Below, piece after piece: positions 1 to 64,000 of a stretch of DNA of 64,000 nt; position 1 is the stretch's first letter, and the number at the start of each line of letters is the position of its first letter. The notes below the pieces were generated by a model. That model saw only the letters and a list, made by a program, of their open reading frames with translations, did no database searches and was not told where the DNA came from. This stretch comes from Ilyonectria destructans (lineage: Eukaryota > Ascomycota > Sordariomycetes > Hypocreales > Nectriaceae), in contig JAHEWK010000007.1 in NCBI GenBank assembly GCA_020740775.1, positions 2,046,001 to 2,110,000 on the forward strand, written 5' to 3'. A program made the translations under genes and the position numbers.

Positions 1-1335
1 CTTGTACCCAGCCTTTTCTGCTTGGTCATGGGTATAGCCGAAGGCTTCTGCTTCGTACGTCGTGGCCCACAGCCAGTTGAGTGCTGGTACAACAATGTAT
101 CTGTTCTTTTCCTTTTCGAGCATGTTCATTCCTGTGCGTTGATTAGCGCAGGCGTTTGACCCCAATAGTATGAATCTTTGCATGCCTTCCTCGTCAATGT
201 AAGACGCATGGTATATCACGTCGACGCCATGCTTGATACACATTTTGATCGAGTCCCTAGCACGAGCATGTGCGCAAAGCCTCTTCCCGTATTTATGAGC
301 TTCATCAACACATGCCGCAGTTTCCTCATCCGTAAAGTAACAGTCTTGGGCAGACCGTGTCTCACAGATTTCCTCACCAGACATGCTTAGTTTGACATTG
401 TCTACACCGATATTTTCGATGTTATGCCGCACGACTTGACGCATCTCTATCAAGATATCAGTGATCACTCGGGGCTTCCTGAGAAAATTACTTACCCTCG
501 GGCCCATCCACAAATGCTGTGATACCTGCAACCAAGTCACCGTTAGGTTTCGCAATTTCTCTGGCATTTGCAAGATATCGCGGTCCCGGGATGTCGCCTG
601 CGTTGATGGCATCCCGAACCACTACGTCGAGTCGGTCCTTGGCCGAGGCAGCTCCGAAGCACCTGCGCACCATCAATCTTCAACGGATCCTTGGCAAAGT
701 ATGGGGCTGATTTGGGAGTATACTTACATGGAGATACAGCTGTTCCTGCAGCTTATTAAGGTATTGGGAAAGGTAACCAGTTGGACTAGAAACCTTAGTC
801 TGTTTGAGTAACTGTTGACCTTTGAATGGACTGGGTATATGGTCTGTATTGTTGATACTATTGTTGGTGTTTTCTTTTTACTGTTGAGCTTCTAGTCCCC
901 CCTCAGGGTATGTGTGTACTAGGGCACCCTAACCTCTTGATACTTACATGGTGTACCCTGAATCAAGGAAACATTGGGCACTCTTCATAGTTAGTAGAAC
1001 ATGCTCTTCGATTTCTAGATCCCCAAGCCTTCCCAAGTCACCCCCGTTCCAAGTGAAATGAGTATGGCCATCTCCGAGTCCGGACATTAGTGTCCTCCCC
1101 CGACCCTGGAAGACTCTGACCATAGGGTCCCGCTCGAGTTGGTCTTGATTCGGGATATGACCCACAGCGGTTATTCTCTCGCCTGCTTTGCCTTGGTCTT
1201 ATTGTGACAAACTTAAGTTCCTGACTTACCTTCAATGAGTACGTCTCCTCTGTAGGGGTCTCGACCAGTGGAGTCTAAAATCTTGACATTGGTGAAAAGA
1301 ATTTTAGACTCCCCATGGGTTCCTGCAATGCTATA
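1..1335 (-). CDS. Amidohydrolase (imidazolonepropionase-like), 3' part beyond window
   Basis: Metal-dependent hydrolase of the amidohydrolase superfamily; substrate unknown. Minus-strand exons read 1230-~1335, 948-1182, 496-662, 186-446 and 1-131, with introns 1183-1229, 663-947, 447-495 and 132-185. The exons join in phase and give the family landmarks in order: FTNVKILDSTG, the metal-binding GHTHF, SAKDRLDVVVRDA, VKLSMSG with the bridging Lys, HARARDS, YHASYID, then a part running off the left edge. Intron 132-185 is GC-AG (starts GCATGC, ends CACAG after a GCTAAT branch point). Intron 663-947 is long for this window (285 nt). No in-frame ATG precedes the first exon: the natural ATG at 1316 (minus) is one base out of frame and an in-frame TAA lies upstream near 1400. 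Either a 5' exon is missed or a one-base indel broke the start. Family call is firm; integrity is not. Confidence 0.75.
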
Positions 1336-1399
1336 CTCTTTTGGCTGCAGGTTGGGATTCACCTTGAGGTTGTTGATGTAGGTGATATTTCGGGGGGTT

Positions 1400-2034
1400 T
1401 ATTTTGTGTGAGCCGTAGCTTGCCACTGTGTGTGGGGACCTTGCGGCTAGGAAACGCTGTCTGGGGTCTTCTGTGGACCCATGATCGTTATCTGACTTAC
1501 TATGCAGACCTGGGAATGTGGTGCTTTGGTCCGGGGAAACTTCTTGAAGCCCAGTGATTGTAACTTAATATGTTCACAAGCCAACATGTATTGCTTCCCC
1601 AGACTACCCCGTGGGGAATGAGGAATGGAGCTAGGTGAGATACCAAAAGCACGAATAGTAGTAAACCTCTTAGAAATGTGACATTGAAAGACAACAGGTT
1701 GATGGATCTGAACATTTAAACTAGGTTGGTTTCCGTAGCCATGGGGTACAGCACATAAGAAGCTTCGAAAAATCGGATGAGATTACTGGCTTTTGTTGCG
1801 TGTCAAAGTCCCACTACTTGAGTTTCGTCTCAGGATACCACGCCATTCTGTACCCCGTGCTGGGTGTAGAAACGGTGCATCCTTTCTTGATTGACATTAA
1901 GGACCTTTAGTTCGGTGTAGCATACCAAAGTCAACTCGGTAAAGGATAGAATCAGCTTCGACACATCCTCCTTCCAAGACTTGCATTGATCACTTTCAGT
2001 TGGCAGACGTGCCTCCAGAACTTGCGTGGCGAGA
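1400..2034. other. Intergenic, no gene recognised
   Basis: About 630 bases between the amidohydrolase 5' side and the HET relic. Open frames are short and match nothing I know. On the minus strand about 1850-2060 there is one continuous open frame of roughly 75 codons without a start. It lies directly after the HET relic and may be decayed coding sequence. Confidence 0.4.
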
Positions 2035-2298
2035 TCACAATGTTTCAGCTCCCATTCGCCAGCATGTTATCGGATTTTCACGAGTGCCCCAGGTGTGAGA
2101 CAGGATGGCATAAGGCGGGACATGTTCGTCGAAGAACTCGGAGAGAAGAAGGGTTTCCGTGTTGAGGAGCCTCATCCCGACGGGCGGACGAGGTAGCCCT
2201 TGAGCCTGGATTGGGAGGAGGAGGTCAGACTGGAATGAAGACAATGAGCGAGCAGCGTTGGGTTCAGCTGAGGCTGACATGGGACAGGGGTAGACCAA
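2035..2298 (-). pseudogene. Truncated HET-domain relic
   Basis: An 87-codon open frame whose second half carries the typical beginning of a HET (heterokaryon incompatibility) protein: MRLLNTETL, then FFDEHVPPYAILSHTWG. It stops shortly after the SHTWG box, so almost the whole HET domain is absent, and the sequence beyond gives no convincing continuation. The first 40 residues before the MRLLNTE methionine are probably not translated. It lies next to an intact HET gene on the same strand but is too different in the visible part to be a simple local duplicate. Alternative: first exon of a gene whose later exons I cannot trace. Confidence 0.55.
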
Positions 2299-2423
2299 GG
2301 GTGTTTTCGGTAATTCGCCGGATCCGGCAATCTGCCGGACTTGTAAGCTTATTGACTTAGATTCCTCATATTAAGCAGGGCCCAGGTTAAGATGCTACCG
2401 ATAGATAAATAAATGTGAATATA

Positions 2424-4531
2424 TCAGACTATTACAATAGTCGAGGTAAGTCCCCTTTCCCAGAACGAAGAGTCAATTCCCCAGGCTATTCCAACTCTTT
2501 GAAAACGAGTCGGAACGACGGTCGATATCTTGTGCGCCTCGTCACAGCCTTCACCCTGCAGGGCAATAGCAAACGTCCTCATCTTGCCATCGGCGGATTT
2601 CTCGCTGTTCATACAGCACAGCAACCAGAAGAGTCTCATCGACCCCACAGGCGCGCAGTCGTCACAGAGCGGGACGTCGTAGCGGATCTCGCCAACCTCT
2701 TCGAGTGTCCCCGCCGCACCTGGTCGGTACAGAGTCAGGCGGTCTTGAGGGCCCGGCGTGAAGGTCACGTTCAGGTGATTCTTGGGTGCTGCGTACGTCT
2801 CTTGCTTCGCGAAGGCCATTGCGACTTTACCTTGAATTCTGAGGGTCCCGGATTTGACCATGCCGTACGGGTCTATGGAGGACTGGAGCGTCACGTCAAT
2901 GAGCTTTGGTGCGTACGCGGGGTCTGGGTCGGCATTGAAGCTGTGCCAATAGCCGTTGATCCAGGACAGGTATTGAACTGGGCCTTTCACGGAAGCCCAC
3001 GACCAGCTGGGGGCGAGATAACTTGAAGGCCGGCTGTGCGTGGTAAATGGACGGCTGACGTGCCAGTTACTCGCCCATAGCAGACAATGCGCAAAGTAGG
3101 ACTTCCACAGCCCGGCGTGGTATTCATCAGAGGTGCTCTCGGCTATGGACCGGGCGATGCCAGAGAAGGCGGGCAAGATGTCTGTTTGCTTGGTCAGGGA
3201 GCGGCTGGTGTACCGATCGACGAGCTCGAACCACGATAGCCTCTGTTTCGTGACGTCGTCTGTCGGTTTCGAATCGTTGACGGGCAACCCGATGCGCGTA
3301 GGACGACTAGATGATGCGCCGTCGAACAGCCGCCGTGCATCAAAAGATCCGGAATCGCCCCAAGGGAACTCGATGGTGGCCCGCAACTCGCGGCATTCCC
3401 AGCGAATCGTGTCTTTGGAGTAGTGTACCACTCGAGGCGAGAGCTCCCTTTCTTGGAGCGTCCATCCTCGCTTCGTCAGCGGGTCACAGCCCAAGATTTG
3501 CCCGACTGGATACACGTCCCTGCTCCAGAGCCGAAACACTGCGGTCGAGTCCTCTGTCGACGAGGCTGCGCTGTTGCTCTGACACTCAATGTCGACGGGG
3601 CCGTGCGATCGCACATTGTCTGCCACTCTGCACCCTCCCCTTCCATCGGCAGATCCCGATGCCGATATCGTGAGATGTGCGTTCGAGTAGACCGACGCCA
3701 TCTGAGCGGCTTCAGTCTCCCAATCCGCAGGCGAATCCTGGATAATGCAGAGCGAGTCGATCCAGATGTATCGAACCTCAAGACGTCGGGCGATTTCGAT
3801 GAAGTCTTGGAACGTCGTCGGCAGGTCTCCCATCGAAATGGACGATTGGTGAACTTTCAGCGTCTGTGAGGTTGTTTTGCCGGCAGCGGACATCGCCAAC
3901 CCCCAGCAATGGCTCAATGCAAGGTAGAGGTTTCCCGTATGCCCCATCTGCGCACTTGATACCAGCGAAAGCTTTGGTTCAGCGGCCGTACCTACATCAA
4001 TAAGCCGAGTTGGCAAGAAACCCGTCCCACGAGCGCAGGACCGGTGGTCTGCAAGACAGAGTTTGGACCAGCGCTGTATGAGCTGAGATTCGTATGGTAG
4101 ATATGGAGAGCCGTCTCCCCCTGTCGCACCAGAGCCTGGGGGCCGTTCACTTCCTGTGAATTGATTCAGCCTGGTCAATGCTCTGTAGAGCCATGTCAAT
4201 CAATGCACATACTCCACCCATCAGGGATAGCATATGTTCGAAAACGGCCGGCTTCTTTCCAGCCGACCCTGACCACTTGGTAGCCAAACTTGGTGCTGCT
4301 CAAGTGGACACGTTCTTCCAAGCTCCATGTTCGCCCCAAGGCGTACTTTCCCGCGTGCTCCGAAGCGCTGCTCTCGATGGCATGGATGAAGAGGCAGCAT
4401 CCTTGACAGCCTGTCGTGGCGGACGCTCGCAGGGCGGGTAAGTTGGGCTGGTGGTCGTAACCGCACTGGTCGTTGCGAAGGAAGCTGAATAGTTTCGCGG
4501 GGATGTTGCTGCAATACTGGCAAAGAGGCAT
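2424..4531 (-). CDS. HET-domain protein (heterokaryon incompatibility type)
   Basis: Two exons, 4213-4531 and 2424-4153, join in phase across a 59-nt intron (GTATGT ... GCTGAAT ... CACAG) and give 682 residues. The N-terminus has a Cys-rich start (MPLCQYCSNIP, TTGCQGCCLF). The HET domain follows at roughly residues 185-330: LALSHCWG, LPTTFQDFIEIARRL, RYIWIDSLCIIQDS, DWETEAAQMASVY, AHLTISASGS. A C-terminal region of about 350 residues has the KRGWTLQERELSPR box typical of HET proteins and a WSWASVKG motif. Known members act in non-self recognition and cell death, or are of unknown role. No NACHT or WD40 part is present. HET genes are usually variable between strains. Confidence 0.9.
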
Positions 4532-5079
4532 GGCGGCGAGGCGCTTTAGGCAGTTGAGAGTGGAGTCTGGAAGCTGGTAGGAAGGGTTGCTGATAAATGA
4601 AGCTCATCAACTTTAAAAGGACAGAAGGGAATATTATGAGAGCTGAATGAGGGGTTTTCAGCTGCATGGGGCTGAAGGTGTCAACTAAGAATTCATCCGC
4701 CTCAGCTGAGATACTTGGTGCCGCATTATCCGCTAGCCTCACCTGGCTATTTTAGATCTGGGCATCTTAAGCCGCTGTTAAGTTTCACCAGGAGATCTTG
4801 CGCGGTGCGCGGTCACCTTTACGAGTACGCGCATTGGTGCGTGTTCTCTGACCACGCACAGGTAGCTTACGGAGATGTCGCATGCCGCGGTAACATTTAA
4901 TCATTTCAAGACGTCGAATGTTGCCTTGTCTCACGATCTCCACGGGAATCCTGATGGGCGGGATTCGTTAGTGGCGGGAGGAAATTAACTACAATTTTGA
5001 GGCCAGAAACTGTCACAGCGATTTCCCTCACGCTCGTCAGTCTTCTCCCCGCGTCACATTCCTCTCAGCTCCAACAACC
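4532..5079. promoter_or_regulatory. Divergent intergenic region
   Basis: About 550 bases between the start of the HET gene (minus) and the cytochrome b5-like gene (plus). It must hold both 5' regions. The bases before the ATG at 5080 are pyrimidine-rich (CCTCTCAGCTCCAACAACC), as is common before fungal starts. No recognisable regulator site or further gene was found. Confidence 0.4.
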
Positions 5080-5550
5080 ATGGGATGGATGAATCAAAAA
5101 CATGAACGCCAAGATAGGCTCGGGCAAAATTCAATTGACGGTCGATTAAACGACTTGAAGCATGCAACCCTACCGTCGGCGTCATTTATCGAGGACACAA
5201 GTGACCCAAGATCATACCAGGCTGTGCCTGTTCGCACCTTAGATGCCGATCTTCCGTTCATCGATCCCTCAATAATTTTGGCCTCCAAATTTGCAAAGCT
5301 GCTGTGGCTTGTCATAGACAACGTCGTTTACGACTGCACAGCATTTACCTCAGAACACCCGGGTGGCTGTAAAGTCCTGCAACCATTCCAAGGCAGCGAC
5401 TACAGCTGGCAGTTTTAGCGCTTTCATGGGAGAAAGGAGATGATGGAATTTGGAAAGCCCCTTCGAATAGATTACACCACCGGCATTCAAAATAAATACA
5501 AGGAGCGACCTAGATTTGTTGGCTTAAGAAAGCTTTGGGCGGATGAATAG
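5080..5550 (+). pseudogene. Cytochrome b5-like heme-binding protein with internal stop
   Basis: A single-exon frame of 157 codons that encodes a cytochrome b5-type heme/steroid-binding fold: LLWLVIDNVVYDC, the heme-ligand box SEHPGG, then RFHGRKEMMEFG and KERPRFVGLRKL near the end. The frame is open except for one TAG at 5416-5418, between GSDYSWQF and RFHGRK. Relatives have a Trp at this point, so the change is TGG to TAG (one base). The same frame then continues 43 codons to a natural stop at 5548-5550. The truncated product (112 residues) keeps only one of the two usual His ligands, so it should not bind heme normally. A sequencing error or stop-codon readthrough would give the same picture. 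Confidence 0.75.
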
Positions 5551-5663
5551 ATAGCACATTGGAAACAACCCCGTTTGTTTACTGGTGGCAACAAGGGACT
5601 TTTTTGTGGAATAGTCATGTAATGATAGAGACATGTTGGAATTCTGCATCTAAACCGTCTAAT

Positions 5664-7542
5664 TTACAGAAATCCTTGGAAGGCCTCACTCACTCCGTGC
5701 ACGTCTTCATATACATGCCAATGCCCACAGCCCTTTAGCACCACAAGCTGACAATCCTCGATTTCTGTCGAATACTTCTCACACAACGTTGGCGGAGACA
5801 CCTTATCCTCGTCACCGGTGATGATCAACGTTTTCGCGGCAATTGATCGGACGTCGAGAGTCTGCGTTGCTCGAGCGAGCGCCCAGCAAGCCTTCGCGTA
5901 TGACTCTGGATCCTGCCCCAGAAGACTCAATCTGACGGCTGTAACTGCGACTGGATTTACCTCCTTCGATTGATTGGAGGTCCCTGCCTCGACAACAGCG
6001 TCAACAACGGCCCTCATGCCTTTGCTTCTCACGAGGGCCGCTCGAGCATACGTTCCGCTCACAGCAGCTTCAGGGAGTGGAGAGGGTGGTGGTCCGAGCA
6101 AGATTATTTTCTTCACGAGCGCTGGGTTGTCAAGTGTGAACTTGATGGCTGCTAAGCACCCCAATGAATGGGCGATAAGTGTGCCTGGGTTTGATGGAGA
6201 CACCTTGGCAGCATCAAACACAGACATAATGTCAGAGGCGAAGGACTCGATGGTCAAGTCGCTGAGTGGGTGAGTTGGGCTCAGACCATGGCCTTCGAGG
6301 TCAAAAAGATGAAGCGAATGGGACTCAGAGTTGGTCAAGGATAGGGTTGAGACGAGAGGAGTCCAGTAGTCCTGCGTCCCGCCGAGGCCATGAACGAAAA
6401 CAAGATGCTCGTTTCCTGATCCAATCTTCTGATAATTGAGCAGCTTGCCATTGAGACGAGTGAGTCCAGTCTCTGAACCAAGGGACTTGGCAGAGTTGGT
6501 CAGTGTAAATGCAGAGCTAGACGTGAGTGGACTCGTGTAGTCCGTGGTGGGCATGGCGATTTTGTTCCGAAGCGTACCGAGCCCAGTGATGGAAACCGCA
6601 ATTTCATCTCCAGGTGCAAGAAATACTGGAGGCTTCTTTCCGATACCGACACCAGCAGGCTAACTAAGGTGTTAGCATTTGGACTGATAATATGGGGAAC
6701 CGTCTCGTATACTCACTGTTCCAGTAGCAATTACATCGCCCGGTTGCAGGGTTTGTCCTTCAGATATCGTCTTTACGAGGGTCGGAATAGAAAAGATGAG
6801 ATCTTCGCTAGTAGCACTCTGCTTAAGCGCCCCGTTGACATACGTCTCAAGTTTGAGAGTGGATGGCAACTGCTCTTTCGGAACAGCAATGGGGCCCTAT
6901 GAGTCGTAAGATTAAGAACCGCTGACCTAGGTTGAGGTAACTTACAATAGGACAGAAGGTATCAGGGGATTTGCCGATGAAGAATTGCTTATGATCTCTC
7001 TGACGTTCTCGTGCTGTCATATCATTGATGATAGTATAGCCCCAAACGTGCTCCCAGGCGTCGGCTTCATTTACACGGAAGCCAGGCTTGCCAATGATGA
7101 CGCCAATCTCTCCTTCATAGTCGGCGGTTTCAGTGAAGGATGGATGGGGGTAGATTTCTTCGCCATCGGCGATGATTGAGGTCGCTCTCTTGGTAAAGAT
7201 GACGGGGTGAGTCGGTCGGTCCATCTTATCGGAGCTATCATATCCAGAGCTGTTAAACTCCTTGGCATGCTCCATGTAATTTTTTCCTACTGCCATAACA
7301 TCACGGCCGGAGATGGGAGCCAAAAGCTTGACATCAGCGGCAGAAATGGGTGCCCCACTGGCAATGATCTTCGAAGGGCCCGATTCAATCACCTGGTACA
7401 GGTCCGAAATTGGCGTGCCAGAAGTGAAGGACAGAGGCTGAATAGTCTTGGCTGTGAAATCATAATGTCCAATACGAGGAACACCGGTATCGGGGGATAT
7501 GAATGCAGCATACTGCGTAAATTGAGGCTTGATAGAGCCCAT
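5664..7542 (-). CDS. Bifunctional FAA-hydrolase / alpha-beta-hydrolase fusion
   Basis: Three exons (6946-7542, 6717-6896, 5664-6659) with introns of 49 and 57 nt give 590 residues. Residues about 1-285 are a fumarylacetoacetate-hydrolase (FAH) family domain: AVGKNYMEHAKEF, the metal-binding DYEGEIGVIIGKPG, INDMTARERQ, then LQPGDVIATGTPAGVGIG. Residues about 300-590 are an alpha/beta hydrolase: FVHGLGG (oxyanion loop), nucleophile elbow AHSLG, acid TGDEDKVSP and His in GCGHWH. The link between the domains is spliced and in frame, so this is a true fusion. The FAH family cleaves or decarboxylates ring-fission products; the second domain could cleave an ester or lactone from the same path. Substrate unknown. 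The divergent neighbour is an organic-acid transporter, which fits a small catabolic unit. Confidence 0.88.
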
Positions 7543-8027
7543 TTTCGTGGTTCGGTTGAGATAACAGATGGTTGAGCAAAGCCTGGGTAATTTGCGCTGT
7601 GGCTAGGACTATACCGGCTGAATTGATGTGCGTGTTCAAATACAGATTCTCACTATCGGCATGATTCAATAATGAGCCTGAAGCTATGCGTCCTAAACAG
7701 GCGAAGCAGAAAATTGAAGATGACGGCCCTGACGCGGAGATGGCGTGTAGCGGGGTAGATGGAGAAGACGGAGATGGCGTCATCGAGCGGGGTCATCCCA
7801 ATGGCCTAGACTAGCGGGTTGTGATGCTAGAGAGTCGACAGATTGGATACGATTCTGGGGAAATTGAGTATGCCATTGTGGAGGGTGATAGAGCAAGGAG
7901 AGTATCGCGGAGGCTCTTGTGTAGTATTAATATTGCGTGAGGGGAAGGGGATTTGAAGCTCACACTACTTGTAAACTTCAATTTTCTTCAAGCATAGGTC
8001 TAAAACAATAATTACAACATTTTCAAG
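7543..8027. promoter_or_regulatory. Shared divergent promoter region (FAH fusion / GPR1-type transporter)
   Basis: 485 bases between two divergent starts, so the two genes may be co-regulated. A minus-strand open frame (7460-7783) runs into the FAH gene's first exon in another frame and is not a gene. The 100 bases before the transporter ATG are AT-rich and CAA-rich, as in many fungal leaders. No specific operator was recognised. Confidence 0.4.
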
Positions 8028-8846
8028 ATGGCCTCTAACGATCAAAATAAGCTAGAGCATACGTATACCCCTAGTGGCCATGTCGAAGATCGCAGTCAGC
8101 CATCACTTCCAGTCGTCCATCGAAGGCCTGCCAACCCTTTACCATTAAGTCTCTTGTCCTTTGCAACAAGTATGAAAGCAAAGCCCTGAATCCATACATA
8201 TCGTCTAATACAACCATCTTGAATGTAGGAATATTCCTTATATCCGGCTTCGGTGTGCATGCTCGTGGCGTGCAAATCCCTAATGTCATGATATCAGTCC
8301 TCATCTTTTTCGGAGGCGCATGCCAATACATCGTATCAATCATGGAATTTGTCTCAGGCAACACCTTTGGTGCCACTGTCTTCGCATACTACGCCGCCTT
8401 CAACGCCTCCCACAACATGATCTACTTGTCCGGTTCGGGAATCATCTCGGCTTGCACGGATCCTAAAACAGGAACCCTTAGCCCGGACTTCCAGCAGTCG
8501 GTGGCATTGTATCTCTGGGCTTGGTTCATCTTGACCGTAATCTTTACTATTGCCGCGATACGCAGCTCGTGGGTTCTTTTTCTTGACCTGCTTGCCTTTG
8601 ATGTTTGTCTCGCGCTGCTTGCAGTTAGAAATATGGTCGATAGCCCGGCCACGACCACAGCAGGCTATGCATTCGGATATATCGTAGCAGGCCTGAGCTG
8701 TAAGCTATCTCCCCAATTTGTGACATTGCATACCTCTTTTTGACGCTAACACTTCGGCAGATTGGGCTGGGCGCGCAGGACTGTTCGTAGTAGATGCGCT
8801 GCATGTCGGATACTTCAGAGATCAGGTTGCTAGCACTTGCGCATAG
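8028..8846 (+). CDS. GPR1/FUN34/YaaH-family acetate-type transporter
   Basis: Three exons (8028-8169, 8229-8699, 8761-8846) with 59- and 61-nt introns give 232 residues. Plasma-membrane transporter family for acetate, succinate or ammonium. Visible family features: the NPLPLSLLSFAT opening (family motif NPxPLGL), FGVHARGVQIPNV, FFGGACQYIVSIMEF, GNTFGATVFAYYAAFN, ALYLWAWFILTVIFT and RSSWVLFLDLL, forming about six membrane segments. The C-terminus is short and ends soon after the YWAGRAGL segment. The last exon is therefore the least certain part, and a shifted splice could lengthen it. Divergent from the FAH/ABH fusion, suggesting import of a carboxylic acid that the fusion, or the path it serves, handles. 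Confidence 0.82.
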
Positions 8847-9098
8847 AGTATTTCCTCAACTTATGCAATTAAACTTCTTCAAGTTATATCAAGTACCTCA
8901 TTCGTATACTACCTGCCAAAGACGGGCATACAAACTACATCACGTCTTTATACCTAGGGATGAGTTCAAAATGCAGAATTCAGGAGCATTAGGTGTATGC
9001 TTAGTGCAGGAGGGGCCCTTCTGCGAATAACGATATTCAAGATCGTATGTCTAAATATTGATAGGTGCTGTAAATAAAATATTCCCTTAACAGTTCCA

Positions 9099-12000
9099 TC
9101 ACATATGTTCCAAAAACCAATTTACCTCGCCAATAACCTGGTGTACACCCGCTTCGGCATCGATGGGGATTACATCAACTTCATCTACTCCGGGGTTCTC
9201 ATGCAGGCTCAGCTGGCCATCAGCCATATCTGCGCTCATATAGTGCCCCTTCCGTTGCTCCAATCGTTTCACCACCACGTCCTTTCCGCATTGAAGATCG
9301 AAAATAATAACCTTGATGCCCCGCTCTGCCAAGGTGTTGCGAATTCTTGAGCGGTATCCAAGCTTCAGTGCAGAGCAACTGATTACAACGGAGTCATAGC
9401 CCAACTCAAACAGGGAGGCGTCTGCGCGAGTGCAAATGCGGTCAAGCCAAAGTAGTCGATCCTCATCCGTTAGAGCCGTTTGCGATCTCATCTTTTCCAC
9501 GGCTAATCTACTGTGAAGGCTGTCTCCTTCGATAAATGGCACATCTAACGACTGAGAGACCGCGGTACCGACTGTAGACTTGCCGCTCCCAGCTGGACCG
9601 GCAACCAAAATTGCCGTCTTGGTGAACTTGTTGGAGGACTCGGGCCTCCAAGAAGTATTGAGAAAGTATCCAACAAAGTTGTTAACAAGATGTTGGTCCA
9701 AAACCGGAGCAGCAGCCAAAGACGGGGAGAGGGAGCAAGCGATCTTCGTATCGAACGGCTTTGATGGCGTAAAGTCATCTTTGTCGTATTTTGAGGCGAA
9801 AAAGTCAACCAGCTTGATTGGGGGGTTCACTGTCGGGTCGGGATTCGAAGTTCGGAGTCGTTGCACCCATTCCTTTGGCTCAACCTCCTCGAAGGACAGG
9901 CCAGCATTCCGCAAAGCGGGGAGTAAATCGTCAGACCAACTAAACATCTTGGGATTTGTCACATTGGCGAAGACGCTGCCAGCTTCAGACAGGGAAATAT
10001 CAGCCACTGCGTCGGCGACAGTGTCGACGGGGAGCCATGACGGTGTCTCCTTGAGCTTCGGCAACGCCCCAACCGTGACGGCAGTCTGCATCATCATAGG
10101 AACAGCCTCTCGGGCATTCCAAACACCATACTTTGTGTCGCCAACAATCTGACCTACTCTCAGCACACGAGCAGTAACGCCTTGGCTCGCCGCCTTGGCA
10201 CAAAGGTGCTCTGCAACAGATTTGGACTGTGCGTATCCCATACCCTGGGCCCATTCGAGATTGGGGACAGTCTCTGGTACCGGCAATGTCGTGGCACGAG
10301 AGCAGGTGCTGACTGAGGAGCAAAAGTTCATCGAGGCTGGCGATACTGACGATTTGCAGAGGGAAATCAGGTTGGCCACACCGGAAATGCTGGGAGCAAA
10401 GCTTGACAACTGCATGTTGAAGTTGACAGACCACGCGCAGTGGATGACCACCCGGAGATCTTGAGTAATTGACTCGTAGTCTGAGTCAGATAATCCGAGC
10501 TTAGCATCGGACAAGTCTGACGGGAGTGCAACAAGTTTCCGTCGGGCCTCAAGAGGAAGCGTGTGATAAACTTGTCGCTGTACCATCGACTCCTTGACTC
10601 GCTCAAGTGCTTCAGCCGGACCGGGAGCTCGAACGAGACAATAGATGCGATCGATTCGTGGATCAGCTGTGAGCTTCGCAGCGACGTGGGCACCAAGTGA
10701 TCCAGTTGCACCAGTCACGACCTAAAATCTTGGTCAGCAGTTATCCTAAACCGGGGGCGAGAACAACTTACCACCGAGAATCGGGATTCATTTGGTGAGT
10801 TTACGCCATACTTCCCAATCAATTCTCTCATTTCGTCTTCAATCGATACTTTGCTGGCTGCGTTTTGACCGATTCGCAAATCGAGAAGGAACTGACTGAG
10901 CTTCTCAATAGACGGCTGCTCGAAAACAACGTTTTGACCAAGCTTGTTGCCACCAGTGTCAACAGTCTTGAGGATCTCACTGCGCATCTGAATAGCTTGT
11001 AGAGAGTCGAGGCCCAAAAGGAAGAAGTCAGTGTCGTCAGCAACGGGCTTGTCCGTGGCGAGAGTTCTTTCCAGAAGCTCTCGCACGAATTCCTGCAGTT
11101 CGGACAAATCCAGCTGCTTCAAATCGGCAGCATTGACATCCTCTGTATCGTAGGCGTCGTCGATATGGTTCTGGAACTGCTTGCAGAATGCCTGTCGAAT
11201 AACGCTGCCTTTGTCGGTTCGTGGATAATCGCAGTCCTGGGGAAGCAAGCGAATCATTCCCTTGGAGATGCGGGCAAATGCATCTGCGGACTGATTTGCC
11301 GATTCGACAACTGGCCAGATGGCGTCAAGGATTTCGTCATTGGACTTTCCAGCCCAAATCTGAGCGGGTACAATGAGGATTCCCAGATAGGGCCGACCGG
11401 CACCAAACACAACTGCCTCGGTGATGTTCTTATTCGATCTGATCGAACCCTCCATCGCAAGCGGATTGAACTTCTCTCCGTTGACAAGGACAATTGTATC
11501 ATCGATTCTGCAGACATATTTCCAGGCTCGAGGGATTGTGGGGTGAGGCTCAAAGAGATCCTTCGTTCTATATGAGTTGTCGTCCTGGTTGGACTGGACC
11601 TTGGCTGGCCAACCATCTGCAACACAGCACTCGTACAGCGGACCTCTTGGAATCCACTTGAGGAACGGTGAAAGTTTGTCGTTTTCTCGGACGTAGTTCC
11701 AGGCCTTGTCGCCTTCTGGTCGGAACGAAGTCATCAACTGACCGACTTCGGTTCTACTAAAGTCAGCAAGTTTCTCAGAAGAATGGCAGAGCCAGACTCA
11801 CGCGCCGTAGTGCCCAACAAGATTGACACCACTGTCCACAAGAAGATTGCCAAGGTCATCAGGACAGGCAGATCCTCCATACATCACAACCTTGAGCTCT
11901 CGCAGTAGGGCAATGCCTTCGTCTGTCTCAGCAAGTAGCTTCAAGGCATATGGTACTCCGTAGAAGATCTCAAACTTATGCTCTCGCATAATCTTGAGCA

Positions 12001-12891
12001 AGTGTTCCTGCGCTAGAGGAAGGTTGGCATTGTACAAGTAAATGGGCTTCTGACAGTAAATGGCCCGGAACATGTTGCAGATGCCGTGGTTGTGAAAGAG
12101 TGGTAGGGTGATGAATGCCTTCATCTCCATGCTAGTAGCATAGTTTGCCAGACAGGACTTTTGAGTCTGGTAGATGGGTTTGGGCAGACCCGTTGAACCT
12201 GAATTGTCAGCCGTTGAAGTTGAAGAGTTAGGAAAGACTTACCACTTGAATGGATAATCCAGGCCATATTTTTTGTTTCGATGCTACCATCAAGGGCAGC
12301 GTCCAATTGAGTGTCTCCATGAGCCTCAATGGAAAACTCAAAGGTATTCCGCTCAGCAATATCGAGGAGCTGTAGAGTGGAAATGTTCTTTTGAACCTCG
12401 CCGGCAATTTCCACGTGTCGACTGTCGGCGACAATTGCCGAAGCTCCGGTAGTGTTGATGAGAGATTCGATAGCCACCTGGGGTATTCTGGTTGACAGCA
12501 GTAACACTGTGTGGCCAAGCTTGCTCAGAGCGAGCATGGTGATGAGGTACTCAAGATTTGAGGGTCCAAGCATCGCAACAACCATCGGCTTCTCGGCCGA
12601 GGTCCGTCGCACTGGTAGCTTAGCCTCATAGTGTTTGGCGACTCTCCAGGCAAAAATGTCTAGTTGCTGAACAGTGTAGTGAACAAAGGTAGTGCCAGAA
12701 GAAGGATAGGAGACTGCATAAACATCGGGGTGCAGCAAGGCCCTGCGGCGAATCAAGCCGTCCACTGTAAGGAGCGTTGAATCATCGTCCTGTACAGTGG
12801 TGACAGGGGGGGCAGCGGTCAAGGCTCGGAGGTTGTCCGAATCACTTGGCAGGCTCTCCAGCGGACTGGGGACATAAACAGAGGCAGGCAT
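9099..12891 (-). CDS. NRPS-like carboxylate reductase (A-T-TR) fused to gluconokinase-like domain
   Basis: Four exons (12243-12891, 11802-12198, 10772-11753, 9099-10721) with introns of 44, 48 and 50 nt join in phase to 1216 residues. Order: adenylation domain (about 20-570) with HSSGSTGLPKP, YGATEVGQL, YRTKDLF and YPRTDKGSVIR; carrier (T) domain with LGLDSLQ (pantetheine Ser near 598); thioester reductase (about 677-1010) with VTGATGSLG and GYAQSKSVAEHL (Tyr/Lys pair). The last 170 residues form a gluconate-kinase-like domain: P-loop GPAGSGKST near 1051, FIEGDSLH, LTDEDRLLWL, SCSALKLGYR, RKGHYM. A-T-TR enzymes activate an acid, load it on the carrier and release it as aldehyde or alcohol. 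The kinase part suggests phosphorylation of the substrate or product, which is inference. Neighbouring permease, regulator and AKR fit a small cluster. Confidence 0.9.
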
Positions 12892-13647
12892 TGCGAGACA
12901 ATGTTTGTGGTATGGTGGTGGGATGGAAAGGTCGCTGCATTCGGGGCGTTATTTACGTTCGAGGAGGGAAGATGATTGTTATGACGGGCTCGCGACAGAG
13001 TTGCATCGGCTTAAGCGGATGGTCAATTGCGTCGGTTGGCCCCCTCCAAGTCCGCCAAGATAACGGGGCAAAGTCGTTACGCAGAGTTCAGTTGCGAGAA
13101 TTGGCGGAAAAGTGTCCGTCGCTGTGAATACGAGAATCCGTGGTACGCCCGCTCACCGTTGGTTGTGAGCAGGTGGCGGGAGACTCCGGGGTGAGATCGT
13201 CAGTGCTTCAATCCAAAGCCGCAAATGAGACCTGATCACCTCATGACCAACGGTAATCTTTTCTGCTTCCACTGCCGTATTCCGCCCAAAATCCGGTGTG
13301 TTTGCAACCCCAGCTGGTCCCTTGACCAAATGGCGCAAGAAATCCGTCGAGCGGATATAAATCCGGCCGCTTCTCCAGCCACAACTTTTCCGTTCCCCGG
13401 ATCATCCACGCGGGGTATGGGGTAACTAAGCGTCAACAGTCCAGTACGCCGAGCACAGAGATGGTTGCTCGGCAATTGCCCATTGACGCGTCGGCAGGTC
13501 AAACCGTGCTTTACGCTTAACCCGAGGCCCTGTCGTGGATATAATACGACTCGTGGCCGTCGAACATGGTCGTGATGACTCCTGTCGGTCTCATTCCAAC
13601 GCAACCTACTCTAACAAACTGCGCATCAAATCCGTCACGCGCCCAAG
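12892..13647. promoter_or_regulatory. Divergent promoter between NRPS-like gene and MFS permease
   Basis: 756 bases between the two divergent starts. On the plus strand a TATAATA lies at 13540-13546, about 105 bases before the permease ATG. A further TATAAAT-like site occurs near 13355. Several CGG/CCG half-sites are present, which Zn2Cys6 regulators often bind, but no perfect pair stands out. The arrangement allows joint control of reductase and transporter, perhaps by the Zn2Cys6 gene at 15861. Confidence 0.45.
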
Positions 13648-15294
13648 ATGTCTTCAGGAAGCCCCCGACTCGACAAGCCGGAGATCGTCATGGTCGATGA
13701 CAAGGAGATGGACCGGGACCACAATGACCCAGAGAAGAGCGCCCAGGTTCACACCATCGACAACATCCGCGTTTTGGGCCTCAGTGACGCCGATGCCGAC
13801 TTCTACGCAAACTTTTCCCCTGCTCAGAGGAAGAAAGTTATCCGCAAGGTACGTGGATCCGCGAACCAAAGCCAATTGATAGAGACTAATAATATTTGAC
13901 AACAGGTCGACGTCCGCCTGGTCCCTATGCTCGCAGTCTTGTACCTGATCTCCCATCTGGACCGAGCAAACATCGGCAATGCCAAAATTGAGGGTCTCGC
14001 AGATGACTTGAACCTCGTTGGAAATCAATGGAACATCGTGCTCAGTCTCTTCTTCATCCCCTACATCCTTCTCGAAATTCCGAGCAACATCCTCCTCAAG
14101 AACTTCAAGAGGCCTTCCGTTTATCTCGGAACTCTCGTCACCATCTGGGGAGTCATCATGACTCTGCACGGCGTCGTCAAAGGCTTTGGTGGTCTCTTGG
14201 CTGTCCGCATGCTCTTAGGTGTCTTTGAAGCCGGTTTCTATCCCGGAGCCGTGTACCTCTGCACCTTTTGGTACATGCCCAAGGACCTCGCCACACGAAT
14301 TGCCTACTTCTACTGCACCAGCGCTCTCTCCGGTGCCTTTTCCGGTCTGCTGGCTGCCGGAATCGCCAAGATGGACGGTGTCGGAGGTTATGAGGGCTGG
14401 CGCTGGATCTTCCTTCTGGAAGGTATTGTCACAGTCCTTCTGGGCGTGTCTTGCTTCTTCCTCCTGATCGACTCTCCCGCTCTTTCAACCCGCTGGTTGA
14501 CCCCCGAAGAGATTCGCTTTCTCGAGCTCCAGAGCTTCGTCAAGCAAGGCGGTCGCTTCGCCGATGAGAACCCTGAGAAGAAGTTTGACTGGTACGACAT
14601 GAAGATGGTCCTCAAGAACTGGCGCCTGTACATGCAAGCCTACATTCTTCTTTGCATCAGCGCTTGCTCCTATGGAACGAAGTTCACGTTGCCTTCAATT
14701 GTCAAGGCCATGGGATTTACAAACACAAACGCCCAGTTAATGACTGTCCCAGCTTACGTGGCTGGTGCTCTTTCGTCGGTCTTCTTCTCTCGTCTCTCCG
14801 ATCACTTCCATTGGCGTATGCCTTTTGTTGCGGTTCCTTTGGGTCTTATTGCAATCGGTTACTCGGTTATAATGGGCTTTGGAGGAGAACTTGGAGGAAG
14901 CCACATTGGCCCAGGATACTTTGCGCTTGTTCTCACATGCATTGGCATCTACCCCGTACAGCCCGCGGGCAGCAGTTGGGCCGCCAACAACCTCGCCCCA
15001 GCAAGTCGACGATCCATTGGTGTTGCTTTTAACATCTGCATTGGAAATATAGGGGGCATCATAGGGTCATATATGTATCTAGACAGTGAAGCTCCCAAGT
15101 ATCAGACAGGTTTTGGTCTGTCCTTGGCCTTCGGCGCGTCAGGAGTCCTCGTGGCCCTCCTCCTGGAGTTGACCTACAAGTGGGGCAATACTAAGAAGGA
15201 CAAGCTATCAGAGGATGATATCCGGGCTCAGTACAGCGAGTCGGAGCTGATGAAACTGGGAGACAAGAGCCCTCTGTTCAAGTACACTCTGTAA
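13648..15294 (+). CDS. MFS permease, allantoate/nicotinate (anion:cation symporter) type
   Basis: Two exons (13648-13848, 13906-15294), 57-nt intron, 529 residues. Twelve-segment major-facilitator protein of the Dal5/Tna1-like anion:cation symporter family, which imports organic anions and vitamins across the plasma membrane. Seen: soluble N-terminus of about 75 residues, YLISHLDRANIGNAKI after the first membrane segment, IPYILLEIPSNILLK, RMLLGVFEAGFYPGAVYL, EGWRWIFLLEG, a central loop, and SWAANNLAPASRRSIGVAF in the second half. It ends in a hydrophilic tail. Divergent from the NRPS-like reductase, so it may carry that enzyme's substrate or product. It could equally be an ordinary nutrient permease. 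Confidence 0.88.
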
Positions 15295-15860
15295 AGTGTC
15301 GGTTACGAAGGTGGTGTCTATGCATTGGCATGGCTGGCGGCTGGGGTAGTCTGCGTTGGCCACCTTCACGACATGACACAAAATCTTTCCAGTCTAATTT
15401 AGATATCTCTGCCTCAATTTATACCAACCGGCCCAAATGGATTAATCCCTGCTATCGATGCTAGCTAAATGTGCTTTCGCGAGTGTGGGCGCTGTACGAC
15501 AAGCCACTCAAATGAGACATTCAACGCACAGCTCTCAGTCCCGATTCTCTTAGAAATTAGTCTGCAATTAAACCAAATGATGCTTACTTAATTAATTAGC
15601 GAGTCTTGACACGACTCGCGTGATCCATGCTACTACACAATAGAGCCTAGCAAAAACCATCTCCTTGTCGCATCAAGTGGGCCGCAGAATTAGCCCATCA
15701 TCGCAATATGCGGGGTGAGGAGCTTCCCCGCAGACTGCTCGGGTTTATATGTCACTTCTCCGCCAGGATTTTCATCTTTTCCGTCGCGTCCCTTTTTCCG
15801 TCATCTCACCACGTTCCATCTCCCGCTTCAACGTCTATCGAAACCCACAGCAATCCTCCA
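15295..15860. other. 3' flank of permease and 5' flank of Zn2Cys6 gene
   Basis: About 560 bases. The open frame of the regulator reaches back to an ATG at 15708, but the residues before 15861 are unlike the family and hydrophobic. I take this stretch as leader. Around 15570-15600 it is AT-rich (TTAATTAATTAG). No other gene was seen. Confidence 0.45.
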
Positions 15861-18229
15861 ATGAATGGGCAATCCTATCCACTGCCGCCTCCTGGGCCTG
15901 GCCAATATATGCCAGACGAGATGGTGGAGCCCAGTCTGGTCGTCTCCCCGACGACACGCTCGTCGAGGGCGTACTACACTGGCCGGAAACGCAGTGTCGT
16001 ATCCTCTGATCATTCTCCTCACGGGGCTGAAGACGCCCAGGGCATCCGGAAGCTCCGCAAGGTAAGCAGGGCATGCGACTTCTGCAAGTCCAGAAAAGCC
16101 AAGTGCAGCGGCGATCAACCGTGCGCAAAGTGCGTGGCTAAAGATCGCGTGTGCTTGTATGATGCCAAGTATACGCGCGGCCGACCACCGACGCCACCAC
16201 AGTCAGATGCTCACTCGAGACTCTCATACGAGCCCGGTGTTCCATCCCAGGAAGAAGATATTAGATTTGAGGCCATTTCTGATCCCAGTCAATCACGCAC
16301 GGGGCCACAGGACGACATGTCCGGCCCGTATCTGCGGTCTCACGATACAGCGCCATCACGGGCATCGCCAGAACTGAGCATGGCCATGGAGATACAGGGT
16401 CAAGTTTTCGATCCAACTTCTGGCCTTACCTTTTTACACCGAGCCTGGAAACGGCTATCAGCCCAAAACAGTAACAGGCCATCTGATGTTGCGAAATCGT
16501 CCGCAGAGAACCAACCATTGTACATGGCCGGCGACAAGCCTCTGCCAGAGATTGACGAGCATTTTCCAATACCTTTGCCGAGTCCAAGTGATGGGAGGAA
16601 ATTACTTTCTCTTTACTTTGACGTCTGCATCGCAACCTATCGCATTTTGCATCGTCCAACGGTGGAGAGCTGGCTTAGCACCATCGAGAAGAACATCCAA
16701 GAGAAGCAGCCAGTATGGCACGAAATTGGTCGCGCAAGGGCAGCAATTGTTCTCGTCGCGCTTGCAGTTGCCACCCTGCATCAAGCAAAGTCCAAAGGTC
16801 TCTTGTCGGCAGATGACGATGCTCAGGCGCTGCGAGCGAGCGACGAACTCTTCGTCATCTCAGCTCGCCTTGCCGACGAAGAGTCGGGATATCCCAAGTT
16901 GGAGTCGGCACAGGCGAGGCTTGTACACGTTTTGTATCTTCTCACCACATCCCGTTTCAATCGCAGCTGGTATGTGTTTGGAAATGCTTTGCAACTTATT
17001 TCCGCCCTCGGGTTTCATCGTCGCGCCAGCGCCAAAAGACGGCGGATCTCTCACACCGACTACATCCACACACAGTGCTGTATTCGGACATTTTGGACGG
17101 CCTATGTCCTTGACAATTACTTGGGAGTTGTTTTTGGACGGCCTCGGCATTTCCATGATGAAGATATTGATCAGGAATTTCCCGATCGAGTCAATGACGA
17201 GGAGATGACTACCATGGGGCCGGGAGGGGGCCCAGAAAATCCTGAGGATTGTCATATTGATGCATTGATATTCCACGCCAGGTACGTATCTCACATTCAA
17301 ATCTCAATGTCCATGCTAATTGCATCAAGAATTGCTCAAATTATTGGTTGTATTTCACGAGAAGTCTACACGCTGAGAGACATCACCAACCAAGAGCGCG
17401 TAGCCGCCGCTCACAAATTAAATCAACGTGTCCATGACTGGCACGCAAGCCTGCCCTTGCACCTTGGATCCATTCGCCCTTCCATGCTCATTACAAGCTA
17501 TCGAAGACAAGCTACCGTCCTCAAGCTTGCTCATTCCCACGCAATCATGCACGCCAATCGATTATTCCTCTTGGGCACTTCCACGACGACCTACGAGAAC
17601 CAGGTAAACGAATGCATGGGAGCCGCAAAAGCAGTCCTCGAAACTGTCGATTACATGGCTCAGGAGGGTCCCATATTTCATGCCTTTTGGTGGACACACT
17701 ACGTGACGTTTTGCGCACTCGTTGTCACCTACGTCTGGGAGATTCAGCAACGACGAACGGGCCGGTTGATTGGGAAGCAAAACAGAGCGAAGCTCATTGA
17801 GCTGGCTGAAAGATGTCAGACTCATCTCGCTCGCGCCACTGCATCAAACTCTCCTAGTCGCAGATACGCCGTGATTCTTGAGGAATTTCGTACGGCGGCA
17901 AAGAATCCCTCGACGCGTCCTGGAGCCACGGCAGATCCAGACCAGCCAGGACCGATACCAGCTCCCGGTCAATCCAACGGCTTAGAGAATCCCGGTACGC
18001 TAGATGCGAGTAGCACAATCACAGGAGATCTTGGGCAAGTATATCAAGATGATTCCACCCTTGTTTATGATCCTCGCCTGCTCGATGAATGGCAGACTGC
18101 AGATTGGTTAGATCTTGATTCTTCGGTAAGTCAGAGTGAGCTGATCATGCTGTACAAGCTAACACCTAGTAGGCATTTTGGCCTCATGTGGAAATTGATG
18201 AGACGATGATCTGGTCGACGATGACCTGA
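15861..18229 (+). CDS. Zn2Cys6 transcription factor with fungal_trans domain
   Basis: Nuclear regulator. Model: 15861-17281, 17330-18125, 18173-18229, 757 residues. The Zn2Cys6 cluster is at residues 72-98 (CDFCKSRKAKC, then CAKCVAKDRVC), followed by a basic linker with GRPPTPP. The central fungal-specific domain is visible from about residue 230 (LYFDVCIATYRILHRPT) through the RSWYVFGNALQLISALGFHR and RTFWTAYVLDNYL boxes. Intron 17282-17329 is 48 nt and in frame, so it does not break the frame. It is supported by GTACGT, a GCTAAT branch site, CAAG, and restoration of FHARIAQIIG. The last intron (18126-18172) gives an acidic end (FWPHVEIDET) in place of an atypical one. I chose the ATG at 15861 because the upstream extension looks like untranslated leader. 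It may control the neighbouring reductase/permease genes. Confidence 0.85.
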
Positions 18230-18298
18230 ATTAAGCACTGTAAACACTGGGATTTTGAACCGCGATTAAAGTCTATTGTACTATGAAGCTATGACTGT

Positions 18299-19324
18299 CT
18301 ATTTCCCAAACTTTTCCAGGTTCTCGGCACCCGTCTCTCGTGCCACTCTCTTCACTTCATCCTCGCCAAGCTCTTGGAAGATATCGTATCCCCATCGCGT
18401 CTGCCAGTTGTAGCGCTTGTTTCGCTCCAGAGCGTTGAGCTGATCGAACGCGTCTTGAGGCAGCTCCTTGACTTGGATATTGGACTCAATCCTGCTTGGA
18501 GTCACACTCTTCGGTAGCACTACGCTTCCGCGCTGCACACCCCACGAGTAGAGAACTTGGCCGATGTCCAAGCCCAGCTTCTTGGCAAGTTCTGCGACAA
18601 GCGGGTCGTCGACAGTGCGGGCCTCTCCAGTCTGGTTGTTTCCGAGAGGTGAATACGCAGCTAGTTGAATGCCTTTCCCCGTGCAGTAATCGAACAAATC
18701 AGGCTGCTGTAGATAGGGGTGTGCCTCGATCTGATTCACGGCCGGTACGACCTTGGTCTTGCTGAGGAGATCGTCAAGGCGGTTCTTGGTGAAGTTGGAT
18801 ACACCAATAGCTCGGACCTTTCCCGTGTCAAGGAGCTTCTCCATGGCGGCATATGTCACAGAGGGATCAATGTCTGCGAGCTCAAATACACCATCCGAGT
18901 CAATTGGGAACCAATTGTCTCCAGACTTGAAGGCACTGTATATTGATCAGCTAGTGTTCGACCGTGTACTCTTCGATGGGAAGACTTACACGGGCCAATG
19001 CATCAGGAAAAGGTCAAGGTAGTCAGTACCCAGATCCTTGAGCGTCTTGTCAAGACCCTTCTCAACATCCTCGGGTGCATGCTTGGTATTCCAGAGCTTT
19101 CCCGTGATGAAGATGTCAGACCTCTGCACGCCGCCTTTGCGGATACCTTCGCCAACTTCGACTTCATTGCGGTAGATGGCGGCGCAGTCGATATGCTTGT
19201 ATCCGCTTTTGAGTGCAATTTCAACAGCCTTCTCGACTTGGCCTGGGGGGGCTTGCCATGTTCCAAACCCAACGGCAGGAATCTTGGCTCCCGTGTTGAG
19301 GGTGAAATCCGGCTGGAGAGGCAT
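18299..19324 (-). CDS. Aldo-keto reductase
   Basis: Two exons (18990-19324, 18299-18935), 54-nt intron, 323 residues. NADPH-dependent cytosolic reductase of aldehydes and ketones (TIM barrel). The catalytic tetrad is complete: Asp46 and Tyr51 (HIDCAAIY), Lys76 (ITGKLWN) and His109 (LMHWPV). Also seen: [21 protein letters not shown], the YSPLG cofactor loop and [10 protein letters not shown] near the NADPH 2'-phosphate site. The ATG at 19324 is chosen over one 96 bases upstream because the family starts with a short strand before [15 protein letters not shown]. It could reduce the aldehyde made by the NRPS-like reductase nearby, but this is only suggested by position. Tail-to-tail with the Zn2Cys6 gene (70 bases). 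Confidence 0.92.
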
Positions 19325-19718
19325 GGTGAATGGTGTATTGTGGTTGGTGCAAAAAGGTGACAGGAAGTTGACCGGCTCTAGCGATTTTGAGAACACTTGA
19401 AGATATGAACTGACCAGCACGGTCTATAAAGCCATTCGCCTTCAAATTTAATCCCTATAACTCGGAAGTATCCCGAATGGGGCCGCAACGGATTTGACGG
19501 ACTTGCCGGAGTGGGATTGGATATGCATTTGGCATGCCTCCCCTCTGTTGCGGATTAATATCCGACATTTGCGTCCCGTTCCGGGTGTGGGGCCTTTGGG
19601 ACTTCAATCCATAATTGAAGAAATCGTAATTTGAGTGATGACGATATAAATATGCGGAGTCAAATGCCATTAAGTTTATGTGAAGCGCAAAGATATGCCA
19701 GTACGAAGCCCCATTGTC
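19325..19718. other. Intergenic
   Basis: 394 bases between the AKR start and the end of the NACHT gene, both on the minus strand. It holds the AKR 5' region and the NACHT 3' end. No RNA or gene was recognised. Confidence 0.4.
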
Positions 19719-22660
19719 TTAGTTCATGTCCTTCTTTTTCCATTTCAGTTTCAATGCCAGTTTGCGCAATCTCGTTCGCATCTTCTCTTTGCCTGATTTC
19801 CCAGCTGTGCCGTCAGGTCCATAGCCATGTTCCTCTAGCAACCTGAATACCTGAGTGTACCATTCTGCGCTCTCGCTCTCTCCAGCAAAAGCATCCACAA
19901 ACTCTTTCGAGGTGAACTTTTGAACAATATCGTACATTGGTTCGCCGGATGCTGTTTTGTAATGCACATCGCTGACCTCGAGGAGAAATTGAATAATCTC
20001 CAATCGTTGAGAGAGTGTCGGATCCGTATAAAAGGGGTCATTAAAAGCTGTGAGATGCAATGTTGTTGACCTTGAATGCTGAAATATAGCACTCTCTAAA
20101 AGAGACACTCTATTTCTCTGAGGAACCAAGAGTGACATATCGTCTAAAACCTTCTTCTTGACGTACAAGGTGAAGCCTGCCCGTGCAGCAGCACCAACAA
20201 AAGAACACTCGAAGCGGCCACCTTTCTGATGGAACGCATGCGCAGGCCAGTTGTCCGTAGAAAACGAATTGGGATTGCCATCTCTTGGTGTTCCAGGAGC
20301 AACCAAGTCGGTAGCCATGTCCATGATCATTTCTGTAACCTTGTGGGCGTTATCGAGGGCCTTGATGAGGCGGTCTTCTGGAGCTCGTTTTGAATCTTGA
20401 GCTCTCAATGCGTAAATCAAAAAGTCATCAACGATTTCGAAAGTATCTTCCAAGGTGGGAAAAGTATCTTCTGAGCGGATAATAGTACGTTCCGAGTCGG
20501 TAAAGGTATATGTCAAGTCGGGAGTCTGGAGAGGCGCTTCAACTATTATCAATGCTTCCAACAGGCTCAAATTGGGCTCAAAGTCGGCGGGAGACTTGGA
20601 ACAAATCTCGTCCCACCTGTTCTTCTCCAGTGTCCATTCTGATGCAGAACGGTGGAGGAACTGCACAATCAAACCGCCCAATGGCAACTCACACATTCCC
20701 CTGGTGTGGCCATCGAGAATCCTCCTCATCAGCTTTGGTATGCCTTGGTGCGCTTTGGGGTCCATGACAGCATGAGGGCTTCCTCCGATGGCAAGCCAGA
20801 AGATGTTTGCAGTAGAGTGCCGCATGCTTGTTCTTATTGTTGTGCAGAGCTGAAAGATTTTGGAGGTAGTTGCTAGTCTATCAGGCGGGATAGAGCACCA
20901 TATGTTATTGTATAACCCCTTGATGTCGCCTGGAATCTCAGCAAGCTTCTCCTGCAGATGTGGCAACGATGGTGTGTCAACAAGAGTCGATAGGAGAGAC
21001 CGTACAACAAGGTCAACCCAGAGGAAAACTCCTTCCGCCCTTTCGACTATCTCTTTGAGCAATGTGCTTGCCTCGTTATGGAAGACTTCAGATAGCTCTT
21101 GGAATGCAACAGAATCCCCGAACTTGGTCTGCACAAAATGTTCAATGTCTCGATAAGTTAAACTCTGCATCGTCAGCGAGCGTTCTTTTCGAAACGCATC
21201 AGAAAACACATTCCATGGCCGACTTGAAACGCAAACTTTAACGTGATGACGCGTGATGATGTCCAGGATCCAGTCGACTAGAACGCTGGGGGAATTTCCG
21301 TTTTCACCAAATTCATCCAGTCCGTCGATGAAAAGAACAAGTTGAAATTCCTTTCCATGGAGCGAGCAGAGGACCTCGAAGGACTCTTTCAGTTCTCGCC
21401 AAGTCCATTCCGGAGCAGCGGTACCGCTTCCCAGAATGGAATACAAGGCCCATCGCCTAGGTGCCACGACAGGGATAAGATCCCGCCTGTCGGACAAACA
21501 GTGGTGGAGAATGGTACGGATTAGGCCTTCCTGTGACTTCTCAACTTCAGAACCTGGGTTCCAGAAGAAGAAGCCGGCCAACATCAGAGGCAAATCTCCG
21601 GCGTAGCTTTTGAGACTGGGCCGAAGTTGTTGATTATCAAAGATGTACTTCATGAGAGTTGATTTTCCCGAGCCTGGTTTGCCGGTGATCCAGTAGAGGG
21701 AGTCGTCTTTTTTCTGAAGCCATTTAGGGAAACTTGGCCATTCCAGCTTTTCCCCGTTCTCGTCGGATTGCTCGTCTCTGAAGATCCAGTGGCACGTGCT
21801 GGCGTATGCTAGAGGAATCGATTGCTTCCTTGCATATATCTCGCGAAAGGAAAGACTGCTGAGAATCTTCATGCTGATAGGCAAATCCCCAGGTTCCGGC
21901 TGTTCTTCTAGCTGGGGGTTCTTAAAGAGGCCGCCCCCATGGCTCGTATCCCAAGATTTCCAGTCAATACCCCAAAGAATATTGACGAGATCTGCATTTT
22001 TGCGACTCAAATGATTAGTGTTGCCGTCAACCGTCATCTGCATAAGCTCCTTGGCAAACAGCTGAGCCGTGTCATCACGGCGGTCAAGCTTTTTAGCGAT
22101 TTGGTCGAGACGGTCCTTCAGGTCGCCATGCCTCTGGCCATCTTGTCTCGTCTCTTCCCTGAATAACGGATCAGACTGGTGAACGAGGTGATGTTAGATG
22201 TCGCGACATACCAGACAGAGATGAGTGTTGCAATGGTTATCTGAGACCGGATTTCCACGAGGTTTTCCTTCAAAGCCTCAATCTCACTCTTCTTCCAGAT
22301 CGCTTTGAGAGCAGAAGCGAAACTGTTCGCCGCGGTACTGATTTTGCTGGTTCCAGGCTTGTTTGCCTGAAGGTCGGCGATGGCTGATTTAAGCTTGTTG
22401 CTGGCGTCGATAGATCGTGCCGACAAGCCTCGCAAGGTGGATTCAGAGGCCGAGGACGTAGTAGATGTTCCCTCCAGGCGGTTCTGCAGCTGCTCGCTGA
22501 GATTTGACAATTCGTCAGATAGTGTTGTAAGCTCGACATCGCGTTCAGTATGCCCCGATGCACTCTTGTAAATCTCGACTGTGTCAGACAAAACGCGTGC
22601 GCCAAAGTCGACTAGGCCGATGACAGCGGCTGCCACCTGGAACGCGTTTATGGGATCCAT
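19719..22660 (-). CDS. SesA-NACHT NLR-like protein
   Basis: Two exons (22212-22660, 19719-22158), 53-nt intron, 962 residues. Residues 1-140 resemble the SesA-type N-terminal domain of fungal NLRs (AFQVAAAVIGLVDFGARV, LSDELSNLSEQL), an amphipathic helical cell-death-type domain. A NACHT NTPase follows: P-loop WITGKPGSGKST near 305, FFFWNPG, Walker B LVLFIDGLDEFGENG near 420, KVCVSSRPWNVF, and the downstream box EGVFLWVDLVVRSLL. The C-terminal 400 residues show no WD40, ankyrin or TPR repeats and end in a basic tail (RTRLRKLALKLKWKKK). Fungal NACHT proteins act in non-self recognition and programmed death; the ligand here is unknown. It has been kept intact, unlike several neighbours. Confidence 0.9.
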
Positions 22661-23081
22661 TTGGACAAGAATCGCCCACAGATACAGAGTTCAAGTTGAG
22701 GGTTCAGCTGAAGATGTTGGGTGGGAAAAGAAAAGCCAAGCCACGCCAGCCTGAGCCAATCAGCTTCAAATTCCAGATCAGGCTGTGCTTCGAGGAATCA
22801 GGCAGTACTTCTGGGAGAAATCAGGCCGAATCATGCCAGAATGAGCTAGAGTATTGACTTGAGAAGCTGACGAGGATTATCTGCACGAATCTAGCCGAGT
22901 GTAGGGTACGTATATTTACACGTTCACAATAGCAACCGACGATTGCTAAGCTCTGTCCCAGAGCGGTTTACTTTTGTATTTTGCATTAGAAGCAGCTTCA
23001 CAAAGATACCATCCAAACACCCGGGGACAAGACATCTCCTTTTTTTTTATTCAAGCTGTACGAAGCAAACGGTTGAGTTAG
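22661..23081. other. Intergenic
   Basis: 421 bases, NACHT 5' region and 3' flank of the next minus-strand gene. A degenerate direct repeat around AATCAGGC is visible at about 22755-22850 (GAGCCAATCAGCTT, AGATCAGGCTGTGC, GAATCAGGCAGTAC, AAATCAGGCCGAATC). An A/T run lies near 23041. Confidence 0.4.
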
Positions 23082-23723
23082 TTACATCTCATACGGCGAC
23101 TTTACCAACCGCCAATCATCCGGATCATTCACGCCTCCCTTGCCTTGGCGGAAACCCTTCTGTTCCTCACAATAAACATTCCACCACTTCTCAAAGGCTT
23201 GTCTATTGTACAGACGGGTTGGAGCGCCGGTCCCTTCGCCGAAGAGGTCCGTAATGTAATCACAGTACATCCACACACCCTCCACATGATGGGGTAGCAA
23301 CGGCTTCTTGTCCTTGCGCGCGACCACTACCGTGCCGACATGGGACTGCCACTGCGACGGCGCAAACCCGGACGCGGCGTCGATATGGAGATACGTGATG
23401 ATCGAGTTGTCGAGGTCGGCCCGATTTGCGGACTGAGTTCCCACGCGGGAGAAGACCAGTGGCACCTCGATGAGTCCGGGAATCGGAGGCACGGGCTGCT
23501 GGAAGATGGGATCATCTGCTGAGATCATCTTTGTCGACCAAGGCGCGAACTTCGACTTCTCAGCCGCGCAGCGGACGATGACCGTGTGGATAGATGCATC
23601 TGAATGCGTGGTCGCTGGAGGAGGTGTAGGGTTGGCTTTGGGCACAGAGACAGGTGGAGGCGGTAATTCTTCGTCGGAATCCGTGTCAATATTATCCCAT
23701 TTGGAGTAATCTATAGGCGCCAT
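23082..23723 (-). CDS. Conserved hypothetical protein
   Basis: Single-exon gene of 213 residues, starting at MAPIDYSKWDNID. The open frame reaches to 23807, but the extra 28 residues look like leader. The N-terminal acidic stretch (DTDSDEELPPPP) and proline-rich linker precede a folded region with a repeated aromatic pattern (PLVFSRVGT, ITYLHIDAASGFAP, GTVVVARKDKKPL, DYITDLFGEG, EKWWNVYCEEQKG). The MAPIDYSKWD start is a recurring opening of several unrelated fungal proteins, so it says little about function. No enzyme motif, signal peptide or membrane segment. I do not know its role. Confidence 0.75.
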   Translation of the reverse strand: MAPIDYSKWDNIDTDSDEELPPPPVSVPKANPTPPPATTHSDASIHTVIVRCAAEKSKFAPWSTKMISADDPIFQQPVPPIPGLIEVPLVFSRVGTQSANRADLDNSIITYLHIDAASGFAPSQWQSHVGTVVVARKDKKPLLPHHVEGVWMYCDYITDLFGEGTGAPTRLYNRQAFEKWWNVYCEEQKGFRQGKGGVNDPDDWRLVKSPYEM

Positions 23724-23980
23724 GGTGGGACTGAGTTGTACGACTCGACGAAGATTCACTGAGAGCAGTCGGATAGTCAAGGGAGAAAATACATGAAGAT
23801 GCGTCAACGAAGCGGTGACAGCGAGTTAAAGCGCACGTGCACAGTTATCTCAACAAAAAAGCAAAAAGATAATCGTTGCGTGGATCTTTCTATTTTTAGA
23901 TTATGACAACTTTACCCCAGATGACAGAAAGGTAAGACCAGAGGTTTGGCGGTGACCTTATTTCCACCCGCAAAACTCCC

Positions 23981-25108
23981 TCATATAGCTGGGACTTGTT
24001 GTGTCGCGCAGTGGATGCCGCCACCAAGCTTTGGCAAGGTATTGATATCCACTTGCACCACTTGTCGAGAAGGAAAAAGCTCACGAAAGCACTGAAGCGC
24101 TTCATCATCTGCGTCTCCAACTCCAAATCGTGGCACTATCAGCCCACCATTTACCACGAGGTAGTTGACATAAGACGCAACGGTCTCGCCAGTCTCGCCA
24201 AAATGCTCTCCGGGAATTTTGCTCAAGTCAGGTTCCAGAATTTCCTCAATCTGAAACGCCCTTCCATGCGAATCTGTTTCCTGACTGAGGATTCTCCTAG
24301 CTTCCTCGTATGCGCTGATGACCTCTGCCTCTGCGTTGGCTGGCGGTTTTCCTAGCAACACCGTCCCTGGACGGAGGAATCGTGCAAGGGCATCAATGTG
24401 ATAATCTGTGATGTCGTAGTCCCTGATTCCTGGAAGCCATACTGTCTTCTTGACTCCCAGAGCGAGACTGAAGTGATCCTCTAGCTGTTGTTTGCTTAAT
24501 CCTGGGTTTCGATTGGAGTTGATAATGGAGCTTTCAGTCGCCAACAATGTTCCTTCGCCATCGACCTCAATTCCTCCGCCTTCGGCTTGAAATGGAGCTG
24601 TAAAAACTGGGATACTCATAGTCGAGGCAATCTTGTCCGCGGCAGTCTCGTCACCTTCTCGGGGGAGCTTTCCGCCCCAGTAGTTGAAGTTCATACTGAG
24701 CGCAAGAGCTTGGCCATTTCTAACGTCTTTAACAAACACTGGCCCCGTATCGCGTACCCAAAGTTGACTCGCCTCAAGACCAACAACCTTGACGTCTTGG
24801 GAAACGGTTCCTTGAGCCATTTTCACGTTTCGATGCTGCGTATACATCGTGACGGGTTCAAACTGCGCTACTGCATTCGCGATAGCGGAGACTTCCAGAC
24901 GGGCTGCCTGCAACGTCTTTTCATCAGGTATCGATGCAAAGTCTGGCCATACGGTGATGGTTTGCGAGTGCAGTTCCCACTCCGCCGGCATTGTATAAAG
25001 AGACCTGAGTCCATGTTGGTAGTAAGGTCGTGGCGTTATTTTGAGTGACGTACATCTGGCTGATGCCGACCATAAGTTGAAGGTACGTCTTGACCACCGA
25101 AAGGCCAT
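23981..25108 (-). CDS. Agmatine deiminase / peptidyl-arginine deiminase family protein
   Basis: Single open frame, 375 residues. Guanidino-group-modifying enzyme family (Porphyromonas-type PAD / agmatine deiminase), which hydrolyses agmatine or an arginine-type substrate to an ureido product plus ammonia. Motifs: MPAEWELHSQTITVWPDF at the domain start, LWVRDTGPVFV, FQAEGGGIEVDGEGTLLATE, DITDYHIDALARF and the catalytic Cys in GGGIHCATQQ (about residue 367). The first 39 residues (FRWSRRTFNLWSASARC) are Arg/Ser-rich and lack acidic residues, as in a mitochondrial presequence. The alternative start is Met40 at 24991. A possible 49-nt intron in this part would break the frame, so I leave it unspliced. 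Confidence 0.85.
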   Translation of the reverse strand: MAFRWSRRTFNLWSASARCTSLKITPRPYYQHGLRSLYTMPAEWELHSQTITVWPDFASIPDEKTLQAARLEVSAIANAVAQFEPVTMYTQHRNVKMAQGTVSQDVKVVGLEASQLWVRDTGPVFVKDVRNGQALALSMNFNYWGGKLPREGDETAADKIASTMSIPVFTAPFQAEGGGIEVDGEGTLLATESSIINSNRNPGLSKQQLEDHFSLALGVKKTVWLPGIRDYDITDYHIDALARFLRPGTVLLGKPPANAEAEVISAYEEARRILSQETDSHGRAFQIEEILEPDLSKIPGEHFGETGETVASYVNYLVVNGGLIVPRFGVGDADDEALQCFRELFPSRQVVQVDINTLPKLGGGIHCATQQVPAI

Positions 25109-26044
25109 GACGGATATAAGATAATTGAGAAGGGATTTATTCTGGTTAGCGCAATGGTCAATGCTGGATAAAGATGTGCAAAAGAGGGAAAATTTGAGAG
25201 TTCAATTAAAACAAGATAGGCTTGATGTCTTTGCATCAGCTGACTGATGCGCTAAAGTTGGCGACTTTAGTAGAATCACGTGCGTTCCCAACTTCGAGCA
25301 AAGTCAACATAATGGGTTCTAATGTGCTTAGACCATATTCGTAAACGTAATTAATTGTACAGGAAATTCGTATAATTTTAACAAAAAATTGAGAGTTCGA
25401 CTCGGATTCCAAGTGAACTTCTGAGCCAAGATCTCAATGAGAAAATATCGTCCTTGCCAGCCAACGAGCGTGAACCTCACATCGAGGATTGGAAGGAAGA
25501 CGCCACCTCGCGTTTAAACATGCAGATTTATCCTAAACCTTCACAAACAACACAAAATTACAATTCTTTATTACAAATCTTCATCAATGTTGGATTGGTA
25601 ATCTAGATGTGAAAAGAAGCTCGGGGAAAGTAGAACTTGATGAGAATCGGCGAGCCGGGCCGTCGAGCCACTTTGGATGCTAGGCAGCTACTTATCATAC
25701 GTCTATAACCCAATCAGGACAAACTTTGGAAGCGCCATACAGGTTTTATTGTCTGCATATGCCACTCTTGGGACTCGATGGTGCAGAAGCAGGTCATACG
25801 ACGCGCACCTTTCCCATAACGCTTGACAAGGCACCGTATGACTCCTGGAAATGTGCCGCGAGTTCGTCAGCTCGGGCGAACTTCATCGCGCGTGTTGGAT
25901 ATAAATCCAAGACTTGATGCTGAGAATTGGCCATAACTCAAACTACTCACATCAAGCAACTGCATTTCTCGCCGCCATCACCGCTCAAGAAGTCACTCGC
26001 AAACGTCTTCATCATTTCACTATTAAAAACACTCAAACTCCACA
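25109..26044. promoter_or_regulatory. Divergent intergenic region (deiminase / SDR)
   Basis: 936 bases between divergent starts. A TATAAAT at 25900-25906 lies about 140 bases before the SDR ATG and is followed by a long CAA/CTC-rich leader, so it is a fair candidate core promoter. The stretch 25320-25570 is AT-rich. A short plus-strand open frame (25726-25917) has no family features and is left out. Confidence 0.45.
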
Positions 26045-26764
26045 ATGACTGTCTTTGTTATTACCGGCGCACGAACTGGAATTGGACGAGAGACTGTCCT
26101 CCAGCTCGCAAAAATCCCTTCAAACACGGTCGTGGCAATCGTCCGCAACCTACAGGCAGACGTCTCTTCCCTCAACGAGATCAAGGCCAGCAGCAACGGG
26201 GCCGTTCACATTGTCGAATGTGACGTTTCCAACCCGGACTCGATTTCTCAGCTGGTCACACGCCTGGCAAAAGCGCTTGGAGCAGACTTTCGCGTCGATG
26301 TGCTCATTCAATACGCTGCCATCCTGCATTCCAGGGAGCAAACGAGCACTAACTTCACCGCAGAGTCTCTCATCTCTCACTTTACCTCCAACACGGTTGG
26401 CCCAGCTCTCGTCACTCAATCACTACTCCCGCATATAGTCTCTGGCGCAGTGATTGCCAACATCACTTCGGGTATTGGCAGCCTCACGATGCTCACCAAC
26501 AGACAGATCCCTGCTGAAATCACCCCTTACAGCATCAGCAAAACTGCATTGAACATGCTCACCGTTCACCAAGCGTGTCAATTGGGATCACGGGCGTCTG
26601 TTGTCCTTATTGATCCTGGACATGTTAAGACGGAAATGGGCGGCCCGAATGCTGTGGTTGAGATTCCGGATAGTGCAAGGGGGATCATCAAGATTGTCAC
26701 GGATTTGAAGCCTGACGACAGTGGAAAGTTTCTTCTGTATAATGGGACGCAACTACCATGGTGA
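26045..26764 (+). CDS. Short-chain dehydrogenase/reductase
   Basis: Single exon, 239 residues, classical SDR size. NAD(P)-binding motif TGARTGIG at residues 7-14, cofactor strand VECDVSNPD, the region corresponding to NNAG present as IQYAAI (altered: Gln-Tyr in place of Asn-Asn), active-site Ser in NITSGIGS, and the YSISK Tyr/Lys pair near residue 160, followed by DPGHVKTEMGG. Fungal relatives with this short Rossmann form are cytosolic oxidoreductases of unknown substrate. The loss of the conserved Asn in the NNAG box is common in this subgroup but may affect catalysis. No neighbouring pathway gene points to a substrate. Confidence 0.88.
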   Translation: MTVFVITGARTGIGRETVLQLAKIPSNTVVAIVRNLQADVSSLNEIKASSNGAVHIVECDVSNPDSISQLVTRLAKALGADFRVDVLIQYAAILHSREQTSTNFTAESLISHFTSNTVGPALVTQSLLPHIVSGAVIANITSGIGSLTMLTNRQIPAEITPYSISKTALNMLTVHQACQLGSRASVVLIDPGHVKTEMGGPNAVVEIPDSARGIIKIVTDLKPDDSGKFLLYNGTQLPW

Positions 26765-27059
26765 GACTTGCTAGTGGAAGGGCCGGAGATGAGTTGCGTG
26801 TAAGTAGAGTAGTGACGAAATGGGAGGGAGGCGATTATTAAGAATCTGTCGTTTCAATTGTCATCGGATTATTGCAATAGACCACCACATTCTCTATCGT
26901 TATTTGAGCTTGGTACGCATACAAATGCATTCGTTCAAAGTGTGATTTCTTTTCTTATGGCAAGCAGATAAAAGTTACTGATGAGTGTGGTAACATTTCT
27001 TGAACCTTGAATTCATCTAAGGTAATAAATCTATAGTACATGGTTTGAAAAATAGCTAT

Positions 27060-29430
27060 TTACACGTAGCGGGGTCGGAAGCTGCGGCGTCTCCGGGCAG
27101 CCCGGCACCTGGAAGTGACAGGTGTGGTAGAGTTGGACGATCCGCCTGCCGCCAGAATCTTCTTAGAAGCATGCTCAGCAGCAACCATGACGATGGCCTG
27201 AGTGTTTCCAGTAGGCAGATCGGGGTGGATGCTAGCATCCACAACGTAGAGGTTGTCCGTGCCCCAAACCTTGGTGTTGGTATCGACAACGCTGGTGCCG
27301 TCGTTGCTGGTGCCCATCCTAGCGGTTCCAACAAAGTGAGAGCCAGTGACGTACTCAGCGATGAGGGACTCGGCAGTGGTGTTGGCCGCAATGGACAAGG
27401 TGCTGTCGGACTTGGAGGCATAGGAGATGAGCTGTCTCATGAAGGACAGGATAGCCTCCTTGTCGCCAGCAGTGTTCAGGTAGGGCTCCTTGGTGAGCTT
27501 GGTGGCTCCGGCGCTGGTAATGCCCAGAGTTCCAGTGGAAGTAAGTCCGTGGGTGAGGTAGACCTTGATGCGGACAGTGTCGTTGGAAGGGGAGTTGCAG
27601 GTACCCTGGACGAATCGCTCAACGCCATCGGTGGTGTTGGTGATGCTGGTCCAGAAGTTCAGGCGCTGACCCGATTGGGCGAGAACACCAGATCCCTGAG
27701 CGAACAGGTCAACATTGGTGTCGTTGGGCGAGGTAAAGTCAGTGCTGGAGAGCGAGGTCAAAGAGTCCTTGGTCTGCAGGGTGACAGTGAAGATGGGGTG
27801 GTCCTGGAGGTTCTCGCCAACGGGCAGGTTGATCCAGTCCGATGAGGCGGGAAGGGTGATCTGGGTAGAGCCGTTGGACACGGTCTGGATCTGCGCGGTA
27901 GGGCCGATACCACTGTTGAACAGAACTCGAGGGGTGGAAAGGGCACCAGAAGCGAGGATGACGGCACCGTTGGTGTTGAGGTTGATGATCTGGCGAGTGG
28001 CGGCACCAGTTGACACTTCGACACCGGTGATGCTGCTGCCGGTGCGGACGACTCGGAGCAGCTTGGAGTTGAGCTGCAGAGAGAACTTGGGCAGGGCCTG
28101 AGCCAACGGGAGGTAGTCACGAACGGGGCCGGCGCGGAGTCCGTTGTTGACCTAGATATGTTAGCAAAGTTCACTTCCAAATGGAAACTGGAGGTCTCAC
28201 CATAATCGGGGGGTGCGAGTAGATCTTTCGCTTCTTCTCGGGCTCGGCAATGGCATCAACCTCGCTGAAGCCGTTGCCGTCAAGCCAAGTGCTGAGCACA
28301 TCCCAGGCACCTTGGTCGTGCAGCTCGCCGTCGGCAGTAGGGCTGGTGGTTCCGGGAGTACGCGCGTAGAGCCTCTCTGCGGAAGCCTCGACGGTATCCC
28401 AGCTCCAGCCCGTGGGCCACTTGGAGAAGTCCTCGCTGTTGGGCTTGACAAACATCATGGCGTTGATGGCAGTCGATCCTCCCAAGATGCAGCCGGCTTG
28501 GCTGGCAGTGTCGGTGCAGTACTCGCTGGTGTCAGAGGCGGTGGACAGGTAGTATCCCATGGAAGGCACATCGTACTGGGTAACGGTGTTGTTCCAGTCC
28601 ATGGTGGCATCTCCGCCGCTGGAGTAGAGAGAAGCCTGTCCACGCTCAAGAAGAAGGACAGAAGCACCCGACTCAGCAAGTCGCTCGGCAACAATCAGAC
28701 CAGCAGCTCCGGCACCACCAACAATGTAGTCGTAGGTAACGTTGCTGATGGTGGTGGTGATGTTGGCAGGGACAGTTCCGCTACCGCTGCCAGTATCAGG
28801 GGTCGTGGTCGAATCCTCAGAAGCAAGGGCGGCCCAGGTGGCGTAGTCTGAGGACTGAGCAGAGGCCAGATCGATACCGAAGCCACCGAAGCCGGCAGAG
28901 TGGTAGTTCAGCGCACCGGAAGCAGAAGCAGGAGTGTCAAGAGCAGTGGTGCTGAGAGCCCAACCCATGGAAGCAGTGTCGTCGCTAGCGGCGAAGGTGG
29001 AGTCATCCGTCTTGATGCATCCTGAGCAGAGGAAGGTGTAAGTGAAGGCAGTGGCGTTGACAGAGGTTCCAGTCTCGATAGTCTTGAGAGAGACGGTGTC
29101 GTCGTCGAGAACATCGGGGTTGGTGTAACCGGTGGCCTCGCGCAGCGAAAACACCACCGTCTCACCGTTGGGCCAAGCCACGATGAGCAAGCTGCTCGCC
29201 ATGGAGGTTCGGAGGGCGAGAGCAGCATAGCCTTCGGTGATGGGGGCCGAGATCTGGCCGATGAAGTCGGTAGAGGGATCGGCCGGCAGAGCAATACCAA
29301 AGCTGAAGCTGCTGGTGGTATCAGTCCACTTTTGGAACGTGATGCTAGTGTCGGGGTCGACATAGGAGACTGAGGCGGCCTGGATGAGGCTCGGGAGTGC
29401 CAAAGCACTAACGAAAGACTTGAAATACAT
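27060..29430 (-). CDS. Cellobiose dehydrogenase (cytochrome + GMC flavoprotein), secreted
   Basis: Two exons (28201-29430, 27060-28151), 49-nt intron, 773 residues. Extracellular flavocytochrome that oxidises cellobiose and passes electrons to lytic polysaccharide monooxygenases. Signal peptide MYFKSFVSALALPSLIQAA; the start at 29430 has CACC before ATG and is preferred over one 57 bases upstream. The heme domain has TSMASSLLIVAWPNG (Met ligand) and LNYHSAGFGGFGID (His ligand), then a Ser/Thr-rich linker. The GMC part has YDYIVGGAGAAGLIVAERL (FAD), GGSTAINAM and the active-site His/Asn pair in DASIHPDLPTGNTQ. No CBM1 is present; the end is an Arg-rich tail (SRCRAARRRRSFRPRYV), which is odd for a secreted enzyme and may reflect an unspliced last intron. 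Confidence 0.9.
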
Positions 29431-31847
29431 GGTGGAGAGATGTAATTTCGAGCAAACGAGCAGTGAGAGTAAAAAGCTGGGTTTCAAAGTGAAAGAATGA
29501 AGGACACAAGGTCAAAGAATGGAATAATCACGATATCCAGTCGCGAATGAATGAATGAATGCAAATGAAAAAGAACGGCACCCAGTGCTGTAGAAGGAAA
29601 GGAAGGAAGGAAGGCAAGCCTGGCTGGTCAAGACAAACACATTCTAGAAGAGAAGCCGCAAGTATTTAACTATGGCACTGCGGAGCTGCTGGATGCTACC
29701 GACTAGGATCTCACGAACCATATTCCGGTCTATTCCCTGGTTTCCCTGTTTCTCCCTGGCCGTTTCCCTGTTTGCTCCTGAAAGCCCTATCAAAACGCAT
29801 AAAGACCCGACAATGCTGACCCGGCGCTGTCAGTCAGTCCATGTTCTCGTAGCGAAACAGTTTCAGGGCGTGTGGAGACGAATCCTCGCTTTACAGGTGG
29901 ACAAATGTACCAATTGTCCGCGCAGACGACAGAGGATCCGCAAGCGCGGTTTGGGCTTCCAAAAGTAGTAATCTATCCCTCATCATTGGCCAGGTCTCCA
30001 TCGCCTATATCAATGCCTGGAATAGGATCCACGGTGTATCCGACTGCCATTGCGACGACGTTTCACCGGGAGGCGCTGAAACTTGTTAGCGGCTCCGAAT
30101 AAATCGTCCGTGTCGCTGGGTAAACGACTCTAGCTCCTCCTGGATGTGCCGCTGTGGGGGCTCACGTCAGGGGCGGGTGGATCGTTTTAATTCCCCTGGG
30201 GGCCGAAATGAATCTCCCGCGAGCAGGGACGACGATTGACGAATGGATAGGCCGCGATAGAAGCTGCTCCGGCTTCGTTGCGTGTACAATTGGTGGACGG
30301 TGTTTTGCCTAGTAGATCCAGTTGGACGGGACCTGCGAACGATTCGCGACAACTTCTATTGGGCTGCCGCCAGGATCCCAGAGTGGCACCGGCCCCTTGG
30401 TACCTGAGACAGGATGGTTACGTACGCCTTATGCCCTGAAGAGATTGGGTCGTGAACCTGCCAGACGCCGGAGCCACGAGGGTACCCTGAATCAGGCCAT
30501 GGCCAAGCGAAGCCCGCGTAAAGAATTTTCCCTTGGCGTCGCATCCAGGATGGATTCATAGTCGGGTTTGCCTAAATATTGCCACTCTCCCGTCTCTCGA
30601 GCTTCTAGGGTAATCTTCTCGTCAGCTAGATTTGACGTCCGGTGTGAAAGTTTCGGTGGAGTGACTGGAGCCCGAGGCTAGAAATGGCATGTTGAAGGCT
30701 TTTATGGCGTGGTGAATCCATCTGCTCAATATAACATTCGCGGTGAGCATCAATTGCAGACCTTATCTCGCACCAAAACCATGTAAACAAAGCACGCACA
30801 AGAAAGCCGGATTAGTGGTGCTGGCGATGCGCTGCATTGCTGTTGCAGTTGCGGAGCTGGAAGCAAGTTCACAAATCTCAATATCAACCCAGGGGGTTGA
30901 TAAGGCGGCGAGGCAGGGGATTTGAGGAGATAGATATCCGCTGTAATTAGCCGCGCAGTTCTGTTCTATGCCCCTTTCGTTCGTATCGCGCCATGCATCC
31001 TAGCAGCAAGATTGTATTCGTCTCGGACCAGCCCAAGTCGTGATTCGTATCCACAGTACCGCTAGACGACATATTGAACGGTGATTCTCTCTCCATTTTA
31101 ATTAGGAGAATTGCCATTCGCAGGCAGGTACAAATCCTTTCACCAAGGCCTCAGCTCAATCCATATACCTTCTATGCCTATGCGCGCAGATGATGGATAC
31201 TTAGTTTACACTTCGGGTAAAGGTTCATTATTATTTGATAAGATAGATAACCTAAAAAACTTTATCAGGAGGCATAAATACTAAGGGTTAGTCTTCTAAA
31301 TTAGCCTTCTAAGGTGCTATCTTAGGTGTTTCATGATTGCGACCTTGGGATTTAGCGCCGCTAATCAATCTGCAAATACGCCAAGGTTCAGGTGTGCGAA
31401 TAGCAATACTCTTGAGTGAACTTTTCTAAAATGTAATAGAATACAACGGATAAGATGTGGTCCTTGGATAAAGATTCTAAGTATGGGATAGAAGAAAAAC
31501 TGTTGGGCATTCTGCTTACCTATATGTAGGGTAGGCCAGTCGCTGCAAGTCGATCATGGCCACCCCATTAAGCCAAACAAGGAAGGATAAAATTTGAGCT
31601 GCCAACCAACATAGGCGCAGAGATTACACAGATTTTGTTACAATTCGGACACACAACATCATGCATTCAAAACTATACAAACTACTACAACAACCGTGCT
31701 CACCCATATTTCATTGGTATCTCATCAACTCCCACAATGACGATAAACACCAAAACGCTAATCCATCATTAATCCACTCACCTCCTATCTTCATCCACCA
31801 CCTTAGACGTCTTAGAATATACCTATCATTGACCTCTCCGCCTCCCA
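29431..31847. other. Long gene-poor region upstream of cellobiose dehydrogenase
   Basis: About 2.4 kb. It begins with the CDH 5' region and short simple repeats (GAATGAATGAATGAATG near 29545; GGAAGGAAGGAAGG near 29600). Open frames between 29672 and 30925 are short, overlap on both strands and match no family. About 31200-31330 is AT-rich (TAAGG and CTAAG motifs), as in mutated repeat relics. No gene supported. Confidence 0.45.
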
Positions 31848-32826
31848 CTAAGGATTGGTGTACACTGGAGATCGAGCAGACCCAGGAATCTTCTGGATTT
31901 TCTCCTTGAGCTCATTCAGATCAATTCCCTCCAGGACACGAAGGTTCACCGGGTGCTTGGGCTTGACCATGTCGTACACCTGTCGTCGCGCCTCTGGCAA
32001 GGCAGCCAGCGCCTCGTCTGACAAAATAGAAGGCTCATTTGTCAACTGGACACCGCACTTTTTGCAAAATGTCTTGCCAATGATCTCCGATCCAAAGAAG
32101 TAACGACCGATATCATCAGGCTCGCCGTGTAAGATGACTTGATCACGGAGTGGCCAAACCCAAACGTAGGCATTCTACCGAAATGTCAGTATTTATTTGG
32201 GCATTGGAAAATTTGGTTGTGTTACTCTTTCGCAAATGCTGCAATTGCACTCGCCGATCATGTCGGGGTATGTGCTGTCAAGGGGCTTGCTGGCTAGGGC
32301 CACTTGGACGGCACCGCAATGGCAGTTTCCAGTATAAAACTTGCCCCCCTCAATCTCGACCGGAAGACGACCAGTGTACGCCGGGACTACGTATGGGGAG
32401 CCTAGTGCAGCACCATTGACACTGACGCATAAATTAGCATGTTGCGTTGTAGTAAAACGAGTGAGGCGGTATTCACGCTGTGCGCTCTAGTGCCCATGTG
32501 TCCAATTTTTGGATGGTGTGAGCGTTCAAACCGAACGAAGGGTGTCCGGGCATCGTGGCCATGACTCCGGTGCCGCAAGTGGGACAAAACTTGTGGTGAA
32601 GGTTCTCGCCGGCGAATTTGTAGGTAGTAAGGTCGTCCTCAGTGCCCTTGACGATCTTGAACCCATCCCGCGTAGGGGGGAAGAGCCAGAGGTATCCCTT
32701 CCTGGAGCAAATGCTGCAGTTGCATTCATTCACGGTTTTGATTTCTGGATGATCAATCTCGTAGACGAACGCCCCACAGTGGCAGTTGCCCCGGTAGGTT
32801 TTGGTTGACTCCTTGACGTCAGACAT
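31848..32826 (-). CDS. Protein with two GFA (CENP-V/Gfa) domains
   Basis: Three exons (32477-32826, 32226-32421, 31848-32174), introns 55 and 51 nt, 290 residues. Two glutathione-dependent formaldehyde-activating (GFA) zinc domains in tandem. Domain 1: YRGNCHCGAFVYEI, CNCSICSRKGYLW, then FCPTCGTGVMA. Domain 2: YTGNCHCGAVQVALA, CNCSICERNAYVWVW, then FCKKCGVQLTNEP. Each has the full set of zinc Cys residues. GFA proteins are linked to formaldehyde or thiol-adduct handling, though many have unknown substrates. The tail ends with a short helix rich in Lys/Leu. Start at 32826 (MSDVKES) is chosen because the upstream extension contains none of the family. Confidence 0.88.
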
Positions 32827-33682
32827 GGTGTAGTTGTTGCAGTTGGTTATTGAGTATGTGAGATGGTTGGATGATGTAAGAACCAAGACTGCACAGCGCC
32901 AAGTTGTGGACTTAAATACCACCAAAGAGTTCAGCTCTGCTCAATTCGTTGTCAAGACCGTGAATCTTGATGCGACGAGGGCGGATTTTGTTGAGGGGTG
33001 TCTAACCTTGCTAGGGATCGGTTGTCTTAAAATGACCGTAAGCGGGCGTTAACTCTAGCTGTGGCTTGATGACCCTGCAAATGCGGTCAGCTCAGTGTGA
33101 AGCAAAAGCAACGGCGTCTAATGGGAAATGCACATAGTCGGATACGAGAAAGCCCCTGTTGACTACTCAATTGAGCTGCTAAGTGAATGGTCTGGGCTGT
33201 CGGGATTCGGGGCATCGGAATCCGGGACATCGGTCCAGTGATTAGTTCATTGCACATTATGATGTAAAATGACGATGGCGGCCCAAGTGGATATCGCATT
33301 CACGCAGCGTCGATTTGCCGTGGCGGTCTGGAGCACAGTCCGGAACTCGCAAAATCCAATCTAAGTTACTTCTTACTTGTGAGCCACAGTGCTCTTAGGG
33401 CGTATCGCCAGGCAGCAACCCCTCTTTGCTCACTAATCACTCCGGATCATCCAGTTTGATACGTCACGTTTGACTTGGTCGTTGCTAGATTGGTCCCGGC
33501 CGCCAGCCACCGTATTTCGTACATGCGGGGAATGCAATAGCGGCCGTGAACAAATTCACGGTCGATCGGACTCGGAGATGTGGGGCTATGTATAAAGAGC
33601 CGCGTCCGATGGCCTGCAGGATCCTGACGCATACCCACAGGATCAAGCAATTGCAAGAAACCAGTACTCAACATTCTTGATA
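32827..33682. promoter_or_regulatory. Divergent region (GFA / DUF899) with TATA box and inverted repeat
   Basis: 856 bases between divergent starts. TATAAA at 33591-33596, about 90 bases before the DUF899 ATG. An inverted repeat with 7-bp perfect arms and a 4-base spacer lies at 33544-33561 (CCGTGAA-CAAA-TTCACGG), just upstream of the TATA box, the size and place of a dimeric activator site. No open frame of interest. Confidence 0.45.
33544..33561. promoter_or_regulatory. Inverted repeat, candidate operator
   Basis: Perfect 7-bp arms CCGTGAA / TTCACGG around CAAA, 30 bases upstream of TATAAA (33591). The CGG ends facing outward and fixed spacing resemble sites of Zn2Cys6 dimers, but the actual factor is unknown. 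Confidence 0.35.
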
Positions 33683-34438
33683 ATGACAGGCAAAGCAAGT
33701 ATCAATTGAACTTGTCCTTTCAACACTTATTCTAACCGCGACCAGGTTGTCAGCCGTGATGAGTGGCTCGCCGCTCGAAAAGCTCTGCTCGAGAAAGAAA
33801 AGGAGCTTACACGAGCCAACGATGCTCTCTCTGCACAGCGTCGTGACCTTCCCATGGTCAAAATAGACAAGACCTACACTTTCCAAGGCCCAGACAACAC
33901 CAGTGTCAGCCTGAGTGACCTTTTCGAAGGCCATGAACAGCTGATCATTTACCACTTCATGTTCAAGCCAGGTGAAGACGAGGGTTGCCGTGGCTGCAGC
34001 CACATGGGAGAGTCGCTCCCAGACGTGCGTCATCTTCGCCTGAAGAACACCAACCTGGTATGTGTGTCCCGCGGCGAAATTGACAAGCTCGAGGCCTTCC
34101 GAAAGAAGAACGGCTGGACTTGGCCTTGGTACTCCAGTGGCGACTCCGACTTCAACTATGATTTCCATGCGACCATGGACGAATCCGTCTGTCCGATGCA
34201 GCTCAACTTCCGCAGCAAGGAAGAGATGCAGGCTCAAGGCAAGAGCTGGTACACGGGCGACGTACCCGGCTTCAGCGTATTCCTGAAGAAAGACGGTGAG
34301 ATCTACCACACCTACTCAACCTTTGCCAGGGGCGGAGACAAATTAATGCCGACCCTGGCGCTCCTCGACATGACGCCTCTCGGCAGACAGATTGGACAAT
34401 ATGGACCTGCCGAGTTCAAGTTGAAGCACGAGTATTAG
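33683..34438 (+). CDS. DUF899 thioredoxin-like protein, 12-nt first exon and GC-AG intron
   Basis: Two exons, 33683-33694 and 33746-34438, 234 residues. DUF899 proteins have a thioredoxin/AhpC-like fold; function unknown. The second exon encodes the family from VVSRDEWLAARKALL through KEKELTRANDALSAQRRDLP, YHFMFKPGEDEGCRGCSHMG (CxxC), and the GFSVFLKKDGEIYHTYSTFARG end, but it has no in-frame ATG at its start. The ATG at 33683 gives MTGK and joins in frame only if the intron starts GCAAGT (GC-AG type; GCAAGT is the usual GC donor) and ends CGACCAG after CTAACCG. The alternative, using GTATCA, is out of frame. The other possibility is a start at Met36 (33854), which would lose a conserved N-terminal helix. 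Confidence 0.85.
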
Positions 34439-34950
34439 TCTAGTCAGATTTGGGGAAAAGTTGTTCATTTGTAGTGTACGCTCATTAGCTGACGTTTCGT
34501 TTCTCGTTAATGTATTACCGATAAGTATTTTCAGGTGTGCGTTCCTAGTTATTAGTTCTCAAAATTGAATGTCATTTTCTAATATCGCAGAGAACTGACC
34601 TTTTGGTGTTGCTTACCACAATTGACGGCTACGGTGGGATGAGTTCATCCCGATCGAGTAGTTTACTACACCCCTGCATTATTCAATCAGGATTGAGAGA
34701 TTTACATTTGCACCCTAGTTAAAAAAAATTGAACGGGGAGATATATTCCCAGTGGTGGTGGGCGATGGATACGCATGATGTAGCTTTAGCCCCATCTGAC
34801 ATGGCGAAATTTTCATCCCCCACATATAGTTAGCAACTTGAATAAATGTCAAAAATAAGTCACCTCAGTCAACTACTGGTGAACAAGACCAACGATATTC
34901 CCTACTGTAGAGTAATTGGTGTAGTGGCTCCTGCTGCAAGGAAGCAGTGC
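34439..34950. other. Intergenic
   Basis: About 510 bases between the DUF899 stop and the tRNA terminator, with AT-rich stretches (near 34500 and 34720). No gene supported. Confidence 0.4.
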
Positions 34951-34955
34951 AAAAA
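34951..34955 (-). terminator. RNA polymerase III terminator of the Phe-tRNA gene
   Basis: Run of five T on the minus strand (AAAAA on plus), 10 bases after the tRNA 3' end. T4-T6 runs at this distance end tRNA transcripts in fungi. Its presence supports a live Pol III unit. Confidence 0.6.
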
Positions 34956-34964
34956 GGTAGTCTT

Positions 34965-35091
34965 TGCGGTTTATGTGGATCGAACACATGACCTTCAGAT
35001 CTTCAGTCTGACGCTCTCTGTCAGTGAAGGTTAGTGATGTATCTCGGAGAGGGATTAATATGGTGACATACCCCAACTGAGCTAAACCCGC
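34965..35091 (-). tRNA. tRNA-Phe (GAA) interrupted in the D-loop by a 54-nt intron-like segment
   Basis: Read on the minus strand from 35091. With the segment 35018-35071 removed, a 73-nt cloverleaf forms: acceptor GCGGGTT/AAACCGC, D-arm GCTC-AGTTGGGA-GAGC, anticodon arm TCAGA-CTGAAGA-TCTGA (anticodon GAA), variable AGGTC, T-arm ATGTG-TTCGATC-CACAT, discriminator A. Box A (TAGCTCAGTTGG) and box B (GTTCGATCC) are both whole. The acceptor stem has one G5:A68 mismatch. The insert sits between GGG and AGAGC and has GTATGT at its 5' end, CACTAAC about 15 bases before its end and GACAG at its 3' end: the three marks of a fungal spliceosomal intron. There is no canonical 37/38 intron. Whether this gene makes a functional tRNA is open. 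Confidence 0.85.
35018..35071 (-). other. Spliceosomal-intron-like insertion inside tRNA-Phe
   Basis: 54 nt on the minus strand, GTATGT...CACTAAC...TGACAG, flanked by GTTGGG and AGAGCG of the D-arm. Exact removal restores the tRNA. Length and signals equal those of the protein-gene introns in this window (44-64 nt). No target-site duplication beyond a possible AG repeat at the 3' junction. Confidence 0.75.
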
Positions 35092-35388
35092 TTTGTTGAG
35101 AGCCGGGATGCTTCATGTGGGTTATCATGCCAAGGTGGAACAGTACTGCGCGCGCCCGCCACTGCACCATCAAGGACTTATTGCGTATTAGTGAATTTGT
35201 GTCAAAGAATGTGTTATTTTATATCTCGTTACTAGCCCTGATGGTTTTCTTTTCTATTTTATTTTTATTTTATGGATACATTCAGTGATAGTTGATATCG
35301 TCAGACTCTCTGCTGTCTCCGGCCGTGATGTTGAATGTGCAAATCTGATCCTATTATCACCTGCTCTTGCTGCTCCAGCCAACGAGCT

Positions 35389-36800
35389 TTAAACCTTGTC
35401 GAATATTCCAGCCAGCCAATCTAGTGTCTCCATAGCAAGTTGTTGTTCAGCACCGAGGGCACAGTGTTCTCCAGCACCAACGTCTGTCTTGAACAAAAAG
35501 TAGTGCGCCTGCTCTCCCAAAAGTCTTGCCATCTCTTCTGGCTGTCCAGGTGCCAGGTGGTCATCTTCCCCCGATGCAACAAAAACGGGCTTCTTGATCT
35601 TGGCGAGTTTCTCTGCGTTGAGGAAGATCTTTCCCGCTTGGTCGAACCATTGATAAGGGTTTGTCGTGTTCCAAGCAAACATGCCTTGATTAATAACCCA
35701 GCGAAACTCCGTGGACAGATCCGGCATCGCAAGGACAGTTTCAACATACTTATTGAAACCAGCCTCATTTCCAGAAGTGTAGAGTTCAATCAACTGGGCC
35801 GGAAACTGCTGCTTAAATGCTGCCTGTATGTCAAGCAGTCCATCGATGGCGAGTACAGCAGCAAGCCGGTGCTCGTGTGTAGCCGCCAAGGGGGCAAGTA
35901 GTCCGCCGTAAGAAATTCCAATCAATGCGACACGGTCAACATCAACATCCTTCCGGGTATGAAGGTAATCAACGATCGGAGTGATGGCCTCCCACCACTC
36001 TGGGATGAAGCCAATGTTCTGGTTACGACGCACGGTCGGCTGCCCAGGACCTTCGTAGGTGATGCAATTCCAGCCACGGTCAATTATTTCGCGACAGGAA
36101 CTGTGGTACAGGGCTTGTTGATTGCCATCGTAACCGGTGCCAACTATAACGGTGGGCAGACGTTCACCGTGGACACGCTCCTTGCCTGGAAGTGTTGGAT
36201 CTGCTGGGTAGAAATAGGCGGGGACCGTGAAGTCAGTGGCCTTCAGCTCGACTTTTGTAGGTGGTCGACGCAGTAGATTGACAGCCTTGTCGAAATCATG
36301 CAGCTGCTGATCCCAGAGAGTGTAGATTCTAGGGTCGGAGATGTTACCATGAAGGAAGAAGTCGGCTGCTCGATAATACGACGACGAACGAAAATAAGCC
36401 TCCCTAGCAGACACCAAGGCATTCCTTTTCTCGGCCTGTTCGCCCATGGCATGGATTTTATCGGCAAGGAAGTTAAACTCCCTATACCAGCTCTCGATAT
36501 TTCTAACTTCGATCTTCGCCGCTGCTCGGAGAATTTCGGATGTCGCAGCGCCTCCTCCGTTCGAGAGGGAGAGATATTCGGAGAGAATAAAGGCGAATTC
36601 GCTGTCTTGACTCAGTTGGTGCATCGACGCCGTCGAGTTCGAGAGCGTAACGTTTGGCGGATAGCCTTGGCTATGTTTGGCATCAGCGGCCTACAACAGC
36701 AAAGTATTAGTCAAAACCACACTTAAATGGCAAAGAGCTGGAGGGGGCATACAATAGCGAAGATTGCGCTCAAGCTTAGGAGATGTTTGGAGGCCCGCAT
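35389..36800 (-). CDS. Secreted alpha/beta hydrolase (DUF1100/dipeptidyl-aminopeptidase-like type)
   Basis: Two exons (36753-36800, 35389-36690), 62-nt intron, 449 residues. Exon 1 encodes MRASKHLLSLSAIFAI, a signal peptide completed by AADA in exon 2. A helical lid region follows (about 60-150; SSSYYRAADFFLHG) and then an alpha/beta hydrolase core: oxyanion loop VIVGTGYDGN, WNCITYEGPGQ, nucleophile GISYGG, acid GEDDHLAPG and His in GAGEHCALG. Similar proteins include 2,6-dihydropseudooxynicotine hydrolase-like C-C or ester hydrolases and fungal prolyl-type peptidases. The substrate cannot be read from the sequence. The lid plus GEHC box is typical of this subgroup. Confidence 0.88.
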
Positions 36801-39277
36801 TTTGTCTTAATGTGGAACGTTGACGTTGGGCTGATGATATAGAGGTGGATGTGAATGGGAGGTGATTCTTCAGTTGGATCCAATGCCAACTTAAATACTA
36901 TTCTGATTGCCAGGCAGAAGATTGACCTAATCACCGACAATTAGTGGGCGTGCGACTCTGCTCGAAACGAATACTGAATTAGTATAAACCACAGCCACAT
37001 AAACACCCGTCTTCCCTTGAATGGCGGTATCCCTGTCTATTCGAATCGATTTCCGAACCGAGATAGCCCTACTTATAGGGCTGGCTGCGCTGCTTGCGCC
37101 ACCATTGGATACGTCAGACGAAGCTCATGTGGAGGCAAATCATGACGATGATGATGGGGATCGCCATCATTTGGACAATAGGGTTTAATCACAGTGTTTT
37201 CGTGGATTCGAATCGATTGCCAAAATTGGGATAGCGCCGTAGGATTGCTTATGCCCCGAATTGTATACGTCAGACAAAATGCCGTTTAAGCCGACTGTGG
37301 TGTTTGTTTGGATCCATTACGGTCAAATTGATCAATTGGATAGTGTTCAAAGCAGTGATGATAATGTTAGTGATTGCTTGTGCCGGTCCTCCGGACCGTC
37401 CGGAAGAGGGATTATCAGACCCCCCTTCCGACTAAGGTCAGGATATCTGCAGAGGTTTCGTAATACAGCGTCATCTTCCAACAGTGTTACTAACTGTAGC
37501 AATCCCACTGTCAGCTAGACCCACACTAGATCGATACTGGCATTCATTGGCTATACGCGATCGACAACGGGTGAGACGGAATCAATCACTATGGATCTTA
37601 TTGCTATGTGATGAACAGATAATCTATTTAATTCCCTATATTCTTTACCACGCGCGACTGCGACCGCTACGAACAAAGTACCACATGTAAATCTGAGTGT
37701 TATATACACTACCTCTCTCTACCTCTCTCCCTCTGATCGCATTAGGAGCCCGGCCCCGTTTCGAAACACGATCAGTCAAAGAGTCTTCAGTATCGAGATT
37801 GAGATCCAATACTAGTTATACTGGGGAGGCTTCCTGTGTGTCGTTGCCTCCTCGCCAAGCCAGATGCGACTCGGACGTCATGCCGAATGGGTCACTATCC
37901 ACTGGAGCTCGGTATTTCAGTTTACGACACACACGCTGATGGCATACCACGGGATCTACAGAGTTGTAGGTATTATGAGCAAAAGCCAGCGTATAATATA
38001 ATTACATGTTCGCACTGGTTGCTGGGCTGATGGGGACTTCCGGAGTTGAGAGCCGAGCTCCGGAACAGTGGCGCAACATCCCGGAGTTGAGTTGTACATG
38101 GGAGGCAGTTCCATCCAGATGTCGCACTGGGTTTAAGTCCGGCATTTTTTCCTCATTCGGTGACAGCCTTCATGTCCTAGTCACATTTAGAGGCTGATTT
38201 GAAAGAAACCGATTATCTCCCCCACAGAATAATCGAGATCCTTATTCCTTGTTATCATGAGAACAAAGAGATATGACATGGCTAAGCCCCAGAGGCGAGT
38301 TGTCTGTAGTCGCAGACAGTTTGTGTGCACCTGTTGAAGCCTCAGGGTCCACGAGTAACTATACCATCACCAACATAACTTCGACCACGTCCGCTCGAAG
38401 TTCGTCGCCATAGGGTTGAAGGTATCTTTGAACATATGACGGCATCACCCTTCTCGCTGCCTTCCAAGCCTTTCTGAACTATTCCATGGTGGATAATTAA
38501 TCACCTTAGGTACCAAAATATCATAGCTGACGGTATGAGAGTCTTGAGGAAATAATATGTTTCCACCAACTTAGCTAGGCCATAGTAGTATCCGCCTACT
38601 GTTCTTGCTCCTTCAGCGCGCTTATACCGCCATCAACATGTTGCTTACCTTGTCCCCTTTGCCCGCGCCTTGGAGGAACCTGTAAATAGAAAGCGACGGG
38701 CGCCGTGTCGCATTAAACTCGGCTTCTTCCAGACGACGGCCGCTTGAAAGATGCACTTTGAGGGGGGCACAACTCAAGAGCCAAGAGTATTGAGCAGGCG
38801 CACGAATTGTTCGGCGGCTATTCCTTCGCACAAGATCAGCCCGAAACATTCCAAGTTCCAGAAGCCGCGGGCTCCAACATGATTGCTAGATATTCCCTCG
38901 TAATTGATGATAGTGCAAAAGAATTGGGAGTGTTAAACAAGACGGCGTCCGACTGTCATCAAATACGCATGCTCATTCAGCACCCGTAAGTGGAGGTTTA
39001 TATCAGCTATTGCAACAAAAGCAGCTAGCTACAAATCAACAACCGGCTCGCCATTTCCCGCATCTGATTAGATGTCTGTTCGCTATGCGTTTTCATTGAC
39101 TAGATGTGATAAATACCGTGCGTTGCATTCGCTCGTAGGTTGGCCAAAGTTGATGTGACAGCAAAACTAGAACGATGACAATAGACTCAATTAACACACC
39201 CCACAACGCGTGGGAGCTCACGGTGCAACATACTTTCGTCTTCCTGCCTGTATGTATCGTCCTTAAAAAGTTCGCCT
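36801..39277. other. Gene-poor region with an imperfect direct repeat
   Basis: About 2.5 kb. Open frames are short, overlap on both strands and match nothing. Two related stretches occur at about 37039-37122 and 37206-37278. Both begin ATTCGAATCGATT and both end ATACGTCAGAC, with GATAGC in between, suggesting a decayed tandem duplication or repeat. A GC-rich palindromic patch (CTCCGGACCGTCCGGAAG) lies near 37390. No gene supported. Confidence 0.45.
37039..37278. repeat. Imperfect direct repeat, two copies
   Basis: Copies at about 37039-37122 and 37206-37278, spacing about 167 bases. Shared blocks: ATTCGAATCGATT, GATAGC, ATACGTCAGAC. Intervening bases differ by substitutions and small gaps. 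Non-coding. Confidence 0.45.
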
Positions 39278-40960
39278 TCAAATATCCTCCTTGTAGATTT
39301 TGTGCGTAATGCGAAGGTATCCTTCTTCATTCGGAGGGCCAGGCTCTGGCATTCCCATCAAACCCGATGGCTCGCCCATAGACAATGCGTTTGTTGTCTG
39401 AGCCAGCATGTCTACCTCCTTGGCAGTAGTCATATCCAATGCGCCAGCCTTCGTGTTCGTGATTTCCAATAGTTGCCATGGAGCCAGGATGGGCATGGAC
39501 TGGAGCGGCTCGGTGTAATTCAGCGCAGGCTGGGGCTTGCCAGGCCAACCGGGTTGCGCCTTGTCAGGCTTTGGCCCGACCACGCCAGACACGCTCATAA
39601 ACATGTAGTCGGCGAACTGACTGCCGTAGCGGACGTACTGGCCGCCGTTGTTCAGGTCAAAGAGATCGCTTACGTTGAGAGAGCGACTCTTGTCAAGCGT
39701 CTGCATCTTGTTGGGAATCTTCACTTTGAGATGAAGACCCATGCCGTTCTCGATGTTGCCACGGTCACACCAGTCAAAGACACCATCAGGGACGGGTACC
39801 ATGTCTTCGATGTTACCGCGGCGCGTTCCTGTAGGATCCAGCCTGAATGACGAGAAGTCTGCGTCGCGAATGTAGAGAGCGACAGGGTCCATGACGGATA
39901 CCGCTACAGGAAGGCGACAAATTGTGTTGACTTCACCACCAATCTAAAAGTATTATTAGCTTTGAAATCACAAAACCATTGCGGGATTCTTACGGTGGGG
40001 TCCGAGTTTCGAGAGGGATTGCCGTACGCAGATGCATCGCCACACAGAGTAATCATACTAGTAACTCTCTCGCCGTACACCAAGTCCTTGCGAGCGACAG
40101 TGGCCTGAGCAGCAATGTCAATCTCGGCACTAAGCGAGTTGTTGATTTGAATCAAGTGAGCGATGGTGCCGGTGTCAGTTAGACCGTTCCACTTGTTGTA
40201 GACGTTGTAGACTCCGTTTTCATCGACAAGATCATCCCCTTCGATGTCATCGGCAAAGTCAGGGTTAAGCTTCTTGTAGATGTTAAGGATTTTGTCGTTC
40301 CTGCCGGGGTTGTCCTTCGAAGGTGGTGTGGCTGGGTGCTTGGACGTCGCGATGGGATTATACTTGGCTAATTCCGTCCAGTACTTGGGAGTTGTTAGCG
40401 CAATGCATACAATATCACATCGCCTATTGTTTCATTGGGCAATATTTGCCATAGAAGATCGTACGTACCTCAGGACCTTCGCAGGTGAAACTGGCAATGA
40501 TCACATCGCCATTCTTCTTCTTCTTGGTGGACCACTCAAGATACTCGTCCATCATCCACCGATCAGGCTCCCCGTTAGGCGTAACATCTCGAGGAGCGAA
40601 TTGATTTTTGGGGTTTTCCGCCCAAGCCCAACGAGCATCATCGGTGGGCTGAGTAATTCTGACCTGTGGAGAGTAAGCCAAGTGCCAGCGTGAATGGGTC
40701 CAAGAAGGTTTAACCTTGAGAGGAAATCCGACCCAAGTGATGGCCACTGGTGGAAGAGATTGATAAAAGGCATGCGTCTTTGGGTTGAAAAATTGAGTCA
40801 ACGGGGTACGATAATACTCCGTGCCTGCGACCCTGCCTGCAATTTCATCATTGAACCAGCCTTCGACTGTCTTATCCCACTCGTTGAGTTGATCGCCCTC
40901 AAAGTCCTTCAAATACGCAGGTGGATGGAATTTATCCAGCTTTGTGACGGTGTCGGCCAT
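39278..40960 (-). CDS. Uncharacterised protein of divergent pair (unit A)
   Basis: Three exons (40469-40960, 39994-40383, 39278-39943), introns 85 and 50 nt, 515 residues. The start at 40960 has CACCATGG context. No signal peptide or membrane segment, so probably cytosolic. Landmarks: KFHPPAYLKDFEGDQLNEW, PRDVTPNGEPDRWMMDEYL, SFTCEGPEYWTELAKYNP, LIQINNSLSAEIDIAAQATV, YGNPSRNSDPTIGGEVNT, VALYIRDADFSSFRLDPTG, QFADYMFMSVSGVV. The RNSDPTIG box with AQATV, and the CEGPEYW box, remind me of unannotated bacterial proteins, but I cannot name a family. Head-to-head with another large unknown gene (42122), 1.16 kb between starts. The end of the coding sequence looks normal. Function unknown. Confidence 0.85.
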
Positions 40961-42121
40961 GGTGAAGGTGTACAAACCTCAAGATGGGATAGAATAAAAC
41001 AAAGACGAACTGTTCAAGGATAACGTCGACCCAACTTGAATTGGATGGTGAAGATGGAGGTTTTGGCAAGGGAATGACATCTTTCATACTTTACAGCGAT
41101 GGGGCCTCCTCTATTACTCAACCTGGGCATTGCCACGGTACTAGCCAAGGGTGGCGTCTGATGTACCGATATCTCACTCTCGAATCACGATCACTAGCAT
41201 AATCTAGCTTTGTCATATTAAGCAGCTGGAACAAGCGAGCACACCTATAGGTCAACTTAGGAATGAGGGGTATGCCACGCACGACGCCGAAACAACTAAA
41301 ACATACTATCGGCTCACTTGACTGACACTCGGATGCAGCTGATAGTACCATTCTCCATTTAAACTAGTGTACAGCGGTCATCATTAACCCTCTTGAGAAA
41401 TCATTAACGACATGCTGCCTTAGAAACAATCGGTGAATAGCAGCTGATGAGCGGTCAGGATTTGGCCGACGGGACTGGATGCCCGTCATCTTTAGAAATG
41501 CGGAGGTGATGAGACATGCACCAAAGTATTGCTTTAGCTGAGCGCTAGCGGCCCGAATATAGCCTCCTGCAGAAATCAGCTAGCCGTGGTAAGCCACATT
41601 AGATAGTGACTACTAATAAAGTGGTCTTTATTGGCTTTTAGACTACTTGGGCGGCCCGGATCTTACGCGTCCATTCCGTCGAGAACCCTAGGTCAAAGCC
41701 CTTCGTGTGGACCCTCTGTTCAGCTGAGCGCTAACGGCCCGAGCCTAGCCAGCCACGGGGCTCAGCCCGCATAGGGCAAGCCATAACAAAAAACTATTAA
41801 CTAATATCGCGATGCTGATTAGTCCATTGGGTTGCGCGAAGGGCCTAGACCTTAGGCGATCATTCTTGTACTGTCTGAGCGTACATGGACTTGCGGTTGA
41901 TGGTCATCAATATTGCTGCAAAGCTTGTCTCGGACAGACATTGTAATGACTAACTCAATTTGATAAACGGAATCGTCATATCTGACAGCCAAACCTCAAC
42001 CCGAAATAATTTACCTTCACGTTCATCTCCTGCGAGTATCGTGCCATATAAGGGTAACATCGCTTTCCACTTTGTCATCACATCTTTCAGTTCAGGGCTC
42101 AGATCCAACAACACCGAGATC
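40961..42121. promoter_or_regulatory. Divergent region between two unknown genes, with decayed repeat
   Basis: 1.16 kb. It holds two copies of a 30-base unit, AGCTGAGCGCTARCGGCCCGA core, at 41535-41564 and 41721-41750. An inverted pair is also present, 41688-41705 (CCTAGGTCAAAGCCCTTCG) and 41836-41856 on the other strand. Otherwise AT-rich. It may be a decayed mobile element between the two promoters. Confidence 0.45.
41535..41856. repeat. Degenerate repeat with direct and inverted parts
   Basis: Direct copies 41535-41564 and 41721-41750 agree at about 25 of 30 bases. An inverted match joins 41688-41705 to 41836-41856 (AAGGGC and CCTARG elements). No coding frame, no transposase. The layout is compatible with a MITE or an LTR scrap. 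Confidence 0.4.
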
Positions 42122-44721
42122 ATGACCAATTCGCTTGGAAACTCTGAAAATCTCAGTGCCGAGCTCTGGTACCGAGAGTTTAACCGTGGTCTTGATGATA
42201 GCAAAACTCCCCCGGAGCCTCGTCCGGATACTGATACCGTTGCGACCGTAGAGCAGCTCGAGACTGACTTTGTCGATCACTGGGGTCAGCGGCTCAAATC
42301 TGACAAGAAGTTCCGGAGTCTCAACACGTACAATGAGCTCATTGAAACTTTCTGGAGTTAGTGACGCTTTGCAAAGCTGTCAAAATTTGTAGCTGACACC
42401 GTACAGACCAAGATGACATCATTGTGCAAACTTATGCCGTTGCCGATGGTCAGACGATTCCCAAGGACAAGCAGAAGCCTTGGTTCAGATCGGAGCTTCG
42501 CTTCTTGTCTCTTGTCATTCCCACTGATGCAAACCACAAGAAGGATGCCAAAGCTCCCATCACTAGCGTGTCATGGGCCCCGTGGTTTGTCCTCATAGCA
42601 GCGTAAGTGATCGAGCCTTAAATATGCAGTCGCAAGCTAACCTACTAAGATCTTCATATATCCACTCTGAGGAGGATATTCTCCACATCATGAGTTGGTC
42701 AACTGAAGATGGTCAGTTCCGATACTATGCGGTACGCACATCAATTCGCCAGCGTCTTTCCCCATTCGTTCAATTCCCTAATCTTCCAATAGCGCGACCT
42801 CATCATGAACCCGAAGGTTAAGCACGGCGAACATGGCTGGGTTTATCTCTGCAGCTCAATGGATGCATTCGCGGAAGACGGCAAGGCCTACATGGGCCCT
42901 CTTAACGGGCACGTCAACGGCGGCCTTGTTATGAAGGAAATTCACAAGTAAGTGTCACCATTGCGATTGCTTTCGTATAAAAAAAAAGACAAGCTGCTAA
43001 CAATGTGACAGGCCGTGGATGCATTGGCTTGTGGGAGGCCGAGGCGTTCAGGATTTACTCAATGAAACACTCCAAAAACAGCTGGGTGCGGCTACGTGGC
43101 TGACGCACCCCGGGTATCCGCCTTTATACGGAGCGAGCGTTCAATCTGGAGAAACTCTCGAAAGAATTGTGCTCGATGCCTTGAGACACTGGTTCACCAG
43201 TCGTCGAAACAAGGATTTCATGGACAATGGCAAAGCGAAAGAGATGCCCGACCACATACAACGCTGGGCCGCTCACTTCTTTCTCTCAACAAGCATCAAC
43301 ATTGCTGCCACATCCAACAACGCCAATATCATCCCTAGCGACTTCTTCTTTGAGTACGAGACCCTGAGGGGATACAGTGATCTCTTGGTGAGTTTGTACC
43401 TCCCTGGCATCGAGAAAGTCCACCGATTGCCATTTGCTCAGGCAACAAAGCACATTGCTAATGTTGATGTTAGCCAAACTCACATCAGCAAAACGTCACG
43501 TGGCAAAAGATTCACGAGCTGCCTGAAATGCCAAAGGCTCTTGAGGAATGGAACAAGCGCCAGATAGTTCTTGGGAACACTCCGGCAAACAGCCAGGCTG
43601 ATTGGTTCAACAATTATTCCATACCATCATTCCAGTACAAGGCATCTTCCTACATGTGGGCGTCACGCGAGCTCAAGCTCTGCACGCTACAAGAGGTGAC
43701 ACCGAACGCGTCTGAGATCGCATTTAAACGCGACACGTTCGCCGGTGGTGTGTTCATGGGAACGCTGGAGAATGGCGAAGAGCGCATCGATGGAGGTGAA
43801 GAGATCCATTTCGCCATCCAGCAGTGGGGCGAAGGTGACAACCCCTGGGTCATTCTTCAGAGCTCCATTGAAGACGCCATGGGCGTTTGGATGGCCCAGA
43901 AGATGTTTCTCGGAGAGGACAAGAAATATGCGCGCTGTCAGCTGTTCTCCAAAAAGACGTTCAACGCCCTCCAGATGGTCGACTTCTGGAACCCCATCTA
44001 TTCGTGGAGGCGCGTGAAGCTGATGCAGTACATCCCAGTCCAGACTAAGCTCAAGGACGAGCCTGTCACTGACCCCGAGGGCGGAGAGGACTACTACACC
44101 TTTGACCTCGAGGAAAGGTTCATTGCTGCCATCGAAGCTCGTGTAGCAGTGGATGGGGAGAGGGACTTGAAATGCCTGCCGGAAACCGCGCCAGAGATTC
44201 TTTTCCTCGAAAATCTGAAGAAGCCACTCATCGAGCACCAGATTCGCATTTCCGACTATACCACCATGGTATCGGACCGGTTGGGAAATTCCAAATGGGT
44301 GTTGGAGTACATGAAGCTGGCGGAATCACGACGACGCATGTTCCGGCCTCTGCCGATGAACTTCTTCGGAAGCAACTTGCCGTACTGTCTCGCCATGAAG
44401 CCGGATGACCCATGGCTTGAGATGACAGAGGGTGGCGCTGTCCAGGAGATATCCGTATACGGCGTGAGAGTTCTGAAGGAATGGCTGGGATCATTGGCTG
44501 GAAACGACCCGAAAGTTCTTCCTGGTCCGCATCACTCGCTACAAGACCTCATTTCGACAAGGAAGGGTAGAATTGGGAATGACAAGCCCGGAACTCCGCG
44601 AGCTTTCCTGCCGAGGCCGTCCACGATGCGCATGGCTTGTCAGCGGTCGATTGCCATCACGAATCCGGAAACTAAGGCGCGACATGGTGGTTGTCCGTTT
44701 TTGAATCGAGCGTCGGCGTAG
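42122..44721 (+). CDS. Uncharacterised protein of divergent pair (unit B)
   Basis: Six exons (42122-42356, 42407-42602, 42650-42731, 42793-42947, 43012-43387, 43474-44721) with introns 50, 47, 61, 64 and 86 nt all join in phase: 763 residues. No signal peptide or clear membrane segment. Landmarks in order: ELETDFVDHWGQRLKSDKKF, SVSWAPWFVLIAAS, HIMSWSTEDGQFRYYARDL, HGWVYLCSSMDAFAEDGKA, GPLNGHVNGGLVMKEIH, PWMHWLVGG, HPGYPPLYGASVQSGE, then a second part with INIAATSNNANIIPSDFFF, KRDTFAGGVFMG and MVDFWNPIYSWRRVKLMQ. It is rich in Trp and His. I recognise no family. Its pairing with unit A suggests a joint role. An upstream start at 41960 is possible but unlikely. Confidence 0.85.
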
Positions 44722-45403
44722 TGGAGATGTGACAGCTCTAGATGTTAGCATGGTGGAAAGATTTGATAGCCAATGAAACCAGGGGCTTTATTGTAATGCT
44801 GATCTCGTAATACGAACCGGGTTGTCCCATGCTTGATGACCAATGCGCTTCTGGCAATCTGCGTCCAGTCCGATGTGACGTAACCGGTGAAGGAAGTTTG
44901 TGTGCTACCGCTGTGTTGTCATTGTGGTTCAGATGCAGTCTCCTGAAACTCACGACCGCGATAAAATTGAACTGTCAGGGGGTAACTTATAACTTCGAAT
45001 TATTCATGAAAGAGGCACGGAGGGATAAGGTGCCTTATCGCAATCCGAGGGATCGAAATGCTGACTAAACATTTCCTCGGGGTGTGGTATCAGCACGTGA
45101 CTTCGCGTTATCTCGCGCCTTCAGGCCTGTACCTGATCCACGCGCGCGCCGTGCGACAGTCGCAACGCCGCTACGGACTCATTTAACTGAGAGCACAAAA
45201 AGCAATCAAAAGCAATATACGATAAGCAACACAGCGCTAAAATGGGGTCATTCCACGCCTTTCCACGGGACCCACCCTCAATTATCAGGGGCCTCTGGAC
45301 ACTCTGGCAACGCAATTGTTTTCTTCTCCTTGACTGAGTCCAGCGAAGACGAAACCCTCACACTACACCATCAACCACAACCATCACAATCACCACAATC
45401 ACC
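44722..45403. other. Intergenic, 5' region of peroxiredoxin gene
   Basis: 682 bases. The last 100 before the peroxiredoxin ATG are CA-rich (ACCACAACCATCACAATCACC), typical of a highly expressed fungal gene's leader. No other gene supported. Confidence 0.45.
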
Positions 45404-46203
45404 ATGTCTACCGCTTTCGTTCAGCGTCCGGCCCCGGACTTTACCGCCACCACCCTCTTCCCCGGAGGCGAGTTCAAGGACATCTCTCTTTCTGAGTACA
45501 AGGGACAATGGTTTGTTGAACCGCGGAGGCGTCGCTTTCCTTCGGATCGCGGCCTCAGCAAACACCTGGAAGATCTGAACCACGGCTAACCTCTCTCTCT
45601 CGCAGGGTCGTCCTCCTCTTCTACCCCATGGACTTCACCTTCGTCTGCCCGACCGAGATCATCCAGTACAACAACGCCCTCGAGCGCTTCCGCGCCATCA
45701 ACACCACCGTGTTCGGCATTTCCACCGACTCGCACTTCTCCCACCTCGCCTGGGTTGAGAAGCCCCGAAAGCAGGGCGGCCTGGGTCCCGACCTGGAGCT
45801 CCCCCTCGTCGCCGACCGATCGCAGAAGATTTCGCGCAGCTACGGCGTCCTCATCGAGGAGGAGGGCATTGCCCTGCGCGGCCTGTTCATCATCGATCCC
45901 AAGGGCGTCCTCAGGCAGATCACCGTCAACGACCTGCCCGTCGGCCGCGACGTCGAGGAGACCATCCGTCTCATCAAGGCTTTCCAGTTCCACGAGGAGC
46001 ACGGCGACGTCTGCCCTGCCGGCTGGCAGGAAGGTGGCAAGGGAATGAAGGCCGACCCCAAGGGCAGCCTGGAGTACTTTGCTGCTCAGGCCGAGGCCAC
46101 CAACGGCAAGGCCACTAACGGCAAGGCCACCAACGGCAATGGCACCAATGGCCATGAGGCAAATGGCAACGGCGAGTCCAGGAAGCGACTCCGCGCAGAG
46201 TAG
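45404..46203 (+). CDS. Typical 2-Cys peroxiredoxin with repeat-rich C-terminal extension
   Basis: Two exons (45404-45510, 45606-46203), 95-nt intron (GTTTGT...CGCAG), 234 residues. Thiol peroxidase reducing H2O2 and organic peroxides with thioredoxin. Peroxidatic Cys50 in [10 protein letters not shown], active-site Arg region, resolving Cys172 in HGDVCPAGW, followed by the YF motif (SLEYFAAQ) that makes eukaryotic enzymes prone to over-oxidation. Unlike the usual form, about 35 residues follow the YF motif: four or five degenerate repeats around ATNGK ([16 protein letters not shown]) ending in the basic SRKRLRAE, which resembles a nuclear-localisation signal. Codon bias in exon 2 is strong for C-ending codons, fitting high expression. 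Confidence 0.93.
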
Positions 46204-46847
46204 CTAATGCTCAGGTGAAAAGTTTTCCGTTTTTGCTTGGGTGCGATAGAACGTTGCTCGTGGTCTAGGTCCAGAATAGAGTCGTTGGCCACCATGAACA
46301 GCCCGACGATGGAACCTTGATCGAGATTGTCACACTATGTATAATAATTACAAACGCTTCGTCACACTTATTGACGCGATTAACTCCGCATGATCAAGAC
46401 GGCTCTCAGGAAGCCACCGTAGTGATGTCTCTGACTAGGTTCTCGTTGGCAGAGTGGAATGCAACAAGTAATGGTCCAAACGAGGTACGTTAGCACGGTG
46501 CCCACGACGGGAGACCATGACGACCGGTGTCTTTATGCGGCATCCAGATGCGAGCTAATACGCAGCGGCGTTTTCCATGGACGTACATATCAATAGCGAG
46601 AGCGTACCGGTTTTCAAACGCTTCTTGCTTGCCTCTACTCGCTGATGCTGGCTCGTCATAAGGTTGCTGGGCGCCGTCAATCTTGTCACACCAGCGACTC
46701 CGGCACCACCTGTCGGAACTCAACGATGAATCATCTTGGGACTTCTTGCACGCCCGTGGCGAAATTAAAACCAGCACTCTTGTCACTTATTTCCGTTCAT
46801 ACAAAGCTGTCTGCCACAGTTCCATATCTCTCAGATAATTGACACTC
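46204..46847. other. Intergenic
   Basis: About 640 bases between the peroxiredoxin stop and the helicase 3' end. A minus-strand stretch at about 46400-46620 (ENRYALAIDMYVHGKRR; HGLPSWAPC) is mostly open and could be a scrap of a lost gene. It matches no family I know and has a stop in the middle. Confidence 0.35.
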
Positions 46848-49800
46848 TCATTTGGACTCATTGTCACCGCTCCGACCATCACCCTTCTCCTCGTTATCAT
46901 CGTCACCACCCTCATCATCGTCATCACCATTCTCGCCCTCGACGTCAAGCCTTTTGCGAAATTGAATCTCTATGACGCGTCCAGCATCGCACATCATATG
47001 CTGCGCCTTCCGAAGCATTTTGGGCTTGATGGTGGCAATATCGCCCTCGGCCGTTCGCACCATGGTTCTTGGCAGGACCGAATCCAGCCATCGTTTAGGC
47101 CCCTTTTTCCTGTCACAGAGCTGCTTTTTTGGACCTGTAACGTACAGGTTACTTACGATCACCAAGGCACTTCTGTGTCGGCTCAGCATCAAGCTAATGC
47201 GTCGCTCATCGGCAAGGAAGCCCGCGCCCGATCCTTTGTTAGTTCCCAGAATCGCCACCACCATTTCCCCTCCATCGTGTCCTTGCATTGAGTCCGCCGT
47301 CATCGCTAGCGGCATGGTGCGTAGAGCTGCGTATTCTGGTTCGTTTCGAATACACGCGATCGTCTCTACCATGGCTGTAGATGGGCCGATGATGAGAATC
47401 TGACCCGGGTCGACCTTTGTGGCGCTGACGAAATCGCATAAGAAGCTGAGGGAAATCTCGACTTGCTCGGTATTCTGGAATGACCTCGTCACTGGGTCCA
47501 CGCGAACGCTGGTGCTCGGGCAGTGAATGAAGATTGGCTCGAGGCTTCCAGGGGCAGCGGGGGTGATGTCAGGGTAATTGCTGGTGACGAATGACTCGAA
47601 TGCCCTGCCGGTGCTATGGCCAGGCAGATCGATCTCAGTACCTGGGCCATACTTGAACTCAATGTCGCTATCCGCGTTGACCACGGCTTTGCAAAGTTCG
47701 AATTGTCCCTTGACCATTCGAAACTGTGTCCGCAAGCGGTAAACGGGCCAGCCGGATGCTTTGATGAACTCCAAGGCTGAGATCTTTTTCTCTTGTCCAA
47801 ATTTGTTGACTGCGGCTCGTAATATTTCTGGCTCGCCCACTAGAACGGGGACGGGTGCCAGCTGCTTCTCGGATCCAGCAAGGATGCATGGGAGTAATGT
47901 GTTGCCCCAGATAGAATAAAGCTCAGGGCGGTCAATGCTGGTCGCGTCATCGACCGCAATTCCCTTGGCCGAATTGTTCTTCCAACGACTGAGACTAGGC
48001 TGTGAGAAGGCCAGAGTGGGTGTAGTGCAGAGGATGTCTGCAATCTCGACAACAGACCGCAAGAGGCTCTCGACTGTCTGCTTGGGCACCCTCTCACCAA
48101 CCATGTACTGGTTCCATGTGATGTGCCCCACGGTCACGGCACGGAGAGAGCCAAAATCCTTCCTTCTGGCTATCTCGTCACGGAGGTTGGCAAGTCGTGG
48201 CTGTCATCCGGGCGAATCTGAGGGACCGCGGGCGAACCAAGGCACACTAGAAGCCAATACGCAACCGAGAGCGGCAATTTCCAAGCTGACCGGATTCCGA
48301 ATACGTCGCGAGGTCCGGCGAGATCACCTTTCCTAGGGTCCTCGACCAACGCCATGAAGGCGGCATATTCGTCGATCTCTGCGTAGGCGCACACAACCAT
48401 CATCCGAGGGAATTGGAGTTTGAGCGGCTGCCTCGATTGCAGCGCTCAGTTACTCTAGTCGTGACGGAGTGGAGTCGGGCAGCCAAGTTATCGACGGATG
48501 CGTGTGTTAGAGCGCTGGCCAGGACCTTGCCTGTGGTGGCTCTCATCGCGAGTGCCGCGATGGCGAGGGTTGTCGTCTTTCCAAAACCAGGATCCTGACA
48601 AAAGTGTTAGCAGTGTAATGTGTACAAGACGGATGAATAGTAGGAATGATCGGGACTAATGGTGGGGATCAATGATGAACAAGTACAACTTACACCTGTG
48701 ATGATACCCAGTCCCAGAGGTCGCTCACTGAAATACTTATGGAATCGCTTGCGATCATGGGGAAGAACCTCTTCCAGGAGACCATTGTTATAGCTGTCGC
48801 TAGGAGTGGAAAGTAGGTCGCAGACCGGGAGAGAGTTAATCAGGACGTGCTTTCCGTTCTCGAGGTCCGGTTGGAGATCTTCAACGCCTGGGTCATCGTT
48901 TTCCAGAACCCCTGGCCGCGCATAAGATCCCGGTGCAAGATCATCCGAATCCTCAAGTAATAAGGGAGGGGGGCCTTGGAATCTGCGATTTCCAAAGCGC
49001 CGACATTGCTGGGTTGGGCATATGGGTCGAAGAGGCAAACAGCGTTGACTTTGCGCTCAACCTCGTGCAGCTGGATGTCGAAGTGAAGAGCAACGCAATC
49101 CCATTGCTCGCCCCGCTCCAGCGCAGCCTGGGCGTCGGTACGGCTTTCAAATGTTTTGAGTACCGCCGCTGATGACGGACAGACCAAGAGAACCAAGTCG
49201 CTCTTGCGGATGTCGTGGGTGCGCAGAGCAGGGATGGTCGCAGGGTGCTCAACGATCATGGTGCTCCAGTTCAGTAGCTCATCATCCCAGCGAGCTACGC
49301 AAGCATCCGGATCGTACTGGAGTGAAAGTCTCACAGGGTTGCTGGCAGGGTCCCCCATAGTCAGGTGATGCCAGGCAACGAGATAGCGGTCCTTGAAGTC
49401 CTGCGGCAGAGGCACAATCGCATAGAACGTTTTTGCCTGGCCAACTGTGGTTGGCTTCTCCACAAAGTAGGCATGGAATCTCTCATTCTTAATGTTGAGC
49501 GTGACCTCGTGAAGCCACCAGAAATCCTGGACCAGCGATTGTGTCAGTGCTGTAAGGTGGGAGTTGTCGTCAGAAAACTTCCAGGCGGGCGGAAATTGAA
49601 AAGTCTTTTGCTGGGCGAGCAGCATCGCAGGATATCTGCTCGGATTCCAGGAATGGACGTTGCCGTATGGGTAGGTCAATGGCTCCGACAATTTGGCGTC
49701 ATCCCATCTGGCTTTCAACTCGGAACTCGACCTTTTGACGACAAAAGTGAAGCTGGTTTTCCGAATGATGTCCGACAGTGCCTTGACTCGAATGGAGGGG

Positions 49801-50348
49801 GTGGATGCCGGTTCCTGGAACCGAAAGACAGAAGGTGGCATTCCAAAACCCTCAACTTCGACTTTCGCACCGTCTTTGATACACACATCAAGCACTGCCA
49901 GGTCTTGATTGCCACTTGTGAACAGACAGTGCAGAGCAGGATCGAGTGGTTCCACAGAGAAAAGGAATTGGTCGCGGGGAAACTTCACAGTGATCTTGCT
50001 GGTGCTCACTGGCTTTGGGGAACTCGAATTCCCTCGAACTGTAGTATGTTAGGTGGATCGTTTGAAAGATCAAGTGGAAAGCTCACGTGGATGACTCGTT
50101 CCCAATCCATCCTCTTCATCTGACTCGCCGAGGGGGATGTCAACAGAGAAGCCCATCCACGGATCGTAGCCAGAGGAGTTTGCAAAGTGGATGGCCGTGT
50201 CGATCTCGGAACCAGTAACACCAAGAGTCTTGCCACCGAATACAGTGCCCTGTAGACCGCCAATGACCAGGGCGCAGGGTCTCCAGAACGACTTTCCCAA
50301 GCTTGGAGCAGGTGGGAGACCGGGAATGTGCACAGAAGAAGGAGACAT
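46848..50348 (-). pseudogene. SF1 (UPF1/NAM7-like) helicase, apparently frameshifted
   Basis: A large minus-strand gene with intron 50039-50086 and intron 48595-48693, both in phase. Order: N-terminal unit (HIPGLPPAPSLGKSFWRP), a middle of about 390 residues (FSVEPLDPALHCLF; ILHRDLMRGQGFW), LGLGIITGDPGFGKTTT (Walker A), then AIAVDDATSIDR-type Walker B, TQFRMVKGQ, MTADSMQGHDGGEMVV and LADERRISLMLSRHR (motifs IV-VI), and an acidic tail (EGENGDDDDEGGDDDNEE). Family continuity changes frame three times: near 48,870, near 48,430 and near 48,195. None of the changes fits a normal intron. Relatives are single-frame here. It is either a decayed gene or an assembly with small indels. No stop besides those from the shifts. 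Confidence 0.65.
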
Positions 50349-51084
50349 AGCGAATCTAACTGTCTCAGAGCGTGGCTAAATGGAGAAGCAGAGGGGTGCT
50401 GTCATGATCTGAGGTTAGCAATCAGAAGGAATCAAGAGGGCTGCCGCTGTGTCAAACTCTCACGAGCAACCAGCAGAAACACGCACCTGCGATGGGATTC
50501 TTGGTTGGGCGACGTCACTCAGCACTGCAGGCAAAGAAGAGCGACAAGGAAAAACGAGGTTGGTGAAAGGAAGAAGATGGAAATTCAGGATGTGCGTGAG
50601 AAGTTTGCACCTGTAGCAGCTGGCAAAGGTGGCTCGCCAGCTGCCAACGAGTGCCGCCGGAAACAGGTACGGCATCACCCAATGGAGTGTCAGGAATAAA
50701 CTCCGGTTGCATTGTGGCTCTCTTGATTGCTCGTTGCGAACAAAGTTGGTCTTTGATGCAGCCAGTCAACTTGAATATTGTTTGGCATTTGATATTTGGC
50801 ATTTGGCAGGTGCCTGAAATCGCTTCTTTGTCGTGATTCACGGACACAAAGCCGGGCGCCTTGGAGCCATCCCATGTACTCAAGCAAACCGTAGATGGCT
50901 TCCACCCTGCCTAAGGCCAACTTTCTAATGTCTACCCCATCACTTCCACAGCGTTGGCTTCATTTTCGTCTTCTTCTCCTTCATCCACATTCTATTCGCT
51001 TGTAAACCTGAGTAGGTAGTCTGCTCATCCCCATCACACTGCAGCGCTGACATCTCAGTTTCGCTCTTTCGACACGCCACCAAC
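50349..51084. other. Divergent intergenic region
   Basis: 736 bases between the helicase start and the acidic protein gene. A long, low-content promoter region, with CT-rich sequence near 50970-51060 upstream of the plus-strand ATG. Open frames here are shadows. Confidence 0.4.
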
Positions 51085-51966
51085 ATGACAAACGCAGACT
51101 CCAATCACAGCCTACCCCATGACCAATATATGGAAGACGTTGAGCATTTTGGGGTAACCCCCGCCGAGTTGGCCGACCGTGTCGACAGGATGACCGATGG
51201 GGGTTATGATAGCGATGACGGCGATCACAGCAGTGACGGCGATTACGTCGATGATGAGGAGGATGAGGATGATGACTCCCAACTCAGTTTCATCAGCGTG
51301 GAGGATGACAATGTGAGCGAGCAAGACGGAAGCGACAACGACGGTGACGACGACCATACGGAAGAACTGGATTATGAGAATATGGTTGAACTTGCCAGTT
51401 ATTTGCATATACGCGAATCACCCATGCCGACGACATACCAAGAGGCCCTCTCTGACCCCCGTGGTCTCAACCATGAACAGAAGTTGGACCGCCCGTCGTT
51501 GAAAAGACCCAGAAGCGACACCCCATCCACCGCTCCGGGCAAACGGCACAAGCACAATGTGACCCTACGGGAGGAGACTGCTCAGCTCAACCGGAACGTG
51601 GCTGAATGTGTCGACATCCCCGGATCCTATGGCCCTCTGACCAAGCTGCGCCAGCTTGTCAACCAGACCCGGGAGATGATGAATAATCTACACGAACGTG
51701 CTGCCGAGAGAGAGGAACTGGTCGCAATGATTGCGAATCGTCCTGAATGGGATCAAACCATCATTGCGAATATCTATGAGCGGCTGAAAAATCTTGAAGA
51801 TGTCCCTGTAACAGTCGAGTTTGACATTGCCGACATTCAGGACCGACTCACAGCCCTCGAGGCGAATCATGCAATCCTCGGTCGAGCCATCATAGATACC
51901 GCCAATCGAGTTGATGGCTTGTCTAGACTTGTTAACGTCGTCGTCGGAATCGATTCTGATATGTAA
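51085..51966 (+). CDS. Acidic coiled-coil protein, unknown function
   Basis: Single exon, 293 residues. Residues 40-95 are strongly acidic (YVDDEEDEDDDSQL; DNDGDDDHTEEL). A two-part basic stretch follows (SLKRPRSD..., GKRHKHN, about 138-158), a plausible nuclear-localisation signal. The C-terminal 130 residues are helical with heptad-like Leu/Val spacing (ETAQLNRNVAECVD, MMNNLHERAAEREELVAMI, DIQDRLTALEANHAILGRA). No known domain. I do not recognise it, and homologues may be restricted to close relatives. It sits between the decayed helicase and other non-core genes. Confidence 0.7.
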   Translation: MTNADSNHSLPHDQYMEDVEHFGVTPAELADRVDRMTDGGYDSDDGDHSSDGDYVDDEEDEDDDSQLSFISVEDDNVSEQDGSDNDGDDDHTEELDYENMVELASYLHIRESPMPTTYQEALSDPRGLNHEQKLDRPSLKRPRSDTPSTAPGKRHKHNVTLREETAQLNRNVAECVDIPGSYGPLTKLRQLVNQTREMMNNLHERAAEREELVAMIANRPEWDQTIIANIYERLKNLEDVPVTVEFDIADIQDRLTALEANHAILGRAIIDTANRVDGLSRLVNVVVGIDSDM

Positions 51967-52764
51967 GGTAGCGTGGAACCCAGTCAGTCTTATGGTTGGC
52001 CATGAGATTGTTATCAATGAGACACATTGGAAGAAGGGCCATGCTAGTGTCGCCTCCTAGAGGGAATAACCTTAGAATGATGTAGAAATGCACATGTACA
52101 CCGCATCCACTGTGCTGTGAATATACATTGGAGATTCCTGATTGGAGCCCGAGAGTTACAATTACCAGAGCAGTACCACAAATTTCTCGACAATTTGTCC
52201 TGCGACTGTGGCAAAAATACTATACATTGAACACATTGATAAATGCGTCTGCTGGTGAACGAAGACAGTCCATATCTATGTTCGAAGATCTTCCCCCGTG
52301 AGTCTCTGAGACTGACTAGTTGGCTTGAGCCAACAGCTTGGCAGAGCTTCCCGTGAAGGCAGCCTGCTGTAGGCTCCTTCCTAGCAAAAGTAGAGACTCC
52401 GGCATCCCCTGTACCACCAAAGATGAAATATCCCTGGCACACCACTGGACATCTCTTGGCGGCGTAAGATCAGCCAACAGAAAATGCCCAAGGGGTCTCG
52501 ATCTACTATTGGATTAACCTCAACACGCGGCACAAAGCTGAGGGCTCACGAGCGACAAGATCGATTTTTAAGCAGTATCATTGAAGTTTCGTTGGCAGGG
52601 AGCAGTAAATAACTAGAGTGAAAACGACAAAACACTAAACATAATGTGTCCTTGGTCTCTGCCATCTAGTTGGGATGGCTGCCAGCTGCCTACTAATGGA
52701 AATCCAGCCTCATAGTTCTACTCTTAACCCTCTACACACTTCCGATGGTATGCATGACTCTCAT
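51967..52764. other. Intergenic
   Basis: About 800 bases, AT-moderate. A minus-strand open frame (52044-52445, 133 codons) is Cys-rich but without family features or codon bias, so it is not called as a gene. Confidence 0.4.
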
Positions 52765-53775
52765 TCAAGAACCTCGACTCCCTAGATTTGTTAGCGCAAT
52801 CTCAAAATACGTGGCTGCTCCTCTGGAGTTTGTAGCTACAGCGACAAGAGGCCCACTCAAACCGGATTTATTACTTACACTAGAAACCGCTCGAAGCCCC
52901 ACTTTATTAATAAAGTCTTTCTTGAGAATCTTGAGAGTCTCTAGCTCTTCCTGCAACGGCGCTTCAACTTGGCCCTCTGGGTAAGTAAAACATAACGGGT
53001 CATCCTTCTCGCCAGCTACTCGTGATAGCTGGAGAAGACTCAGCCGGATGGTTGCCTCAACCCGAATTCGTGCTACAAATTTGCGCCCTGGTGTGCAACT
53101 GCAAATGACACCAAGTGAGAGCTCGGGGGGCAGACCACTCTTCCTTATGTTGTCTTCGCGGATGGTCCAACGTATCAAGGATCCCGGGTCTCCCATCTTA
53201 ACTGCGTGAATGCTGAAAGCACTTTCTCGAATAATCGGTTTTGTTTCGTTCGTCTGAACACCAGCTTTGCCCACACCTGACGGCCCTTCCACAGATAGGC
53301 CGATCTGGGCTGACTTCTGGCCCACGATCTGAGTTGCTGGACTTTGGAACGTCCTTGGTTCCCAGTGTAGTACTTCTAGCTGATGAGTGGGATCAAGCAT
53401 GCCATCATGAGGATTGTGGTCTACTGTATCTGCGTCATCGAAGTCGAAAGTGATTTCGGCTCGCTTAAATCTCACGGTAGAGTCGCTGTACCGCGGCTGG
53501 AAAGAGAAATCCAGAACGACCAAAGCTGCTGACACGTCTTCCTTGGCCTCATTTTTCGAAGTTCCATATCGCGGCCGGCGGCAGCGGACTTCGAGTCCAT
53601 AGCCTGCGGAGTCGTAGGATGTCACCTCTTTTCGAGGCTGTGACTGGTAACCTGCCGAGTTCTTGTGGGTTCTCGAGCCCAGCAAGCTCTGGTCGTAATC
53701 ATCATATTCGAGGGGTATTGTGAACTGGACATATCTGTCATCGGTGTCTTTTTTTTCATCCATCGCGTTGGTCAA
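52765..53775 (-). CDS. Beta-rich uncharacterised protein, divergent partner of CHAT protease
   Basis: Single exon, 336 residues, no signal peptide or membrane segment. Alternating hydrophobic strands dominate: SAALVVLDFSFQPRY, VRFKRAEITFDFD, LIRWTIREDN, FVARIRVEATIRLSL. I recognise no family with confidence. Related-looking fungal proteins of unknown function share the pattern of an RFKRAEI strand, a Gly-rich loop and a WTIREDN box. The next gene, 403 bases away and divergent, is a TPR-CHAT protease, so the protein could be its target or regulator. This is inference from position alone. Membership in the fungal gasdermin family was considered and not supported. Confidence 0.75.
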   Translation of the reverse strand: MTNAMDEKKDTDDRYVQFTIPLEYDDYDQSLLGSRTHKNSAGYQSQPRKEVTSYDSAGYGLEVRCRRPRYGTSKNEAKEDVSAALVVLDFSFQPRYSDSTVRFKRAEITFDFDDADTVDHNPHDGMLDPTHQLEVLHWEPRTFQSPATQIVGQKSAQIGLSVEGPSGVGKAGVQTNETKPIIRESAFSIHAVKMGDPGSLIRWTIREDNIRKSGLPPELSLGVICSCTPGRKFVARIRVEATIRLSLLQLSRVAGEKDDPLCFTYPEGQVEAPLQEELETLKILKKDFINKVGLRAVSSVSNKSGLSGPLVAVATNSRGAATYFEIALTNLGSRGS

Positions 53776-54178
53776 CCTCTTGAAGGCTCAAATTTAGTAC
53801 AGATGAATCTGGATTGAGTAAAATGAAAGGAAATGATGTTGAGTTTGCGGGGTGAGCTATATTCTAGGTACCCTTCGTCAGGAATGGAGTCAGGCTCTGG
53901 ATCCGAGTTACCCGGTCGAGGCTTTCAGTCTACATTTTCACTGGGCGCCACCCAATCCTCGTTCTGGAGGAAAGACGATTATACTGGTTACAGGTTATCA
54001 TGTTTGGGAGCCAGCCAATAAGAGCGAATCCTGACGACGCGTGTCTCAGTCTGTAAGCACTAGGCAGACCAGTCAGCTGCCTCAGCTTCAGCTAGTTTAA
54101 TAAGGACAGTATCAGCTACGACAAACCTCAGGCGGGGAATGATGATTTTCGTCAACTGCTAACAACTTCATCCTTTGC
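53776..54178. promoter_or_regulatory. Shared divergent promoter (beta-rich gene / CHAT gene)
   Basis: 403 bases only, so the two genes probably share regulatory sites. It includes GTCGACG-free, AT-balanced sequence with no clear box. The short distance is the main evidence of linked expression. Confidence 0.4.
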
Positions 54179-57100
54179 GTGCAATCATTTATCAAGTCCC
54201 ACTACGATATTGTCAATACTCACAACTTTATTTCCCGTGCCCCCTTATCCTGGTTGGCTTTGAAAATGCGCGATTGGCAGCAGTTAATCTTTTGTATCTT
54301 GTTCAAAGTGTGTTCACACGCATACTTTGTCACATCATCATATGTCCTGCGGCCCCTATGCATCTTGCTCTCCCATCTAACGGGGGGGAGAGTTCCATAC
54401 AGAGATGATCTATGGGGGGTTCCTAGTTCTCTCTATAAAGAGCTTGGCCGGAGGAGATTTTTCTTTGCCAACTGGGCTCTCCGAGAGTGTCACGTTGGAA
54501 ATATCTCCTCCTCGGACACCATTTTGGAGCTTCTCTTACCTCCGGACGCGTCATCCCCCATATTGGCGCTCGTTAGAGCAGATGCCTATGAATTCACAGG
54601 AAACTTTGCTGCCGCGGCCGAATGTCTTGAAGCGAGTTTGACTCAAATTTCCATCAATTATTCCAACCTTCCGCAAGCGACCCACCTGATGCGAATCACA
54701 TGGGCAACCTGCCAGTTCAGTTCTTGTGGGAACCTGAGAGCTGCTCTGGATGAAGCCAGGTCACTTCGAGCTTGGTTAGTTCATGTAAAATTGGAAGACT
54801 ACTCAGATGCCATGGTAAACACGCATCCATGAAGTTCAATTACGAGAAGCCCACATTGATGCGTTACCTAGGTCCGATGTGCCTTCACATACCATGACAT
54901 CATTGACTCCTGTCAGCGTTACTCAAACTGGGTTGATGACAAAGTAGACGGCGATTTACCCCCCACGATAGAGAAACAACAGTCTGCGAGTATGACAGTT
55001 CTGAGGCGACACCTCCAAAAACAAAATCGGTTTAGAGAGTGCGTGTCGTTGGTCAAGCCAGAGGCGAGGCTGTACCAAGGCGATATGGCTTTGATGCCTT
55101 ACGAAGAGTTTTTTAGTACTCCGTGGGCTACTAAAGGCTCAAAGTTCTCTGTCTGTCGACTTAGTTTCCTCCGAATATTTTATGCCGACACTTTGAACAA
55201 CTTGGGGCAGCAAGCGCGTGCAACTGAAGAACTCACGAATGCCCTCAACTTAGTGCGCTCCTTCACTATTGAACCGCTCAGAAAATTCAATCCTCGCCTT
55301 CATCTTTTATACTCCATGGTAGAATGGTCCGTTCGCCCACCTTCGAATCCAATATCTTGCATTCAGCAGGGTCGCAATCTCGCAGAGAGAGCTGCCCAGC
55401 TTGGTGATAGGACAATTGAGAATGCGCTGCGCCACGCCGCTGTTGGCAAAGCTGCGGAGCTTTCTGACAACCCTGAATTTGGGACCAGCCAAATTATTGC
55501 ACAAGAACTGAAGAAGAATCTAATAATCGACTATCTAGCCTTTGCATCCGAGGCTAGCCATCTTCCAGTTGAGATTGCAGCTTGTCTGATCTCTATTAGT
55601 TCAGTCTCGAGATATTCCAGTTCAGAAGCCGAATGGCTCGAATACTATAAGCGCTTTTGCGATACGTTCCGCGAATTCGATGTGCCGTCCCTCTCCGGGG
55701 TTCTCACACACCATGCTGTCAAGGTATCTCGACATCTTCGCAATGATTTCGCAGCTTCGCAATATCTTCGTCGGAACGAAGAGGACGTTGCAAATAGCCC
55801 CGAAATCAGGCGAGTAGCAAGTGGTGCATTGAAGGCGGTGACTGAACTTGGAGAAGAGAAGCTTCTCCAGTGGTCAACCCTCAATGGCGCTGAATGGCCT
55901 TCCAGTTTTGGGCAATACGTGGTGAACACCATGATCATGTGGATCCGCCGGGAGTTGAACTCTGGCGCCACATCAGTGGAGCAGGCACGGCGAGTCTTGA
56001 AAGCTCCCAGTGCCGACGATGCAAATTTTATGGACTGGCTGGACCGTGAAGATCCAACTGAACTGCGGTGTCGAATTTTTGGTGCCACGGAACCAATTGA
56101 GTCTGTCGAATGGGCTTCGTGGTTCCTGGACGTTACAGAGTGGCTTAAGCGGACAGAACTACCCCCAGGCTCCCTTGAACGGCACAAGCTACTTGTTCGA
56201 ATTGGTGATGGTCGCAGAATGCTCGTTACCAAGCATAGCGTGACTTTGACCAGAGGTGCATCACCATCAATTACGGCAGAGTCTCTGCGCCGATCTCGAG
56301 AGGAGAACATGAGGTGCCTAGAAGCTTACACGTCACTCGATCCCGGAGCCGTTGATAATATCCATGTTTTACGGGCGCATATCGCAAGTGATGAGTTGCT
56401 TATGTTGCTCAACTCAAACCCACAGACGAGGACAGCCGACACATATAATGACGAGGCCTTTGCAGCTATTCAGGCGGTCAAAGAAGACTATGTTGCATCT
56501 TATCGAAACACCAATGTGTCTAGCGCCCTCTTTCTGGGACTTACGCAAGTGGCCAGAGTTATTTACCTAAGGTGGCTAAATTTCAAGAGTGTCTCCATAC
56601 TGTCAGCCTTGGAGTGTCTAGAAGAGTCAGACGAGATCTTTCATCGTGTCGCAGGTCAGGGTTTTATTCTGCGTGCGCTCGAAATCGTCCCTGTTTCAAT
56701 GGCTACTGCAGAAGGCATGGATGTTTTGGGCTTGTACCGCCAAGGTATTCAATACACATTCTCAGGATGGAGCAAGTGGATGGTGGATAACAGGGAGTGG
56801 ATCAACGCAAATCCTACAGCGGCGGCCCCAGAAGAGTTTGAAGTCATGGCGGGGGGTATGATTCGTTGGGCACAGAAAGCGAAGGCTCGGGCTCTCTCGC
56901 TCGCAATGGGCGTTGGGTCTAAGGCTCCAGAGCAGCTTTGGCATGCAATCCAAATCTCCCCGTTAGCCAGACAACTCATGGACAGATACAATCAACTCCA
57001 AGAGAGTTCAATGCAAGACGACAGCATTTCGCGCAACATTGTGGGATACGAGGAACTTCAATCGCTCTGGGAGCAAATGGAAAACGATGAGTCAGCTGCT

Positions 57101-58333
57101 GCAGTTCTCGGCATGCTTCGGGGGCGTTCTATCGACTCACCTGGGTTACGCAAATTGTGTCAGCTTTACAAAGAGGACGTCATTTTCGTTGACTGGATTC
57201 AGATCAACAACATGAGTGGGCCCGGTGATCTCGCTATGATGGTCTATCGAAATGGTCAGTTGCTCGCGGTCCTCGCCACGGGTTTGAAACTCACACAAGT
57301 CGAAGCTTGGGTATCTGAAAACCTCAACCCTGACCCTGAGTGTGATGCCGAGGAGGCTGTGCGGTTTGTTCCTTTGAGGCATAGACGAGCAACCGAGATT
57401 CTTTTCCAAATGAATGGTCTGTTGAACGGCTTAGATAAACTTCTGAGGCCTGGAGAGCTGGTTGTCTTTTGCCCAACTAATGCTCTCAATAGAGTCCCTC
57501 TACACGCCCTGTCCCTCGGAGGGGAGGTTTGCATCTGTCGAAACCCGGTGGTGTACTGTCAGAGCTTAACTATCCTTCGGCTGTGTGTTTTCGAACGATT
57601 CGCACTATGGGACAGTGATAAACTTTCCAACTTGCCTGGTAGCCGTACACCAGTCGTCTTTGGCCCGTTAAAGAGCTGTGATAAAACAAACAAGGCACTG
57701 GAAGCTCTAGCGTCAAGTCTTGGAACCGTTCTCGACACACTTGACCATGGGGAAACGCCAAAAGAAAAATTTATTGAGCGGGCATCTAAAGCTTCCATTG
57801 TCCATTTTCATGGCCACGTTGTATTTGATGAAGAGGAGCCAATGGAACATCATCTGGAGCTTAGCGAGGTCACATCTGACGAGGCGGGTAACCCGATCCC
57901 CTTGCGAGTGGAAGACAAGCTCACCGCGAGGGAGATATTTGGCCTGCGCTTTGAAGCTGGGTCGCATATTACGAGCATCGGTTGCAAGAGTGCGAGAGCC
58001 AGAGTCTCTGAAGTGAATGATCACGTCGGGCTCGTGGCTGCCTTGCACGTTGCTGGAGCACACTCGGTGATCTCTAGTCTCTGGAACATTCCTCAGCCCA
58101 TCGGCATACAATTTTCGAAGTTGTTTTATGAGCATTTGAAACAGCAAAAGTCGGAGCACTTTCAATACGCAACCGGCCATGGGTTGGCTTATAGTGATAT
58201 GGCACGAGCTATGCAGCATGCCATTATCAACCTGAGGAAATCACCTACTGGTGAAACATTGGCACCTTCAGAATGGGCCGGGTTAGTGCTAAATGGGAAC
58301 TGGGCATTTCCCCAGGAATGGTTACCAAGCTAA
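54179..58333 (+). CDS. TPR-CHAT (caspase-HetF type) peptidase
   Basis: Two exons (54179-54814, 54872-58333), 57-nt intron with donor GTAAAC, 1365 residues. The C-terminal 330 residues are a CHAT peptidase: DVIFVDWIQIN, RPGELVVFCPTNALNRVPLHAL (the P-L-H-A-L box), catalytic His in VHFHGHV (H1194) and Cys in ITSIGCKSARARV (C1250), then GLVAALHVAGAHSVISSLWNI. Before it lies a large helical region with TPR-like pieces (EFTGNFAAAAECLEASL; DTLNNLGQQARATEELTNAL) as sensor. Both catalytic residues are kept, so it should be an active cysteine protease of the separase/caspase clan. The N-terminal 85 residues are hydrophobic, and the true start could be Met30. CHAT proteases in bacteria and fungi switch on cell-death effectors. 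The divergent neighbour may be a client. Confidence 0.87.
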
Positions 58334-58869
58334 ATAATAGGCCTTGGCCGATCAGATCTTGGAAGTTGAGAATAAATTGAAGCTACATGAAACGCATTAA
58401 GCCTAGACGACAACCGGAGAGCTATCGTAACGCTTTACACCATTTTTCATTAGCTACAACCTCTCAAACAAGGGTGATTCATCCAGCCTTCTTTTATCAT
58501 AAAAGTCTAATGATGACAATATCCCCGTTGCTGTTATAATTCGGCAAGAACTTACCACTAAGAGCCAACGAATTTGGCTTATACTTTGTCCGTTTTAAAC
58601 ACTGAATTATTTATCGAAAAGCGTTAATATTCGTTTGAGCTTACAATCGTCTCGTATTACATCGACTTTGTCTGAAAAGATCCATACCAATATTGGGTAT
58701 ATCTTGGTATACATATCGACATTAACACTCAAAAACGCCATTCCTGTAGAAGCTCTGTTCCGTGAGCGATCTCAGGAATTAGCTCATTAGCTCATTAGCT
58801 CAGACACAAGTGTAATAATTAAGTTGTATGCAGGAATAGGGTCAATACGAGCACCCCACAGAAAATAAT
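58334..58869. other. Intergenic, AT-rich
   Basis: About 540 bases, AT-rich, with a short tandem TAGCTCAT repeat at 58783-58800. It separates the CHAT gene from the decayed regulator. No gene supported. Confidence 0.45.
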
Positions 58870-60602
58870 TACCCCGCGGAGAAATTCTCTCGCCCTCAGT
58901 CCTCAGTAGGTTTGGAAACCCGTACCGACAACATGCCATGTTCCAACTGCACCATTTCATCCTTGCCATGTACATATGATATTCCCACCCGGAAGAGAGG
59001 ACCAAAACCCCAGACCCCTTGACGGCCCGCGCAACGGGCCCGTGGTGGAGGCTCAACGGAGCTTCCTGGAGTCACCGACTCATACGACATGACACATGAC
59101 ACTTCAAACTCAACACCTATATTATCACCTATTGCACCAAGTTGCCCAGGAGTTACCGACGAGCTTCTGGTATGGAGACTTCGAGATGACCTCGTCGCCG
59201 CTGTCCATGATAGTCTACCATCAATCCCCATCAAGAAGGTCGGGGACGAGTGCTTTGACTTGGTTTTTCACCGCCTGTTCCCTTGCTTTCCACTCTTACA
59301 CGAACCAAGCCTGCGCGCTAGTGCTTGTCAATTCTTTGACTCTATAGATGGTTCTGAAGAGCAATCTAGCCCGCATGGTATTGGCACGCAGAATGAACGC
59401 ATTGCCTTGATGCGTTCATTTGCATCTGTCACTTTTATTTGCGGTACGGCTGCTTTCACGTTCCGTCGCTCGTTTCTTCCGTACGGAGACCTAGTGGGCG
59501 TACCATTTCTTTGGGCATCACGAGAAATGTTGAGGCACTACGAAGATTATGATCTGCAGCATCCCAACTCAACCTCCATCGCAATACGTGCACTACACTC
59601 TAGCTCGTTGAAACGCCATACCGGACAGAATGGCCTAGCATGGCATGTTTTTGGGCAAGCTAGTCTTATAGCGCAGGCTCTTCGACTTCACAGCGAGAAA
59701 GAAGTGATCAAGTACAACACCTTGGAAGCCACCCTTCTCCGCTTCAGTTTCTGGGTTCTATACGTGTCTGATAAGTCGGCCATTTCCATGAGGATTCGTG
59801 CCATAGTTTTTCACGAACCCTTATTCGATTCTGAAATGGACATTGACCCCTATGGTCCGGACCGTGTCGCATTACTGGACCCGACCCGGCCTCACAATCA
59901 ACCACCATTCGAAGACACCCTCCTGGCGAGGTTTCATTTAATCCGGCGCAACTGGTCATTTGCAGCTCGGATATTTTGGGAGATAAGATCGTTCACTCAG
60001 TGACATGCAATTAATCGTCCCAACGACGAGGTAGCGGCTGCGACAGATGTGGAGAAAATAACATAGATATACATTGACTTTGTGAGGTCACTGGATGACC
60101 TAACCACCACTTCTTCAGTCTCCGGACAGCGTTTTCGTAATTGTAAGCGAGAAAGTGGCCGATTACCAGAGACAATGCTACAAGACGCAGCGATTCCGCC
60201 TACTAAATGTGCATCACTGTCTGAAGCTTATGATTCTTAGACAATGCATTAAGAATGACTTGACAAAAGCAGTCGGCTATGGAGATAATCCTATGATGCT
60301 AGAGAAGGAGCAGTCAAACATAGCAAGGGAATTTATCCATACTCTTCAGAGTGTACCCTTCCATTTTCTCCAGACGAATGGAGAACCCGACGTCAGTTTT
60401 CATATTTACTTCTTACGAGTCAAGTTGATAGGTTCTAGGTGGAACTCATCCGCGAGGTAGGCAGCATCTTGCTGGAGCTTTCGCAATGTGCTACCAGCAG
60501 TTCAAATAGAGAGCGAGCTGGCTCGCTTCTGGGGACACTCCTTGACATTCTAGCGATGCTTGACTCGAGGGCCTCGGATGAGTTAATACGGGGCCAAAGT
60601 TA
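58870..60602 (+). pseudogene. Decayed Zn2Cys6 transcription factor
   Basis: On the plus strand, 58961-59028 encodes the second half of a Zn2Cys6 cluster (MPCSNCTISSLPCTYD, then RKRGPK). The frame then meets TGA at 59026-59028 and continues in the same frame into SDYDMTHD... Next comes an open part 59089-60000 with typical fungal_trans boxes (VFHRLFPCFPLLHEPSL, GLAWHVFGQASLIAQALRLH, LEATLLRFSFWVLYVSDKS). TGA at 60001-60003 is followed in frame by more family-like residues, then TAG at 60061. A further shift leads to the frame at 60155 (QRFRLLNVHHCLKLMILRQC). A last piece after an intron (60391-60442 region) reads VELIREVGSILLELSQC to a stop at about 60602. The first half of the zinc cluster was not found. 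Several breaks mark it as a pseudogene. Confidence 0.7.
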
Positions 60603-60861
60603 ACGAACATTGATTCTGAGATAATGTTCTTGTACTATTAATAGTTTCTAACTACGGTATTCCCATCAACACTGGTAATGATGAGGGATGTGCTCGAAAG
60701 GAAGGTCTGGATTATTGAGACTCAGGCTCTGCTAGCAATGCATATTTTATGAGATACAGTTGGTTTCCTAAGAGGAATTGGTATATGTGTGTTAAAGTTC
60801 GTACAAAATGAAGCGAATATACATATCGCATTGTCTTTCATTGACGAATCCATGCACTGCC

Positions 60862-63800
60862 TTAGGCCTTGTAGCTTTCTGGTGGCCCAAGGGAACTCGA
60901 CTTGAACCCGCCAACGTCAACAACTAGCTTTTGGACAACGACGCCAGGCTCCAGCAGCCAAAGGGAGAGTTTATGCGAACCAGCTGAAAGCTCAATAGTA
61001 GATATCGACGTCCACCCTCCCGGAATAACTGCATCCTCCCAGCCGTCCGGCACGCTACCCATAGGTGTCGTAGGCACGGGCTGTACTGTGACAGGACTTC
61101 CACCATCGATGGCGAAGGCGTATTTTAGCGGGCGACTTGGATCGTGATTCAGCGTAGCCCCGAGAAACACCATGATCCTGGCTGAACTGCGCGAATTGAA
61201 TGTGTGGAAAGAGTACGTCAGCTTTGGTGCTGAAGAAGGAGTCTGCGAATCCGCAGTAGCAGGCCAGAGCTTTACACCAGAGAGAGTGCGGCCGTAGTAG
61301 GGAATAGTGGTGTATGATAGGCTGCCTTTCTTCTCGGCACTTGTGTAGTGCTCTGCTTCAATTGAGACAACGCCTCCGGACTCGACGTATCCGTGGAAAT
61401 CCTTGGGCACAGATGTCTTGTTGACTGGCAATACAGCCGTAACATCTCGGCCATTCGCAGCAGCAACCTTCAGACCAACCCAGCTAAGCCCTTTGGGGGC
61501 CTTGCTCCAGTCTACAGAGATGAAGCTTCGAATGTCGCTTTTCTCACCGGGAGCCTTGAGGGTGCCGCGTGAATTAGAAACAGTAACATACGACGTGTTG
61601 GGTGTGATGTTATAGGAGAAAGTGCCGTTGTCGCGCGTGAAAATATCGAGATACCGTTTCTCAGAGGGTGGCATATAGCGGTCAACGGACAAGAGGGTGG
61701 GTTCGGGATCTCCGGGCGAGCTTCTACTGCTCCCTTGAACACTGACGCCCATGATGCCCGATTGAGGAACGTTCTCCTTGGTGTGGTAGCTGACATTCGG
61801 TATGGCGTTGACAGGAGGCTCGTTCCAGAATGTGTAGCCGATGTGAGTCTGGTTGAGTATCGGATCCCACTTGCCGTCCTTCAATGTATGGTATCTATCC
61901 GTGATCTCGGCGTCCTGAGCAAACAAGTCATTGACGTCTTTCGCTAAGCGATCAGTGCTGGTACGTCTCTGACTATGGTGCCAGGCATTCAAAGCCGCCT
62001 TGATGTAGAGCTCGACAACAGTCTTGCCCGCCAGCACCGGATGCAACACCATTTCGAAGAAGGGTGTTTGCGTGTCCTGGGGAAGGCCGTCGTAGACGCC
62101 TTGCGTCACGTCGAGAAGATCCGACCACTCTTTCACTACTCGCTCGGCCTCGTCATAGTTGGCAACGCTGTACGCAAAAGGCTCACGGCTTAGGAGCTCA
62201 TACTTGCGGCGAACAATAAGCCTGCCGTATGTGTTGAGGATGCGCGCGATTGTGTCGGCGATGGATGGCTTGCCAAACTCGCGAATTGCCCATCTCCGAA
62301 TCCACTCCGTCGTGCTGTCGGGCGTTGTGTGCTTGGACATGTCATAGGCCATGTCCAAGAAATGGGTCATGGGAATTTCCTTGACTTGATTAGTTTATCT
62401 TCGCTCATTTGGACAAACACTCACCAAAGGCTTAAGATCTCCCACGTTGGCGATCCAGATCTCTCGAGCGCCCTTTTCATAGGCCAGGTGCATTTGCTCC
62501 CATGTCTTGACAAGTTGAATGGTGTTGATCCATTTGTAGCTTCGTGGAGCCCCCACATAGTCAAAGTGGTAGTATACACCGGCACCTGCTTCTCGGTCTG
62601 TCTCATTTGCGAAGGGGGTTCGTAGTAAGTTTCCAGCATTGTCGTCCGTCCAGAGAAGAGTAACGGTATCCGGAACTTCCATACCCGCTTGGTAATAGCG
62701 CCCTACTTCCTATTCGAAGATTGACAATTAGTGACACCATCCATCCATTCAAGCGAGACAGCTGGCGACCAACCTTGTACAATACCCAGGTCTGTGGTAC
62801 TTGTCCGAGATCGCTGACATCCAAGACATCTTTTAGGATTGACTGCTGCACTTTGAGAATTTCCTCGAGTGAATCTGACGTGAGGGTCGGTGATTCAACG
62901 TCTCCCGCACCTCGCATACCCATTGTGAATATAGTGTCCCAGTCCTTGGCACGCTCAGCCCCTCCCTTGAAGAACTCGGTAATATTTTCTTTATTCCCAA
63001 CCCAGTCCCAGGCTCCCTCCAGCTGCTGCTGCTGTTCCGTTTCTGCTCGCGCCATCGGTTCATGATGACTGGTACCAATGAAGACGCCGTAGTCGTTGGC
63101 GTTGGGTCCGTTTTCCTTGTCGTCGACGTAAAACATGCTACCCCACATGGCCGGCCAGATGTAGTTGGCACGCAGGCGAAGACAGAGCTCAAAGATGAGT
63201 TTGTAAAATTCTCCAGTGAACGGTCTTCCGTTAGCGGTGCGCCTGAATCTCGGTTCAGCCCAGCTCGTGAGCGCGGGAGCCTCGTCGTTGATAAAGAAGC
63301 CACGATACTTGACGGATGGAGAGCCTTGGACTTTTCGTGTCTCCTGGACCCAAATACCGGTCTTCTTCTTCGGGGGAACATCTGCCCACCAGTACCAGGG
63401 CGAAACGCCTATCTTCTCGGAAATGTCATAGAGGCCGAAGATTGTTCCACGCACGTCGCTCCCTGCCACCACAAGGGCCCAGCTGACGCCGTCCAGGGGG
63501 TTCTTGACGAAAGCCGACGTATAAGCCTCCCATTTTCCCTTAATTTCGGAAACATCGAGTTTGCCGTCAGAGACAAGGTCATCGATCAGTGTTGAATGGC
63601 CAACGGCGCCCGCGATGATGAGGGATACTGGCTTGGAAGGACTGTCCGATTTGCCCAAGAGCCGCACCGTACCATTGACACCAACTACCCGACCAAAATC
63701 AACTGCAAGATCACTGGCTGCTTTTTGGATGCCTTTGAAATCGCCCGAGTCGACCCAAATATCCGGAGCGCTGTTCTGACTGGCAAGCTTGCGATTGCTG

Positions 63801-63904
63801 AGACCTGATTTGAAGACTAACAGATCTTGCTGTGCAGATACAGCCAGACAAAACCACAAAAAGAAGGGTGCTAAAGTGATTAACCTTGCTGATATGGAAA
63901 CCAT
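60862..63904 (-). CDS. GH115 xylan alpha-1,2-glucuronidase, secreted
   Basis: Three exons (62774-63904, 62425-62709, 60862-62379), introns 64 nt (donor GTTGGT) and 45 nt, 977 residues. Signal peptide MVSISARLITLAPFFLWFCLAVSAQ. The GH115 enzyme removes (4-O-methyl-)glucuronic acid from glucuronoxylan. Landmarks: SPWYWWADVPPKKK, VKYRGFFINDEAPALTSWAE, LRLRANYIWPAMWGS, FIGTSHHEPMARAETE, ETGRYYQ-type box present as EVGRYYQAGMEVPD, LLWTDDNAG, VYYHFDYVGAPRSYKWINT, then a C-terminal beta-rich module ending WLLEPGVVVQKLVVDVGG. Full family length. It acts outside the cell with xylanases and fits the cellobiose dehydrogenase gene in the same window as part of a lignocellulose-degrading life style. Confidence 0.95.
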
Positions 63905-64000
63905 CGCGAGAATATTCGCCTCCGTGAGGCTACTAGGCTATTGGCTGGCTGCTGTGCTGGCTGAAACAAGTCAAGGACGTCATTGTGTAAAGCGTCCACT
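63905..64000. promoter_or_regulatory. 5' region of GH115 gene (cut by window end)
   Basis: The last 96 bases are the start of the GH115 promoter on the minus strand. Too short to show a carbon-regulation site with confidence. Confidence 0.3.

Follow-up and report, generated by a model that had tools for sequence, protein, structure and literature searches.

Spliceosomal-type introns in tRNA genes of Ilyonectria destructans, including all initiator tRNA-Met genes found

Known introns in tRNA and other non-coding RNA genes

Introns of nuclear tRNA genes normally lie between positions 37 and 38 and are cut by the Sen endonuclease, and GT-AG introns are the task of the spliceosome. Genes for U6 snRNA with mRNA-type introns are known from Schizosaccharomyces pombe and other species. 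They resemble the genes described here in that an RNA polymerase III (Pol III) transcript carries a spliceosomal intron, and one U6 gene of the present genome is similar. In contrast to tRNAs, U6 is itself part of the spliceosome, and accidental reverse splicing into it is easy to picture; the present introns also differ in affecting five isotypes, in occupying six positions, and in occurring twice in some genes. Spliceosomal introns of fungal nuclear rDNA likewise place an mRNA-type intron in a non-coding RNA that is not made by Pol II, but there the transcript is an rRNA made by Pol I; a 1993 study on the 18S rDNA of deuteromycetes reportedly dealt with such mRNA-type introns. Fungal introners are, like the inserts studied here, short spliceosomal introns that have possibly spread to new sites; unlike introners, the insert from which we started had no matches outside tRNA-Phe loci.

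Canonical 37/38 introns, handled by Sen and the Trl1 ligase, share with the present inserts their location in nuclear tRNA genes. This genome contains such ordinary introns as well, in seven tRNA-Pro(AGG) genes and in Arg, Val, and Leu genes (predicted by ARAGORN). In contrast, the inserts described here lie in the D arm, at 26/27, and at 46/47, measure 52–60 nt, carry spliceosomal signals, and failed a simple test for the BHB motif. According to a review, the ectopic introns of Cyanidioschyzon merolae and of nucleomorphs are closer in position, being found in D and T arms and more than once per gene, but those of Guillardia theta are 3–24 nt long and the C. merolae introns are linked to a BHB, whereas the present inserts have 52–60 nt and a GT..CTAAC..AG layout (PMC4090602). 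The same text names nucleomorphs and red algae as the bearers of true ectopic tRNA introns and relates that short D- and T-arm insertions in eukaryotic tRNA genes mostly affect a single gene among many synonymous ones and are read as pseudogenes; its main text never uses the word stem “spliceosom” (PMC4090602). tRNAscan-SE 2.0 is described as relying on BHB models to look for noncanonical introns, with archaeal candidates as the target (PMC8450103). The I. robusta CD-56 assembly (58.7 Mb) has 221 predicted tRNA genes (PMC6994667). We found no report of spliceosomal introns in tRNA genes in the available parts of the open-access literature.

An interrupted tRNA-Phe gene and its paralogues

The window is the whole stretch of DNA that was analyzed, 64,000 nt of I. 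destructans (assembly GCA_020740775.1, contig JAHEWK010000007.1, positions 2,046,001 to 2,110,000, forward strand). As given, it yielded no tRNA with ARAGORN or with Rfam at the gathering threshold. An earlier note on this DNA had claimed that deletion of an insert at 35018–35071 restores a complete 73-nt tRNA-Phe(GAA), and had proposed comparing tRNA predictions with and without it. ARAGORN agreed: with the insert deleted it called tRNA-Phe(gaa), 73 nt, and with the insert kept it called no tRNA, even when introns of up to 100 nt were allowed. The features of the gene are given below; the two stretches named box A and box B core are those that we take to match the known promoter motifs.

34965..35091, minus strand: interrupted tRNA-Phe(GAA) gene, unspliced length 127 nt
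35072..35091, minus strand: tRNA exon 1, 20 nt, tRNA positions 1–20, GCGGGTTTAGCTCAGTTGGG
35073..35084, minus strand: presumed box A, positions 8–19, TAGCTCAGTTGG, intact and upstream of the intron, read from the sequence
35018..35071, minus strand: spliceosomal-type intron, 54 nt, at tRNA positions 20/21, a position shared with six other Phe genes
35066..35071, minus strand: 5′ splice site GTATGT
35030..35036, minus strand: branch-site-like CACTAAC, near the 3′ end of the intron
35018..35020, minus strand: 3′ splice site CAG
34965..35017, minus strand: tRNA exon 2, 53 nt, positions 21–73, anticodon GAA at 35004–35002
34977..34985, minus strand: presumed box B core in the T arm, GTTCGATCC, read from the sequence
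34951..34955, minus strand: T5 run, Pol III terminator-like

Read on the minus strand from 35071 to 35018, the insert runs GTATGT...CACTAAC...GACAG; these signals and the downstream T5 run are as previously described. The insert was also said to resemble the local protein-gene introns, and a small sample from the window, taken mostly by eye, has the same grammar (GTAAGT..CTGAC..CAG and GTGAGA..GCTAAC..TAG, with two further introns picked by a script that used the motif as a filter); CTAAC is not in all of them, as some have CTGAC or CTGAT in its place. A chance motif match was set aside as the source of the insert, since the full set of signals (GT..GT, [CT]TAAC at 5–14 nt before the segment end, and YAG) occurred in only 2 of 511,560 segments of 52–55 nt on the two strands of the window. 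One is the tRNA-Phe insert; the other, 6664–6716 on the minus strand, begins at what appears by eye to be the expected intron of a fumarylacetoacetase-like protein gene. The G5:A68 mismatch reported for the acceptor stem is real. When paired by hand, the Phe genes have one acceptor-stem mismatch, including an intronless paralogue with G5:G68, and because this paralogue is also mismatched, G5:A68 is no mark of decay.

One transcription factor encoded in the window shares 96% identity with a protein of I. robusta, which points to a closely related Nectriaceae fungus. We searched the genome (72 Mb, 74 contigs) with the window region, as had been suggested, and the nine DNA matches were exclusively tRNA-Phe loci. 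A Phe exon pattern allowing up to two mismatches returned eight perfect tRNA-Phe anticodon arms, together with four two-mismatch matches that were judged by eye not to be tRNAs. An insert of 54–55 nt at 20/21 is present in seven of the eight recognizable tRNA-Phe genes; the remaining gene (C12:2347 kb) lacks it and also lacks a 37/38 intron. Within its own genome, the comparison of all tRNA-Phe genes that the earlier note had called for upholds the insert and shows that it is no lone oddity. The suggestion of a recent introner found no support: near-identical copies did not turn up at unrelated sites, the inserts of the paralogues have diverged, and the window insert matched tRNA-Phe loci only, although it was the sole query and a missing match is no proof of rarity.

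In pairwise comparisons, the Phe inserts differ in 2 to 37 alignment columns and the exons in 0 to 2 of 73. The intron body of the C8 gene is almost unrelated to the others, but retains GTAAGT, CTAAC, and TAG where they are expected. Divergence on this scale among the Phe introns suggests an intron gain that is old relative to the gene duplications. At C3:970838–971437, three introned tRNA-Phe genes stand in tandem within 600 nt, and their introns are mutually diverged. In six of the seven genes, folding of the unspliced precursor predicts base pairs between the end of the intron and the anticodon arm (TGAAGG, GTCAG); this conserved tail reads CCTTCACTGAC at 35018–35036, with counterparts in five other Phe genes, and in two copies it reads CTGGC, where pairing is still possible through G-U. 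Such pairing may keep the precursor open. Beyond this genome, the introned tRNA-Phe pattern gave no matches in viral contigs or in genome contigs, collections in which no fungal relative was found; the bare anticodon-arm pattern matched 22 places in the genome contigs (by record title, 21 archaeal, one Flavobacteriales, and none fungal).

Inserts in four further isotypes and in a U6 gene

Patterns built on exons alone recovered 27 genes of five isotypes, of which 24 are interrupted, by 28 inserts in total; a truncated tRNA-Pro(CGG) remnant is excluded from these counts, and the number of isotypes is a lower bound, as introns elsewhere in tRNAs fall outside the patterns. Since all 24 introned genes are recovered without reference to the intron, the signals within these isotypes are no search artefact, although the choice of isotypes beyond Phe does depend on the search. 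The inserts lie at 20/21, 20a/21, 21/22, 24/25, 26/27, and 46/47 (numbered by hand).

A genome-wide pattern that combined box A with a 5′ splice site and CTAAC had 12 matches, comprising the seven Phe genes, three Cys genes with the insert at 24/25, and two non-tRNA sequences. With a Cys exon pattern we obtained five Cys genes, four of them with an intron, and also the intronless Phe gene at three mismatches; the fourth introned Cys gene has the branch motif TTAAC and was recovered without the use of intron signals. With the insert left in place, ARAGORN assigned three of these four Cys genes to Gly, Leu, or Asp. Two Cys genes (L061 and L094) have one acceptor-stem mismatch when paired by hand. 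The TGGC version of the genome pattern gave 50 matches (control, 29), with eight recognized tRNA genes, namely five initiator tRNA-Met and three tRNA-Asn; the TGGT version gave 83 (control, 31, with much of the excess due to one repeat array on C13) and two recognized genes, both tRNA-Pro(CGG). Ten pattern matches were rejected on reading their sequence, and ARAGORN found no tRNA in them (L057, L063, L105, L110, L118, L123, L126, L149, L150, and L151); the remaining TGGC and TGGT matches were classed by their matched text alone. The array on C13 (G000:C13:985411–989841) is a tandem series of ~72-nt units with GTAAGT-like and GCTAAC-like pieces, arranged on opposite strands in two blocks; it is apparently not tRNA and has the look of an intron-like minisatellite.

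Two independent initiator exon patterns each returned the same seven perfect initiator tRNA-Met genes. All seven carry an intron at 26/27 and four carry a second one at 46/47. No intronless initiator gene was seen among the perfect matches, the one-mismatch matches, and those two-mismatch matches whose sequence was read; the search misses genes with more than two mismatches to both patterns, and its controls gave 28 and 23 matches. Candidates with mismatches were rejected as follows: two one-mismatch matches to the first pattern (L137 and L138) contain no tRNA by ARAGORN, and nor do four of the 16 two-mismatch matches to the second (L140–L143, those covered by the ARAGORN check); two-mismatch matches to the first pattern numbered 21. 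L139 is a tRNA-Arg(CCT) according to ARAGORN. The mature initiator tRNAs are of two types, which differ at three T-stem sites. The first introns of three initiator genes (L107, L135, and L136) hold GTTCGAA-like, box-B-like sequences, as if part of a promoter had been imported.

The Asn exon pattern had five perfect matches, four with an intron and one (L065) without. One of the tRNA-Asn genes (L112, C2:1402568) combines a D-loop intron of spliceosomal type with an 11-nt insert at 37/38. Two tRNA-Pro(CGG) genes similarly have an insert at 21/22 and, by ARAGORN, a 27-nt intron at 37/38, so that three introned genes have an additional insert at the canonical site. A Pro 3′-end pattern matched ten places: the two Pro(CGG) genes, the remnant, and seven tRNA-Pro(AGG) genes with the classical intron only. 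Both intact Pro(CGG) genes thus carry the insert. The 5′-truncated remnant (L152, C23:2903960–2904170) consists of the 3′ half of a tRNA-Pro(CGG), with no 5′ half in the stretch read, and may illustrate how a dead copy looks in this genome.

One of three U6 snRNA genes above the family cut-off has a GT..CTAAC..AG insert and the other two have none.

G000:C1:6743874–6744043, minus strand: U6 gene with insert (L102), GTAAGC..TTTACTAACCCCTTCACAG at one clean site, after ACAGAGAAGAT

A second kind of Pol III gene therefore looks, from its sequence, to be spliced like these tRNAs. The U6 insert contains GGGTTCGAACCC, which is box-B-like; the U6 intron of S. pombe also holds a B box.

Conservation, transcription, and removal of the inserts

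The 28 inserts share a strict grammar and a narrow length range (52–60 nt). All begin with GTNNG (GTANG in 26) and all end with AG, which is preceded by a pyrimidine in 24 (22 CAG and two TAG). CTAAC lies within the last 25 nt of 22 inserts, and 27 have a branch-like motif at the usual distance (CTAAC in 22, CTAAT in two, CTGAC in two, and TTAAC in one). As counterpoints, four introns end with AAG, and the second intron of L108 has no branch motif at the usual distance. The inserts thus have the 5′ splice site, branch motif (27/28), and 3′ AG of U2-type introns, with grammar and size like those of the small sample of protein-gene introns from the window.

Exons and inserts have diverged to very different degrees. 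Mean pairwise differences in exons and first introns, respectively, are 0.008 and 0.315 for Phe, 0.100 and 0.454 for Cys, 0.000 and 0.416 for initiator Met (exons being the first 45 of 72 nt), and 0.000 and 0.358 for Asn (three of the four genes, the 37/38 insert of L112 being omitted; the exons of the remaining gene are identical). Exon divergence is small, highest in Cys at up to 16%, and insert divergence reaches 60%. This contrast indicates that the mature tRNA is under selection and the body of the insert much less so. Paired changes preserve stems at Phe 49:65, Cys 3:70, and initiator Met 50:64 (by hand); the A49/U65 variant of Phe is absent from the intronless gene. The single acceptor-stem mismatch of the Phe genes and of Cys L061 and L094 speaks against this. 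The insert-free forms were assigned to the right isotype by ARAGORN in 23 of the 23 genes run, with the Cys forms in that run being 2–3 nt short at the 3′ end and three of them also run at full length; the 24th gene, L144, has exons identical to those of L113.

These comparisons bear on the possibility, also raised in the earlier note, that an interrupted tRNA gene was duplicated into dead copies that are not expressed as tRNA. Such copies would accord with the single intronless gene each for Phe, Cys, and Asn, with the existence of the Pro(CGG) remnant, and with the usual reading of D- and T-arm insertions as pseudogenes (PMC4090602). However, the exons have stayed alike while the introns diverged, the stem changes compensate each other, and all seven initiator genes found are interrupted. 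We rejected dead copies on the strength of the exon/intron contrast and the interrupted initiator genes, and consider them to have next to no likelihood.

The surroundings of the inserts are in keeping with transcription by Pol III. Each of the 24 introned genes has a run of at least four T residues no more than about 30 nt downstream, the exons retain box A and box B (by eye), and the mature cloverleaf is intact. Upstream flanks are unlike between most loci, and CAA, a feature of Pol III starts, often stands shortly before the tRNA. A point against is that in the two-intron initiator genes, box A and box B are 140–146 nt apart (by hand), a wide spacing for TFIIIC. TTTT occurs in none of the 28 introns compared with about 0.145 of the 54-mers in the window; the corresponding probability (0.855^28 = 0.012) treats related introns as independent, which they are not, and we give this avoidance little weight. 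The absence of TTTT is among the observations that oppose removal of the introns by the spliceosome from Pol II read-through transcripts, with the tRNA excised from the longer RNA. This route has in its favor that spliceosomes normally act on Pol II transcripts, but the close T runs at every gene, the retained box A and B sequences, the frequent upstream CAA, and the absence of TTTT from the introns make it very improbable.

We also considered whether the tRNA splicing endonuclease (Sen complex) and a ligase handle the inserts as non-canonical introns, as in red algae and nucleomorphs. Ectopic D- and T-arm introns do exist in some algae, and the review adds that the eukaryotic enzyme can cut the archaeal-type BHB and that it works at 37/38 without a clear local motif (PMC4090602). 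This enzyme can also use a ruler mechanism at 37/38. The predicted pairing of the intron tail with the anticodon arm in six of seven Phe precursors would also fit. The motif, however, was lacking: in a test of simple pairing, which asked for two 3-nt bulges at the junctions flanking a central helix of 4 bp, none of the 28 introns formed the helix under any equivalent placement of the junctions, the best being three of four pairs in initiator introns, and a relaxed test of the seven Phe introns likewise reached at most three of four. Moreover, an endonuclease gives no reason for the conservation of GTANGT, CTAAC, and AG, and three of the genes have a separate insert at 37/38 as well. Removal by the endonuclease is accordingly very unlikely, to about the same degree as the Pol II route.

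The simplest reading by far is that the spliceosome acts on Pol III precursors, and the inserts are very probably real U2-type spliceosomal introns. The claim made for the window locus, that a Pol III tRNA gene contains an intron of spliceosomal type, is thereby strongly supported at the sequence level by the Phe paralogues and four further isotypes. What was observed directly is the anatomy of the genes, their recurrence, the conservation of signals and exons, the negative result of the simple endonuclease-motif test, and the lack of an intronless initiator gene among those found; on this basis we infer Pol III transcription, removal by the spliceosome, and the order of events. Transcription of the tRNA gene by Pol III would be directed by the internal boxes A and B and would end at the T run, and the 54-nt intron should prevent the D arm from forming in the precursor. 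The spliceosome would then recognize GTANGT at the 5′ splice site, CTAAC at the branch site, and the final AG, and would remove the intron, after which the joined RNA could fold as a standard tRNA and undergo end trimming. In the two tRNA-Pro(CGG) and the one tRNA-Asn, the Sen endonuclease would additionally remove the 37/38 intron.

The initiator tRNA has no substitute. Because it is irreplaceable and every gene found for it is interrupted, the introns amount to more than a sequence pattern, and since no intronless initiator gene was found, its splicing should be obligatory. In contrast, Phe, Cys, and Asn each have one intronless gene, and therefore splicing need not be essential for these isotypes. 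Taken together, it is likely that in this lineage the spliceosome matures a whole set of tRNAs, among them every initiator tRNA-Met (with two rounds per molecule for four of the seven initiator genes), that translation initiation depends directly on the spliceosome, that some precursors (Pro(CGG) and one Asn) need both splicing systems, and that the introns may contribute extra Pol III promoter parts, given the box-B-like sequences in several initiator introns and the U6 intron.

Spliceosomal introns and tRNA introns are each familiar, and as far as could be found, spliceosomal introns in a Pol III RNA were known for U6 and had not been reported for tRNAs. The division of labor between endonuclease and spliceosome appears to break down here in five or more isotypes, among them one that the cell cannot do without. 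If this is true, the spliceosome works routinely on very short Pol III precursors in which the first exon of the tRNA is 20–25 nt, and these genes provide naturally occurring material for work on how non-coding RNAs gain introns. It would also explain why automatic annotation can miss or mislabel such tRNA genes. For the organism itself, the genes suggest that the maturation of tRNA, and hence the start of all protein synthesis, may depend on the machine that splices mRNA.
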